Part shown: piece after piece, positions 1-64,000 of the stretch
How positions within the stretch are numbered: position 1 is the first letter of the stretch
Layout of the letters: each line of letters opens with the position of its first letter
NCBI GenBank assembly: GCA_021851785.1
Contig: JAJZBV010000007.1
Coordinates: forward strand, 1 to 64,000
Reading direction: 5' to 3'
Origin: Pseudomonadota bacterium
GTDB taxonomy: Bacteria; Pseudomonadota; Alphaproteobacteria; Acetobacterales; Acetobacteraceae
DNA length: 64,000 nt
The notes under the pieces: model-generated
Told to the model about the DNA's origin: nothing
The model's database searches: none
What the model saw: the letters and a program-made list of their open reading frames with translations, nothing else
Program-made: the position numbers and the translations under genes

Positions 1-270
1 GCGACGCAGGCGCCTTGCCGGGTTGGCGAGCGCCGCGGCGACGGCGTGCGCCCCCGAGAGCCAGAGCGTGCCGCGCGGCGCCTCCTCCGGACGCAAGGCG
101 GGCGGGCGCGCCGGGCGGAACGGACGCGCCTCCGGCGCCGGCCGGGCAGGCTGCGCCACGGGCTTGCTCGACGGAAACCGGCGCTCGGCGCCCGGCGTTT
201 CACCCGGCGTGCCACGGGAGGGCTTGGAATCGCGATTCTTGCCCGAATGGGGGCGATGCGGCGGTTTCAT
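1..270 (-). CDS. rlmB: 23S rRNA (guanosine-2'-O-)-methyltransferase, SpoU/TrmH family (N-terminal part, truncated by window edge)
   Basis: Reverse-strand reading MKPPHRPHSGKNRDSKPSRG...GTLWLSGAHAVAAALANPARRLRR runs off the left edge; LWLxGxHAVxAALANPxR is typical of the RlmB substrate-binding domain. Confidence 0.7.
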   Translation of the reverse strand, partial: MKPPHRPHSGKNRDSKPSRGTPGETPGAERRFPSSKPVAQPARPAPEARPFRPARPPALRPEEAPRGTLWLSGAHAVAAALANPARRLRR

Positions 271-366
271 CGCGCCTCTATAGCTTTCCCGCGCGGCGCC
301 GACAATTCGCCGCCCGCTGCCGGTGGGTCAGTTTGAAATTCGGCTTGGGGTGGGGAGCGGACCTTA

Positions 367-1944
367 TCATGTGCCCCTTCGACGGGTTGCCACAACAGAA
401 AGACGTTTCAGCAACGCTGGATGGATTACCATCCGCTTGTCAGCTAAGAGAGTGGGGTCTCCCCGAAAGGACCACCTGTTTCGGAAATCGGTTCCGGTGG
501 AGCCGACTCGGAAGGAATTACCGATTGCACCGAGTCGGTATAGATCGGCCAATATTTCTCGGACAGATCTTCTCGCAAGCAGGTTCTTAAGTGTTAAAGA
601 AAGGCGCGCTTTTTGTTGAAATGTATTCTCCATTTGTACGATTTCAAATGAAGCAGCCCCTCCAGATAGGACATCTTCGACAGAATCCACCTCACTATCA
701 GAGTATATGGCACTCAATTCGTAGCGCACCTCATCCCAGAGCTTGTTTGAGTACTCGCTCTCGGTCTGACGTAAAACCTCATCGGAGAATTTTGATGCGT
801 TAGGGAAGAGTTTTTGCGCGATATTTAGACGCCATACGACATCTCTCGGCTTATAGAACGACTTGTCCAGAATGAAGGCGTCGATTGGCTCACCGTTCAC
901 CTGCGTTGGAAAGTAGACAGCTAATGGATCAGTGGATTCTGACAATCCGGCTGCACGCTCTGAGGCCTTAATTTTACGGGAGATGATTTGCATTAGTGGA
1001 TGGTTCATAGAACGATTAGCATGATGCCAAGATAGATCGAATCCTCGGTCGTGAACAAGGCGATCTACTTCTTGTCCTAATGAGCCCATTGCATCTATCA
1101 CTTCTGATCTGACTGCCGCCAAGATGTGCAATGGAGCGTTCGCCTTACGAAACGCATCATTTAAGACAGAAACCGAAAACAGTAAATCTCTTACCATTCT
1201 CTGATCTCGTTTATGTTGCTCAGTAGTGTGATAAAAGGCTTCTAATTCGTCAAAATATACATATATATGCTGGTTGAACTCTATTTTTGCAAGAGCATAA
1301 GTAATTTTTTGGCTTAAAGCGTCTAGTGTTGTCTCACCATATTCTCCGTTTCGCTTGAAATCTGCGCCTAGCTCGGCCTCAAAGAAACCAAAATCGCCAC
1401 GTATCTTTATGTATGATCCTTCTATTTTTGGCATGAACCCGATAGCTTTTCTAAGAATAGATTCATCATTAAGATCTAGAAATTTTTTAACAATTACTGC
1501 AAGTGTCTTGCTAGTCGCTTTGTATGAATCTGGGAACTCATGTATTTTTTCCCCAATTTTGTGAAGAATAAACCACGTCCAAGCGGACTTAAAATCCTGG
1601 GCAATTTCCATAGTTTTCGAATCAATATCTGTCCAAGAGATACCAACCTCTTTAGATATATGCATCCGTTGAGATTCAGAGAGATCCGTCTTAAAGAGCA
1701 CGAAATCGGTTATGCAGCCTGCCTTTCGGCGATCTTCTGCGTGCCATCTCAGTAAAGACGTTTTTCCAGTGCCGCGGAAACCTTCAACGAAGAAAATATC
1801 TGCGTTGTGCATTCGCTCTGGTTCAACGGCCTCGGGAATCACAAAAGCACCAAAGACTGTCTGATCCCGTTCGCCTGCGGGAGTAAGGTATTCATGTTTG
1901 CCGTCCACCTTGCCAATTCGAAGTTGGCGCAGCGTCAAGGTCAT
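367..1944 (-). CDS. P-loop (AAA/STAND-like) ATPase, possibly ORC-CDC6/Sll1717-type; accessory gene
   Basis: Walker [15 protein letters not shown]; Walker B-like [12 protein letters not shown]. Start [12 protein letters not shown] at 1944 preceded by ggaggg RBS. Markedly AT-rich compared with flanks. Confidence 0.75.
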
Positions 1945-2245
1945 TGGTCGGTCCCTCCAGGTTGACGGTGCCAGCTCCCGCTTCGTGCGAGTACGCCGAG
2001 GCATTCGTTTTGCGGGAATAAAGAGGCAGCGGTGCATAACCCTCCGATCACCGCTTGTGATCGCTCCCGATGCTTCACGCTATCTCCGCAGAATAATTGA
2101 CCCCAGTATGCCGGCCCAGATTCTCCCGCCAATTTGGCGCTGGCGATTAACGTCCGCAATGGGTCGAAACTCGATATTCAAACTGATCCACGACCACAAC
2201 GCCGCGAGGCTTGCCTCGGCGGGGTTCGGCTTTTATAGCCGGGGG

Positions 2246-4291
2246 ATGGCATCCTCGGCAGAAACCCACTCCCCGCCTGATGACATCCTCGCCCGGCAAG
2301 CAGCCCTGCTGGCGCGCCCGCCGACGCTGGAGCGACGCATGGCGGATGCCATTCGCGCGCTCGCCATCGACGCCGTCGAGCGGGCGAATTCCGGCCATCC
2401 CGGTCTTCCGCTCGGCATGGCCGATGTCGCGACGGCGCTGTGGACGCGATTCCTGAAATTCGACGCCGCCGATCCGCGCTGGCCCGATCGCGACCGTTTC
2501 GTGCTCTCCGCCGGGCATGGCTCGATGCTGCTTTATGCCCTCCTTCACCTCACCGGCCATGCCGGCATGGGGATGGAGGTGCTGGAACGCTTCCGCCAGC
2601 TCCACTCCGCCGCCGCCGGCCATCCCGAATACGGCGCCCATCCGGCGATCGAGACCACCACCGGCCCGCTCGGTCAGGGCATCGCGACCGCCGTCGGCAT
2701 GGCGCTCGGCGAGCGGGTGCTGGCGGCGCGGTTCGGCCGCAGCCTGGTCGATCACCGCACCTGGGTCATCGCCTCCGACGGCGATCTCATGGAGGGGATC
2801 AGCCACGAGGCGGCGTCGCTCGCCGGCCATCTCCGGCTCGAAAAACTCACCGTCCTCTACGACGACAACCACATCTCGATCGACGGCGCGACGCGGCTCG
2901 CCACGTCCGATGACGCGCTCAAGCGCTTCGCCGCCTATGGCTGGGCGACGAAACGCATCGACGGGCATGATCCGGCCGAGATCGCCGCCGCGCTCTCGTT
3001 TGCCATGCGCTCGAAGAAGCCGACGCTGATCGCCTGCCGCACCATCATCGGCTTCGGCGCGCCGCACAAGGCGGGCACCAATGCCGCCCATGGCTCGGCG
3101 CTCGGTGCCGCGGAAGCGGCGGCGACCAAGGCGGCGCTGGGCTGGACGGCGCCGCCCTTCACCACCCCCGACGATCTCGCGGAAGTCTGGCAGGCCGCCG
3201 GCACGCGCGGCGCCAGCGTCCGCCGCGCCTGGCTCAAGCGCGCGACCCGCCATCCCTTGCGCGCCGAGTTCGAGCGCTGCCTCGCCGGGCGGCTCCCGGA
3301 AAACTGGCTGGAGAAGCTTTCCGCCCTGAAGGCCGAAATCGTCGCAACCAAACCGAAGCTCGCGACCCGCCAATCGAGCCAGAAAGTGCTGGAGGCGCTG
3401 CTGCCGATGGTCCCGGAGCTGATCGGCGGCTCGGCCGATCTCACCAGCTCCAACCTCACCCGGGTCAAGGACATGGCCGAGGTGTCGGCGGGCAATTTCG
3501 CCGGCCGCTACCTCCATTTCGGCATCCGCGAGCACGCCATGGCGGCGGCGATGAACGGGATCGCGCTCGCCGGCGGCCTCATTCCCTATGGCGGCACGTT
3601 CTTCATCTTCAGCGATTATCTCCGCCCGGCGCTCAGGCTTTCGGCGCTGATGCATCAGCGGGTGATCTATGTGCTGACGCATGACAGTATCGGCCTCGGC
3701 GAGGACGGGCCGACCCATCAGGCGGTGGAGCATCTCGCGAGCCTCCGCGCCATGCCCAATCTCCTGCTCTTCCGCCCCGCCGATACCATCGAGACGGCGG
3801 AAAGCTGGGAACTCGCGCTCCGCCGCACCGACGGGCCGAGCCTTCTGGTGCTGAGCCGCCAGTCCTTGCCGACCTTCCGCGCCGACATCACCGAAAACCG
3901 CGCGGCGCGCGGCGCCTATGTCCTCGCCGAGGCCGATGGCGCGCGCCAGGCGACGCTGATCGCCAGCGGCTCGGAGGTCGCGATCGCCATGGCGGCGCGG
4001 GAGATGCTGGCGGCGGGGGGGATCGCGGTGGCGGTGGTCTCGCTTCCCTGCTGGGAACTCTTCGCCGCCCAGGACGAGGCCTATCAGGCGCAAATCCTCG
4101 GCGCCGCGCCGCGTTTCGGCATGGAGGCCGCCGCCGGGTTCGGCTGGGAGCGCTGGCTCGGCCCGGACGGCGTGTTCATCGGCATGACCGGCTTCGGCGC
4201 CTCCGCGCCCTATGAGGAACTCTATCGCCATTTCGGCATCACCGCCGAGGCCCTGGCGCAGGCCGTGCGCAAGCGCCTCGGCGATCATTAA
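2246..4291 (+). CDS. tkt: transketolase
   Basis: [57 protein letters not shown]-like motifs, [27 protein letters not shown]. Confidence 0.95.
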
Positions 4292-4318
4292 ACCTTAAAA
4301 AGCAAGAGGTTCTATCCC

Positions 4319-5332
4319 ATGCCGGTGCGTATCGCGATCAACGGGTTTGGCCGCATTGGGCGCCTCGTCTTGCGGGCGATCATCGAGAGCGGGCGCGACG
4401 ATATCGTGCCGGTCGCGATCAATGATCTCGGCAGCGTCGAGGCCAACGCCCATCTCCTGCGCTATGACAGCGTCCATGGCCGCTTCCCCGGCGAGGTGAC
4501 GGCGGCGGGGGATACGCTCCATATCCGCCATGGCGGGCGCGAATGGGGGCCGATCCGGGTCTCCGCCGAGCGCGATCCGGCGAAGGTGCCGTTTTCGGGC
4601 GTCGATGTCGCGATGGAATGCACCGGGCTTTTCACCCAGCGCGAGGCCGCCGCCCATCTGCTCGCCGCCGGCGCGCGCAAGGTGCTGGTCTCGGCGCCGG
4701 CCGATGGCGTCGACGCCACCATCGTCTATGGCGTCAACCACCAGGTGCTGACCCCGGCGATGACGGTGGTCTCCAACGCCTCCTGCACCACCAACTGCCT
4801 CGCGCCGATGGCCAAGGTGCTGCACGAGGCGTTCGGCATCGAACGCGGCTATATGGTGACCGTCCACGCCTATACCGGCGATCAGCGCACCGTCGATACG
4901 CTGCACAAGGATCCGCACCGGGCGCGGGCGGCGGCGGTCTCGGCGATCCCGACCTCGACCGGGGCGGCGCGCGCCGTCGGCCTCGTCCTGCCGGCGCTCA
5001 AGGGCAAGCTCGACGGCACCGCGATCCGCGTGCCGATCCCCAATGTCTCGCTGGTCTCGCTCGACGCCAACCTCGCCCGCCCGGCCGATGCCGAGACCAT
5101 CAACGCCGCCTTTCGCGCCGCGTCCGAGGGCGAACTGCGCGGCATCCTCGCCTACAACACCGAAAAACTGGTCAGCATCGATTTCAACCATGTCAGCGCC
5201 TCGTGCAGCTTCGATGCGACAGGGACGGCGGTGGTCGATGGCAAGCTCGCGCGGGTGATGGGCTGGTACGACAATGAATGGGGTTTTTCCAATCGCATGA
5301 TCGATACCGCGGTGCTCCTCGGCTCGCTCTAG
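4319..5332 (+). CDS. gap: type I glyceraldehyde-3-phosphate dehydrogenase
   Basis: [37 protein letters not shown] active site, [16 protein letters not shown]-terminus. Confidence 0.96.
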
Positions 5333-5344
5333 CAGACGCCCGCC

Positions 5345-6100
5345 ATGGAAGCGGGGCTCGGCCGGGGCCACGACAGCAAGGTTCCGGCCGTCACCCTGGT
5401 CTTCTGGATCATCAAAATCGCCGCGACCACGCTCGGCGAGACCGGCGGCGACACGGTGACGATGACGCTCGGCTGGGGCTATCTCGCCGGCACCGCGCTG
5501 TTCCTCGCGGCGCTGGTCGTGCTCGTCCTGGCGCAGATCCGGGCGCGGAGATTCCACCCGCTGCTCTATTGGGCGACGATCATCGCCTCGACCACCTTCG
5601 GCACCACCATGGCCGATTTCGCCGACCGCTCGCTCGGCTTCGGCTATCCCGGCGGGGCGAGCCTGCTGTTCGTCCTGCTGGTCGCAACCCTCGGCCTCTG
5701 GTACCGGACCCAGGGCAGCATCGCGGTGACGACCGTCGCGTCGCCGAAAACGGAAGCGTTCTACTGGGCGGCGATCACGTTTTCGCAAACCCTCGGCACC
5801 GCGCTCGGCGATTGGGTGGCCGAGTGCGGCCTCGGCTATGGCGGCGGCGCACTGGTGTTCGGCGCCGCGATCGCCCTCGTCACCGCGCTCTATTTCCGGA
5901 CCAGCCTCTCGCGCGTCGCCCTGTTCTGGGCAGCCTTCATCCTGACCCGTCCGCTCGGCGCGACGGTCGGGGATTTTCTCGACAAACCGATCGCCGATGG
6001 CGGCCTCGCTTTGAGCCGACCCCTCGCGACCCTGGCGCTCGCGGTGTTCATCATCGCCTGCCTCGCCCTCCTGCCGCAACGGCGGGTTGACGCCGCGTGA
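5345..6100 (+). CDS. COG4705-like multi-pass membrane protein
   Basis: Repeated 'KIAATTLGETGGD', 'ASTTFGTTMADFADRSLGFGY', 'FSQTLGTALGDWVAE' TM repeats. Confidence 0.75.
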   Translation: MEAGLGRGHDSKVPAVTLVFWIIKIAATTLGETGGDTVTMTLGWGYLAGTALFLAALVVLVLAQIRARRFHPLLYWATIIASTTFGTTMADFADRSLGFGYPGGASLLFVLLVATLGLWYRTQGSIAVTTVASPKTEAFYWAAITFSQTLGTALGDWVAECGLGYGGGALVFGAAIALVTALYFRTSLSRVALFWAAFILTRPLGATVGDFLDKPIADGGLALSRPLATLALAVFIIACLALLPQRRVDAA

Positions 6101-6103
6101 TCA

Positions 6104-6233
6104 AAGTAAAAATGTTCTTTTTTATAAAAAAGAACCAAAAAACTTCTGTCTGTTGAACAGCGCCGTAGGCGCTGTTCCAGGAAAAAGTCTTTTTGCTTCT
6201 TTTTCTTCAGAAAAAGAAGGCTCTTCTTTTTAC
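6104..6233. repeat. T-rich hairpin-containing intergenic repeat, copy 1
   Basis: Contains TTCTTTTTTATAAAAAAGAA, the perfect stem GAACAGCGCC-GTA-GGCGCTGTTC (6155-6177), and CTTCTTTTTC-TTCA-GAAAAAGAAG; 37 bp (6184-6220) identical to 55900-55936. Confidence 0.85.
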
Positions 6234-6235
6234 TC

Positions 6236-8707
6236 TCACCCGCGCAGCCGTGCCCCGGTCGCGGCGACGACGGCGGCGACGATGCGCGCCGAAATCGCCT
6301 CGATCTCGGCGTCCGTCAGCGCCCGCTCGCGCGGCTGCAACACCACCTCGATGGCGAGCGACTTCTCGCCCGCCGGCAGAGGCTCGCCGGCATAGACATC
6401 GAACAGCGCGACGCTGGCGATCAGCCCGCGCGCTACCCCGCGCGCCGCGCGCAGCACCGCTTCCGCCGGCACGTCGCGCGCCACCAGGAAGGCGAAATCG
6501 CGGCGCACCGGTTGCAGGGCGGAGAGATCGGGTGCGGCGCGGCGGCGGCGCTTGGCGGCGGGGATGGCGTCGAGGAAAATCTCGAACGCCGCGACCGCGC
6601 CGGCGATGTCGAGCGCGGCGGTGACGTGCGGGTGCAGCTCGCCGAAGGCGGCGAGCACGTTGCGGGGGCCGAGACGGAGCGTCCCGGCGCGGCCGGGATG
6701 GTAATGCGCCGGGGCCTCGGCGCTGGTCGCGAGCTGTTCGGGAGCGACGCCGAGCGCCGCCAGCACGGCGAGCGCGTCGGCTTTGGCGTCGAACGCATCG
6801 AAGGCGCGCGCCGGGGCTGCCCAATGGCGCGGCGTCGCCCCGGCGCGCAGCCCGGCGGCGATCTCCCGCGCGCCGCCTGGCGTGAATCCGGCGGCGAAAC
6901 CGGGCCCGATCTCGAATAGCGCCACGTCCTCGGCGCCGCGGGCGAGGTTGCGCGCCAAGGCGTGGGCGAGGACGGCGAGCGGGGTCGGGCGCAACTGGTC
7001 GAGATCGGCGGCGATCGGGTTGAGGAGACGAAGCTCTGCCGGCGTCTCGCCGAACCGCGCCGCATCGGGTCGCGCCATGAAGGCGAAGCTCACGCATTCC
7101 GCGAGGCCGCGCGTGGCGAGCACCCGGCGGGCGAGCGCCGCGCGCGCCCCGGCGGCGGTGAGGCTCGCCCCCGGCACCGGCGAGGGACGCGGCAGCGACA
7201 CCGCGGGCACCGCATCCAGCCCACCGAGCCGCAACACTTCCTCGATCAGATCGGCCTCCGGCACGATCGCGGCAACACTCTCGGCCAGAAGGGCGGCGCG
7301 ATCGGCGGGAATGCCCGGCGCGAGATCGAGGGCGCCGGCGGCGGCGATGTCGTTGCGCCACGAGGGAACGGCGAAAACCGCGCCCGCCGCATCACCCTCC
7401 TCGAGCGCGAAACCGAGCGCCGCGAGCCGCGCGATCGCGGTCTCGGGCGCGATCTCGACCCCGCCGAGATCGCGGAGCCGCGCAAAGCGCAGGGCGGCGC
7501 GGCGCTGCCAGCGCGGCGCGGCGCCGGCGCCGACCACCTCGCTCGCCTCGCCGCCGCAGAGAGCGAGGATCATCCGGCTCGCCGCTTCCACCGCGTCCGG
7601 CAGCAAAGCGGGGTCGATCCCGCGCTCGAAGCGGCTCCGCGCATCGGAAAGAATTTGATGCCGCCGCCCGCTCTGGCCGATCCGCACCGGATCGAAGAGG
7701 GCGCATTCGAGGAACATTTCGGTGGTCGCTTCGTCACAGCCGCTCTCGACCCCGCCCATGATGCCGGCGAGCGAGCGCGGGCCGGCCGCGTCGGCGATCA
7801 CGCAATCCTCCGGCTCCAGCCGATAGTCGCGGTTGTTGAGCGCGCGCAAGGTTTCGCCATGGCCGCGGCGGATCACCATCTCGACGCCGGTAATTTTTTT
7901 ACTATCAAAAACATGCAGCGGCCGGCCAAGATCGAAGGTGAAGAAATTGGTGATATCCACCAGGGCGTTGATCGGGCGGAGACCGATCGCGCGGAGACGG
8001 GCGGCGAGCCAGTCCGGGCTCGGGCCGTTGGTAAGGCCGCGAAAGCTCCGCCCGAGGACGTAGGGGCAGGCCTCCGGCCAATCGATCCGCCAGGCGAGCG
8101 GGCTTGCGAACCGCGCCGAGACGGCGGGCGCCGACCACGGCTTCAGCCGCCCGAGCCCGGCGGCGGCGAGGTCGCGGGCGATGCCGCGCACCGCCAGCGC
8201 ATCGCCACGATTGGGGGTGACGGCGATCTCGATCACCGGATCGTCGAGCCCGGCCCAGCCGGCGTAAGCCGCCCCGACCGGCGCCACCTCGGGCAATTCG
8301 ATGATCCCGGCATGATCCTCGCCGAGCCCGAGTTCACGGAGCGAGAGCAGCATCCCGGCGCTTTCGACGCCACGGATCTTGCCGATTTTCAGCGCGACCC
8401 CGGTGCCCGGGATCACGCTTCCGGGCGGCGCGAAGACGGTTTTCATGCCGGCCCGCGCATTGGGCGCGCCGCACACCACCGAAACCGGCGCCCCCGCCCC
8501 GATCTCGACGCGGCAGGCGCGCAGGCGATCGGCGTCCGGGTGGGGGACGGCCTCGATCACCCGGGCGATGCGGAACGGCGCGAGGGCCGCGGCGCGGTCG
8601 TCCACGCTTTCGACCTCGAGCCCGATCGCGGACAGGGTCTCGGTGATTTGCGCGAGCGGCGCCTCGGTCTCGAGATGGTCGCGGAGCCAGGAGAGGGGGA
8701 ATTTCAT
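6236..8707 (-). CDS. pheT: phenylalanyl-tRNA synthetase beta subunit
   Basis: MKFPLSWLRDHLETEAPLAQITETLSAIGLEVE N-terminus; RIARVIEAVPHPDADRLRACRVEIG tRNA-binding domain. Confidence 0.96.
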   Translation of the reverse strand: MKFPLSWLRDHLETEAPLAQITETLSAIGLEVESVDDRAAALAPFRIARVIEAVPHPDADRLRACRVEIGAGAPVSVVCGAPNARAGMKTVFAPPGSVIPGTGVALKIGKIRGVESAGMLLSLRELGLGEDHAGIIELPEVAPVGAAYAGWAGLDDPVIEIAVTPNRGDALAVRGIARDLAAAGLGRLKPWSAPAVSARFASPLAWRIDWPEACPYVLGRSFRGLTNGPSPDWLAARLRAIGLRPINALVDITNFFTFDLGRPLHVFDSKKITGVEMVIRRGHGETLRALNNRDYRLEPEDCVIADAAGPRSLAGIMGGVESGCDEATTEMFLECALFDPVRIGQSGRRHQILSDARSRFERGIDPALLPDAVEAASRMILALCGGEASEVVGAGAAPRWQRRAALRFARLRDLGGVEIAPETAIARLAALGFALEEGDAAGAVFAVPSWRNDIAAAGALDLAPGIPADRAALLAESVAAIVPEADLIEEVLRLGGLDAVPAVSLPRPSPVPGASLTAAGARAALARRVLATRGLAECVSFAFMARPDAARFGETPAELRLLNPIAADLDQLRPTPLAVLAHALARNLARGAEDVALFEIGPGFAAGFTPGGAREIAAGLRAGATPRHWAAPARAFDAFDAKADALAVLAALGVAPEQLATSAEAPAHYHPGRAGTLRLGPRNVLAAFGELHPHVTAALDIAGAVAAFEIFLDAIPAAKRRRRAAPDLSALQPVRRDFAFLVARDVPAEAVLRAARGVARGLIASVALFDVYAGEPLPAGEKSLAIEVVLQPRERALTDAEIEAISARIVAAVVAATGARLRG

Positions 8708-8710
8708 CGC

Positions 8711-9784
8711 TCACACCCCCTCATGCAGCATCGCCGGCGCCATCGGGCTGAAGCCGTAATGGCGGAGCCAGCGGAGATCGCTCTCGAAAAACGGGCGGAG
8801 ATCATTGATCCCGTGTTTCAGCATGGTGATGCGCTCGATTCCCATGCCGAAGGCGAAGCCCTGCCATTCGCGCGGATCGATGCCGCCATTGGCGAGGACT
8901 TTGGCGTGGACCATGCCGCTCCCCAGAATCTCCAGCCAGTCGCCGCCACGGCCGAGTTCGCCGCTCCGGCGGTTCCAGCCGATATCGACCTCCATCGAGG
9001 GTTCGGTGAACGGGAAATAGCTGGCGCGAAAGCGCACCGGGAGATCGGGGAGGCCGAAAAAGGCGCGCAGGAAATCGGTGAGACACCCCTTGAGATGGCC
9101 GAGGGTGATATCGCGGTCGATCACCAGCCCCTCGCATTGGTGGAACATCGGGCTGTGGGTCGCGTCATGGTCGGCGCGGTAGGTGCGGCCCATGGCGATG
9201 ATGCGGATCGGCGGCGTCTCCGCCAGCATGGTGCGCATCTGCACCGGCGAGGTATGGGTGCGGAGCACGCGCGGCGGGCCATCGCCGTCGGCCTCGGGCG
9301 GCAGGTAGAACGTGTCGTGATCGGCGCGCGCGGGGTGGTGCGGCGGGATGTTGAGGGCGCCGAAATTATGCCAGTCGGTCTCGATGTCGGGCCCCTCGGC
9401 GACGGTGAAGCCCATGGCGCCGAAAATTGCGGCGATTTCGTCCATGGCGCGGCTGATCGGGTGGATGAGGCCGCTCTCCGCCGGCCGGGCGGGGAGCGAG
9501 ACATCGATCCGCTCCTGAGCCAGCCGCGCTTCCAGCGCCGCCGCCGCGAGCGCCGCGCACCTGGCCTCGAGCGCCGCGGTCAGCGCCTCCTTGACGGCAT
9601 TCACGCGCGCGCCCTGCTCGCGCCGCGCCTCCGGGGGAAGCGCGCCGAGTTCCTTGAGCCGCGCGGTGAGCCGGCCGGTTTTGCCGAGCAGGGCGACACG
9701 CACCGCCTCCAGGGCGCGGAGATCGGGCGCGGTGGCGATGTCATGTTCCGCGGCGTGGCACAGGGCGGCGAGGTCGTCGGTCAT
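8711..9784 (-). CDS. pheS: phenylalanyl-tRNA synthetase alpha subunit
   Basis: [107 protein letters not shown]. Confidence 0.96.
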
Positions 9785-10178
9785 GCGGCGTCGGGTCCGT
9801 CTCGGGAAAGGGCGTGATCGAAGCCTTTTGCCGCCCCCGCGCCCGGAGTTCAATGACCCCGACGCAACGGCGCGGAGAGGACGTTCCGCGGGGCTCGGGC
9901 GCCGGGCTCGGGCGGGCATGTGACGCGCCGGGGCGGAATCAAGATTTTGCGGCCGCGCTTGTCCGTGCCCGGTTGAAGGGGTATGATTTGCGGAAGAAAT
10001 GACCGAGTAAAATGCCTATTTCCGGTCACTCGCGGAGTGATGGGCCGACCCCGCTGCCGGCACATCGGCCGAGCGCGGAAGTTCACGCCGGAGCAGTGAG
10101 CCGAGAGCACGACGCTCAAGGAACTGGCAAAGAGATGCAATGCCGGACGCGCGACAATTTCGAGGTTAGGGCTATGCC

Positions 10179-10409
10179 ATGATGCTATGCACAACGAAGA
10201 TCCTGGAACTTCTGCGCGAGCGGCCCGGCCGATACATTCAGCAATGTATGGGCGAATTTTGCATGAAGGAAGCAAACGGTGCCGCTGTCAGCGTGAACGA
10301 AGAGGGGAAGGATTTTCTCATCAAGCCAATAGTCGAGCAGATGGACGACCTTATGAGGGCTTCACACTTGGTCTACCACAACTCGAAATACACCCTCGCG
10401 CGAGATTAA
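10179..10409 (+). CDS. small hypothetical protein (76 aa)
   Basis: Open frame in a reduced-GC accessory patch; no recognisable motif. Confidence 0.35.
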   Translation: MMLCTTKILELLRERPGRYIQQCMGEFCMKEANGAAVSVNEEGKDFLIKPIVEQMDDLMRASHLVYHNSKYTLARD

Positions 10410-10413
10410 TTAT

Positions 10414-10881
10414 TCAACGCTCGTTTTTTACCCTATTCCACTCTCTTTTGAGTATATCCTGAGAGATCGAGACCGTTTTCTCTATAATATTGTAAAAATT
10501 ATCGGGGTTATTTTTTAATGCCTCAACTGTTTTTAGCAATTCCTTATTGTCCAATTCCTCTGGATTAAGTTTGAGTCGGATTTTATAGATCAGAAGCCTT
10601 ATCCGCGACCTTTTGTCGTCTTCGTGGCGGTACCCATCTTGCCCCGCAAATGTTCCCGGTCGCAACCGATGCGTCCAGTCGAGGAGTTCGAAAAGCTCTG
10701 AAAGATCATCGCGCAGGCTATTAATCCATGCCTGCCGATTGGCTGAAATGAGAGACGCCCTGATTTGCCGGCGTGATATATACCACAAGACGAATAAGTT
10801 GAGAGTAGCAACCACGGCGGTGAAGATAGCAACAGGATTATTAGTTTTCACCCAGTCTAGAATTTCAAGCGTGAAGGACAT
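10414..10881 (-). CDS. hypothetical single-TM membrane protein (155 aa)
   Basis: N-terminal TM 'NPVAIFTAVVATLNLFVLWYIS' followed by a soluble charged helical region; AT-rich composition. Confidence 0.6.
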   Translation of the reverse strand: MSFTLEILDWVKTNNPVAIFTAVVATLNLFVLWYISRRQIRASLISANRQAWINSLRDDLSELFELLDWTHRLRPGTFAGQDGYRHEDDKRSRIRLLIYKIRLKLNPEELDNKELLKTVEALKNNPDNFYNIIEKTVSISQDILKREWNRVKNER

Positions 10882-11038
10882 AGTGGCACCTGTTAGGGGT
10901 TACGCCATAAAGCACTCTGTTTAGCGCGGGCTAGATTTACCATAAAGCGAAATTATTGACCGGTGGCCACCGTGTCTGCCGCCCCGTCGTGGCGAGGCTT
11001 GGGGTGTTCCGCGTGCTACCGATCACGCTCCCGGCGCC

Positions 11039-11105
11039 GGCAGTGCCGCAGGCACTGCCCAGTTGGAAAAATTTTTTGGTTCTTTTTTTTAAAGATGAAA
11101 GAACG
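11039..11105. repeat. T-rich hairpin-containing intergenic repeat, copy 2 (partial)
   Basis: Stem GGCAGTGCC-GCA-GGCACTGCC (11039-11059) followed by ...AAAAATTTTTTGGTTCTTTTTTTTAAAG. Confidence 0.65.
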
Positions 11106-11192
11106 TTCCCCCTCCCCCCCGAAGCCTGACCAAATCAAGGTCTTCCCGCCCCGCCCTGCTATGGTTCGCGGCCGAGCGAGAAGGAGGCGGGC

Positions 11193-11735
11193 ATGGAAGA
11201 GTTTGCGATCGGGCGGGCGTTCACGCTGATCGAGCCGGGGCCGGTGGTTCTGGTGGTGACGCAGGATGGCCGCCGCGACAATGTGATGACCCTTTCGTGG
11301 ACGATGGTGGTGGATTTCACGCCGCGATTCGCGATCACCACCGGCCCCTGGAACCACTCCTACGCCGCGCTCAGGAAGACGCGGGAATGTGTGATCGCGG
11401 TGCCGACGGTGGACCTGCTCGATACGGTCGTCGGGGTCGGCACCTGCTCGGGGAAGGATACCGACAAATTCGCGAAATTCCGGCTCACCCGGCTTCCGGC
11501 AAGGCATGTGCGGGCGAAGCTGATCGCCGAATGTCTCGCCAATATCGAATGCCGCGTGGTCGAGATCATCCGGCGCCATCAGATCGTCGTGCTCGATGGC
11601 ATTGCCGCCTATCTCGATCCGGCGCGCCGGGAGAAAAGGCTGATCCACGCCGTCGGCGATGGCAGTTTCGTCGCCGATGGCCGGCGTTTCGACCGGAAAG
11701 CGGCGATGCGCTCCAAGCTTCCGAGCGGCGTGTAA
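11193..11735 (+). CDS. flavin reductase-like / FMN-binding protein
   Basis: GPVVLVVTQDGRRDNVMTLSWTMVVDFTPRFAITTGPWNHSYAALRKTRECVIAVP is the flavin_reduct fold pattern. Confidence 0.8.
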   Translation: MEEFAIGRAFTLIEPGPVVLVVTQDGRRDNVMTLSWTMVVDFTPRFAITTGPWNHSYAALRKTRECVIAVPTVDLLDTVVGVGTCSGKDTDKFAKFRLTRLPARHVRAKLIAECLANIECRVVEIIRRHQIVVLDGIAAYLDPARREKRLIHAVGDGSFVADGRRFDRKAAMRSKLPSGV

Positions 11736-11974
11736 CCCCCGCCATTGCCGCCCTGGCGCCCCCGGGCGGCAAATCATCCCTTTTGGATCACCCCTCCCCC
11801 CTCCTGCCCCTTCCGGCGCGGTTTCGGCGCGGGTTTATCCGATCTGGACAAAACAATCGAAGACCGGCCGGCGGTTCTTGCTAGCTTGCGGGCAGCGGCG
11901 GCGATCCGGAATCGGACGCAAGGCCAGCGCAACGGGGAGGCTGTCCGATCGGAGCCGATGACCGTCAAGGGATG

Positions 11975-12004
11975 GCCCTGCCGTGGCGACGCGGCAGGGC
12001 TTTT
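11975..12004 (+). terminator. Rho-independent terminator
   Basis: GCCCTGCCG-TGGCGACG-CGGCAGGGC-TTTT: perfect 9-bp GC-rich stem plus T run. Confidence 0.8.
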
Positions 12005-12666
12005 CATATCGGTTGCGGCGGCGCGTCCAGATGACGCCAAAGATACCAGGACGCGACCGAACAGTATGGCTCCCACAGCTTCCCGAGGGCTTCGAGTGTC
12101 GCTTCGTCGCCGTAGAGGAGGCAGGCTGCACGTCGCAATCCTGCATCGCGCAATGCCAGCACGTTCGGGCGTTTAAGCCCAAAGATCAAAAACATCTCGG
12201 CCGTCCAACGCCCGATTCCAGAAACGGCCGTGAGTTCGGCAATAGCCTCCTCGTCGGTCAGTTCAGCAAGCATCGTCAAATCGAGCCGCCCATCGGTGAC
12301 ACGCTCTGCCAGGTGTCGAACGCTCCGAATCTTCGCCGCCGATAGACCAGCTTGCCGCAGCGCCTCCGGTGTTGCCCGAAGAAAGCTCTCAGGCCCAAAG
12401 CCGGGAACGATCGCTTCGACGCGTGCACGGATCGTCGCAGCAGCCTTCGCGGAAAGCTGCTGCCCCATGATCGAATTTGCCAGCGTGCGAAAGTGCTGCT
12501 GATCCCGCTCGGCCAATCCGCACCGTCCATGCGCCACCATAAGACGCGCCATCACGGCACAAGCCTGCGCCAGATGACGTTCGGCTGCTCGAATGGCTGT
12601 AGGGGTGAGGGATCGAACTGCGGGTTTCACCTCATGCTTCCGCTTTTGCGGATCGAGCTTTTCCAT
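12004..12666 (-). CDS. HhH-GPD DNA glycosylase (DNA-3-methyladenine glycosylase II-like)
   Basis: FRTLANSIMGQQLSAKAAATIRARVE, LSAAKIRSVRHLAERV, AVSGIGRWTAEMFLIFGLKRPNVLALRDAGLRRA (HhH-GPD hairpin with catalytic Asp). Confidence 0.88.
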   Translation of the reverse strand: MEKLDPQKRKHEVKPAVRSLTPTAIRAAERHLAQACAVMARLMVAHGRCGLAERDQQHFRTLANSIMGQQLSAKAAATIRARVEAIVPGFGPESFLRATPEALRQAGLSAAKIRSVRHLAERVTDGRLDLTMLAELTDEEAIAELTAVSGIGRWTAEMFLIFGLKRPNVLALRDAGLRRAACLLYGDEATLEALGKLWEPYCSVASWYLWRHLDAPPQPI

Positions 12667-13981
12667 CTCGTTTGACGGGTTCTGCCTGATGGGTCAGCGT
12701 CATTGATCGGAGGGCCGAAGCAAGGTCTGGACTCGCGAACAGGGTGAAATCTGACACCTCGCAGCAAACCGGCTTTGAATTCTCGGCTGGAAGCGGTTCA
12801 GCAAACAGGGGCGTATCGGTCGCCTTGCGCTTCGGTGTCTGCTTGCCGACAAAATCGCCCATTGGCTCGGTGCCATGCTCAAAGCGATGCAGCATCGTGC
12901 GCATGGCTTCAGGGCTGTTATCAACCCCGATCCAGTCGCGTCCGAGGGAGTCGGCCGCAACAAGCGTCGTTCCCGATCCGGCGAAGCAATCGAGAACAAT
13001 GTCTCCGGGGTTGCTGGATGCCTCGACAATACGGCGCAGAAGATTGATATTCTTCTCGGTGGGGTATCCGCTGATATGCACCATCTGATTGTGAGCGTCG
13101 CGGTAGTCGAGCCAGATATCTTGCACTGACACGCCTGGACTTTCGTCAAGATAGACCTTGCGACGTGGATTGCCGTTCTTGGACCAATAGATTTCGCCGC
13201 GAGCGTCCATCTCGTCGAGCGTTGACGGCGGAAATTGCCAGTGCTTACCCGGCGGCGGCATCATCCCGCGCCAGGGCTTGCCTGTCTCGCCGTTTCGCAC
13301 GCCCGGCGCATGAACAGGAACCTTCATATAACGCCGGCCAGTTGCAGGATCGACATACTGATATTCGCGGGCGCGCTCCTCCGTCCACGGCTCAACCTGT
13401 TTGTTCCAAACGTAGTTGGCCGACTTCGTATAGAACAGAATGTAGTCGGCTATGTTGCCATACTGATTGCGTGTATAGTTCTTTGGGTTGGACTTTTTCC
13501 GGGTGATGTAGTTTCGGAAATTGCCCGCACCAAAAATCTCGTCCATCAGGATTTTGATGTGAAACACCATCTTCGCGTCGAGATGGACATAGATCGAGCC
13601 ATCATCCGCCAAGAGCCGATGCAGCAGGATCAGGCGTTCCCGCATAAATTCGAGGTAGTCCGCTCCTTCAAAAACGTCCTCGTAGGCATGCGCGAGCTTC
13701 CGTGAATGAAAGACGGTCTGCGTCGCGAAAGGCGGGTCGATATAAACCAACCGCACCTTGCCGCAAACGCCAGGGTCTTGGGCTAGGCTGGTCAGAACGG
13801 AAAGATTTTCAGCGAAGTAAAGCCGCTTCCGCATGTTCGCGTTAGGCGTCGGGACATGCTCAAAGATGCCCGGCGTCGTCGCAAGAATTTCCTCGGCAGG
13901 CTTCTTCCCTGGATAGCCGAGAGTGATTGGCGGGGAATCCGAAACAGAGCGAATAGGGGAACGCGGAACGCCGGTTGCCAT
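12632..13981 (-). CDS. site-specific DNA methyltransferase (beta-class N4C/N6A type)
   Basis: Catalytic DPPF (VRLVYIDPPFATQTVF) precedes the SAM motif DCFAGSGTTLVAADSLGRDWIGVD. Start MATGVPRSP at 13981 with a ggggagg RBS. Confidence 0.88.
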   Translation of the reverse strand: MATGVPRSPIRSVSDSPPITLGYPGKKPAEEILATTPGIFEHVPTPNANMRKRLYFAENLSVLTSLAQDPGVCGKVRLVYIDPPFATQTVFHSRKLAHAYEDVFEGADYLEFMRERLILLHRLLADDGSIYVHLDAKMVFHIKILMDEIFGAGNFRNYITRKKSNPKNYTRNQYGNIADYILFYTKSANYVWNKQVEPWTEERAREYQYVDPATGRRYMKVPVHAPGVRNGETGKPWRGMMPPPGKHWQFPPSTLDEMDARGEIYWSKNGNPRRKVYLDESPGVSVQDIWLDYRDAHNQMVHISGYPTEKNINLLRRIVEASSNPGDIVLDCFAGSGTTLVAADSLGRDWIGVDNSPEAMRTMLHRFEHGTEPMGDFVGKQTPKRKATDTPLFAEPLPAENSKPVCCEVSDFTLFASPDLASALRSMTLTHQAEPVKRDGKARSAKAEA

Positions 13982-13995
13982 GCTCCACCCTCCCC

Positions 13996-14721
13996 TTATG
14001 ATTTCAACCATTCGAGCGTCAGACGCTCGGGAACCATCCGTAGGGTCGTCACCATGACACGACCCGGATACAGGTCTTCGATATAGGCGTAGTCCCGCCA
14101 CATCGAGCCTAGGAGCAATCCCGGCCCGTCATTCAGGAAGATCACCTTTGTTTTCAGCCCATTCGCGTTCGCATAGGTGATGATCTCCGACGCGCAATCG
14201 CGGTACTGCCCAGTGCGGTCATCTTCCTGCGCTCCGCCTCGGTCGGAGTCGTAGCGCGCCAAACCGACAGCTAGGACTTCATCACCATCGCAGATCAGAA
14301 AGTCGATCGGACGGTCAGGCTTCGTGTAGTTCGGAAAGATCGTGCCGAGCAGAACGTCTTTGCCCGCACGCTCCGGGCCGCTGAGTTTGAGGGTTGGGAA
14401 TTGCTCTCGAAGCAGAATGAAAAAGCGTTCTGTGAGGTCGTAGCCCTTCTTGCCGCGATCCTTGTATTCCCAAAGGATCGCACACAATGCCTCGTCGGGC
14501 ATCGGCCGGGTAGCAAACCGCTTCTGAACCTCGGTGATCGCACGGAAGCCAGGACCAAATTGATCGCAGATCGTTTGCGCGGCGCGCTTCTTCTTAAGCA
14601 TCTCGACCGGCGTCTCCGGGCTGACGTATTTGCGGAAAACGCGCGCGACATTGATCGCCCCGTTCGTGCTGGCGACGGACGGGCGCACCCGCTGGCGCTC
14701 CCCCTTTGACTTCATCCTCAC
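13996..14721 (-). CDS. putative type II restriction endonuclease partner of the adjacent methyltransferase
   Basis: Immediately upstream of and co-directional with the MTase; PIDFLICDGDEVLAVGLARYDSDRGGAQEDDRTGQYRD resembles a restriction-endonuclease core. The first ~26 codons are antisense to a dioxygenase remnant, so the true start is uncertain. Confidence 0.6.
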   Translation of the reverse strand: MRMKSKGERQRVRPSVASTNGAINVARVFRKYVSPETPVEMLKKKRAAQTICDQFGPGFRAITEVQKRFATRPMPDEALCAILWEYKDRGKKGYDLTERFFILLREQFPTLKLSGPERAGKDVLLGTIFPNYTKPDRPIDFLICDGDEVLAVGLARYDSDRGGAQEDDRTGQYRDCASEIITYANANGLKTKVIFLNDGPGLLLGSMWRDYAYIEDLYPGRVMVTTLRMVPERLTLEWLKS

Positions 14722-14725
14722 CTAG
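14645..14725 (+). pseudogene. 3'-terminal remnant of an intradiol ring-cleavage dioxygenase gene
   Basis: + strand reads ATLIAPFVLATDGRTRWRSPFDFILT*. The intact gene at 23877-24719 ends ATLIAPFEPAEDGRTSWRSPFDFVLTPSG* (21/26 aa identical by eye). Confidence 0.85.
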
Positions 14726-14743
14726 GGCTCTGAGGCGCGCTGA

Positions 14744-15163
14744 ATGACGGACTGCGGAAAATCGCCCATGCCGGAGGAAGACGGCGCCAGGATCATTCAC
14801 AGGATCATTGACCGGGGGACGCCGGAATCAGCGGCCATGGTCGCCAACACCCGGCGGGCGATGGCGATCACCGCGGCGCTCAACCGTTTGACGTTCGACG
14901 ATGCCGATGAAATCCGCGCTCTGTTCAGCCGGCTCATCGGCAAAACGGTGGATGCGAGTTTTTTGCTGATCCCGCCTTTCTATACCGCCGGCGGGGACGA
15001 AATCCGCATCGGGCGCAATGTCTTCATCAATCAGAACTGCACGTTCTATGACCTCGGCGGCCTCGATATCGCGGACGATGTCATGATCGAGCCCAATGTC
15101 AGCCTCATCGCGGCGGGCCGCCCGCTCGCCGCCTCGGCGCGCCGTTCGCCAGGGGCTTCCTGA
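14744..15163 (+). pseudogene. truncated maltose/galactoside O-acetyltransferase-like (LbH) protein
   Basis: RRAMAITAALNRLTFDDADEIRALFSRLIG...FYTAGGDEIRIGRNVFINQNCTFYDLGGLDIADDVMIEPNVSLIAAGRP, then homology ends; the remaining LbH hexapeptide coils are missing. Confidence 0.8.
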
Positions 15164-16106
15164 CCGTGCTGGTCTCGACGCTGGCGCTGCTGGTGCTGTG
15201 CGCGATCTTCGCGCCTTCGGCCATCGCGCCGGGAGCGCTGGCCGGCAGCCTGCCGTTCGCGGCGGTGCTGGCGATCGTCGGGCTCGCGCAGATGCTCGTC
15301 GTGCAGCAGGGAGGGTTCGATCTCTCGCTCGCCGGGGCGTCTCGCTCGCGGTGGTGATCGCAACCCATGTCCCGGCCGGCGACAGCGCGGAATTGCCACG
15401 GGCCGTGCTGCTGGCGCTGGCCTGCGCGGCGGCGGCGGGGACGCTGAACGGGGTGCTGGTCAGTGTGCTGCGGCTCAACGCGATCGTCGCCACGATCGGG
15501 ATGAACGCGCTGATCTATGGCGGCGTCTTCGCGGTCTCGGGCGGGGTTCCACGCACCACGACGCCGCTTCTCGCCGCCATTGCCGGGGGCGAGACGCTCG
15601 GGATCGGCAACGCCCTATGGTTCGCGCTGGCGACCCTGATCCTCGTTGCGCTGGTCCTCAAGAAGACCGTCCTCGGCCGCCGGTTCGAGGCGATCGGGGC
15701 GAGCCCGCCCGCCGCGCGCGCCATCGGCCTCGGCGTCCGGCGCTACCAGATCACCGCCTATGTCTCCGCGCAGGGGCTCTACACCGTCGCCGGTCTGCTG
15801 ATCGCCGGCATCACCAAGGAGCCCACCGCGTTTCAAGGTGATCCGTTGCTGCTGCCCTCGGTCGCCGTCGTGGTGCTGGGCGGCACGTCGCTCCTCGGCG
15901 GCCGGGGCTTTCCGGTCTCGACCGTGATCGCGGCCTTCTTTCTCACCCAACTGAGCCAGTTCGCGCTCGCCATCGGCGTGCCCTACTCGGCCCAGACCAT
16001 CATTCAGGCGTTCGCGCTTGGATTAGGCATCGCGGTCTATTCGCTGCGGCTGCCCAAAGGCGTCAAAAAACTGGTGAAACCGTCAAACATGGAGGAACCG
16101 AGATGA
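15121..16106 (+). pseudogene. ribose-type ABC transporter permease, 5'-truncated and frameshifted
   Basis: Frame 1: RRLGAPFARGFLTVLVSTLALLVLCAIF...LAQMLVVQQGGFDLSLAG; continues in frame 3 as GVSLAVVIATHVPAG...VSVLRLNAIVATIGMNALIYGG...GVKKLVKPSNMEEPR. The switch occurs at GGGG 15334-15337. Confidence 0.82.
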
Positions 16107-17179
16107 AACCATCGTCTGGTTATGGAAAGATCGCGCTGGCCGCCACCCTGGGGCTGGGTGTCACCCTGGCGCTGGCGCTCGGCGGCACCGCCCGCGCCGC
16201 CGAGCCCTCATGGTGCGGCCCGAAAAAGGCGACGCTCGCGCTGCTCGACGGCTTCGGCGGCAATAGCTGGCGGCTGGTGACCACCGCCTCGGGCAAGGAG
16301 GAGGCGTCGCTCTGCCCGAACATCACGGAATATATCTACGCCGACGGCCAGGGTAACACCCAGAAGGCGATTTCCGACATCAAGAGCATGGCCGCGCGCG
16401 GCGTCGATGCGTTGGTGGTGTTCGGCGATGCCGGCCCGGCGGTGCTGCCGGCGCTGACCGCGGCCCATAAAGCGGGCAAGGTGGTGGTGCCCTACCGCGT
16501 CGATGTCGGCGGCAAGGCGGGCCAGACCTACACCATGTTCATCGGCTCGTCCTTCAAGGATGACGGCGTGAGCTGGGGGCAGTGGATCAAGAGCATCCTG
16601 CCCAATGGCGGCAATCTTCTGTTCTTGAGCGGCCCGGCCGGCAACAGCCAGGGGCTGGACGAGCTGGCCGGCCTGAAATCGGTGCTCGACGACAAATACA
16701 AATTCCTCAATCCGGCGCCCTTCGACGTGACCAACTGGGATCCGTCGCTGACCCAGCAGGTGCTGACCGCCGAGATCGCCAAGCACGACAAGATCGACGT
16801 GATCGTCTCGGATTTCGGCCCCTCGCTGGTCGGCGCGCTGCCGGCGTTCAAGAAGTTCAACCGCTCGATCCCGGCGCTGGCCACCTCGGACGGCAATTCG
16901 CTCGGCTGTTTCTGGGTCGAGAACCACAAGGACAATCCGGACTTCAAGCTCTTCACGGTCGCGACCGGCAATGACAACGTCCGCCTCGCGGTGGACTGGG
17001 CGGTGGCCGAGGCGACCGGCGGCAAACCCCCCGCCGCGCGGATCTTCAAGGCGCCGGTATTCGAGGATTCGGTCTCCGGCCAGCCCAACCCGGTCCAGTG
17101 CCGCAGCGATCTGCCGGGATCGATCTATCTCTCGGCGAAATTGTCGGGTGACGATCAGGCCAAGGCGGTGAACAAGTAA
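16103..17179 (+). CDS. periplasmic substrate-binding protein, ribose/sugar-type ABC transporter
   Basis: Signal peptide IALAATLGLGVTLALALGGTARA; GNTQKAISDIKSMAARGVDALVVFGDAGPAVLPALTAAHKAGKVVVPYRVD is peripla_BP_4-like. Confidence 0.88.
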   Translation: MKPSSGYGKIALAATLGLGVTLALALGGTARAAEPSWCGPKKATLALLDGFGGNSWRLVTTASGKEEASLCPNITEYIYADGQGNTQKAISDIKSMAARGVDALVVFGDAGPAVLPALTAAHKAGKVVVPYRVDVGGKAGQTYTMFIGSSFKDDGVSWGQWIKSILPNGGNLLFLSGPAGNSQGLDELAGLKSVLDDKYKFLNPAPFDVTNWDPSLTQQVLTAEIAKHDKIDVIVSDFGPSLVGALPAFKKFNRSIPALATSDGNSLGCFWVENHKDNPDFKLFTVATGNDNVRLAVDWAVAEATGGKPPAARIFKAPVFEDSVSGQPNPVQCRSDLPGSIYLSAKLSGDDQAKAVNK

Positions 17180-17262
17180 CACGGAACGGTGTCGCGACCC
17201 CGCCGGGTGCGCCCGCGCCGGGCATCGCGACACCGGCCCTTGCGGCATGGGATGATCTCGCA

Positions 17263-19794
17263 ATGTGGGACGCGGCGGTGGCTTTCGAGCATCGGGACGG
17301 GGATATGAGTGAAAGCATGGGTGGCGATGGCGCGGTGACGCTCCGCCTCGCCGGCATCGCGAAATCCTATTCCGGCGTCCCGGCGTTGTCGGATGTCGAC
17401 ATCACGTTCCATGCCGGCGAGGTGCATGCCATTCTCGGCGAAAACGGCGCCGGCAAGTCGACCCTGATGAACATCATCGCCGGCGCTCTGCCGCCCGACC
17501 GGGGCGAGATCGAATTCGCCGGGCGCCGCGTCCCCGCCATGACCCCGGAGACCGCGGCGGCGCTCGGGATCGCCATTTCCTATCAGCACCCGGCGGTGCT
17601 GGACGATCTCTCGGTGTTTGAGAACCTGCGCGTCGCGCTGCCCGCGCGCCTGTTCGCCGGGCGCCCGGCGCGCGCGGTGGCGCGGGATATTCTCGCGAGC
17701 ATGGGCCTCGACGTCCCGCTCGGCGCGCGCGGCGAGACGCTGACCGTCGCGCAGAAGCAATTGCTGGAAATCGCCAAGGCGCTCGCGGTCCGGCCGAAAG
17801 TGCTGATCCTCGACGAGCCGACCGCCTCCCTCGACCAGGACGCGACCGACATCCTGTTTCGCCGCATCCGCGAGGTGGTCCGGACAGGTACCCTGGTGAT
17901 CTACATCACCCACCGCATGGCCGAGCTGCGCCAGATCGCGCGCCGCGTGACGGTGCTGCGCGATGGCCGCGTGCAAGGCGGCGCCCTGGTCGATGAGGTC
18001 AGCGATCACGATCTGCTCGGCATGATCGTCGGCCGCGCGCTCGGCGCCACCTTCCCGCCCAAGGCGCCGCCCGGCGCGGCCGAGACGGTGCTGGCGGTGC
18101 AGGGGCTGAGCGGCCGCCGCTTCCATGGCGTCAGCTTCGAGGTCGCGCGCGGCGAGATCCTCGGCGTCGCCGGGGTCGCCGGCAACGGTCAGGCGGAGCT
18201 GATGCGGGCGCTCGCCGGCCGGCACCCGGCGGGCGGGACGGTGATCCTGAACGGGCGGGCGCTCCGGCCGCACGACCTGCTGCGGCGCGCCGCCTTCATG
18301 CCGTCCGACCGGCACGCCGAGGGGTTGGCGGCGGGGCTCTCGGTGCGCGAGAACGCTTCCCTCGCGGCGCTCGCCAAATTCGCGACTGGCGGCCTCGTCA
18401 GCCGCCGCCGCGAGCGCGACGCGGTCGGCGCGGTGTTCGCCACGCTGGCGGTGAAGACCCCTTCGATCGAGGCGCCGGTGCTCGCGCTCTCGGGCGGCAA
18501 CCAGCAGAAAGTGGTGCTGGCTCGCGCCCTGCTCGCGGCGCCGGCGCTGATCGTCGCCGACGAGCCGACCCAGGGCGTCGATGTCGGCGCCCGCGCCGAG
18601 ATCTACCGCATCCTGCGCGAGGTCGCCGCCCGCGGCACGCCGGTGATCGTCAATTCCTCGGACGCCGCCGAACTGGCAGGGCTCTGCGACAGCGTCATCG
18701 TGCTCTCGCGCGGCCAGGTGGTCGCGACCCTGACCGGCACGGAGGTCGCCGAGGCGCGCATCGTCGCCGCCGCCGTCGGCGCCGAGACGCGGGCGGCACT
18801 CGGTGCCCCGCGCGCCGCGCCGGCGAGCCGCTTGCGCCATATCGCGCGGACCGACAACGCGCCGGCGGTGCCGCTCGCGCTGGTGATCGCCGGGTTGGCG
18901 CTCTACGGCTACGGCCAGAATCCCAATTATCTCTCGGCGTTCAATCTCGCCAACATCCTGGCGCTGGCGACCGCGCTCGGCTTCATCGCCCTCGGGCAGA
19001 CGATCCCGCTGCTGCTCGCCGGGATCGATCTTTCGGTCGGGCCGCTGGCCGGGCTGCTCGTCGTCATCGCGTCGTTCTTCGTGACCGAAGGCCAAGGCGT
19101 CGCCGCCATGGCCGCCGGTTTCGCGCTGATGGCAACGGCGGCGCTCGCGGTCGGCGCGATCAATGGCCTCCTCATCCGTTTCGCCAATTTCACCCCGATC
19201 GCGGCGACGCTGGCTATGTATATCGGCTTGCAGGGATGCAGTTTCCTGCTCCGCGACGGGCCCGGGGGCTATATCGCGGGGGACGTGGTCGCGGCCGTCA
19301 ACGCGCAGATCGGGCCGGTGCCGGTCGCCTTCCTCGTGCTGGCGGCGGTGGCGGCGCTGGCCGAGATCGCTCTCCGCCGGACGCGGGCGGGCTGGCAGCT
19401 CCGCGCCGCCGGCTGCGACGAGGACGCGGCGCGCCGGATCGGGGTGCCGGTCACGCGCATCCTCGTGCTCGGCTATATCGGCGCCGCCCTCCTGACCGCG
19501 ATCGGCGCGATCATGCTGATGGCGCAGATCGGCGTCGGCGACCCGCGCCAGGGGATAAACTACACGCTCTCCAGCATCACCGCGGCGGTGCTCGGCGGCA
19601 CCAGTCTCCGGGGCGGGCGCGGCAGCTTCCTCGGGACCGTGCTCGGGGCGCTGTTGCTCACCGAGGTTTTGAATATCGTCTCGTTCCTCGGCCTCACGCA
19701 GACCTACCAATATGTGTTCCAGGGCGCGCTCATCCTGATCGCGGCGGTGGTCTATGCCGCCGTCCGCGGCCGCGATACCGGCGGCGAGGGCTGA
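17263..19794 (+). CDS. ribose-type ABC transporter: tandem ATPase (RbsA-like) fused to permease (RbsC-like)
   Basis: First NBD GENGAGKSTLMNIIAGALPPDRGEI and LILDEPTASLD; second NBD LSGGNQQKVVLARALLAAPALIVADEPTQGVDVGA; permease from ~residue 525, NILALATALGFIALGQTIPLLLAGIDLSVGPLAGL. Confidence 0.9.
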   Translation: MWDAAVAFEHRDGDMSESMGGDGAVTLRLAGIAKSYSGVPALSDVDITFHAGEVHAILGENGAGKSTLMNIIAGALPPDRGEIEFAGRRVPAMTPETAAALGIAISYQHPAVLDDLSVFENLRVALPARLFAGRPARAVARDILASMGLDVPLGARGETLTVAQKQLLEIAKALAVRPKVLILDEPTASLDQDATDILFRRIREVVRTGTLVIYITHRMAELRQIARRVTVLRDGRVQGGALVDEVSDHDLLGMIVGRALGATFPPKAPPGAAETVLAVQGLSGRRFHGVSFEVARGEILGVAGVAGNGQAELMRALAGRHPAGGTVILNGRALRPHDLLRRAAFMPSDRHAEGLAAGLSVRENASLAALAKFATGGLVSRRRERDAVGAVFATLAVKTPSIEAPVLALSGGNQQKVVLARALLAAPALIVADEPTQGVDVGARAEIYRILREVAARGTPVIVNSSDAAELAGLCDSVIVLSRGQVVATLTGTEVAEARIVAAAVGAETRAALGAPRAAPASRLRHIARTDNAPAVPLALVIAGLALYGYGQNPNYLSAFNLANILALATALGFIALGQTIPLLLAGIDLSVGPLAGLLVVIASFFVTEGQGVAAMAAGFALMATAALAVGAINGLLIRFANFTPIAATLAMYIGLQGCSFLLRDGPGGYIAGDVVAAVNAQIGPVPVAFLVLAAVAALAEIALRRTRAGWQLRAAGCDEDAARRIGVPVTRILVLGYIGAALLTAIGAIMLMAQIGVGDPRQGINYTLSSITAAVLGGTSLRGGRGSFLGTVLGALLLTEVLNIVSFLGLTQTYQYVFQGALILIAAVVYAAVRGRDTGGEG

Positions 19795-21531
19795 TCACGC
19801 GGCCGGATTTTCGCGCATCGCGGCGCGCTCGCGAATGACGCGGTAAGCGGCGGCCTCGGCATCGGCGAGCGCGCGCTTCGGCGGCTTGCCCTCGAACACC
19901 GCGGCGAAGACCTCGCCGCCGAGAATGCGCTCGATTTCGACATATTCCGCAACCGGCGGGCGCGACCAGGTGTTCAGCTCGTTCCGCCGCGCCATCCGGT
20001 CGACGAAGCTCACGATCGGCGAGGAGGCCAGCGCCTCGGGGTCGGCGCACACCGAAAAGCGTGGCGCGACCGGAAAACCGTTCTTCACATGCGCCTTCAT
20101 CGCCTCGGGCGAGGCCATCCAGGCGATGGCGTTGAGGATCTCCTGCCGGCGCTCGGCGGGCACATAGGCCGGGATGGTGAGCAGGAAGCCGCCCACCGGC
20201 GCCGTCACCTGCCGCCCCTTGAGGACCGGCGGCGTGAGATACGCGACCCGCCGCCTGACCTTGGAACTCAGCTCATGCTCGAGCCGCGCCGCGCGCATGG
20301 TCCAGGCATAGCTCATCGCCGCGTGACCCGACATGAAGCATTCGAGGTTGCGGTCGGCGTCGAACGTCGCGACCCCGGGCGGCGACACCTCGGCGAGGGC
20401 GCGCATGTAGTCCAGCGCCGCCAGGCCCTCGGCGCTGTCGATGCGGAGACGGAGATTGCTCGTGTCGAAACCGTCCAGCCAGTTTTCGCTCTTGCGCGGG
20501 ATCTCGATCACCGAGCCCTGCGACGAGGCCATGAAGAACATGAAGGCGTGGGCGATGGTCATCCCCCGCGCGCCGTTCCACGAGATGCCGTATTGCTCGC
20601 GCTCGGGCCGGTGCAGCGCGCGGGCGGCGGCGATGGTCTCGTCGAAGCTGCGCGGATAGGCGAGCGCCGCGTCCTCGAACAGGTCACGCCTGGCGGTGAG
20701 GATCTCCACCGTGCAGTAGATCGGAATGCCGTATTGCCGCCCTTTCCACCGCCCGGTGCCCCAGACCGAGGGGTGGAAATCGAGCGGATTGATCGGTGCC
20801 CGCGCCAGCGCCTCGTCGAGCGGCGCGAGCAGCCCGGCATCGGCGAAGCCGCCGAGCCAGGGCATGTTCACCGCGACCACCGCATAGGCGGTGGCGGGGT
20901 CGCGGAGCGCGATCTTCGCCTGTTCGTAAAGCTCGGGCAGATGGCGCAGATCGAAGCTGCTCTTGCGGCCGATATCGTTGCGGAAATCCGACCACATATT
21001 GCGCATCGAGACGAAATAATTGTCGTCATGCAGCAGGAAGCGGAGATTGCGCAGCGCCGCCGAGCTGATATCGCCGCCCTGAACCGGGGCGATGATATGC
21101 GCCGCGAAGTAGGAGCCGCCGAAATAATACTCCTCGGTTTCGGAGCCCGAGCGCAGGCCGAAAATCTTGGCCAGATGCGCCTTCACCGCCGTCGCGTAGT
21201 CGATGAAATCCGCGATCAATCGTTCGCTGGGGGCGAGGAGCGTCGTCTTGTGCCTCGGCCCGCGCGGCACCCGGACGATCAGCCCGTCCGCGAGCATCCG
21301 CGCGACCAGCCGGTTGCCGGTGCCCCAACTGGCCTGCGACAATTCGATCAGCGTAGACATATCGACCGGGCGCTGCTGCAAATGGCTGTCCACCAGCTCC
21401 AGCACCACGTTCCAGGTGATGTCCGGCTTCGCGCCGGGGATGCCGGCATCGAAGGGCTGGCGGATCTTGCGCAGGAAGTCGATCACCCGCGAGAGTTCAT
21501 GGTCCGAAAGCTTTCGCGTCGGTGCTGTCAT
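19795..21531 (-). CDS. MarR-type wHTH fused to a solute-binding protein family 1 domain (putative one-component transcription regulator)
   Basis: N-term WNVVLELVDSHLQQRPVDMSTLIELSQASWGTGNRLVARMLADGLIVRVPRGPRHKTTLLAPSERL (wHTH). C-term MPWLGGFADAGLLAPLDEAL...WGTGRWKGRQYGIPIYCTVEILTARRDLFED...VGGFLLTIPAYVPAERRQEILNAIAWMASPEAMKAH (SBP). No signal peptide. Confidence 0.8.
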   Translation of the reverse strand: MTAPTRKLSDHELSRVIDFLRKIRQPFDAGIPGAKPDITWNVVLELVDSHLQQRPVDMSTLIELSQASWGTGNRLVARMLADGLIVRVPRGPRHKTTLLAPSERLIADFIDYATAVKAHLAKIFGLRSGSETEEYYFGGSYFAAHIIAPVQGGDISSAALRNLRFLLHDDNYFVSMRNMWSDFRNDIGRKSSFDLRHLPELYEQAKIALRDPATAYAVVAVNMPWLGGFADAGLLAPLDEALARAPINPLDFHPSVWGTGRWKGRQYGIPIYCTVEILTARRDLFEDAALAYPRSFDETIAAARALHRPEREQYGISWNGARGMTIAHAFMFFMASSQGSVIEIPRKSENWLDGFDTSNLRLRIDSAEGLAALDYMRALAEVSPPGVATFDADRNLECFMSGHAAMSYAWTMRAARLEHELSSKVRRRVAYLTPPVLKGRQVTAPVGGFLLTIPAYVPAERRQEILNAIAWMASPEAMKAHVKNGFPVAPRFSVCADPEALASSPIVSFVDRMARRNELNTWSRPPVAEYVEIERILGGEVFAAVFEGKPPKRALADAEAAAYRVIRERAAMRENPAA

Positions 21532-21555
21532 GCCCGTCCCTCGGCGCCGCGCGTC

Positions 21556-21600
21556 AGGCGTTGCTCCCTCAGGCGTTGCTCCCTCAGGCGTTGCTCCCTC
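21556..21600. repeat. 3 x 15-bp perfect tandem repeat (aggcgttgctccctc)
   Basis: Three consecutive identical units at 21556, 21571 and 21586; the last overlaps the stop codon of the 21599-22516 gene. Confidence 0.95.
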
Positions 21601-22516
21601 AGGCGCCGGCTTCGAGCCCGTAGCTTACCCGCATCCAGCCGACGAGGGCAAAGAAGTCCTGCTCGGCATAGCCGACATTGGCCGCCGCGGTATATTGCTG
21701 CAGGATCAGGCTCACCGCCGGCATCGGCACCCGCCGCGCCCGTCCGGCCTCGGTGATCAGGGTAAAATCCTTGATCATCTGCGCGACCGAGAAGGCGGGG
21801 CTGAAATCGTGCTGGGCGATCATCTCCTGCTTGTAGCGGATGAGCGGCGAGGCGACGGCGCTTTCGGCGATCACCGCCATCATCTGGGCGTCATCGAGCC
21901 CGCCGGTCGCGCCCAGCGCCAGCGCCTCGCCGAGGATCGACGAGGTCGCCCCGACCAGGGTGTTGAGCACCAGCTTCATGTAGCGCGCCTCCTCTCCCGC
22001 CCCGAGATGGAATTTGCGCGCAGCCAGCAGGTCGAGAAACGGCGCCGCCCGCTCCCACGCCGGCTGATCGCCGGAAGCGAGCGCGGTCAGCGTCCCGGCC
22101 CGCGCGAGAGCGGTGCTGCCCGAGATCGGACAGCGCAGATAGAAGACGCCGCGGCGCGCGAGATCGGCGCCCACCCGCGCCGACACCGCCGGCGACACGG
22201 TGCTCATCTCGACCAGCACCGCGCCGGCGGCGATCTGGCCGAGGAAGCCCCCCTGCTCGCCGCCGCCCTGGATCACCTCGGCCAGCACCGCGTCGTCGGG
22301 GATGGTCGAGAAGATCAGCCCGCAGCGCGCCGCCAGTTCCCCCGGCGTCGCCGCGACATGCGCCCCGCGCGCAACCAGGCTCGCCCGGTTCTCGGCGACC
22401 GGGTCGCAGAGGGTCAGCCGATGCCCGGCCTCGATCAGCCGCGTCGCCATCGGGTTGCCCATCTTGCCGACGCCGATCCAGCCGATACCATCCTGGATGC
22501 CACGCGCGTTTGCCAC
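21599..22516 (-). CDS. NAD(P)-dependent 3-hydroxyisobutyrate dehydrogenase family oxidoreductase
   Basis: IGWIGVGKMGNPMATRLIEAGHRLTLCDP; VEMSTVSPAVSARVGADLARRGVFYLRCPISGS. Confidence 0.88.
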   Translation of the reverse strand: MANARGIQDGIGWIGVGKMGNPMATRLIEAGHRLTLCDPVAENRASLVARGAHVAATPGELAARCGLIFSTIPDDAVLAEVIQGGGEQGGFLGQIAAGAVLVEMSTVSPAVSARVGADLARRGVFYLRCPISGSTALARAGTLTALASGDQPAWERAAPFLDLLAARKFHLGAGEEARYMKLVLNTLVGATSSILGEALALGATGGLDDAQMMAVIAESAVASPLIRYKQEMIAQHDFSPAFSVAQMIKDFTLITEAGRARRVPMPAVSLILQQYTAAANVGYAEQDFFALVGWMRVSYGLEAGA

Positions 22517-22754
22517 CTCGATCTCCCCGTGAGTGCCGCACCGGGGAACACCATACCGGCGCGGCCCACCCCCGGTAGCGGCGGAATCATCCGAATTGGA
22601 TGAAATCCGCGGCGCGGCGCGGGCGGGCCTCTGCTAGTCTTGGCCGCTATGACGGTGTCCCGACGGGAGGCGGGCGCCGCGCCCGGGCTTTCGCCATCCC
22701 TCCCGCAACCGCCGCCAGGCCACAGCGGCCACCGGCCGAGCCGAGGAGGATACG

Positions 22755-23822
22755 ATGAGAGCCGTCCGTTTCCACGCCGCCCGCGACGTCCGCGTCGACG
22801 ACGTCGCGCCGCCGGCGGAGACTCTCGCCCCCGACGAGGTTCTGGTCGCGCCGTTCTGCGCCGGCATCTGCGGCACCGACCTGCACGAATACGTCGCCGG
22901 CCCGATCGTCACCCCGGCGACCCCGCATGTCTTCACCGGCGCCACCAACCCGCAGATCCTCGGCCATGAGTTCTCGGCGCGGGTCATGAAGGTGGGCGAT
23001 GCGGTCGGCCACGTGAAGCCCGGCGACCGTATCTCGGTCCAGCCGCTCGTCTTCCCGCGCGACGATTATTACGGCAAGCGCGGGCTCTATCATCTCTCGC
23101 CGAAGATGGGCTGCGTCGGGCTGAGCTGGGCCTGGGGCGGGATGACGGCGCGGGCGGTGATCAAGGATTACAACGCCCAGCCGATTCCGGACGCGCTGAG
23201 CGACGAGCAGGGCGCGATGATCGAGCCGGCGGCGGTCGCCATGTATGGCATCGATCGCGGCGGGGTGCAGGCGGGATCGACGGTGCTGGTCTCCGGCGCC
23301 GGGCCGATCGGCGCGCTCGCGGTGCTGGCGGCGCGGGCGGCGGGGGCGGCGCTGATCATCGTCGCCGAGCCGAACCCGAACCGGCGGCGGCTCCTCGCAG
23401 AGATCGCGCCCTATGCGGTGCTGGTGGATCCGAAAGCCGAGAACCTGATGGCGGTCGTCGGGGATCTGACGGAAGAGGGCGTCGGCGTCGATGTCGCGCT
23501 CGAATGCGTCGGTCTCGAAGCCTCGCTGAACGCCTGCGCGGCGGCGGTGCGCAGGCAGGGCAAGGTCGTGCAGGTCGGCCTGCACATCAAGCGCGCCAGC
23601 ATCGATGCGATGCAATGGGCGCTGAAGGACATTACCGTGGAGGCGACTTGGTGCTATCCGGTGCAGGTCTGGCCGCGGATCGCCCGCCTCATCGCCTCCG
23701 GCGCCTTTCCGGTGGAAAAAGTCATCACCGCGCGGATCGACGCCGCCGACGTGGTGGCGAAGGGGTTCGAGGCGCTGCTCGACCCGGCCGGCAACCACTT
23801 GAAGATCGTCGTCCGCACGTGA
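22755..23822 (+). CDS. zinc-dependent alcohol dehydrogenase (2,3-butanediol dehydrogenase-like)
   Basis: FCAGICGTDLHEYVAGPI, ILGHEFSARVMKVGDAVGHVKPGDRISV, VLVSGAGPIGALAVLAARAAG. Confidence 0.9.
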   Translation: MRAVRFHAARDVRVDDVAPPAETLAPDEVLVAPFCAGICGTDLHEYVAGPIVTPATPHVFTGATNPQILGHEFSARVMKVGDAVGHVKPGDRISVQPLVFPRDDYYGKRGLYHLSPKMGCVGLSWAWGGMTARAVIKDYNAQPIPDALSDEQGAMIEPAAVAMYGIDRGGVQAGSTVLVSGAGPIGALAVLAARAAGAALIIVAEPNPNRRRLLAEIAPYAVLVDPKAENLMAVVGDLTEEGVGVDVALECVGLEASLNACAAAVRRQGKVVQVGLHIKRASIDAMQWALKDITVEATWCYPVQVWPRIARLIASGAFPVEKVITARIDAADVVAKGFEALLDPAGNHLKIVVRT

Positions 23823-23876
23823 GGGCATCCGGCGTCGGGCCGGGCATGAGGTCAGGTCGGGCATGAGGAGGAGACC

Positions 23877-24719
23877 ATGAGCCGCTATTTCACCGAGGCG
23901 AATTCGGACGAGATCGTCAACGCCCGCATGGGCGAGGCCGTCCCTCCGCGCCTGCGCCAGGTGATGGCGGCGCTGGTCCGCCACCTCCACGCCTTCGCCA
24001 AGGAGGTCGAACTGACCGAGGCGGAATGGGCGTTCGGCATCGATTTCCTGACCAAGGCCGGCCAGATGTGCAGCGAGGAGCGGCAGGAATTCATCCTGCT
24101 CTCCGACGTGCTCGGCCTCTCGATGCTGGTCGATGCGATCAACCACCGCCGCCCGGCGGGGGCGACCGAAAACACCGTCCTCGGCCCGTTCCACGTCGCC
24201 GGCGCGCCGCTCCGGGCGATGGGCGAGCGGATCACGCTCGATGGCCAGGGCGAGACCTGTCTCTATACCGGCCGCGTCGTCGACCTCCGTGATGCGCCGA
24301 TCGCGGGCGCGCGGATCGACGTGTGGTCGGACAACGCGGAGGGGTTTTATTCCGTCCAGCAGCCCGGCCTCCAGGACAAGTGGAACAACCGCGGCGTTTT
24401 CGTGACCGGGGCGGACGGCAAATACGACTTCATCGGCATCAAGCCGGTGAGCTACCCGATCCCGGATGACGGGCCGGTGGGCAAGATGCTGGCCGCCCTC
24501 GGCCGTCACCCGAAGCGGCCCGCGCACATGCATTTCATGATCACCGCGCCGGGCTATCAGCGTCTGGTCACCCACACCTTCGTCGGCGACGATCCCTGGC
24601 TCGACTCCGATGCCGTGTTAGGCGTGAAGGCGACGCTGATCGCCCCCTTCGAGCCCGCCGAGGACGGGCGCACAAGCTGGCGTTCCCCCTTCGACTTCGT
24701 CCTCACCCCGAGCGGCTGA
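23877..24719 (+). CDS. intradiol ring-cleavage dioxygenase (catechol/hydroxyquinol 1,2-dioxygenase-like)
   Basis: N-terminal dimerisation domain plus ATENTVLGPFHVAGAPLRAMGERI, TGRVVDLRDAPIAGARIDVWSDNAEGFYSVQ, KRPAHMHFMITAPGYQRLVTHTFV. Confidence 0.92.
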   Translation: MSRYFTEANSDEIVNARMGEAVPPRLRQVMAALVRHLHAFAKEVELTEAEWAFGIDFLTKAGQMCSEERQEFILLSDVLGLSMLVDAINHRRPAGATENTVLGPFHVAGAPLRAMGERITLDGQGETCLYTGRVVDLRDAPIAGARIDVWSDNAEGFYSVQQPGLQDKWNNRGVFVTGADGKYDFIGIKPVSYPIPDDGPVGKMLAALGRHPKRPAHMHFMITAPGYQRLVTHTFVGDDPWLDSDAVLGVKATLIAPFEPAEDGRTSWRSPFDFVLTPSG

Positions 24720-24836
24720 GCGCGGGCGGCTGATCCCCAGCGGCTGAGCGCGGGCGGCTGAGCGCGGGCGGGCGCTTGCCGGGCCGGGCCGGCTCGGGCA
24801 GGATCGGGGGAGAAAAAAACCGGAGGAGAACGAACC

Positions 24837-25262
24837 ATGCCGACGCATCAGGGTGCCTGTTTCTGCGGCGCCGTCGCGATCGAGGTCAGCGGCGAGCCCG
24901 AGGGCATGGGCTTCTGCCATTGCCGCTCCTGCCGCTCCTGGTCGGGCGGGCCGGTCAACGCCTTCAGCCTGTGGAAGCCGGAGGCCGTGCGGGTGACCAA
25001 AGGCGAGGAACATATCGCGAGCTTCGCCAAGACGCCGATGAGCGAGCGCAAATTCTGCGCCCTCTGCGGCGGCCATCTGATGACCAACCACCCATCGCTC
25101 GGCCTCGTCGATGTCTTCTCGGCGACGATCCCGAGCCTCGACCACCAGCCGGCGCTGCACGTCAATTATCGCGAGACGGTGCTCCACCTCCATGACGGGC
25201 TGCCGAAATTCGCCGATTTCCCGGCGGCCTTCGGGGGTTCGGGGGAAATGCTGCCCGAGTGA
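24837..25262 (+). CDS. GFA (glutathione-dependent formaldehyde-activating/CENP-V) family protein
   Basis: GACFCGAVAIEVSGEPEGMGFCHCRSCRSWSGG and FCALCGGHLMTNHP zinc motifs. Confidence 0.9.
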   Translation: MPTHQGACFCGAVAIEVSGEPEGMGFCHCRSCRSWSGGPVNAFSLWKPEAVRVTKGEEHIASFAKTPMSERKFCALCGGHLMTNHPSLGLVDVFSATIPSLDHQPALHVNYRETVLHLHDGLPKFADFPAAFGGSGEMLPE

Positions 25263-25294
25263 GCGGATGGCCGGGCGGAACGCGGAGGAAGCGC

Positions 25295-26458
25295 ATGGAC
25301 GAGGGGCGGGAAGTGGCGGCGGCGCGGCGGCTGGCGCCGGTGATCGCGGCGGCATCGGGGCGGATCGAAATGGGGCGCGAATTGCCCGCCGACCTGGTGG
25401 ACGCCCTGCACGCGGCGGGGCTGTTTCGCCTCCTCCTGCCCAAAACCCTCGACGGCGCGGAACTGGCGCCGGCGCAATTCGTGCGCGTCATCGAGACCCT
25501 CGCCGGCGCCGATGCGGCGACCGCGTGGTGCGTTTGCCAGACCGCCGGCTGCTCGCTCGCGGCCGGCTATCTCGCCCCGGAGGCCGCGCTCGAAGTGTTC
25601 GGGCCGCCGCGCGCGGTCCTCGCCTGGGGCGCCGGCGCGGCCGGGAAAGCGGAGAAAATCGCCGGCGGCTACCGCGTCAACGGCAAATGGGGGTTCGCCA
25701 GCGGCAGCCGGCACGCGACCTGGCTCGGCGGGCATTGCCGGGTGACCTTGCCCGATGGCAGCCTCGCCCGCGATGGCGCCGGCCAACTGATCGAGCGCAC
25801 CATGCTGTTCCCGCGCGCGCACGCCCGGATCGAGGATGATTGGCAGGTCATCGGTCTTCGCGGCACCGGCAGTGACAGCTACGAGGTCAGCGATCTCTTC
25901 GTCCCCGACCCTCTCACTCTGTCGCGCGATGTGAATGCCGAGATCCGCGACCAGGCGCCGCTCTATCGCTTCAACACCAACCACATCTATGCCTCGGGCT
26001 TCGCCTCCGTCGCCCTCGGCCTCGCGGGCGCGATGATGGGTGATTTCGTGGCGCTCGCGGCCAGGAAAACCCCGCGCGAGGGGCAGGCGCGGCTCGCCGA
26101 GAGCGCCAGCGTCCAGGCCGAGACCGGGCGCCTGCATGCCCGCCTCGAGGCCGCCCGACGCTTCATCGCGAGCAGCCTCGCGGAGGGGATGGCGGAGATC
26201 GCCACGACCGGCGGCCTCGGCCTCGATCGGCGCATGACGATCCGCGCCGCCGCCTCGCATGCGCTGGCGGAGGCGCGCGAGGTGACGGTCGCGCTCTATC
26301 ACGCCGCCGGGGTGAACGCGATTTTCAACGGCTCGCCCTTCGAGCGGCGGCTTCGCGACGGCTTCGCGGTCTCCCAGCAGGTGCAGGCGCGGAGCAACCA
26401 TTTCGAGACCGTCGGCCGCCATCTCCTCGGCCTGCCGCCCGATCTCACCTTCGCCTGA
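25295..26458 (+). CDS. acyl-CoA dehydrogenase-fold flavin-dependent monooxygenase
   Basis: LPADLVDALHAAGLFRLLLPKTLDGAELAPAQFVRVIETLAGADAATAWCV; YRVNGKWGFASGSRHATWLGGHCRV. Start at 25295 after ggagg RBS. Confidence 0.82.
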   Translation: MDEGREVAAARRLAPVIAAASGRIEMGRELPADLVDALHAAGLFRLLLPKTLDGAELAPAQFVRVIETLAGADAATAWCVCQTAGCSLAAGYLAPEAALEVFGPPRAVLAWGAGAAGKAEKIAGGYRVNGKWGFASGSRHATWLGGHCRVTLPDGSLARDGAGQLIERTMLFPRAHARIEDDWQVIGLRGTGSDSYEVSDLFVPDPLTLSRDVNAEIRDQAPLYRFNTNHIYASGFASVALGLAGAMMGDFVALAARKTPREGQARLAESASVQAETGRLHARLEAARRFIASSLAEGMAEIATTGGLGLDRRMTIRAAASHALAEAREVTVALYHAAGVNAIFNGSPFERRLRDGFAVSQQVQARSNHFETVGRHLLGLPPDLTFA

Positions 26459-26477
26459 GATTCTCTCCGCTCGGCGC

Positions 26478-27560
<1,083 letters not shown>

Positions 27561-27569
27561 CGGGACAAG

Positions 27570-28085
27570 TCAACTCCGCTGATGCAGGACGCAAACCAGG
27601 GTGAACAACCGCCGCGCGGTCTCGAAATCGATCTCCGCCTTGCCGGCCAGCCGCTCGCGCATGAGGGCAGCGCCTTCGTTATGGAGGCCGCGCCTTCCCA
27701 TGTCGATCGCCTGGATGCGCGCCTCGCGCCCCTCGGCGATGGCGAGATGATAGCTCTCGACCAGCAGATGGTAATCCTTGATCAGCCCGCGGAACGGGCC
27801 GAGCGCCAGGACATGGATGGCCTCGGGGGCATCGTCGCCGCGGCGGATATCGAACACCAGCCGCCCCTCCTGGATCGAGAGATGGAGGTGGAACGGCCCG
27901 TCGCGGCCGGGGAGCGAGAACTGGCTGTCCGCTTCGAGATCGCGCACCGCCTGGGCGCGGTCGGCTTCGAGCAGCGGCGACAGCCGGCTCAGCGCCTCGC
28001 CCGCCAGCACCACGCGCTGCAACCGGTTATGCCCTGGCGGCGCCATGAGAAAGGTCAGCGCCCGTGGGATGGCGTCATGGGCCAC
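27570..28085 (-). CDS. UPF0262 family protein
   Basis: ADSQFSLPGRDGPFHLHLSIQEGRLVFDIRR...LGPFRGLIKDYHLLVESYHLAIAEG...QAIDMGRRGLHNEGAALM. Confidence 0.85.
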   Translation of the reverse strand: MAHDAIPRALTFLMAPPGHNRLQRVVLAGEALSRLSPLLEADRAQAVRDLEADSQFSLPGRDGPFHLHLSIQEGRLVFDIRRGDDAPEAIHVLALGPFRGLIKDYHLLVESYHLAIAEGREARIQAIDMGRRGLHNEGAALMRERLAGKAEIDFETARRLFTLVCVLHQRS

Positions 28086-28593
28086 CCTCCTTCATCAGGC
28101 CGAGGCTGAGCATCAGCCCGACCGTCGCCCCCTTGACCGGGCGGAGCAGCAGCAGCGTGAGCGCGAGGGTGAGCGGCACCCAGATCGCGATATGGACCCA
28201 AAGCGGCGGCGCCTCGGTCTGTTCCAGGATCAGCATGCCGGGGATGATGAGATGGCCGACGATGACGATGGTGAAATAGGGCGGCACGTCGTCCGAGCGC
28301 ACCTCGCCGAGCGGCGCGGCGCAATTCCGGCAATGCGTCACGACGCGGAGATAGCCGTTGAAGATGGGGCTCTTGCCGCAGACCGGACAGCGCCCCTTGA
28401 GGCCGCGCCCGAGCGCCGTCATCAGCGGGGGCAGCGGCCAGATTCCGGGGGTCTCTGTCCTGTTCGGCTGCCAATGGCGCGGCAGGGGATGTTCCGGCAC
28501 CCGGGCTCTCCTTCGCAAGGGACGGCACGCCGGTTTGACCCATCGACGTGCCGCGCCGGTTTGCTGCAATGCAGTATGAGCGGCCGCGGGCAC
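28075..28593 (-). CDS. DUF983 family membrane protein
   Basis: GLKGRCPVCGKSPIFNGYLRVVTHCRNCAAPLGEVRSDDVPPYFTIVIVGHLIIPGMLILE. Confidence 0.85.
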   Translation of the reverse strand: MPAAAHTALQQTGAARRWVKPACRPLRRRARVPEHPLPRHWQPNRTETPGIWPLPPLMTALGRGLKGRCPVCGKSPIFNGYLRVVTHCRNCAAPLGEVRSDDVPPYFTIVIVGHLIIPGMLILEQTEAPPLWVHIAIWVPLTLALTLLLLRPVKGATVGLMLSLGLMKEGGP

Positions 28594-28644
28594 GCCGGCA
28601 AGCCTTCCCGGGCCCGCGCATATCAGGCGTGAGGAATATGAAGC

Positions 28645-30552
28645 CTAGGCGGCTTCGGCGAGCGCCGCCTGGAGCGGGGCCAGCGCCGCGCCATAGACCT
28701 GCCAGCGGCCGATCGAGGTCGCGAAAAGCGGGTTTCGCACCTGCGCGACACTCGCCGTCCGCACCGCGCGGCTGGTCTCAAAAAAGCGGAGGCAGCCCTC
28801 ATCCCAATCCAGGCCGCAAAACGCGACCAGCCGCCGCGCCTCGGTGGCGAAATCGGCGACGAAATCCTCGTAACGGAGATCGAGCATCACGCCCGCCGGC
28901 AGCACCGCCCGCCAATGCGCCATCACCCGTTCATAGGCCCGCCAATAGCGGCCGAGTTCGCCGAGATCATAGGTGAAATCGAGCGCGCCGCTGAACAGTT
29001 TGGTGAAGCAGGAGACGCAGGTATCGAGCGGGTCGCGGAAGACATGGACGAATTTCGCCGCCGGCAGGGCGCGGTGGAGCAAGCCGAGATGGCGGAAATT
29101 GAGCGGCACCTTGTTGGTGATCCGCGTCGCCCCCGGCGCCAGCGCCCGGATGCGGGCGAGATAATCGGCGGCGAGGGCGCGAAACCCGGCCTCGTCCAGC
29201 GTCTCCGGCGCCGGGAACCGCGCCAGCGTCTTGTCGAGCGCGTCCATCTCGTCGCCGCCAAAAACGCCGGGGACGCTCGCCAGCACCTGCTCGACCAGCG
29301 TCGTCCCCGAGCGCGGCATGCCGACGATGAAAATCGGAAGCCTATCGGGATCGCCGCCGGGGCCGCGCACCAGGGGGGCGGGAAAGCGCTCGGGAATCGC
29401 CGCCAGCGCCGCAAGCTCGGCCGCTTCGTCATAGGTGACGAGGCGGCGCTTCAGCGCATTGCCGGCGAGGTAATGGGCCATCGCCGCGTCGTGGCGGCGG
29501 CCATCGCTCGCCGCCTTGGCCAGCGCGAAATGCGCATCCAGCCGCGACGCGGGCGGGAAGTGATCGAGCCGCGCGGCGAGCGCGGCCAGCGCCCGGTCAT
29601 CGGCGTCGCCGGCGGTGAAGGTGATGATATCGGCGAGGTAGCGGTGATAGATGGGAACCAGGGGCGCGAGCGCGATGGCGCGGCGCAGCGCCGCCCGCCC
29701 GCCCTCGAGATCGCCGAGCGCGGCCAGCGTGCTGCCGAGATTGCACCAGGTATTGGCCATGTCCGGGCGCAGGTCGAGAGCGCGGCGATAGCAATCCCGC
29801 GCCGCCGCCAGCGCCCCCTCGGCATGGCGGAGGGTGCCGAGATTATGGTGGGTATCGGCGTAGTCCGGGGCGAGGCTGAGGGCACGGCAGAGATGCCGCT
29901 CGGCCTCCGCCAGGCGCCCGAGGGTCTTGAGCGCGACGCCGAGATTGTTGAGGACCGGGATATTGTCGGGGTTGCTCGCCTGCACCCGCTCGAGACAGGA
30001 CACCGCCTCCGCCTCGCGGTTCTGCTCGATCAGGAAGGTGCCGAAATTGAACCGCGGGCTGGCGGCGTTGGGATCGAGCGCGATCGCGCGGCGATAGCTC
30101 GCCTCCGCCCCGGCGGCATCGCCGAGCGTCTTCAAAACCCCGGCGAGGTTGTTATGCGCGGCGGCGAGGCCGGGAGCCAGCGCGATCGCCGCGCGGAGCC
30201 GCGCCGCCGCCTCATCGAGGCGGCCGAGCTTTTCCAGAACACTGCCGAAATTGTTGAGCGCCTCGGGGAAAGCCGGGCGCAGCGCCAGCACCGTCTCGAA
30301 GACGGCGGCGGCTTCGGCGAAGCGGCCGAGCCCGGCGAGGGCATTGGCGTGATTGTTGCCAAGCTCGGGATGGGTCGGAAACCGGCGCGCCCCCAGCGCC
30401 AACATCGTCAGCGCCGCCACCGCCTCGCCCGCCGCGAGCTTGCGCGCGGCGTGGCTCGCGATGCTGGCGGGATCATTCATGTCCACCCCGCCCCGTCCCG
30501 GCTTGCCGGCAGGATGGGCGAGTGCCCGGCGCTGTTTGCGATTGGCCTCCAT
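28645..30552 (-). CDS. tetratricopeptide-repeat protein fused to sulfotransferase domain
   Basis: Multiple TPRs (PEALNNFGSVLEKLGRLDEAAARLRAAIALAP); PIFIVGMPRSGTTLVEQVLAS PAPS-binding loop; FVHVFRDPLDTCVSCF. Confidence 0.92.
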   Translation of the reverse strand: MEANRKQRRALAHPAGKPGRGGVDMNDPASIASHAARKLAAGEAVAALTMLALGARRFPTHPELGNNHANALAGLGRFAEAAAVFETVLALRPAFPEALNNFGSVLEKLGRLDEAAARLRAAIALAPGLAAAHNNLAGVLKTLGDAAGAEASYRRAIALDPNAASPRFNFGTFLIEQNREAEAVSCLERVQASNPDNIPVLNNLGVALKTLGRLAEAERHLCRALSLAPDYADTHHNLGTLRHAEGALAAARDCYRRALDLRPDMANTWCNLGSTLAALGDLEGGRAALRRAIALAPLVPIYHRYLADIITFTAGDADDRALAALAARLDHFPPASRLDAHFALAKAASDGRRHDAAMAHYLAGNALKRRLVTYDEAAELAALAAIPERFPAPLVRGPGGDPDRLPIFIVGMPRSGTTLVEQVLASVPGVFGGDEMDALDKTLARFPAPETLDEAGFRALAADYLARIRALAPGATRITNKVPLNFRHLGLLHRALPAAKFVHVFRDPLDTCVSCFTKLFSGALDFTYDLGELGRYWRAYERVMAHWRAVLPAGVMLDLRYEDFVADFATEARRLVAFCGLDWDEGCLRFFETSRAVRTASVAQVRNPLFATSIGRWQVYGAALAPLQAALAEAA

Positions 30553-30605
30553 CGCCGCCGGTTCTATCCTCGCCGCCCCTAAGAAATCATTACCGGGAGG
30601 GTTCG

Positions 30606-31358
30606 ATGGCTCGTCTGGAGGGAAAAATCGCCTGGATCACCGGCGCCGGCAGCGGCATCGGCGCGGCGGCGGCGCGGGCGCTGGCCGAAGAGGGGGCGCT
30701 TGTCGTGCTCAGCGGGCGGCGGCGCGAGAGCCTGGAGGCGGTGGCCGGCGGCATTCCCGGCGCCGCCATCGAGCCCGGCGATCTCGCCGACCCCGCGACC
30801 GCCCCGCGCATCGCCGCGGCGATCGCGGCGCGCCATGGCCGGCTCGACATCCTGGTCAATAATGCCGGGCTCAACGTGCTCCGCCGCGCCTGGGCGGCGC
30901 TGTCCGCCGCCGACGCCGACGAGGTGTTCGGCGCCAATCTCCACGCCGCCTTCTATTGCGTGATCGCGGCGCTGCCGATGATGCGGGCGCAAAAGGACGG
31001 GCTCCTGATCCACACCGCCTCCTTCGCCGGGCGCTTCGTGAGCCCGCTCAGCGGCCCCGCCTATTCCGCCGCCAAGCACGCGGTGGTGGCGATGAGCCAT
31101 AGCCTGAACATGGAGGAATGCGTGAACGGCATCCGCTCGACGGTGATCTGCCCCGGCGAGGTCGCGACCCCGATCCTGGACCGCCGCCCGGTGCCGGTCA
31201 GCGCCGAGGACCGGGCGCGGATGCTGCGCGCCGAGGATTGCGCCGATCTCATCCGCTATGTCGCCTGTCTCCCGGCCTCGGTCTGCCTCAACGAAGTCTT
31301 GATCACCCCGACCTGGAACCGGGGCTACGTCGCCGCCCGCGCCCCGGGGGCGGGTTAG
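30606..31358 (+). CDS. SDR family NAD(P)-dependent oxidoreductase
   Basis: GKIAWITGAGSGIGAAAARALAEEGA, LVNNAGL, YSAAKHAVVAM. Confidence 0.93.
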   Translation: MARLEGKIAWITGAGSGIGAAAARALAEEGALVVLSGRRRESLEAVAGGIPGAAIEPGDLADPATAPRIAAAIAARHGRLDILVNNAGLNVLRRAWAALSAADADEVFGANLHAAFYCVIAALPMMRAQKDGLLIHTASFAGRFVSPLSGPAYSAAKHAVVAMSHSLNMEECVNGIRSTVICPGEVATPILDRRPVPVSAEDRARMLRAEDCADLIRYVACLPASVCLNEVLITPTWNRGYVAARAPGAG

Positions 31359-31480
31359 GCGGGCGGGTTAGGCGGCGTTCGCATTTTCTTATTCCCTTCC
31401 GCCGAAGATGGGGGTGACAAAGCCGCGATGGCGCCCACATCCCGCGCGTAGGCGAAACCCTTTTGGGCAGGAGATGATCC

Positions 31481-32410
31481 ATGCTGATCCGCCATCGGCG
31501 CGGCTTCGAGATTCCCGAGCCGCGCGTGACGCCCGAGGGGCTGGCGCTCGGCCGGCGGAGCTTCGCGGCCGGGACCGCGGCCCTCGGGCTGATGACCGGC
31601 GCCGCCTACGCCGATGCACCCCCTTCCCTCACCCCCGATCCGCGCTTTCCCCCCGGCCGCGCCCTGACCCCCGAGAAGGACGCCGAGACGTACAACAATT
31701 ACTATGAGTTCAGCGACGACAAGGATCTCTGGGAGGACGCGAAAATCCTGCCGCTCCGCCCCTGGGCGATCGCGGTGGACGGCATGGTCGCCAAGCCGCA
31801 AACCTTCGCGGTCGACGATATTCTGAGCAAAATGCCGCAGGAAGAACGGATTTACCGCCATCGCTGCGTCGAGGCCTGGGCCATGACGGTGCCGTGGACG
31901 GGGTTTCCGCTGCGCACCCTGCTGGCCGCGGTCGATCCCCTGGGCTCGGCGAAATATGTCGTATTCCAAACCGCTTCTTTGCCGAAATTCATGCCCGGCC
32001 TCGCCCAGCCCTGGTATCCCTGGCCCTATATCGAGGCATTGGCGATCGACGAGGCCGAAAACGACCTCGCCTTTCTCGCGACCGGCCTCTACGGCAAGCC
32101 GCTTCCGCCCCAGAACGGCGGCCCGATCCGCCTCGTGGTGCCGTGGAAATACGGCTTCAAATCGGCCAAGGCGCTGGTCAGGATCACGCTTTCGGATAAG
32201 CGCCCGGCGGTGTTCTGGCAGAGCATCCAGCCGCGGGAATACGGGTTCTGGGCCAATGTCAACCCGGCCGTCGCGCATCCGCGCTGGAGCCAGGCGAGCG
32301 AGCGCCTGCTCGGCAGCAATGAGCGGGTGCCGACCCAGATCTATAATGGCTATGGCGCCTTCGTCGCTTCGTTGTATGCTGGCCGCATGGCAGAGCCGCT
32401 TTTCATGTGA
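31481..32410 (+). CDS. msrP: protein-methionine-sulfoxide reductase catalytic subunit MsrP (Tat-exported molybdoenzyme)
   Basis: Tat signal RRSFAAGTAALGLMTGAAYA; YRHRCVEAWAMTVPWTGFPL; GLYGKPLPPQNGGPIRLVVPWKYGFKSAK. Confidence 0.93.
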   Translation: MLIRHRRGFEIPEPRVTPEGLALGRRSFAAGTAALGLMTGAAYADAPPSLTPDPRFPPGRALTPEKDAETYNNYYEFSDDKDLWEDAKILPLRPWAIAVDGMVAKPQTFAVDDILSKMPQEERIYRHRCVEAWAMTVPWTGFPLRTLLAAVDPLGSAKYVVFQTASLPKFMPGLAQPWYPWPYIEALAIDEAENDLAFLATGLYGKPLPPQNGGPIRLVVPWKYGFKSAKALVRITLSDKRPAVFWQSIQPREYGFWANVNPAVAHPRWSQASERLLGSNERVPTQIYNGYGAFVASLYAGRMAEPLFM

Positions 32411-32718
32411 GTGTTTTGCGTCCTTGCACGGTCATCGCGGTCGGCTTCTTCGTCGCGGCCTTCGCCCTGGCGGTCACCATCCCGCCGGAGGCGCCGCTGG
32501 CGGCGGCGCTGGCCCTGCTCGACCCGTTATTGCCCGGGCACATCCATGGCGTGATCGCCGCCTACCTGCCGCCCTGGGTCTGGGGGTATGTGGCGCTGCC
32601 ACTGCTGTTGCGCCCGGCCTGGCTGTTTCCGGCCGCGCTCGGCATCGTCTTCGGCGGCGCCGCGCTGTCGCTGCGCAGCGCCAGCCAGACCCGCCGCTCC
32701 CGCCACCACCCGCGCTGA
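32407..32718 (+). CDS. small predicted membrane protein
   Basis: Starts within an ATGA overlap with the msrP stop; two to three hydrophobic segments. Confidence 0.6.
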   Translation: MSVLRPCTVIAVGFFVAAFALAVTIPPEAPLAAALALLDPLLPGHIHGVIAAYLPPWVWGYVALPLLLRPAWLFPAALGIVFGGAALSLRSASQTRRSRHHPR

Positions 32719-32747
32719 GCGGCCGATCATGGCGGCCGGAGGAAAGC

Positions 32748-33704
32748 ATGTCCGATTTGCCGAAATTCGTGCGGATCAACGAGGAGGGGCCGCGCGAGGG
32801 GTTTCAGATCGAGCCGGGACCGATCCCGACCGGGCGCAAGCTCGCGCTGATCGATGCGCTCTCGGAGACCGGGCTCGCGCAGATTCAGATCGTCTCCTTC
32901 GTCGACCCGAGGCGGGTGCCCGGCATGGCCGATGCCGATGAGGTGGTGCTGCGGTTCCGGGCGAAACCGGGGGTGCGCTATACCGCGCTCTGGCTCAACG
33001 CCCGCGGCTTCGAGCGCGCCCTCGCCGCCGGGCGCCTCGCCGTTGCCGGAACCCTCTCCCTGACCGCGTCCGAGCCGTTCCTGCAAAAGAACCAGGGGCG
33101 GGATTTCGCCGCCAACCTCGCCGCCCAGCACGAGATGATCCGCCTCTATCAGCGCCATGGCATCGCCGTCGAGCGCGGCAGCATCATGGCCGCGTTCGGC
33201 TGTAATTTCGCCGGCGACATCCCGATCGCGCGTGTGCTGGAGCTGGTCCGGACGATGGTCGATCTCGCGCGCCAGTACGATCTCCCGCTGCGCACGGTCT
33301 CGCTCGCCGACACCATGGCCTGGGCGACGCCGCTTTCGATCAAGCGCGTGGTCGGCGCGGTGCGCGAGCGATTCCCGGAACTCCGCGTCGCCCTTCATCT
33401 CCACGACACCCGCGGCATGGGCATCGCCAACGCCTATGCCGGGCTGGAGATGGGGGTGGACAGCTTCGATGGCACCATCGCCGGGCTCGGCGGCTGCCCG
33501 TTCGCCGCCCACCGGGGAGCGGCGGGGAATGTCTGCACCGAGGATCTCGCCTTCATGCTGGCCGAGATGGGAATCGCGACCGGGCTCGACCTCGATGCCC
33601 TGATCGAAGCCGCGACCCTCGCCGAGGACATCGTCGGCCACCCCCTCCCGGGCCAGGTGAAACAAGGCGGCAGCCTCGAAAAATACCGCGCCCGGCGGGC
33701 GTGA
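32748..33704 (+). CDS. hydroxymethylglutaryl-CoA lyase-like (DRE-TIM) protein
   Basis: INEEGPREGFQIEPGPIPTGRKLALIDAL; LADTMAWATP; ALHLHDTRGMGIANAYAGLEMGVDSFDGTIAGLGGCPFA. Confidence 0.9.
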   Translation: MSDLPKFVRINEEGPREGFQIEPGPIPTGRKLALIDALSETGLAQIQIVSFVDPRRVPGMADADEVVLRFRAKPGVRYTALWLNARGFERALAAGRLAVAGTLSLTASEPFLQKNQGRDFAANLAAQHEMIRLYQRHGIAVERGSIMAAFGCNFAGDIPIARVLELVRTMVDLARQYDLPLRTVSLADTMAWATPLSIKRVVGAVRERFPELRVALHLHDTRGMGIANAYAGLEMGVDSFDGTIAGLGGCPFAAHRGAAGNVCTEDLAFMLAEMGIATGLDLDALIEAATLAEDIVGHPLPGQVKQGGSLEKYRARRA

Positions 33705-33718
33705 GCGGCGCCGGCGGT

Positions 33719-34507
33719 TCAGTTCCCGCCGCGCGCGTGCATGATCTCGTCGGCACGGAGCGGCGCCAGCGCCGCCTCGCCGGGGCGGCGGATCAGCACC
33801 GTCACCGCGCCCGGCCCGACCATGCGATCGCCGCGCCAGCACGCGAAGCCCACCGCGATCGGGTAAAGGCCGGGCTGGAGGACGAACTGATCAGGGTCGT
33901 AGTCGCGCACGGCATGGCCGGTGATGCCGAGGATGAGGTTCGAGACCAGCCGATAGCGCGCGAAAAACAGCCGCGTGAGGCAATTCGCGGGCTCCGGGGA
34001 ATCTCTTTCGAGACGGAGCGACACGGCATAGACCCCGGCCGTCTTCACCGCCAGCATCGCCGTCCCGATGCCGGCATAAAGCCCGCTCCTCGGGCCGGCC
34101 GCCAGGATGCTCGCCATGTCGATGCTCGCGGTGCCGACGCCGGTGCGATCGAGGCGGGCGCCGCTCAGCGGGGCAGGCGCCACATCGGCGTCCAGCGTCG
34201 CGGCGATGGTCATCGCATGGATCGCCCCCTCCCAGCCGGGCACGAACGCGCCCGGCGCCGGCAAGGGCCGCTCCGGCGGCTCGACCCGCGGCGCGCGGGA
34301 CGGGGCGATGGCCGCCGCCTGGTGGCTCGGCGCCCAGGGCGGCGGCGGATCGACGACGCCGTAGGCGTGAAGGCCAGCCCAGAGCGCCGCCGCCAGCCCC
34401 ACCCCGAAGAGCGGCGGCGGGCCGAGCAGAGCCGCCCAGCGATAGGTGCCGTCCTGCCGCCAGAGCCGGCGATGGAGGAAGGCGAGCTTGGCGAGGAATC
34501 GGGTCAT
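33719..34507 (-). CDS. hypothetical membrane-anchored protein
   Basis: N-terminal [29 protein letters not shown], Pro-rich linker, soluble beta-rich domain; 4-nt overlap with the AAA gene. Confidence 0.7.
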
Positions 34508-35568
34508 GCCACCGCCGCCGCGATGTCGTCCTCGGTCAGGGCGGTGAGATCGATGCCGCCTTCGCGGAGACGCGGCCCGAGACGCCGCGCCTGCGCCTCG
34601 CGGGCGCGTTCGAGGAGCGTGCGGGCGGTGCGGGCATTGCCGAAATCGGGCCGCGCGCGCGCCGCGGCGAAATAGCTGCGCAGCCGCTCATTGCTCTCGG
34701 CGCCGATGCGCAACCCCTCCGCCGCCGCCATGGCATGCGTGATCTCCACCAGCGCCTCGGCCTCGTAGGGGGGAAACAGGAGGGTCTTGGTGAAGCGCGA
34801 CGGCAGGCCCGGGTTGCTCGCGAGAAAATGCGCCATCTCCTCCGGATAGCCGGCGACGATCACCACCAGCCGGTCCCGCCGATCCTCCATTTCCTTGAGC
34901 AGCGTATCGATCGCCTCCTGGCCGAACTGATCGCCATGGCCGCCTTCGCGCGCCGCCAGCGCATAGGCTTCATCGATGAACAAAACCCCGTCGAGCGCCG
35001 CCGTCACCCGTTCACGGGTCTTGAGCGCGGTCTGGCCGACATAGCCGGCGACCAGGCCGGCGCGGTCGGTCTCGACCAGATGCCCCTTCTCCAAAACGCC
35101 GAGATCGCGAAGAATCGCGCCATAGAGCCGCGCGACGACGGTCTTGCCGACGCCGGGCGGCCCGGCGAAGACTATGTGCAGCGAGATCGGGGCGACCTTC
35201 AGGCCGGCATCGCGCCGCGCCGCCTCCACTTTCAGCCGCTCGACCAAGGTGCCGAGTTCGGCCTTCACGCTGGCGAGCCCGGTCATGCGTTGCAGCTCGG
35301 CCAGCGCGCTGCCTTCGGGATCGCGCCCCGCCGAAATCATCCGAAACCCCGCCACCCCGGCCGGAACCACCTGGCGCCACGCGCCGCCGACGCGGAAGAC
35401 GACGTAAGTATTGGCGACCACGGCGAGCCCACAGAGAGCGGCCAGGGCGGACCAGGGCGGGAGCCGCGGCGTCACGCCGAACGCGGCGAGCAGCGCGAGC
35501 GCCGTCATCACGATCATGCAGATCGCGACCACCGGCGACGGGCCGAACTGCTCCCTGAGCCAGGACAT
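34504..35568 (-). CDS. membrane-anchored CbbX/SpoVK-like AAA+ ATPase
   Basis: [54 protein letters not shown]...[12 protein letters not shown]; two TM segments at N-terminus; start MSWLREQFG at 35568. Confidence 0.85.
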
Positions 35569-35572
35569 GCCC

Positions 35573-36189
35573 CTACTCGCCCTCGCCGTCCGCGCAGGCC
35601 GCGCCGGGATGCCATTGGACCACCCGCATCGCGCCGCCGGCGGCCGCCGGAACATGCCAGGGCGGGGTCTCAGCGCGACGACCGCCTCGCCGCCCTCGAC
35701 GAACACCGTCAATTCGCCCCGCCCGGCCTGGTACGGCGCCGGATAGGGAATGGCGATGCGCACCGGCCGCGGCGACAGGACGAAAACCGGCGAGAAGTAA
35801 CCGCCCGAGCGCACGCGGACGCGGACCGGCTCACCCGCCGTCGCCACTTGCGGCGCTTGGGCGAGGGTGATCCAGGCGAGTCGGCGCGGGCAGTTCCGAT
35901 CCCTTTTCGTGCTGTCATTGACGGGAAAACCGCCGCGATCGACCGTCCTCAGCGCCGCCGGCCTGTCGCCCGGCGCGACCTCGGCAAGCGCGCTGGCGCC
36001 CGTCGCCCCGCCGAGCAGGCTGCCATCCGCCAGCGCCGGCAGCAGCCAGAACCATGCGGCGAGCCCGGAGAGCAGCGCCGTGCCGGCGGCAAGGCCGAGA
36101 CCCGGCCACGTGTCACGCCCGGCGTCGCGCCGGCTTGCCTCGGCGCCGGCCAGTCTTTCGCGCGGCGCCGCCCCGAAGCTTTCAGCCAT
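35573..36189 (-). pseudogene. hypothetical membrane-anchored protein with apparent 1-nt frameshift near 35670
   Basis: [15 protein letters not shown]...[18 protein letters not shown] in one frame; coding-like continuation [32 protein letters not shown] in the next, stopping just before the AAA start. The 592-aa ORF that reads through looks artefactual. Confidence 0.55.
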
Positions 36190-36546
36190 GCCGCCCGCGC
36201 CGTCACGGGCCGATTCGCAGCACCAACGATCCGGCTCATTTTTCTCTCCCTCGCGGCCATGAAAGGGGCTCGTCCCTGCCATAATTTACGAGGTTTTGAC
36301 GGCTTGCCAACGCACCCTCCCGCCGCCTTCCGCGCCCCTCCCCAGCCCTCCGCGCTTTCCCCGGTTTTCTGCCGTTTTTTGGGGGTTTTGGGTGGCCGGC
36401 GCAACGACCCCGGCGGCCATTCCGCGCCACCGCCGGAGGCTTTTTGCGCTCGTCGCCGCGATCTTTCGTTATAGAATCTTTAACCAATTCGGACCAGCCT
36501 CACGCCATCCAACCCGAGCCCCGCGAAGGGGTATGGAGGCGGCCAA

Positions 36547-37941
36547 ATGTTGGTTCAAGCGTCACGCCGCAAGGCACGGTTTCGAGGGCTGCTGATCGGC
36601 GGCCTGACCGGCGCGCTGGTGGTGGCCGCGATCGCCGCCTGGATGGCGGCGGAGATCGGCGTTCTGAAACAGGTCGCGCTCGCCGACATCAAAACCTTCC
36701 AGGATGTCGCCGCGGCCCGCCTGGCCATCACCGCCGGGATGCGCGCCGATCGCTTGTTCTCGGCGTTCCGCGCCGACGATCTCCGCAAGCCCGACCGGCT
36801 CGCGCTCACCACCCGCATGCTGCGCCTCGATGGCGACGATCTCGCCAACGGGCTGTTTCTTTTCGACGCCGATGGCCGCCTCGTCGCGGCGACCGGCCTT
36901 CTGGCGGGGGATCGCGCCGCGATCGCCGCCGCCCCCTGGTTCCGCCAGGCGCTCGGCAACCCGGCCGCGGATGACGCGGCGGCGATTTCCGGCGTGACGC
37001 GCGACCCGTTGGGTGATGGGCGCGGGGTCATCCTCTATCGCCGGCTGGTTGATCCCGCCGGGGTCAAGGGGATCATCGGCACGTTCCTTGGCGAGACCGC
37101 GCTCCGCCGCCTGCTCGCCCCCTCCGGCCGGTTCGGCGCGATGGCGGTGACGCTCGGCGATGGCGATGAGCGGATCATGCTCGGCGCGGAAATGCCCGGC
37201 GCCGCGCCGCCGGCGGTGCTCGCGCGCCTCCAGCACGCCCTCCACACGCTCGGCCTCACGACCGCGGTCAGGGGGCAGGCGGTGCTGCCACGCTCGGCGC
37301 TCCTGTGGTCGGCGACGGAGGATTACGTGACCGCGATGTCCGCCGCCGACGGCCGCCGGCTGCTCCGCAACGCCGCGAGCGCGACCCTCGGCGTCGGTTT
37401 GGCGATCCTCGCCGCGTTCCTGTTCGGCCGGCGGATGGAACGGCGGCATTTGCAGGCGCTGGCCGAGCCGGAACGGCGCGCCGCCGAGGAGCGCGAGCGC
37501 CATCTCGCCGCCTTCGATCCCTCGCCGGCGGTGTGGTTCTGGTTCCTGACCCAGGATGGCCGGGTCAGCGGCGTCGGCGGCAATATTCCGAAATGCCTCG
37601 AGGACCGCGTCTATGGCCCGAACGGGCTGACGGCGGAGCAGGATTTCGCCAGGATCGCCGGCCATATGGGCGAGCTTCCGGAGGCGTGGGAGCGGCTCGT
37701 CACCGCGGTGCGCAACGGCACCCCGTTCACCGATCTCGAGGTCGATTTCGTGCTCGGCGAAGGGCGGGTGTTGCGGCTTTCCTTGAGCGGCCAGCCGCAA
37801 TCCGGGCCGGAAGGCGGGTTCTGGGGCATCGCCCGCCCCGCCGCCGTGGCCCCGGTGCGGGTCGAGGAGGAGAGCCCGGCCGCGGCCGCGGCACTCCCGG
37901 CCCTGGCGAAAGGCGGCGAGAGCAGCAAACTGGCGGCGTGA
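36547..37941 (+). CDS. membrane sensor-like protein (extracytoplasmic Cache-like domain plus PAS) lacking an output domain
   Basis: Two TMs (GLLIGGLTGALVVAAIAAWMAA; LGVGLAILAAFLFG) flank a Cache-like region; PAS-like C-terminus; no kinase, GGDEF, EAL or MCP motif. Confidence 0.65.
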   Translation: MLVQASRRKARFRGLLIGGLTGALVVAAIAAWMAAEIGVLKQVALADIKTFQDVAAARLAITAGMRADRLFSAFRADDLRKPDRLALTTRMLRLDGDDLANGLFLFDADGRLVAATGLLAGDRAAIAAAPWFRQALGNPAADDAAAISGVTRDPLGDGRGVILYRRLVDPAGVKGIIGTFLGETALRRLLAPSGRFGAMAVTLGDGDERIMLGAEMPGAAPPAVLARLQHALHTLGLTTAVRGQAVLPRSALLWSATEDYVTAMSAADGRRLLRNAASATLGVGLAILAAFLFGRRMERRHLQALAEPERRAAEERERHLAAFDPSPAVWFWFLTQDGRVSGVGGNIPKCLEDRVYGPNGLTAEQDFARIAGHMGELPEAWERLVTAVRNGTPFTDLEVDFVLGEGRVLRLSLSGQPQSGPEGGFWGIARPAAVAPVRVEEESPAAAAALPALAKGGESSKLAA

Positions 37942-37968
37942 GGCGGCGCCCTTCGCGGGCGCTATCGG

Positions 37969-38571
37969 CTATGAATGATCGTCGGCGCCGGCGCCGTGTC
38001 GCACCCGGTCTCTGGCGCAGGCGAACCAGGCCGCGCCGCTGCTCCCGGCCGGCGCGAGACGGAGCGCGTGATCGCGGGCGGGGGCGGCGCTCATGGTGAC
38101 GATGCCGCCCCGGAGCATGAGCAGGATCCGCGCCAAAGCCGCCTTGCTCGGCGCGAGCCGGGCCTCGAGCCGGCGCGCCGGGTTGGCGCGCAGGCGCCAT
38201 TGCCAGGTCTCCCCCTCCGCCGCCACCCGGAGCAGCGGCGGATGGTGGCGCGCGGCGCGAAGATAGGCCGGGGCATCGGCTCCGGGCGCCGCTTCGATGA
38301 CGACCGTGCCGTCATCGGCGATGTCGATCGCGAGCGTCGTCGCGCCGGCGCTGGCGTGGGCGCTGCACGCGCTCTCACTCACCGCGAAGGACCAGGTGGC
38401 ATCGAGGGGCGGGCGCGGCGGCTTGGCGGCCTGGACCTTCGCCGGCGCCGGCGCCGGCGCCGGCGGCGCGGTTTCGGGGGCCGGCGCGGGCGCCGGGACG
38501 CAGGCGAGGAGCGGGAGCAGCGGCACGAAAGCGAGGGCGCGACGCCATCCGTTCACATGATACGCTCTCAT
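37969..38571 (-). CDS. hypothetical lipoprotein
   Basis: MRAYHVNGWRRALAFVPLLPLLACVPAPAPAP: lipobox LLAC followed by Pro/Ala linker. Confidence 0.7.
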   Translation of the reverse strand: MRAYHVNGWRRALAFVPLLPLLACVPAPAPAPETAPPAPAPAPAKVQAAKPPRPPLDATWSFAVSESACSAHASAGATTLAIDIADDGTVVIEAAPGADAPAYLRAARHHPPLLRVAAEGETWQWRLRANPARRLEARLAPSKAALARILLMLRGGIVTMSAAPARDHALRLAPAGSSGAAWFACARDRVRHGAGADDHS

Positions 38572-38803
38572 GGCGCTGGAATTCCTTGCCGTGATCCGCC
38601 GGTGCCGGTTACCGGAACAAAAAATTATACGCCGCCGGCGCGCCGAGTTGTAGAGGAAACCCGCGTTCCGACGCCACGGTTGAGATCGCGCCGCCGACTG
38701 GACCGCCGATTGGGCCACCCCGCCGATTTGCCGGATTCGGGCCTTGCCTCTATGTGGAGGCGATGGCGCGAGAGCGGCCGGCACGTGAGAGGGAGACGAC
38801 AGC

Positions 38804-39751
38804 ATGACGACGCGCAAGATCGCGACGGTGTTCGGCGGCGCCGGGTTCATCGGCCGCTACGTGGTCAAGCGCCTGGCGCGGAGCGGCGCGGTGGTGCGGG
38901 TGGCCAGCCGCGATCCCGAAAAGGCGCAGTTTTTGAAGCCGATGGGCGCGGTCGGGCAGATCGTGCCGCTTTACGCGCCGCTCGGCGATGAACACGCCGT
39001 CGCCCGCGCGGTCGAGGGGGCGGAGGCGGTGGTCAATCTGGTCGGCCTGCTCGCCGAGCGGCGGCCCGGCGATTTCGCCCGGGTTCATGCCGAGGGCGCG
39101 GAGCGGGTGGCAACGCGCGCGCGCGCCGCCGGGGTGCGCGGGCTCGTCCATGTCTCGGCGATCGGCGCCGATCCCGCGAGCCCGAGCCGCTATGCCGCGA
39201 CCAAGGGCGAGGGCGAGGCCAGAGTCCGCGCCGCCTTCCCGACCGCGACCATCCTCCGCCCCTCGGTGGTGTTCGGGCCGGAGGACGAGTTCTTCAACCG
39301 CCTCGGCCGGATCGCGCAGCTCTCCCCGATCATGCCGGTGATCGCCGGCGAGACCCGGATGCAGCCGGTCCATGTCGGCGATGTCGCCGATGCGATCATG
39401 GTCGCGCTCGACAACGCGGCCGCGTCCGGCGGCATCTACGAACTCGGCGGGCCGCGGGTCTGGCGGTTTCGCGACCTCGTCGCCTATGTCCTGAAAGTCA
39501 CCGGCCGGCGGCGGACGCTGGTCCCGCTGCCGATGGCGCTGGTCACGCTCGGCGCGGCGCTGGCCGAGCATTGGCCGGGGAAGCCGCTCACCCGCGATCA
39601 ATTGCTTTTACTCGCGCGCGACAATGTCGTCGCGCCGGGGGCGCCGGATCTGGCGGCGCTCGGGATCGCCCCGGTCCCGGTCGAACTGGTGGTGCCGGAA
39701 TATCTTCGGCGCTATCGCCGCGGCGGCTCGGCGGCGATGGTGAGCGTGTAA
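38804..39751 (+). CDS. complex I NDUFA9-like NAD(P)-binding protein
   Basis: KIATVFGGAGFIGRYVVKRLARSGAVVRVASRDPEKAQFLKPMGAVGQIVPLYAPL. Confidence 0.88.
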   Translation: MTTRKIATVFGGAGFIGRYVVKRLARSGAVVRVASRDPEKAQFLKPMGAVGQIVPLYAPLGDEHAVARAVEGAEAVVNLVGLLAERRPGDFARVHAEGAERVATRARAAGVRGLVHVSAIGADPASPSRYAATKGEGEARVRAAFPTATILRPSVVFGPEDEFFNRLGRIAQLSPIMPVIAGETRMQPVHVGDVADAIMVALDNAAASGGIYELGGPRVWRFRDLVAYVLKVTGRRRTLVPLPMALVTLGAALAEHWPGKPLTRDQLLLLARDNVVAPGAPDLAALGIAPVPVELVVPEYLRRYRRGGSAAMVSV

Positions 39752-39941
39752 AATACGCCCGGTATGTTACCCATTACCGAAAAATATTCCAACGATATGT
39801 CGTGCGGGGAAAGAAAACCGCTGAAATAGGTCTTATTTCGGACCTATTTTCGCTTTTTCCTCTCGCATCCTGGCCGCGCCTCCTTTATATGACGGGAGGC
39901 CGCAACGGCGCCGCTCGGCGTCCGCAACCGGGGAGTGGGAA

Positions 39942-41393
39942 ATGCCTGATCGCATGCTGAAATTCGTCCATCTGCCGCAACAGATGCCGGATAAGCGCGA
40001 CCTCGGCGCCCGGCGCAGCGATTTCGACGAGATCTACGCGCGTTTCGACCAGAAGGCGGCGGCGGCGCAGGCGAGCCGGTGCAGCCAGTGCGGCGTGCCG
40101 TTCTGTTCGGTGCATTGTCCGCTCCACAACAACATCCCGGACTGGCTGAAACTCACCGCCGAGGGCAGGCTCGAGGAAGCCTACGCGCTCTCCAGCGCCA
40201 CCAATAATTTCCCCGAGATCTGTGGCCGCATCTGCCCGCAGGACCGGCTCTGCGAGGGCAATTGCGTCATCGAGAAGGGTTTTGAGAGCGTCACCATCGG
40301 CGCCGTCGAGCGCTACATCACCGATACCGCCTTCGCCGAGGGCTGGGTCGCGCCGCGCCGGCCGGCCCGCGAGCGCGGGATCTCGATCGGCATCATCGGC
40401 GCCGGCCCGGCCGGGCTCGCGGCGGCGGAGGAACTCCGCGCCCAAGGCTACACCGTCCATGTCTATGACCGCCATGACCGGGTCGGCGGGCTGATGATCT
40501 ATGGCATCCCCAATTTCAAGCTGGAGAAGGAGATCGTGCTCCGGCGCTGGCGGCTGCTGGAAGCCGCCGGCATCCAGTTCCATACCAATATCGCCGTCGG
40601 GGGGGGCGCGGTCGGGCGCGATCTCGCCTTCGCCGATCTCCGCGCCCGCCACGCCGCGATTCTGATCGCGACCGGCGTCTATCTGCCGCGCGAGATCGGC
40701 GGCCCCGGCGCCGGGCTCCCCGGCATCGTCCCGGCGCTCGACTATCTCATCGCCGCCAACCGCCGCGGCCTCGGCGATGACGTGCCGGCGTTCGCGTCCG
40801 GCGATCTCAACGCCGCCGGCAAGCGCGTCGTCGTCATCGGCGGCGGCGATACCGCGATGGATTGCGTGCGCACCGCGGTCCGCCAAGGCGCGCGCTCGGT
40901 GCAATGCCTCTATCGCCGCGACCGCGCCAATATGCCGGGCTCGCTCCGGGAGGTGAAAAACGCCGAGGAGGAGGGCGTGGAGTTCCTCTGGCTCTCGGCG
41001 CCGGAGGCGTTTCTCGGCGAGGGATCGGTGAGCGGCGTGCGCGCGGTGCGTATGCGGCTCGGCCTTCCCGACGCTTCCGGGCGGCAATCGGTCGAGCCGG
41101 TGGCGGCGAGCCATTTCACCACCCCCGCCGATCTGGTGATCAAGGCGCTCGGCTTCGACCCCGAACCGCTTCCGGCGGCGTTCGGCGAGCCCGGCCTCGA
41201 GGTGACGCGCCACGGCACGCTCCGCCTCCAGCCGCGTGACTTCATGACCTCCCTCCCCGGCGTGTTCGCCGCCGGTGACATCGTGCGCGGCGCCAGCCTG
41301 GTGGTCTGGGCGATCCGCGACGGGCGGGATGCGGCTTCGCGGATGCACGCTTGGCTCGAGGCGCGGGCTTCCGTTCAGGCGGCGGCGGAATGA
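39942..41393 (+). CDS. gltD: glutamate synthase small subunit
   Basis: RCSQCGVPFCSVHCPLHNNIPDWLKL...ATNNFPEICGRICPQDRLCEGNCV; GIIGAGPAGLAAAEELRAQGYTV; IGGGDTAMDCVRTAVRQGA. Confidence 0.95.
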   Translation: MPDRMLKFVHLPQQMPDKRDLGARRSDFDEIYARFDQKAAAAQASRCSQCGVPFCSVHCPLHNNIPDWLKLTAEGRLEEAYALSSATNNFPEICGRICPQDRLCEGNCVIEKGFESVTIGAVERYITDTAFAEGWVAPRRPARERGISIGIIGAGPAGLAAAEELRAQGYTVHVYDRHDRVGGLMIYGIPNFKLEKEIVLRRWRLLEAAGIQFHTNIAVGGGAVGRDLAFADLRARHAAILIATGVYLPREIGGPGAGLPGIVPALDYLIAANRRGLGDDVPAFASGDLNAAGKRVVVIGGGDTAMDCVRTAVRQGARSVQCLYRRDRANMPGSLREVKNAEEEGVEFLWLSAPEAFLGEGSVSGVRAVRMRLGLPDASGRQSVEPVAASHFTTPADLVIKALGFDPEPLPAAFGEPGLEVTRHGTLRLQPRDFMTSLPGVFAAGDIVRGASLVVWAIRDGRDAASRMHAWLEARASVQAAAE

Positions 41394-41878
41394 AGCGCCC
41401 CCTCCCCGCCCTCGCCCTGCTCATGCTCGCCGCCCTCGCCCCGCGCCCGGCCGGCGCCGATGGCGCGGCGCTCGCCGAGGCGCGACAACTTGCCGACATC
41501 ACCGCCTCGGAGGGCGCGATGGCGCAGGTGATGGCGATGATGCGCGAACGCATGATCACCATCATCACCGCCGCCGGCGCGCCCTCGGCCGAGGAGGCGG
41601 GCAAGATCGTCGATACCGTCCTGATGCCGGAGTTTCATGCCGCCCTCCCCGATCTCAAGCGGCAAATGGCGGCGATCTGGGTGGGCGCGCTCTCGGCCGC
41701 CGATCTTCATGCCGTCGTCGCGTTCTATCAGACGCCGGCGGGACAGCATCTTTTGGCGGCGCTGCCGGCGATCACCGGCAAAAGCATCGAGACCGGCATG
41801 ATCTGGGGCCAGAAAACCGCCCGCGAGGCGGTGGAAAAACACGCCGATGAGCTGCGCAAGCGCGGCATCAGGGTCTGA
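41390..41878 (+). CDS. DUF2059 domain-containing exported protein
   Basis: Signal peptide MKRPLPALALLMLAALAPRPAGA; AVVAFYQTPAGQHLLAALPAIT is DUF2059-typical. Confidence 0.82.
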   Translation: MKRPLPALALLMLAALAPRPAGADGAALAEARQLADITASEGAMAQVMAMMRERMITIITAAGAPSAEEAGKIVDTVLMPEFHAALPDLKRQMAAIWVGALSAADLHAVVAFYQTPAGQHLLAALPAITGKSIETGMIWGQKTAREAVEKHADELRKRGIRV

Positions 41879-41888
41879 GGAGCACGCG

Positions 41889-44800
41889 ATGAGCGACGAA
41901 ACCGCAACCGATTTCCTCGCCGCCTGGGCGCAAAACACTGCCCGCCTCGGCGAAACCTATGATCCCGCGCAGGAGCATGATTCCTGCGGCGTCGGCCTGG
42001 TCTGCGCACTTGACGGCAAAAAGCGGCGCGATGTCGTGCAGGCCGGGATCGACGCCTTGCGCGCGGTCTGGCATCGCGGCGCCGTCGACGCCGACGGCAA
42101 GACCGGCGACGGCGCCGGCATCCATATCGAAATCCCGCAGGATTTCTTCATCGAGGCGGTCGAGCGCGGCGGCGACACGCTGCGCTATCCCGGGCCGATC
42201 GCGGTCGGGCAGGTGTTCTTGCCGAAAACCGATCTCTCGGCGCAGGAACATTGCCGCGAGATCGTGGAAAGCGAAATCCTCGCCTTCGGCTACGCCATCT
42301 ATGGCTGGCGGCAGGTGCCGATCAATGTCGGCTGCATCGGCGAGAAGGCGAACGCGACCCGGCCCGAGATCGAGCAGATCATGATCGGCAACGCCCGCAA
42401 TGCCGACCCCGAGACCTTCGAGCGCGACCTCTTCGTCATTCGCCGCCGGATCGAGAAACTCGCGGCGCAAGCGCAGATTCCCGAACTCTATTTCTGCTCC
42501 CTCTCGGCCCGCTCGATCATCTACAAGGGCATGTTCCTCGCCGAGAGCCTCACCGATTTCTACCCCGATCTGCTCGATCCGCGCTTCGTCTCGCGCTTTG
42601 CGATCTATCATCAGCGCTATTCGACCAACACCTTCCCGACCTGGCGCCTCGCCCAGCCGTTCCGAAGGCTCGCCCATAACGGCGAGATCAATACCCTCGC
42701 CGGCAACGTCAACTGGATGAAGAGCCATGAGACGCGGCTCGCGGCCGGCGGGCTCGATCCCTATCTCGACGACATCAAGCCGGTGGTGCAGGCGGGTGGC
42801 TCGGACACCGCGATCCTCGATAACGTCTTCGAGCTTCTGGTCCATGCCGGGCGCGACGCGCCGATGGCCAAGGCGCTGATGATCCCGGCCAGCATCGGCC
42901 AGGACGCGACGATGCCCAAAGCCCATCGCGACATGTTCCTCTATTGCAACGCGGTGATGGAGCCGTGGGACGGGCCGGCGGCGGTGACCGCGACCGATGG
43001 GCGCTGGGTGATCGCCGGGCTCGACCGCAATGGTCTGCGCCCGCTGCGCTATACCATCACCCGCGATCATCTCCTCATCGTCGGCTCCGAGACCGGCATG
43101 GTGAAGCTCGACGAGGTCGAGATCGTCGAGAAGGGCCGCGTCGGCCCCGGCCAGACCATCGCCGTCGATCTCGATCACGCGCGCTTCTACGGCGATGGCG
43201 AACTCAAGGACCGGCTCGCCGCGCGCCATGATTTCGGCGCCTGGGTCAAGCATATCCGCGAAATCGACCATATCGTGCGCGCCGATGCCTCCGAGCCGGT
43301 GGCGTTCACGGGAGAAGCGCTCCGGCGGCGGCAGATCGCGGTCGGCATTTCGCTCGAGGATCTCGAACTGATCCTCCACCCGATGGTCGAGGACGCGAGC
43401 GAGGCGGTCGGCTCCATGGGCGACGACACCCCGATCGCGGTGCTGTCGGAGCGCTATCGCGGCCTCCATCATTTCTTCCGCCAGGCGTTCAGCCAGGTGA
43501 CCAATCCGCCGATCGACAGCCTGCGCGAAACCCGGGTGATGTCGCTCAAGACCCGGCTCGGCAATCTCGGCAACGTGCTCGACGAGGACGCGAGCCAGTG
43601 CGATCTCCTGCAACTCGAAAGCCCGGTGCTCTCGAACGCCGAGTTCCAGGCGATGGCGACCTATATGGGTGCCTCCGCGGTGATCGTCGATTGCACGTTT
43701 CCGGTGACCGATGGCGAGGCCGGGCTCCGCGCCGCGCTCGATCGCATCCGCCGGGAGGCCGAGGAAGGGGTGCGCGCCGGCGCGACCCATGTCATCCTGA
43801 CCGACGAGGCGCTGTCCGAGACGCGCGCGCCGATCCCGATGATTCTCGCGACCGGCGCCGTCCATACCCATCTCGTGCGCCAGAGTCTGCGCACCTTCAC
43901 CTCGCTCAACGTGCGCGCCGGCGAATGCCATGACGTGCATTACTTCGCCGTCCTCATCGGCGTCGGCGCGACGACGGTGAATGCCTATCTCGCGCAGGAG
44001 GCGATCGCGGATCGCCAGAGGCGCGGCCTGTTCGGCGATATGTCGCTGAAAACCGCTGTCCAGCGCTACAAGAAAGCGGTCGATAAGGGGTTGCTGAAAG
44101 TGATGTCGAAGATGGGCATCGCGGTGATCTCGTCTTATCGCGGCGGCTATAATTTCGAGGCGATCGGCTTGTCGCGCGCCCTCGTCGCCGAGTTTTTCCC
44201 CGGCATGCCGTCACGCATTTCCGGGATCGGCCTTGCCGGCATCGCGCGCCGGGGGCTCGATCTGCACAAGACCGCGTGGCGGGGCGAGGCCGGGACGCTG
44301 CCCATCGGCGGGCTTTATAAGCTTCGCCGCCGCGGCGAGGCGCACGGCTTCGAGGCCGGGCTCATCCACACCCTGCAAACCGCGGTCGCGACCGACAGCT
44401 ACACCACCTATCGCCGCTATGCCGACATGGTGCGCAAGATGCCGCCGATCGCGCTCCGCGATCTGCTCGATTTCCGCGCCGGGCCGACGCCGATTGCGAT
44501 CGACGAGGTGGAAAGCATCACCGAGATCCGAAAACGCCTGCTGGCGCCTGGGATTTCGCTCGGCGCCCTGAGCCCGGAGGCGCATGAGACGCTGTCCATC
44601 GCGATGAACCGGATCGGCGCGCGTTCGGATTCCGGCGAAGGCGGCGAGGATCCGAAGCGCGCCTTGCCGCGCCCGAACGGCGACAATGCTTCTTCCGCGA
44701 TCAAGCAGATCGCCTCCGGCCGGTTCGGCGTCACCGCCGAATATCTCAATAATTGCCGCGAGATCGAGATCAAGGTGGCGCAGGGCGCCAAACCCGGCGA

Positions 44801-46418
44801 GGGCGGGCAGTTGCCCGGCTTCAAGGTGACGGAACTGATCGCGAAACTCCGCCATTCGACACCGGGCGTCATGCTGATCAGCCCGCCGCCGCATCACGAC
44901 ATCTATTCGATCGAGGATCTGGCGCAGCTCATCTATGATCTGAAGCAGATCAACCCCGAGGCCACGGTTTGCGTGAAGCTCGTCGCGCGAAGCGGCATCG
45001 GCACCATCGCCGCCGGCGTCGCCAAGGCCAAAGCCGATGCCATCCTGATCTCGGGTCACGCCGGCGGCACCGGGGCGAGCCCGCAAAGCTCGATCAAATA
45101 TGCCGGTCTGCCGTGGGAGATGGGGCTTTCGGAGACGCATCAGGTTCTGATGCTCAACCGTCTCCGCCATCGCGTGAAACTGCGCACCGATGGCGGCATC
45201 AAGACCGGGCGCGACGTGGTGATCGCGGCGATGCTGGGGGCGGAGGAATTCGGCATCGGCACCACATCCCTGATCGCCATGGGCTGCATCATGGTGCGGC
45301 AATGCCATTCCAACACCTGCCCGGTCGGCGTCTGCACCCAGGATGAGACTCTCCGCGCCAAGTTCGAGGGCACGGCGGAGAAGGTGATCAATCTCTTCTC
45401 CTTCATCGCCGAGGATGTGCGCGGCATTCTCGCCTCCCTTGGCGTCCGAAGCCTCGCCGAGGTGATCGGCCGCACCGACATGCTGCATCAGGTCAGCCGG
45501 GGCTCGGAGATCCTCGACGATCTCGATCTCAACCCGCTGCTGGTGCAGGCCGATCCCGGCCCCTATGCGCGCTATTGCACGGTGAGCGGGCGGAACGAGG
45601 TGCCGGAGACGCTGGATGCGCAGATGATCGCCGACGCCGCGGCGTTTTTCGAGCACGGCGAGAAGATGCAGTTGCAATACACGATCCGCAACACCCATCG
45701 CGCCGTGGGCACGAAATTCTCGTCGAAAATCGTCCGCAAGCTCGGCCGCGCGCAGTTGCAGCCCGATCACGTCACGGTCAGGCTGCGCGGCTCGGCCGGC
45801 CAATCGCTCGGGGCGTTTGCGGTGCGCGGGCTGAAGCTGGAGGTGTTCGGCGACGCCAATGATTATGTCGGCAAGGGGCTTTCGGGGGCGACGATCGTCG
45901 TCCGCCCGGCGCCGTCCTCGACATTGCACAGCCCCGACAACACCATCATCGGCAACACCGTGCTCTATGGCGCGACCGCCGGCGCCTTGTTCGCCGCGGG
46001 CCAGGCGGGCGAGCGCTTCGCTGTCCGCAATTCCGGCGCGATCGCGGTTATCGAGGGCTGCGGCGCCAATGGCTGCGAATACATGACCGGCGGCACGGTG
46101 GTCATTCTCGGCGCGGTCGGCGATAATTTCGGCGCCGGCTTCACCGGCGGCATGGCCTTCGTCCATGACCCGGCGGGATTGTTCGAAAAACGCCTCAACC
46201 CCGAGACGCTTTCCTGGCAGCGCGTCGCGACCAGCCATTGGGAGGCGACGCTGCGCGCTCTCATCTCACGCCATGTGGAGGAAACCGCGAGCCGCTACGC
46301 CGCCATGATCCTCCATGACTGGGACCGCTCGCTGCCGCATTTCTGGCAGGTGGTGCCCAAGGAATACGTGAAATACCTGCCCGAGGCGCTGACCCCGGCG
46401 ATGGCAGAGCGGGCCTGA
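41889..46418 (+). CDS. gltB: glutamate synthase large subunit
   Basis: EHDSCGVGLVCALDGKKRRDVVQAGIDALRAVWHRGA class II GATase N-terminus; LVARSGIGTIAAGVAKAKADAILISGHAGGTGASPQSSIKYAGLPWEMGLSETHQVL; CHSNTCPVGVCTQD. Confidence 0.97.
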   Translation: MSDETATDFLAAWAQNTARLGETYDPAQEHDSCGVGLVCALDGKKRRDVVQAGIDALRAVWHRGAVDADGKTGDGAGIHIEIPQDFFIEAVERGGDTLRYPGPIAVGQVFLPKTDLSAQEHCREIVESEILAFGYAIYGWRQVPINVGCIGEKANATRPEIEQIMIGNARNADPETFERDLFVIRRRIEKLAAQAQIPELYFCSLSARSIIYKGMFLAESLTDFYPDLLDPRFVSRFAIYHQRYSTNTFPTWRLAQPFRRLAHNGEINTLAGNVNWMKSHETRLAAGGLDPYLDDIKPVVQAGGSDTAILDNVFELLVHAGRDAPMAKALMIPASIGQDATMPKAHRDMFLYCNAVMEPWDGPAAVTATDGRWVIAGLDRNGLRPLRYTITRDHLLIVGSETGMVKLDEVEIVEKGRVGPGQTIAVDLDHARFYGDGELKDRLAARHDFGAWVKHIREIDHIVRADASEPVAFTGEALRRRQIAVGISLEDLELILHPMVEDASEAVGSMGDDTPIAVLSERYRGLHHFFRQAFSQVTNPPIDSLRETRVMSLKTRLGNLGNVLDEDASQCDLLQLESPVLSNAEFQAMATYMGASAVIVDCTFPVTDGEAGLRAALDRIRREAEEGVRAGATHVILTDEALSETRAPIPMILATGAVHTHLVRQSLRTFTSLNVRAGECHDVHYFAVLIGVGATTVNAYLAQEAIADRQRRGLFGDMSLKTAVQRYKKAVDKGLLKVMSKMGIAVISSYRGGYNFEAIGLSRALVAEFFPGMPSRISGIGLAGIARRGLDLHKTAWRGEAGTLPIGGLYKLRRRGEAHGFEAGLIHTLQTAVATDSYTTYRRYADMVRKMPPIALRDLLDFRAGPTPIAIDEVESITEIRKRLLAPGISLGALSPEAHETLSIAMNRIGARSDSGEGGEDPKRALPRPNGDNASSAIKQIASGRFGVTAEYLNNCREIEIKVAQGAKPGEGGQLPGFKVTELIAKLRHSTPGVMLISPPPHHDIYSIEDLAQLIYDLKQINPEATVCVKLVARSGIGTIAAGVAKAKADAILISGHAGGTGASPQSSIKYAGLPWEMGLSETHQVLMLNRLRHRVKLRTDGGIKTGRDVVIAAMLGAEEFGIGTTSLIAMGCIMVRQCHSNTCPVGVCTQDETLRAKFEGTAEKVINLFSFIAEDVRGILASLGVRSLAEVIGRTDMLHQVSRGSEILDDLDLNPLLVQADPGPYARYCTVSGRNEVPETLDAQMIADAAAFFEHGEKMQLQYTIRNTHRAVGTKFSSKIVRKLGRAQLQPDHVTVRLRGSAGQSLGAFAVRGLKLEVFGDANDYVGKGLSGATIVVRPAPSSTLHSPDNTIIGNTVLYGATAGALFAAGQAGERFAVRNSGAIAVIEGCGANGCEYMTGGTVVILGAVGDNFGAGFTGGMAFVHDPAGLFEKRLNPETLSWQRVATSHWEATLRALISRHVEETASRYAAMILHDWDRSLPHFWQVVPKEYVKYLPEALTPAMAERA

Positions 46419-46562
46419 GCGCCGCCGGAGGGAATGCCCGGGATTGGACAATCCCGTCATGCTTCTGTAAGGAAACCGCGCCCATTCCCGCCGATCCCGC
46501 CTTCCGGGATCCCGGCGGACGTGGGCGGGTGGACTCGTCGGAATCAAGCAAGGAAATCTCTC

Positions 46563-47825
46563 GTGCAACACGTTGTTCCGGGCGATGTCGCCTGGGTTCT
46601 GGTCAGCACTGTCCTGGTGCTGCTGATGACGGTTCCCGGCCTTGCGCTGTTTTATGCCGGCATGGTCCGCAAGAAGAACGTGCTGGCGATCATGATGCAA
46701 TCCTTCATCCTGTGCGCCGCGATGACCGTCGTCTGGATGATCATCGGCTATTCGCTCGCCTTCACGAACGGCAATGCCTGGCTCGGTGATTTCTCGCGGC
46801 TGTTCCTGACCGGGCTCGCCGAGACCTGGGACAAGCCGTTCACGCTCGGCGCCGGAACCGCCGCGGCGCAGCCGACGACCATCCCGGAATCGGTATTCCT
46901 GATGTTCCAGATGGCTTTCGCCATCATCACCCCGGCGGTGGTGACCGGAAGCTGCGCCGACCGGATGAAGTTCTCGGCGCTGCTGGTGTTTTTCACGCTT
47001 TGGTCGCTGGTGGTCTATGCCCCGCTCGCGCATTGGGTCTGGGCGCCGAACGGTTGGCTCGCGCACATGGGCGTCGCGGATTTCGCCGGCGGCACGGTGG
47101 TGGAGATCAATTGCGGCATTTCCGGCCTGGTATGCGCGCTGATGCTCGGCCGGCGCCTCGGCTATGGCCAGGAGAACATGGCCCCCTGGAATCTCAGCTA
47201 CGCCGTGATCGGCGCCGCGCTGCTCTGGGTCGGCTGGATCGGGTTCAACTCCGGCGGCGCCATGGGGGCGAACGGGCGCGCCGGCCTCGCGGTGCTGGCG
47301 ACCCAGATCTCGGCCGCCGGCGGGACGCTGAGCTGGACCTTGGTCGAATGGTTCCTGCGCGGCAAACCCTCGGTCCTCGGGGCCATTTCCGGGGCCGTCG
47401 CCGGTCTCGTGGCGATCACCCCGGCGGCCGGCTTCGTCCTCCCCGGCATTGCGCTCGGCATCGGGCTGGTCGCCGGCGTGGTGTGTTTCTGGGCCACGAC
47501 CAGCCTCAAGGCGACGCTCGGCTATGACGACAGTCTCGACGCCTTCGGCGTGCATGGCGTCGGCGGCATCATCGGCACCCTCGCCACCGGCTGGTTCGCC
47601 TTCGGGCCGCTGACCGCGACGCCGGCCACCCCGGCCGGCGCCTATATCGGCGGGCCGCATCTTCTCGGCATCCAGGCGGTCGCGGTCGCGGCGACCATCC
47701 TCTGGTGCGGCGCGGCGAGCTGGGTTTTGCTGAAAATCACCGATCTCGCGGTCGGCCTTCGGGTCACGCGCGATCAAGAACGGGAAGGTCTCGACATCGT
47801 CCTCCACGGCGAGCAGGTTTTCTGA
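46563..47825 (+). CDS. amt: ammonium transporter
   Basis: VLLMTVPGLALFYAGMVRKKNVLAIMMQSFI; DFAGGTVVEINCGISGLVCAL; DDSLDAFGVHGVGGIIGTLATG. Probable GTG start at 46563. Confidence 0.93.
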   Translation: MQHVVPGDVAWVLVSTVLVLLMTVPGLALFYAGMVRKKNVLAIMMQSFILCAAMTVVWMIIGYSLAFTNGNAWLGDFSRLFLTGLAETWDKPFTLGAGTAAAQPTTIPESVFLMFQMAFAIITPAVVTGSCADRMKFSALLVFFTLWSLVVYAPLAHWVWAPNGWLAHMGVADFAGGTVVEINCGISGLVCALMLGRRLGYGQENMAPWNLSYAVIGAALLWVGWIGFNSGGAMGANGRAGLAVLATQISAAGGTLSWTLVEWFLRGKPSVLGAISGAVAGLVAITPAAGFVLPGIALGIGLVAGVVCFWATTSLKATLGYDDSLDAFGVHGVGGIIGTLATGWFAFGPLTATPATPAGAYIGGPHLLGIQAVAVAATILWCGAASWVLLKITDLAVGLRVTRDQEREGLDIVLHGEQVF

Positions 47826-47900
47826 GCCGACAGCGCCGGACTTTCGCCGCGAATCGGTATAGCATCGCGCCGGCGCATACCCGCGCCGTTGGGGGCATGG

Positions 47901-50703
47901 ATGCGGCTGAGCTGGAACGAAATCCGCGCGCGGGCGGCGCATTTCGCCGGGGAATGGCGGGATGCCCGCTATGAAAAGGGCGAGACGCAGAGTTTCTACA
48001 ACGAGTTTTCGATATTTTCGGCATCCGCCGCCGCCGCGTGGCGAGCTTCGAGGCGCCGGTGCGCGCGCTCGGCGGGCGGCGCGGCTTCCTCGACCTGTTC
48101 TGGAAAGGAACCCTCCTCATCGAGCAGAAAAGCGCCGGCCGCGATCTCAAACCGGCCAAGGCGCAGGCGCTGGAGTATTTCTCCGGCCTGAAGGAAGACG
48201 AGCTTCCCCGCTATCTGCTGCTTTCGGATTTTCAGACCTTCGAGCTTTACGATCTCGACGAGGGCACCGAGACCCGTTTTCCTCTCGCCGACCTTCCCCG
48301 CCATGTCGAGGCCTTCGGCTTCGTCATGGGGGTGCAGACACGCAGCTTCCGCGACCAGGATCCGGCCAATCTCCGCGCCTCGGCGCTCATGCAGAAACTG
48401 CACGATGCGTTGCGCGCCTCGGGATTCGGCGGCCATCCGCTGGAATTGTTCCTGGTGCGGCTGCTGTTTTGCCTGTTCGCCGATGACACCGGGATTTTCC
48501 CCGAGCGCGGGATGTTCCAGGCTTTCCTTGCCGAGCGCACCCGCACCGACGGCGGCGATACCGGCCCCCTGCTCGGCAAGCTCTTCGAGGTGCTGAACCA
48601 GCCGGAGGATCGCCGGCAGACGACGCTCGATGCCGATCTCGCGCTCTTTCCCTATGTCAACGGCGATCTGTTCGCCGAGCGTTTGCAGCTTCCGGATTTC
48701 GATTCGGGGATGCGCGGGCTGTTGCTCGCCGCCTGCGATTTCAACTGGGATGCGATTTCGCCGGCGATTTTCGGAGCCCTTTTCCAAGGCGTGATGACGC
48801 CGGGCGAGCGCCGCGCCAAGGGTGCCCATTACACCACCGAGAAAAACATCCTGAAAGTCATCGAGCCGCTGTTTCTCGATGATCTCCACACCGAGTTTTC
48901 CCGCCTCAAGGCGCGGCGCGGAAGCGCGCGCGAGCGGATGCTGCGCGCCTTTCACGACCGCCTCGCCGCGCTCAAATTCTTCGATCCCGCCTGCGGCTGC
49001 GGCAATTTCCTGGTCATCGCCTATCGTGAATTGGGACTCTGGAAATCGCGCTTTTGCGTGAATTACTGCCACAGGATCAGCGCGTGCTCGATGTCGCCCA
49101 TCTCTCGCGGATCGATGTCGATCAGTTCTTCGGCATCGAGATCGAGGAATTTCCGGCGCGCATCGCCGAGGTCGCGCTGTGGATGATGGACCACATCATG
49201 AACACTCGGCTCTCGCTCGCCTTCGGAGAATCCTATGCGCGGATTCCGCTGCAAAAATCGCCACATATCCACAATGTCGACGCGCTGGAGATCGATTGGA
49301 ACTCTGTCCTCCCGGCGGAAACCTGCGCCTATGTGTTTGGCAATCCGCCGTTCGTCGGCGCGAAATACCAGAGCGAGACGCAACGCGCGCAGGTGCGTCG
49401 TATCGCCGCGCTCGGCGGCGCCGGCGGGACGCTCGATTACGTCGCCGCGTGGTTTTTGCAAGCGGGTGCTTACGTCGGCGACCGTCCGATCCGCATCGGC
49501 TTCGTCGCCACCAATTCGCTGACCCAGGGCGAGCAGGTCGGCCAGTTCTGGCCGATCGTGTTCGACAAATTCCATCTCGAACTCGCCTTCGCCCATCGCA
49601 CCTTCGCCTGGGGGTCGGACGCGCCGGGGATGGCGCATGTGCATGTGGTGATCATCGGGCTGGCGCCGCGCGGGCGAGAGCCGGCGGAAAAACGCCTGTT
49701 CTCCTATGCCGACATCAAAGGCGAGCCGAGCTGCTCCCGCCACGCAGCACTTTCGCCCTATCTGATCGATGCCTCCAGTCTCACCGACCGGCATCTGGTG
49801 GTGCGGAAAGTGAGTAAGCCGCTCAGCGGTGCGCCAAGGCTCATAAGCGGAACGCAGCCGATCGATGATGGGAGCTATATTTTTAATGAAGAAGAACGTG
49901 CGGATTTCCTACGCCAAGAGCCCGAAGCGGATGCCTTCCTTCACCCTTTCATTGGCACAGACGAATTTCTCTACGATATCAAGCGCTGGATTTTGAACCT
50001 CGAAAGCGCAACTCCAAACCAACTTGCCAGAATGCCGCATATCAAAACGCGGATGCGGGCAGTTCGTCAATATAGACACAAAAGCAAACGCAATAGCACA
50101 CTCGAAATTGCGGATTATCCTGAACGTTACAATGTATGTGTCATTCCCGACCGCCCTTTTCTGGTGATCCCCGAAGTCAGCTCCGAGCGGCGGGATTACA
50201 TCCCGATCGGCTGGCTGCAACCGCCGGTCATCCCGAGCAACCTCGTTCGCGTGATGCTCGATGCGACGCTCTGGCATTTCGGCATCCTGACCTCGGCGAT
50301 GCACATGGCCTGGACGCGCCAGATCGGCGGACGGTTGAAGAGCGATTATCGCTATTCGATCGGCCTGGTTTACAATACTTTTCCCTGGCCGGAGGCAAAG
50401 GCGGCCGAGCGCCGGCGGATCGAGGCGCTGGCGCAAGCAGTACTCGAGGCGCGGGCAAAATTTCCCGGCGCGACGCTGGCCGCGCTTTACGATCCCGATC
50501 TGATGAAACCCGCCCTCCGCCGCGCCCATGCGGCGCTCGACCGCGCGGTGGACCGGCTCTATCGCCCCGCCCCGTTCGCGTCCGAGCGCGAGCGCGTCGA
50601 ACATCTGTTCGCGCTTTATGAACGCCAAAGCGCGCCGGCGCTGGCCGCGATGCAGCCCGCCCCCAAACCCACCCCGAAGCGGCGCAAACCCCGCCCCGTC
50701 TAG
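47901..50703 (+). pseudogene. MmeI-like type IIL restriction-modification enzyme, apparently split by two frameshifts
   Basis: MRLSWNEIRARAAHFAGEWRDARYEKGETQSFYNEF | (shift ~48006) | VASFEAPVRALGGRRGFLDLFWKGTLLIEQKSAGRDLKPA (D-X9-E-X-K nuclease motif), FFDPACGCGNFLVIAYRE | (shift ~49033) | LEIALLRELLPQDQ...CAYVFGNPPFVGAKYQ (MTase motif IV). Confidence 0.85.
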
Positions 50704-50710
50704 CGCCTCT

Positions 50711-53068
50711 TCACGCCGCCTGCATGGCCGCGAGGAAGCTCTCCACCTCCTCGCGGAGCGTGCCGGATTGCTGCGCGAGGTCGTCGGCGGCGGCCAGCAC
50801 CTCGGCCGAGCGGGCGCGGGTTTCGCCGACCGCGCCGCTGACCTCGGCGATGTTCTCCGTCACCTCCCCGGTGCCGCGCGCCGCCTGCTGCACGGCGCGG
50901 GCGATTTCCTGCGTCGTCGCCCCCTGCTCCTCGACCGCGGCGGCGATGGCGGCGGCGATTTCGTCGAGCCGCTGGATGGTGCCGCTCACCGCGCGGAGGG
51001 TGGTGACGGCGGCCTTGGTCTCGTCCTGCATGGTCGCGATCTGGGTGGAGATTTCCTCCGTCGCGCGGGCGGTTTGGCTCGCGAGCGATTTCACCTCGTT
51101 CGCGACAACCGCGAAGCCGCGCCCGGCCTCGCCCGCCCGCGCCGCCTCGATGGTGGCGTTGAGGGCGAGCAGATTGGTGTGGGCGGCGATATCGCCGATC
51201 AGCCGGACGACGCCGCCGATGCGGCTCGCCTGATCGTTGAGGCTGACGACGCAGCGATCGGTCGCCTCCGCCTTGCTCACCGCGTCGGAGGCGATGCGCG
51301 CGCTCTCGGCGACGCTGCGGCTGATTTCGCTGACCGAGGCGGCCATCTGCTCGGCGCTCGCGGCCACCGCCTGGACGTTGCCGGCGGCCTCGCGCGAGGC
51401 GCTGGCGACCGCTTCCGCCCGCGCCCCGGTATCGGCGGCGAGGCCGGCCAAGCCATTGGCCGCGCCCCGCATCTCGCCGGCCGAGCGGCCGAATGCCGCC
51501 GCGATCTCGCCGACCGAATTCTTGAACCGCTCGGCGAGCCGCGCCTCGCGCGTCACCGGGACGATGGTCAGCATCGGGCCGTAGAAGCGGCCATCGGCGC
51601 TCGTCAACGCCGAGGCCTGGATATCCAGCGTCTCGCCGCCGATCGCGACGCGCTCGCGATAGGGGAGCGACGCGGCGCCGCCGGTGAGCGCCGTCTCCAG
51701 CCCCGGCGTCCGGGCGAAACGCGCGAGGCTCTGCCCGGCGAGAGCGTCGGCGCGGAGATCGAGGAGAGCGGCGATCGGCGCCAGAACGTCGCGCGTCGCC
51801 GGGCTCGCGTACGAAATCGCGAGCTTATGGGCGGCGTCGGCGACGAGAACGCAAAGCGGCAACTGGTCGAGGGTCTGGCGCTGGAGAAACGCCTGTTCGG
51901 CGGTCTGGCGCAGCCGCTCCAGCGCCGCCGCCATGCGGCCGATCTCATCCCGCCTTCCGGCGAAGCCGATTTCCATGCCGGTATCGCCCTCGGCGAGGCG
52001 GGCGAGCATCGCGGTCATGGCGCGGATCGGCCGGGCGATGGCGCGCGCGGTCAGCGTCGAGGTCACGATCAGAATCGCGGTGATGCCGAGCGCGAGGCCG
52101 ACCAGCGTCCGCCGCAGCCCCGCCCCGGCCCGCCCCGCCTCCGCCCGCGCCGCCTCCGCCTGGCGCGTCACCAGCGCATCGGCGGCATCGAGGCTCGCGC
52201 GCGCCGCGGCGCTGCTGGCGGCGAGATCATGGGCGAGGAATTGCTGCGCGCTCGCGGTGCCGGCGACGAGGTCGGCGCTGGCGGCGAGAATGGCGTTGCC
52301 GCTCTGCTCCATGGCGGCGAAGGCGGCGGCGGCGTCCTTGGCGACGCCCTCGTCATGCGCCGCGTGCAGCAGCGCGTCCGCGATCTTGGTGTTGAGCTGC
52401 ATCGATTTCGCCGCCGCCTCGTCGCCGGTGTTCATGTTGAGGAGGGCGGCGTTGCCGGCATCGATCACCGCGCGTTGATAGCGCGTGAGCCGCGCCTTGT
52501 TGCGGTCGGCGGCTTCCGGCGACATGTCCTCGAGATGCATCCGGTCCAGCGTCACCGAGACCAGTTGGTTGATCGCCGCGAGCTGCGGCAGCAGACCCTG
52601 TTCGCGGCGGCCGAGCAGCGCCTCGCGGGCGGCCAGCGCATGGCCGATGGCGGCGGCCTCGGCGGTGTTGTCGGCGCTCGCGCGGGTGAAGGCGGCGATA
52701 TCGGCTTGGGTCGCGGTCGCGGCGGCGCCGTGGCCGCGCCCGCCGGCGAGGCCGCCCGTGGCGAGGCCATCGGCGAGCGCGGTCAGCTCGGCCTTGGCGG
52801 CGGCGATCTGCGGCGCGGTCTGGAGCAGGGCGATGCGCGCGGCGAGCGCGTCGAGATCATGGCGGCGCTGGCCGGCCATGTCGATCACCGCCTTGGCGGC
52901 GACGGCGCCCGACGCCTCGGCATCCAGCCGCTCGAGCCGGGCGAGGCCGGAGAACATGGAGACCGCGAGACCGCCGAGCAAGAGCAGCGCGCAGGCCGCC
53001 GAAAGCGCCAGTTTCCGGCTGATCGAAAGATTCCGCAAAGTCAGCATCGCCCAAACCACCCCTTCCAC
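50711..53068 (-). CDS. methyl-accepting chemotaxis protein with HAMP and PAS-like region
   Basis: MCP hairpin [72 protein letters not shown]. Confidence 0.93.
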
Positions 53069-53158
53069 ACCTCACCGGCGGGGATTAAGCCATTCACCGC
53101 TTAAACAAGCGTGAACGCGGAGTTGGCGCGGCGGGCGCGGGGTGCCATAAAACCATCG

Positions 53159-53827
53159 ATGCGCACGCTCCATCACCATCCCGTCTGCCCCTATTCGCGC
53201 AAGATCCGCCTTCTGCTCGCCGAAAAGCGACTCGGTTTCGAGGTCAGGCTGGAAAAGCCGTGGGAGCGGCGCGAGGCCTATCTCGCCCTCAATCCCGCCG
53301 GCCTGGTGCCGACGCTGATCGAGGATAACGGCCTGGTCGTGCCCGATTCGGCGGTGATCGCGGAATATCTCGACGAGGCCTATCCCGACACCTCGCTGAT
53401 GGGCCGGACGCTGGCCGAGCGCGTCGAGGTGCGGCGCCTGGTCGCCTGGTTCGATGGCCGCTTCGCCCAGGATGTCACGCGCAACCTGCTCGAGGAAAAG
53501 CTGATGAAGCGCCTCGCCGGGCGCGGCCATCCCGATTCGGGCCTGCTCCGCCTCGGCTATGCCGGTTTGCGCGAGCATCTGCGCTATCTCGGCTGGCTCG
53601 CCGAGACGCGGAAATTCCTCGCCGGCGGCACCATCTCGCTCGCCGATTTCGCCGCCGCCGCCCATCTCTCGGCGCTCGATTTCGCCGGCGAGGTGGATTG
53701 GAGCCTCTCCGCGGCGGCGCGCGAATGGTATGCGCGGATGAAAAGCCGGCCGAGCTTCCGCGCCCTGCTCGCCGACCGCCTCCCCGGCGTCACGCCACCG
53801 GCGCATTACGCCGATCTCGATTTCTAG
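53159..53827 (+). CDS. glutathione S-transferase family protein
   Basis: LHHHPVCPYSRKIRLLLAEKRLGFE...LNPAGLVPTLIEDNGLVVPDSAVIAEYLDE. Confidence 0.9.
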   Translation: MRTLHHHPVCPYSRKIRLLLAEKRLGFEVRLEKPWERREAYLALNPAGLVPTLIEDNGLVVPDSAVIAEYLDEAYPDTSLMGRTLAERVEVRRLVAWFDGRFAQDVTRNLLEEKLMKRLAGRGHPDSGLLRLGYAGLREHLRYLGWLAETRKFLAGGTISLADFAAAAHLSALDFAGEVDWSLSAAAREWYARMKSRPSFRALLADRLPGVTPPAHYADLDF

Positions 53828-53845
53828 CCAGAAGGCAAACCTGCC

Positions 53846-54964
53846 ATGAGCAAAAAAACCAAGGAAACGCCCGAGACGCTCGCTGAACGCTTCCAGGCGC
53901 TGCACGAATTCATCCCCGCCGCCGAGCGCGCTCTGTCGCGCGAGATCTGGGGCTATCTGATCGGCGGCGCCGAGACCGAGACCACGGTTGCGCGGAACCG
54001 CGCCGCGCTCGATGCGCTGGCGCTCCGCCCGCGCGTCTTGCGCGATGTCAGCGCGGTGAGCGCGGCGGCGACGTTTCTCGGCCATCATCTCCGTCTCCCG
54101 GTCGCCCTCGCCCCGGTCGGCTCGCTCGAATCCTTCCACCAGGAGGCCGGCGCCGCCGTCGCCCGCGCCGCCTCCCGCTTCGGCGTGCCGTTCCTGCTCA
54201 GTTCGGTCTCGAAGCCGAGCCTGGAGGAGGCGGCAAAGGCGGCCGGGGCGGGCCCGCGGATTTTCCAGCTCTATGTCCGCGGCGACGGAGCTTGGGTCGA
54301 TGACCACGTCGCCCGCGCCGTCGATGCCGGCTATGATGCGTTCTGCCTCACCGTCGATACCGCCCATTACAGCCGCCGCGAGCGCGACATCGCCAACCGC
54401 TTCGTCAAGCCCTGGCGCGCCAACCCCGACCACGCCGCGATGGCCTTCCAGGCGGCGCTCAACTGGGACGATGTCCGGCGCTTCAAGGACCGTCACGCCA
54501 TCCCGCTGATCCTCAAGGGCATCGCGACGGCCGAGGACGCGGCGCTGGCCGCCGAACTCGGGGCCGAGTTCATCTATGTCTCCAACCATGGCGGGCGCCA
54601 GCTCGATTTCGGGCTCGGGGCCATCGCCATGCTGCCGGAGATCGCCGCGGCGGTGCGCGGGCGGGCGCGGATCATCGTCGATGGCGGGTTTTCGCGCGGC
54701 ACCGATATCGTCAAGGCGATCGCCCTCGGCGCCGATCTGGTCGGGCTCGGGCGGCTCTATCTCTACGGCCTCGCGGCGGCGGGGGCGGCGGGGATCGGGC
54801 GGGTGCTGGAATTGCTGGAGGACGAAATGCGGGTGGCGCTCGGCCTGCTCGGGGCGCCCGACCTCGCCTGCCTCCATCCCGGCTTCGTCACCGCCGCCCC
54901 GGCGATGGTCGCGCCACACGTCCACAGCGCCTTTCCGCTCCGCGATTTCAGGCCCGGGCGATGA
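53846..54964 (+). CDS. FMN-dependent alpha-hydroxy-acid oxidase/dehydrogenase
   Basis: LPVALAPVGSLESFHQEAGAAVARAASRFGVPFLLSSVSKPSLEEAA; FIYVSNHGGRQLDFG; IIVDGGFSRGTDIVKAIALGADLVGLGR. Confidence 0.92.
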   Translation: MSKKTKETPETLAERFQALHEFIPAAERALSREIWGYLIGGAETETTVARNRAALDALALRPRVLRDVSAVSAAATFLGHHLRLPVALAPVGSLESFHQEAGAAVARAASRFGVPFLLSSVSKPSLEEAAKAAGAGPRIFQLYVRGDGAWVDDHVARAVDAGYDAFCLTVDTAHYSRRERDIANRFVKPWRANPDHAAMAFQAALNWDDVRRFKDRHAIPLILKGIATAEDAALAAELGAEFIYVSNHGGRQLDFGLGAIAMLPEIAAAVRGRARIIVDGGFSRGTDIVKAIALGADLVGLGRLYLYGLAAAGAAGIGRVLELLEDEMRVALGLLGAPDLACLHPGFVTAAPAMVAPHVHSAFPLRDFRPGR

Positions 54965-55842
54965 GCTGGCACGCCCGCCGCGCCCGCCTCCGCGCCCTGC
55001 TCGCGGCCGAGACTTGCGTCTTTCCCGCCTCCGTCCACGATCCGCTGAGCGCCCGTGCCGCCGGCGATCTCGGCTTCGAGATGGCGCTGCTGGCCGGCAG
55101 TGTCGCCTCGCTCGCCGTGCTCGGCGCGCCCGATCTCGCGCTGCTGACCCTGAGCGAACTCGCCGGCCTCGTGCTCCGCATCGGCCGCGCCGCCGATCTG
55201 CCCCTCCTCGTCGATGGCGATCACGGCTACGGCAACGCGCTCAACGTGCGCCGCACCGTCGAGGAATTGGAGATCGCCGGCGCCGCCGGGCTCTCGATCG
55301 AGGATACCGCCCTCCCCGCCGGGTTCGGCGCGACCGGCGCCGCCTTCATCCCGCGCGCCGAGGGGGTGGGCAAACTCCGCGCGGCGCTGGCCGCCCGCCG
55401 CGATCCCGCCCTGGTCATCGCCGCCCGCACCGGGACGATCGCGGCGCTCGGCCTTCCCGAAACCCTCGACCGGGCGCGGGCCTATGCCGAAACCGGGGCG
55501 GATGCGCTGTTTCTGACCGGGATCAGGACATGGGACGAACTCGACGCTCTCGCCGGCGCCGTCTCCTGCCCGCTCATCCTCGGAACCCTCGCCCCGGCGC
55601 TCGACGATCCCGCCGCCCTCGCCGCCCGAAGGGTGCGGATCGCGCTCCAAGGCCACCTGCCCTTCCAGGCCGGATTTGCCGCGACCGTCGCGACCCTCCG
55701 GGCGCTTCGCGCCGGCGCCAGGCCAGCCACCCTCGGCCACGCCGCGGACGCGGCGCTGCTCCGTGAGGCCGCCCGCGAGCGCGAGTATCAGGCGGCGATG
55801 GCGGACTATCTCGAGCAAACCGGGGAAAATAGGTCTTTTTAA
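54961..55842 (+). CDS. isocitrate lyase/PEP mutase superfamily protein (oxaloacetate decarboxylase-like)
   Basis: CVFPASVHDPLSARAAGDLGFEMALLAGSVAS...LPLLVDGDHGYGNALNVRRTVEELEIAGAAGLSIEDTALP. Confidence 0.9.
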   Translation: MSWHARRARLRALLAAETCVFPASVHDPLSARAAGDLGFEMALLAGSVASLAVLGAPDLALLTLSELAGLVLRIGRAADLPLLVDGDHGYGNALNVRRTVEELEIAGAAGLSIEDTALPAGFGATGAAFIPRAEGVGKLRAALAARRDPALVIAARTGTIAALGLPETLDRARAYAETGADALFLTGIRTWDELDALAGAVSCPLILGTLAPALDDPAALAARRVRIALQGHLPFQAGFAATVATLRALRAGARPATLGHAADAALLREAAREREYQAAMADYLEQTGENRSF

Positions 55843-55943
55843 AAAAAACTTTTCCCGTTGGGCAGTGCCTGCGGCCCTGCCGCGCCGAGAACCGGGAAGA
55901 AAGTCTTTTTGCTTCTTTTTCTTCAGAAAAAGAAGGTTTTTAT
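55831..55943. repeat. T-rich hairpin-containing intergenic repeat, copy 3
   Basis: GGCAGTGCC-TGC-GGCCCTGCC imperfect stem; 55900-55936 (aaagtctttttgcttctttttcttcagaaaaagaagg) identical to 6184-6220. Confidence 0.85.
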
Positions 55944-55966
55944 TTTCTGTGAATCCGGAGACCGTA

Positions 55967-56596
55967 ATGCCCGATAGCGCCGAGGTTTCGCCCCGCCCGA
56001 AAACCGTTCCGCCCAAGCCGGCGGCGAGCCTCGTCGTCCTGCGCGACGGCGCGGAGGTGCTGATGGGGATGCGCGGCGCCGGCCATCGTTTCATGCCCAA
56101 TCGGCTGGTGTTTCCGGGTGGAAGGGTGGACCGCGCCGATCTCCGCGCGCCGGCGGCGACGCCGCTCGCGCCCCATGTCCGCGCACTCGTGGAAAAAAAC
56201 GCTTCCCCTGCCCTCGCGCACGGGCTCGCGATCGCCGTTGCGCGGGAATTGGCGGAGGAAACCGGGCTTTCCCTTGGGCTTTCCCTCGGCGCGCCGCCTT
56301 CGCTCGACGGGCTCGATTATCTCTGCCGCGCGGTGACGCCGCCCGGCCTCCCGATCCGCTTCAACGCGCGCTTCTTCGTCATCGACGCCGCGCGCGCGCG
56401 CGGCACCCTCGCCGGCTCGGGCGAGTTGGAGGGGTTGCGGTTTTACCCGATCGCGGAGGCGCTGGCGCTCAACCTCGCGCTCGCGACCCGCTTCGTGCTC
56501 GACACTCTCAAGCTCTGGCTCACGCTTTCGTCGCAAGAGCGGGCGGCGCGGACCACCACGCCGCTGCTCCGCTTCCGCCGCGGGTTCACCGAATGA
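55967..56596 (+). CDS. NUDIX hydrolase
   Basis: FMPNRLVFPGGRVDRADL...AIAVARELAEETGLSLG Nudix box. Confidence 0.85.
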   Translation: MPDSAEVSPRPKTVPPKPAASLVVLRDGAEVLMGMRGAGHRFMPNRLVFPGGRVDRADLRAPAATPLAPHVRALVEKNASPALAHGLAIAVARELAEETGLSLGLSLGAPPSLDGLDYLCRAVTPPGLPIRFNARFFVIDAARARGTLAGSGELEGLRFYPIAEALALNLALATRFVLDTLKLWLTLSSQERAARTTTPLLRFRRGFTE

Positions 56597-56607
56597 CCCC
56601 CGGCGGC
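56548..56607. repeat. 60-bp direct repeat, left copy (3' end of NUDIX gene)
   Basis: Base-by-base identical to 58085-58144: gcggaccaccacgccgctgctccgcttccgccgcgggttcaccgaatgacccccggcggc. Confidence 0.97.
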
Positions 56608-57038
56608 GCGTGATCCGGCGCAACGTCGTAGCGCAGATCGACCCGGACTCCGTCGGCTTCTTTGGCAAACACGGTGAAATGCGCCGGCCAGGGGATCCTG
56701 ACCTGCAGCACACCCGGTGCGGACCAGGCGATCCGGAGCCGATGCGGGTCGAATTCTAACGTGTCAGCGCTGAGTATCGGAATATCCTGCAATATCACTG
56801 GCCTGTCGGTGACGAGATCGACATGGATCATAACATCGCCGACATTCATGAATTTTATCGAGCATTCCTCCTGATCGACGACTACCGTCCATCTGTGATC
56901 GGGGGAGGGAAATGTCTGCTTACTAAAAATATTACATACCGTATTGCCCCGGATACCATTTAGTAACTCCCAGCCCGAGAATATCATTGCGGCGCATAAA
57001 ATAAAGATTATCGCAAGATATGATACGCATCGTTTCAT
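56586..57038 (-). CDS. hypothetical membrane-anchored/exported small protein
   Basis: N-terminal hydrophobic stretch YLAIIFILCAAMIFSGWELL; AT-rich islet between direct repeats. Confidence 0.6.
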   Translation of the reverse strand: MKRCVSYLAIIFILCAAMIFSGWELLNGIRGNTVCNIFSKQTFPSPDHRWTVVVDQEECSIKFMNVGDVMIHVDLVTDRPVILQDIPILSADTLEFDPHRLRIAWSAPGVLQVRIPWPAHFTVFAKEADGVRVDLRYDVAPDHAPPGVIR

Positions 57039-57039
57039 A

Positions 57040-58026
57040 CTATTTTTTGAAATCAGACAATATTTTCCCAGAATTATAGAGGTAATACCCTTTATCTGTA
57101 TTTTTTACGTTACGCTCTGGGATATTTTTATATTTATTATCATATATTATGTCTTTTTCATACTTGCTGCCGAATGCTATAAAATTTTCTACTGAAAGAA
57201 TCAAAGATTCAGGTATGCCATTTGCAGCGGCGTAGAGACCAATCAAGACCGTCGCGTAATCTACGAATTCCGGGTGGAATTCATGCTCAAGACGTTGGGC
57301 ATCCCAGATATGTCCACGATTGAATTTTGACAATTCCGATTCCATGTACATAAATACATTTATCCAGCCTAGAGAGAAGTCCTGTGCCAGCATCTCCTCT
57401 TCCCGTTTTGTGTCCTCAATTCCCTGATTAACGAAGAAATGTGGGTCCATTCCTTCAGGTCGCCTCATCTTCGTGCCATCAGGAGCAAACACCTGCTGCC
57501 CCTTGTCGTCCAGGAATAGCACCGGAGCCAGAGGGCCCTCCTTGGCTGGCGGCACGACGGGAAAACTTTCTTCCTGCGTAGCGACGCTATTAGGAGCATA
57601 GAACTGGCGATTGAGCCAGGATTGCGGTGCTGCAGAGAAATCCGGTGAAGCCGTCTGGCCGGAATCCGGTGGCATGTCGTGGTCGGCGCGGTTCGGATCG
57701 GCGAACATGTTACCCAGCGCCAGGAAGAAACGAAGAAAATTCTCCGTCGTATCAACGGTGGGCGCAGAGGGTGTGGCCGCGACGACGTCATCCCTCTCGT
57801 TCTGGGCGATTTCGATGCTCGCCAGCGACCCGTCGCGCCGCAAAACCACGGTCGCCGGAATCCTGATCGCGCCGGGATGCGCCTGCAGCCAGTCCTCGGG
57901 CGGGGTCTGGCCCTCCGGCACGAACAGGAACGGGACGACCAGTTCATTGGCGCGGGAGGGGGTGGTATCGGAGGATTTATCGATGAATATGTTAATTAAA
58001 TTAACATAATCTCGCGCCCCGCGCAA
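57040..58026 (-). CDS. hypothetical protein (possible orphan C-terminal effector-type fragment); start uncertain
   Basis: Open 328-aa frame with TTG as first start and no upstream ATG; AT-rich C-terminal half ([41 protein letters not shown]). Confidence 0.55.
57988..58008. other. 21-bp near-perfect palindrome at islet boundary
   Basis: TATGTTAATT-A-AATTAACATA (10-bp arms). Confidence 0.9.
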
Positions 58027-58084
58027 GCCGCATCGCAGGCCCTCGCGCCTTCGGCAGACGCACGGCGAAGCGCGCGCCGGCCGG

Positions 58085-58144
58085 GCGGACCACCACGCCG
58101 CTGCTCCGCTTCCGCCGCGGGTTCACCGAATGACCCCCGGCGGC
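58085..58144. repeat. 60-bp direct repeat, right copy
   Basis: Identical to 56548-56607; here detached from the NUDIX gene, just before the 3' end of icd. Confidence 0.97.
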
Positions 58145-58159
58145 TGATCCCCGGCGCGC

Positions 58160-59374
58160 TCAGCCCATCGCGGCGCGCAGATTGTCGTCGATTTTGGCGA
58201 GAAAATCCTGGGTGTTGAGCCAGGGCTGGTCCTTGCCGATCAGCCCCGCGAGATCCTTGGTCATGGCGCCGCTCTCGACGGTGTCGATGCAGACCTTCTC
58301 CAGGGTCTCAGCGAATTTCGTGACTGCGGGCGTCGCGTCGAACTGGCCGCGATAGGCGAGGCCGCGGGTCCAGGCGAAGATCGAGGCGATCGGGTTGGTC
58401 GAGGTCTCGCGCCCCTTCTGGTGCTCGCGGTAATGGCGGGTCACGGTGCCGTGCGCCGCCTCGCTCTCCACCGTCTTGCCATCCGGGCTCATCAAGACGC
58501 TGGTCATCAGGCCGAGGCTGCCGAAGCCTTGCGCGACGATGTCGCTTTCCACGTCGCCGTCATAGTTCTTGCACGCCCAGACATAGCCGCCCGACCATTT
58601 CAGGGCCGAGGCCACCATGTCGTCGATCAGCCGGTGCTCATAGGTCAGCCCCTCGCGGGCGAAGGAATCCTTGAACTCGGCGTCGAAAATCTCCTGGAAC
58701 ACGTCCTTGAACATACCGTCATAGATTTTCAGGATGGTGTTCTTGGTCGAGAGATAGACCGGATATTTGCGCGCGAGACCATAATTGAAGGAGGCGCGGG
58801 CGAAACCCTCGATCGAGGCGCGCGTGTTGAACATGCCGAGCGCGACCCCGGCGCCCTTGAAATCATGCACCTCCAGCATCTGCGGCGGGCCGCCATCGGC
58901 GGGAAGGTAGCTCAGCGTCACGCGGCCGGGGCCGGGGATTTTCGCTTCCGTCGCGCGGTAGATGTCACCGAAGGCGTGGCGGCCGATGACGATCGGCTGC
59001 GTCCAGTGCGGCACCAGGCGGGGGACGTTGCGGCAGATGATCGGCTCGCGGAAAATCGTGCCGTCGAGGATGTTGCGGACGGTGCCGTTCGGGCTCCGCC
59101 ACATTTTCTTCAAGCCAAACTCGGCGACGCGGGCCTCATCGGGGGTGATGGTCGCGCATTTGACCCCGACGCCATACTGCTTGATGGCGTTGGCGGCGTC
59201 GATCGTCACCTGGTCATCGGTCTTGTCGCGGTATTCGATGCCGAGATCGTAGTATTTGAGGTCGATATCGAGGTAGGGAAGAATCAGCTTTTCTTTGATG
59301 AACCCCCAGATGATGCGCGTCATTTCATCCCCGTCGAGTTCAACGACCGGGGTTTTTACCTTGATTTTTGCCAT
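58160..59374 (-). CDS. icd: NADP-dependent isocitrate dehydrogenase
   Basis: [91 protein letters not shown]. Confidence 0.97.
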
Positions 59375-59510
59375 TTTTTCCTCATCGACCTGGAAAGCGC
59401 GTCATGTTGCGGCGCGGCGGAACAGTGCCGGGCGGACATTCGCACCGGGCGCGGCCGCGGACAAGGGTGGCGACGCTCAAAAAACGCGACCCTGGGCTGT
59501 CCCGCGCCCA

Positions 59511-60575
59511 TCATGGGCGAAGGAAAGCGAGCAATGCGCGGTCGAACCCCTCCGGATCCTGGAGATGGATCAGATGGCCGGCGGCAAAGCTTTCCACCCG
59601 CGCATCCGGCATTTTTGCGGCGAGCGCGGCCGCGAGCGCGGCGATGTGCCCCATGCGCGGCTGATCCGCCGGCGCGGCGAAGGGGCGGCCAGGGGCGGTG
59701 TGGTCGTCGGTGCCGACGAGAAAGAGGGTCGGCGCCGCGATCAGCGGCAGTTCATCGACCACCGGCTGGCCCCAGATCGCGAAATAGCTCGCGACATAGG
59801 CCTCGACCCAGCGCGGATAATCGGCGCTTGCGCTCATGCGCTGGCGCAAGGCGACGAAGGGCGCAACCAGCGCCTCCGCCCCGGCGAGGCCATAGGCGGT
59901 CACGAGATAGTGTTCATAGGCGGCCGGCGAGAGCGCGATCTCGTGGGCGTAGAGCGCGGCCGGATCGACCGGCGGCACGAAGCGCCGGTAATTTTCGAGG
60001 CCGAGCGGCGAATAGAGCACGAGATGGCGGATGCGCGCGGGATAGGTGCGGGCGAAACGCGCGGCCAGCATCCCGCCCATGGAATGGCCGACGACATCGA
60101 CTTTATCGAGACCGAGATGATCGAGGAGAGCGGCGGTTTGCGCCGCCGCCCGGTCGAAGGAGAAATCGCCCTCGGGCTTGGAGGATTTGCCGAACCCGAT
60201 CTGATCCGGCGCGATCACCCGGAACCCGGCGGCGGCGAGCGCCCGGATCACCGGCGCCCAGTAGCTCGCCGGAAAATTCCGCCCATGCAGCAGCAAGACC
60301 GCCCGGCCATTCGCCGGCGCGCCCCGTGTCACGTCCCCCCGTGTCACGTCCTCCTGCGTCACGTCCCCCTGTGTCATGTCCCTGGGCGCGACATCCATAT
60401 AGGCCATGCGCGCCTCGTGGTGATCGACGCCGAGGGGAAGGAGGAAGACCGGATAGGGATAGGGATAGCCCTCGAGATCGATGCCGAGCGCGTCCGCCGG
60501 CACCGGGTCATCGGCGCGGGCGGCGAGCGGGCTTGCCAAAAGCAGCAGGAGAACGAGGAACCATGAGCGGCGCAT
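59511..60575 (-). CDS. exported alpha/beta hydrolase
   Basis: Signal peptide MRRSWFLVLLLLLASPLAARA; VLLLHGRNFPASYWAPVIRALAAAGFRVIAPDQIGFGKSSKP; DVVGHSMGGMLAARFA. Confidence 0.9.
   Translation of the reverse strand: MRRSWFLVLLLLLASPLAARADDPVPADALGIDLEGYPYPYPVFLLPLGVDHHEARMAYMDVAPRDMTQGDVTQEDVTRGDVTRGAPANGRAVLLLHGRNFPASYWAPVIRALAAAGFRVIAPDQIGFGKSSKPEGDFSFDRAAAQTAALLDHLGLDKVDVVGHSMGGMLAARFARTYPARIRHLVLYSPLGLENYRRFVPPVDPAALYAHEIALSPAAYEHYLVTAYGLAGAEALVAPFVALRQRMSASADYPRWVEAYVASYFAIWGQPVVDELPLIAAPTLFLVGTDDHTAPGRPFAAPADQPRMGHIAALAAALAAKMPDARVESFAAGHLIHLQDPEGFDRALLAFLRP
60322..60381. repeat. 4 x 15-bp imperfect in-frame tandem repeat
   Basis: ccccgtgtcacgtcc x2, tcctgcgtcacgtcc, ccctgtgtcatgtcc; encodes DMTQG-DVTQE-DVTRG-DVTRG in the hydrolase. 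Confidence 0.92.
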
Positions 60576-60692
60576 CCCGCCCATCCTGGCGGCGTGTTGC
60601 GCCTCGGGCAAGCGGGCGGCGCCCAGCGGCGATCGGTGAGTCGGCGATCGGCGAGTCAACGATCGACGCGGCCGATCGCCGTTAACTTTTTC

Positions 60693-60720
60693 TTGACAAT
60701 CGTTATAAATTTGGTAACTT
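60693..60720 (+). promoter_or_regulatory. putative sigma70 promoter upstream of PEP-CTERM gene
   Basis: TTGACA (60693-60698), 16-bp spacer, TAACTT (60715-60720) in an AT-rich block. Confidence 0.4.
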
Positions 60721-60759
60721 TTCGATATTGTCCATTTATGTCAACAATGGAGGACGGTG

Positions 60760-61773
60760 ATGGCATCCTTCGGCCGCGCTCGCGGCAAAAGCGCCTTGGT
60801 GGTGGCGACATCGGCCCTGGCGCTCTCGGTGGCGGTGGGCCACGCCAAAGCGGATTACGTGGTGACGCCACCGGCCAGCGTGCCGACGAGCTTCACCGAC
60901 TCGACGCCAATCACCCCGCCCGCCAATCTGGTGCCGGGGCTGACGGCCTCGCTCTGGGGCATCTCCCCGGGCCTTGGTATCAACAGCGCGGGCAATCTCG
61001 AGGGCGGCTCCGGCAACTCCGGCTTTCCCACTCTGCAAGGCATGGCCAATCTCGAAACCCTGGCCCAGACCGGGACGATCACCGTGTTGTCGAGCGGCGT
61101 GCCCGGCACCGGCGCCGGCGCGCTGACTTACACGGCGAGCCCCTATTTCTCGTTCACCGATACCGCGATCAACGCCTACCATTTCGTCGCCATCGGCGGC
61201 GGCGGCAATACCCTCCAGAACGTGCTCGACGGCGCCGGCAATTCCCTCGCCACCAATCTCGTCAATGGCATCACGCTCCCCGCTTCCGCTTCGACGACCC
61301 CCTGGTACAATCTGATTTTCGACCAAACGGGCTATGTCCATGTCGCGCAGGCGAACAGTTCCTATACCTTCGCCGTCGCCTCCAACGATCTGAACGACGA
61401 CGGCACCGAAATCCTCCTCGGCGGCAACGGCCCGATCGGCAGCGGCAGCGTCGTCGGCTTCCAGAACGCCAATAGCATCATGTCCTCGAACGGCGTCGCG
61501 ACCCTGATGAATGGCAACACCTACGGCGCCGCGACCGACACCGTGACTTTTACCCAGGCGGGGTATTATCCGTTCGAGATCTTCAACGCCCAGACCTGGG
61601 GCGGCGCCTTCGAAAACGTCAGCTTCGTGCCGACCGACACCAATACGCCGAATCTGGTATTCTACACCAACGGCGCCGCGGTCCCCGAACCCTCGTCCGC
61701 GGCGCTGATCCTCGCCGGTCTCGCCGGCCTGAAGCTGCTCCGCCGCCGGTTCGAAAACAAAGCCGTGCCGTAA
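60760..61773 (+). CDS. PEP-CTERM sorting domain-containing exported protein
   Basis: N-terminal signal (SALVVATSALALSVAVGHAKA); C-terminal VPEPSSAALILAGLAGLKLLRRR is a canonical PEP-CTERM tripartite signal. ggagga RBS precedes ATG. Confidence 0.88.
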   Translation: MASFGRARGKSALVVATSALALSVAVGHAKADYVVTPPASVPTSFTDSTPITPPANLVPGLTASLWGISPGLGINSAGNLEGGSGNSGFPTLQGMANLETLAQTGTITVLSSGVPGTGAGALTYTASPYFSFTDTAINAYHFVAIGGGGNTLQNVLDGAGNSLATNLVNGITLPASASTTPWYNLIFDQTGYVHVAQANSSYTFAVASNDLNDDGTEILLGGNGPIGSGSVVGFQNANSIMSSNGVATLMNGNTYGAATDTVTFTQAGYYPFEIFNAQTWGGAFENVSFVPTDTNTPNLVFYTNGAAVPEPSSAALILAGLAGLKLLRRRFENKAVP

Positions 61774-61779
61774 CCCGCC

Positions 61780-63483
61780 TCACGCTTTCGGCAGACGGAT
61801 GACGAAGCGGGCGCCGATCACCTTGCCCGCCCCGTCCTGCCCCGCCTCATCATAGCGGTTCTCGGCGCTGATTTTGCCGCGCAGCGCCTCGATGATCTGG
61901 CGGCTGATCGAAAGCCCGAGCCCGGAATGCTGGCCGAAGCGTTCGCCTTCGGGGCGCTCGGAATAGAAACGGTCGAAGATGTGTTCGCGCCTGGCCTCGG
62001 GGATGCCCGGCCCCTCATCCTCGACGGTGATTTCCACCTCGCCACCTGTCTCGCGCGCCGCAAGCATGATCCGTCCGCCGGGCGGGCTGAAGGAGCGGGC
62101 ATTGGCGATCAGGTTGCGCAAGACCTGCACCAGCCGGTCGGCGACGCCGCGCACGACCAGGCCGCTTTCGGGCGCGTCGAGCACCAGAGGCGGCTCGCCG
62201 GTGGCCAGGGTCGCGGCGTGGATATCGGCCAGCGTCGCCAGAATCGGCGCGACATCGACCAGTTCCGTCGCCGTGCGCGACAATTCGGCGTCGACGCGGC
62301 TCGCATCCGAGATGTCGCTGATCAGCCGGTCCAATCTCCGCACATCCTCGGCGATGATGGCAAGGAGGCGCCGCTGCTGGCCCGGATCCTCGATCCGCCG
62401 CAGGGTCTCGATCGCGCTCTGGAGGGAGGAGAGCGGGTTCTTGATCTCATGCGCGACGTCGGCGGCGAAGCGCTCGATCGCGTCCATCCGCGCCCAGAGC
62501 GCGGCGGCGCTTTCGGCCAAAGCGTGGGCGAGGGTGCCGATCTCGTCGCGGCGGGCGAGCAGCCGGCGCGGCACCGCCCCGCTCCGCCCCTGGCCCTCCC
62601 GCATCTCGCCGGCGGCGGCGGCAAGCCGCAGGATCGGCCGGGCGATGGTGCGCGCGAGATACCACGACATGATCACCGTGAGGCCGAGCGCGAGACAGAA
62701 CAGCGCCAGGATCGACATCCGCACGTTATAGAGGCTGTCATCGACCTCGCGGGCTTCGCGGGTCAGGAGGATGATGCCGACGGTCTGGGCGTCCTGCTGC
62801 ACCGGCTCGGCGACCGTCACCAAAAGCCGGTCATCGGTGGTGCGGCGGATATAGGGCGGCGTCTCGCGTGAGCGCGCGGCGCCCGAGGTGCGCAGTTCCT
62901 CGCGCACATCGGGCTGCCAGTCGATCCCGCCGGCGAGCGGCCCGGCCTCCAGCGTCGGCGCCGCCGGGTTGCGCGGGAGATGGGCGAGCACCCAGTCATA
63001 GATCTCCTCGATCACGCTCGCGACATGGCCGCGCGGCACCGCCGGCGGGATCGGGTCCATCTCGAAGGTGCCGCTGCCGGCCTCGCGCTGGCGGCTATCG
63101 GCGATCACCGTGCCGTCCGGGCCGTAGAGCCTGGCCTCGGCGCTCGGCGTCGGCTCGGTCAGGCGGCGGAGCAGCGGGCGGGCGAGCACCGGCACCAGCC
63201 GCGCCGTGCCCGAGGCATCGATCGCGACCGCCGCCTGGCCGAGCGCGCCGGCATAGATGCGCGCCTGTTCGCGGAGCGTCAGCACCTCCGCCTCCAAAAG
63301 CCCGTTCTGATACTGGTCGAGATAGAGCAAAGCGACCACCAGCAGCGCCAGCGGCAGCGCGTTGACCAGAAGGATGCGGCGCAACAGCGGCGAGACGAAG
63401 CGCGGGGCGGGCGCCGCTTCTTCCTGGGGTTTGCCCGCCTTGGCGGCGGTGTTACTGCTCCTTATAGCGGTAGCCGATGCCAT
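61780..63483 (-). CDS. chvG: sensor histidine kinase, ChvG-like
   Basis: [27 protein letters not shown]-box; [30 protein letters not shown]; next to ChvI-like regulator. Start uncertain (overlaps upstream gene). Confidence 0.85.
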
Positions 63484-64000
63484 ACAGCGTCTCGATCTGG
63501 TTGAAATCCTCATCGACGGCACGGAATTTCTTGCGGATGCGTTTCACGTGGCTGTCGATGGTGCGGTCATCGACATAGATGTTCTCGCCATAGGCGGCAT
63601 CGATGAGCTGGTCGCGCGCCTTCACCACCCCCGGCCGCGCCGCCAGCGTCTTCAAGAGCAGGAATTCGGTGACGGTGAGGTCGATATCGGCGCCGCGCCA
63701 GGCGCAGCGATGCCGGGTTTCGTCGAGGACGAGATCGCCGCGCTGGATGATCCCGGCGGCGGGCTGGCCGGAGCCCTCGGCGCGGCCGGCCTCGTTGCGG
63801 CGCAAGAGGGCGCGGATGCGCTCGATCAGCAGGCGCTGGCTGAACGGCTTGGTGATGTAGTCATCGGCGCCGAGGCGGAGCCCCATCAGCTCGTCCACCT
63901 CCTCGTCCTTGCTGGTGAGGAAGATCACCGGCATCGCGGAGCGGGCGCGGAGCCGCTGGAGCAGCTCCATCCCGTCCATGCGCGGCATCTTGACGTCGAG
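63452..64000 (-). CDS. chvI: OmpR-family response regulator, ChvI-like (N-terminus beyond window)
   Basis: [82 protein letters not shown]. Confidence 0.88.

What the first reader, a model, noticed from the sequence alone, without database searches (positions are those of the whole stretch)
19795..21531. MarR-type HTH fused to a cytoplasmic solute-binding (MalE-like) domain
578-aa protein: N-terminal ~130 aa is a winged HTH, the rest is a family-1 extracellular solute-binding fold without signal peptide. It lies next to a ribose-type ABC importer and a putative ring-cleavage catabolic cluster. This suggests a periplasmic-binding-protein fold of the ABC importer type reused as an intracellular ligand sensor for transcription. 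LacI-type regulators use a different (type I PBP) fold, so this is a distinct design.
Basis: partly seen in the sequence, partly recalled or inferred. Interest (0 to 1): 0.72.

Follow-up and report, generated by a model that had tools for sequence, protein, structure and literature searches.

The report
Cytoplasmic sugar-binding-protein transcription regulator family
The gene encodes a member of an unrecognised, widespread family of bacterial gene switches, built by joining a DNA-binding head to the kind of protein that normally catches sugars outside the cell; it probably senses an imported sugar-like compound and controls the neighbouring uptake and breakdown genes.

Summary
Window 19795-21531(-) encodes a 578-aa protein with an N-terminal MarR-like winged helix-turn-helix (wHTH) and a complete MalE-type (SBP_bac_1) domain, and no signal peptide. 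I found about 60 relatives with the same two-domain layout, mainly in Alphaproteobacteria. Public records name them "extracellular solute-binding protein". Their SBP domains form one clade apart from the transport SBPs sampled.

Almost all lie beside a ribose-type (CUT2) importer that has its own SBP, plus dehydrogenases and often hydroxyquinol-pathway genes.

New here: an inverted repeat, RTCC-N5-GGAY, sits upstream of the fusion gene or its operon in 30 of 36 non-redundant loci (3.6 expected). It occurs in 6 of 10 held-out loci (0.19 expected) and at 0 of 21 HTH-less homologues. Two copies lie in the window, at 22589-22601 and 11837-11849.

Best reading: a ligand-sensing local regulator, more likely activator than repressor. 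DNA binding and ligand are inferred, not shown.

The claimed "distinct design" is overstated. SgrR and DsvR already pair an HTH with an SBP (SBP_bac_5), and LysR regulators use a type II PBP fold. This is a new family and a new variant of a known kind.

The parts
19795..21531 (-). wHTH-SBP fusion regulator, 578 aa
21151..21510 (-). MarR-like winged helix-turn-helix, residues 8-127
   Evidence: AF2 helices 10-30, 38-51, 58-64, 69-81, strands 85-89, 97-101, helix 103-124; MarR hits by profile and Foldseek
21289..21327 (-). recognition helix, residues 69-81; R74 invariant and T71 nearly so across 36 relatives
21040..21150 (-). linker, residues 128-164, conserved but low-confidence (YYFGGSY...IIxP)
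19810..21039 (-). MalE-type (SBP_bac_1) domain, residues 165-574
21599..22516 (-). 3-hydroxyisobutyrate-dehydrogenase-like NAD(P) dehydrogenase, first gene of the putative operon with the regulator
   Evidence: linkage conserved in many relatives
22589..22601 (.). operator candidate O1, ATCCGAATTGGAT, in the divergent promoter
22632..22637 (+). -10-like element TGCTAG of the rightward promoter, 30 nt from O1; its position is conserved
11837..11849 (.). operator candidate O2, ATCCGATCTGGAC; identical over at least 20 bp to the ABC-operon promoter site in relative L067
22755..23822 (+). zinc-type polyol/cyclitol dehydrogenase, divergent operon
23877..24719 (+). intradiol (catechol/hydroxyquinol-type) dioxygenase
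15127..16106 (+). CUT2 permease gene, 5'-truncated and frameshifted in this genome
16103..17179 (+). RbsB-like (Peripla_BP_4) exported SBP of the importer
17263..19794 (+). RbsA-RbsC-like ATPase-permease fusion of the CUT2 importer

Best explanation
The protein is a cytoplasmic, one-component transcription regulator. Its MarR-like wHTH binds, probably as a dimer, an inverted repeat RTCC-N5-GGAY. Its MalE-type domain closes on a small polyhydroxylated ligand (imported substrate or an early catabolite; polyol, cyclitol or glycoside-like), and this changes DNA binding. Targets are local: the regulator's own operon with the dehydrogenase, the divergent catabolic operon, and the CUT2 importer operon. 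More likely it activates in the presence of ligand, because the operator lies upstream of the -35 region, flanked by -10-like elements about 30 nt away. Shown by computation: domain architecture, absence of a signal peptide, family and linkage, conserved operator-like repeat. Inferred: that this protein binds the repeat, dimerisation, the ligand class and the sign of regulation.
For: Domains and fold. No signal peptide. Family: 46 loci in genome contigs, further members by profile, and 32 plasmid records covering at least 80% of the query. The fusion SBP domains are one side of a 100/100-supported branch against 17 HTH-less SBPs. Linkage: CUT2 importer with its own RbsB-like SBP in nearly all loci with enough flank; in contrast 9 of 10 HTH-less homologues adjoin a MalF/G-type BPD_transp_1 permease. 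Operator: 30/36 loci against 3.6 expected from dinucleotide shuffles; held-out 6/10 against 0.19; 0/21 upstream of HTH-less homologues. Half-sites change together: GTCC/GGAC in L032-L033 and ATTC/GAAT in the 1.4-Mb genomes. Tandem copies lie exactly 21 bp apart in the seven Rhodobacterales-type loci with adjacent pairs. In the whole own genome the only perfect match to the scanned consensus is O2. Promoter layout. The invariant R74 lies on the predicted recognition helix.
Against: No binding, expression or ligand data exist. The repeat could be bound by another regulator, although the fusion is the common gene. The operator was discovered on the same loci as the 30/36 count; only the 10 plasmid loci are held out, and some of them are close to training loci. 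One held-out locus (L100) has only a one-mismatch site, two more (L104, L107) only imperfect ones, and Aminobacter L102 has its copies at other promoters of the cluster. Foldseek TM for the wHTH is low (about 0.4). A -35 is plausible in the Rhizobium promoters, so the activator call is weak. The importer this copy would control is damaged in the window's genome.
Confidence: 0.72

Rival explanations
1. Same regulator, but a repressor released by ligand (MarR/LacI logic).
For: Many MarR and sugar-responsive regulators repress (established knowledge). The site lies in divergent promoters next to the regulator's own operon, which suits autorepression.
Against: The repeat is centred roughly 45-55 nt upstream of the presumed start sites, not over the -10 or the start, and in clade 1 no -35 is conserved between it and the -10-like element (start sites are inferred).
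Confidence: 0.33
2. The SBP domain no longer binds a solute. It is a dimerisation or protein-docking module, for example reading the importer's state by contact.
For: No ligand is known. The fusions sit with CUT2 importers, whose SBPs are of another fold class, so solute specificity need not be shared.
Against: The full-length domain is kept over a wide range of lineages, with invariant motifs across 36 relatives, and aligns over about 400 residues to sugar- and polyol-binding SBPs. Aminobacter L102 keeps the fusion with a CUT1 importer instead.
Confidence: 0.15
3. It is an ordinary exported SBP with a mispredicted or vestigial N-terminal extension.
For: Public annotation calls it extracellular solute-binding protein.
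Against: The wHTH is conserved in every family member aligned; there is no signal peptide; each importer has its own SBP; and the operator is absent from HTH-less homologues.
Confidence: 0.03

Closest known systems
SgrR (E. coli) and DsvR/Vca0578 (V. cholerae)
   Same: Cytoplasmic regulator with an N-terminal HTH and a C-terminal ABC-type solute-binding domain (PMC13060122); linked to sugar metabolism.
   Different: Their C-terminal domain is SBP_bac_5; here it is SBP_bac_1, and no SgrR_N or SBP_bac_5 hit appears. Operator, neighbours and taxa differ.
LysR-type regulators
   Same: A type II PBP-like effector domain used as intracellular ligand sensor (established knowledge).
   Different: LysR domains are smaller and have their own HTH_1 and LysR_substrate signatures, neither of which is hit here.
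LacI/GalR regulators
   Same: A PBP fold reused for local sugar control.
   Different: Type I PBP fold (the fold of RbsB) and a LacI HTH; neither is present here.
MarR family
   Same: Winged-helix topology of the N-terminal domain; best structural neighbours.
   Different: MarR proteins are about 150 aa and sense ligand within the wHTH dimer; here a roughly 410-aa SBP domain is added.
SBP_bac_1 importers' binding proteins, e.g. 5iai, MalE
   Same: Fold and length of the C-terminal domain.
   Different: Those are exported and encoded with MalF/G-type permeases; this one is not.

Membership tests
SBP_bac_1 (Pfam PF01547) | Score above Pfam's gathering threshold | tested here: met
   84.7 bits against 26
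Exported ABC solute-binding protein | N-terminal signal peptide or lipobox | tested here: not met
Exported ABC solute-binding protein | Encoded with cognate CUT1 permeases | tested here: not met
   Neighbour is a CUT2 importer with its own RbsB-like SBP; HTH-less homologues do have CUT1 permeases
MarR family | wHTH matching MarR models | tested here: inconclusive
   Window protein sub-threshold; 13/17 relatives match MarR_2, best E 5.4e-6; structural hits are MarR, E 1.4e-4 but TM about 0.4
MarR family | Binds a palindromic operator as a dimer | not testable with these tools
   A conserved inverted repeat is found; binding not assayed
SgrR family | SgrR_N HTH and SBP_bac_5 domain | tested here: not met
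   Neither model is hit
LysR family | HTH_1 and LysR_substrate domains | tested here: not met
   Neither model is hit
LacI family | LacI HTH and type I PBP domain | tested here: not met
   Neither model is hit
Ligand-responsive one-component regulator | Effector binding changes DNA binding | not testable with these tools
   Needs biochemistry

The most novel reading that the evidence does not exclude
An uncharacterised family of one-component regulators in which a complete CUT1-class (MalE-type) binding protein has been moved into the cytoplasm and fused to a MarR-like wHTH, so that venus-flytrap closure on a catabolite controls importers of a different class (CUT2) through a defined operator RTCC-N5-GGAY. 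In Rhodobacterales two operators 21 bp apart would be bound cooperatively on one DNA face.
Probability: 0.6. Interest if true: 0.65.

Novelty: new variant of a known kind. Interest (0 to 1): 0.55.

Why it matters
Many genomes carry this protein under a transporter name, so a local regulator of sugar-like and hydroxyquinol-type catabolism is being missed. The predicted operator makes its function and regulon directly testable. It adds a further case, beside SgrR and LysR, of type II binding-protein folds used as cytoplasmic sensors, and a natural template for sugar or polyol biosensors. The open-access literature searched did not describe this architecture; subscription journals were not covered.

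Tried and rejected
Exported SBP with an artefactual N-terminus: rejected (conserved wHTH, no signal peptide, own importer SBPs). SgrR, LysR or LacI membership: rejected on domain hits.

The 17.18-17.26 kb intergenic region as operator: no site there. Window hits at 7680 and 16549 look like chance or coding matches; 11776 is next to O2 but is not conserved in L067.

Several apparent sites in relatives lie in coding sequence (for example about 13.16 kb in L027-L031, inside RbsAC) and were not counted as operators. Some of the 30/36 strict hits (L053, L061, L084, one in L004) look like chance. L061 has relaxed tandem sites instead.

Substrate identity: dehydrogenases resembling IolG and IolM plus maleylacetate reductase and an intradiol dioxygenase suggest a cyclitol or aryl-glycoside route to hydroxyquinol, but all NCBIfam scores are far below equivalog cutoffs, so no substrate is claimed. 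Literature searches on hydroxyquinol, resorcinol and inositol clusters gave nothing usable.

Full report
Observation. The 578-aa ORF lies at 19795-21531 on the minus strand. Its C-terminal 410 residues are a bona fide SBP_bac_1 domain (E 1.6e-23), closest in the PDB to 5iai and other sugar-binding SBPs. Its first 130 residues give only sub-threshold MarR_2 matches from the single sequence. Relatives settle the matter: 13 of 17 match MarR_2, best 5.4e-6. A 35-row AlphaFold2 model of the N-terminal part has pLDDT above 90 over most of residues 10-120 and shows a winged helix, and its top Foldseek hits are MarR proteins. The superposition is loose (TM about 0.4), so "MarR-like wHTH" is the right strength of claim. 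There is no signal peptide.

Family. A profile of five relatives found 46 loci in GTDB genomes, more by whole-genome profile search and 32 plasmid records: Rhizobium, Neorhizobium, Devosia, Rhodobacteraceae, Phaeobacter, Tritonibacter, Marinovum, Skermanella, Shinella, Aminobacter, a Paraburkholderia, and 1.4-Mb alphaproteobacterial genomes. The window's own genome groups with contigs titled Acetobacteraceae. Annotated records call the protein "extracellular solute-binding protein". In a tree of SBP domains the 36 fusions are one side of a branch with 100/100 support against 17 HTH-less SBPs. This is consistent with a single fusion event, within this sampling.

Neighbourhood. Nearly every fusion with enough flanking sequence lies beside a CUT2 importer that has its own RbsB-like SBP, usually with a 3-hydroxyisobutyrate-dehydrogenase-like or SDR gene, IolG-like and IolM-like dehydrogenases, and often maleylacetate reductase and an intradiol dioxygenase. 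HTH-less homologues instead adjoin MalF/G-type permeases in 9 of 10 cases. In Aminobacter the fusion sits beside a complete CUT1 importer with a separate SBP, so the fusion is not the importer's SBP there either.

Operator. Aligning the divergent promoter of close relatives exposed one conserved block, an inverted repeat TCATCC-N5-GGATGA in the window. Across the family its core is RTCC-N5-GGAY. It is present within 1.5 kb upstream of the fusion gene in 30 of 36 non-redundant loci against 3.6 expected from dinucleotide shuffles. In ten plasmid loci fetched afterwards it is in the intergenic region directly upstream of the fusion gene or its operon in 6, against 0.19 expected, and Aminobacter L102 has it in two other promoters of the cluster. 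It is absent upstream of all 21 HTH-less homologues. Half-sites co-vary: GTCC/GGAC in L032 and L033, ATTC/GAAT in the 1.4-Mb genomes. In seven Rhodobacterales-type loci tandem copies are exactly 21 bp apart, two helical turns. In the window the copies are O1 (22589-22601), between the dehydrogenase-regulator operon and the divergent catabolic operon, and O2 (11837-11849). O2 matches the promoter of the ABC operon in a 90%-identical relative and is the only perfect match to the scanned consensus in the whole 3.16-Mb genome.

Mechanism. In both clade-1 and Rhizobium promoters the repeat is flanked on each side by -10-like elements about 30-36 nt away, and in clade 1 no -35 is conserved. This places the repeat around -45 to -55 and favours activation, though weakly, because start sites are inferred. 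The likely cycle is: importer delivers substrate; the SBP domain closes on the substrate or an early catabolite; the wHTH dimer's grip on the operator changes; import and catabolism rise. Which compound is sensed is unknown.

Comparison. The idea of an HTH joined to an ABC-type solute-binding domain is not new: SgrR and DsvR carry an HTH plus SBP_bac_5 (PMC13060122), and LysR effector domains have a type II PBP fold (established knowledge). This family shares the working principle but is not a member of either, because their defining domains are not hit. It is therefore a new variant of a known kind, apparently undescribed in the open-access literature searched.

State of the window copy. About 3.7 kb of the importer operon's 5' part, present in the relative L067, is replaced in the window by 3.2 kb of unrelated DNA (11933-15126). 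The permease gene is truncated at its start and has a one-base deletion near 15345. The regulator here may thus control a broken importer. The family-level conclusions rest on relatives with intact clusters.

Noticed in passing
window 11933-15126: Foreign 3.2-kb segment (includes a DNA-glycosylase-like ORF, a site-specific DNA methyltransferase-like ORF and an acetyltransferase fragment; names read from sequence, not confirmed by a family scan) replaces about 3.7 kb of the importer operon that relative L067 keeps.
   Followed up: partly
window 15096-16106: CUT2 permease ORF is 5'-truncated and lacks one base near 15345 relative to L067; either a real lesion or an assembly error. The listed 336-aa ORF is therefore out of frame in its first ~80 residues.
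   Followed up: yes
window 14645-14722 and L067 6842-6919: A 78-bp stretch 83% identical to the 3' end of the relatives' dioxygenase gene lies beside the foreign segment, perhaps a recombination scar.
   Followed up: no
L102 (Aminobacter sp. MSH1 pUSP2) 3617 and 11662: Operator-like repeats lie in front of a CUT1 importer operon and of a maleylacetate reductase/dioxygenase operon next to a fusion homologue.
   Followed up: partly
L042, L044, L045, L046, L058 (about 0.2-1.2 kb) and L099 3246: A second conserved copy, AATTATCCATTTYGGAY, lies between maleylacetate reductase and the next genes in Rhizobium-type loci, suggesting an additional target promoter.
   Followed up: no
L030 and L069: Contigs titled Terriglobia and Solirubrobacterales carry alphaproteobacterial-type copies (84% and 35% identical); likely misbinned or mislabelled contigs.
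   Followed up: no
L057 11723: In Paraburkholderia the operator lies downstream of the fusion gene, in front of a co-directional importer operon.
   Followed up: no
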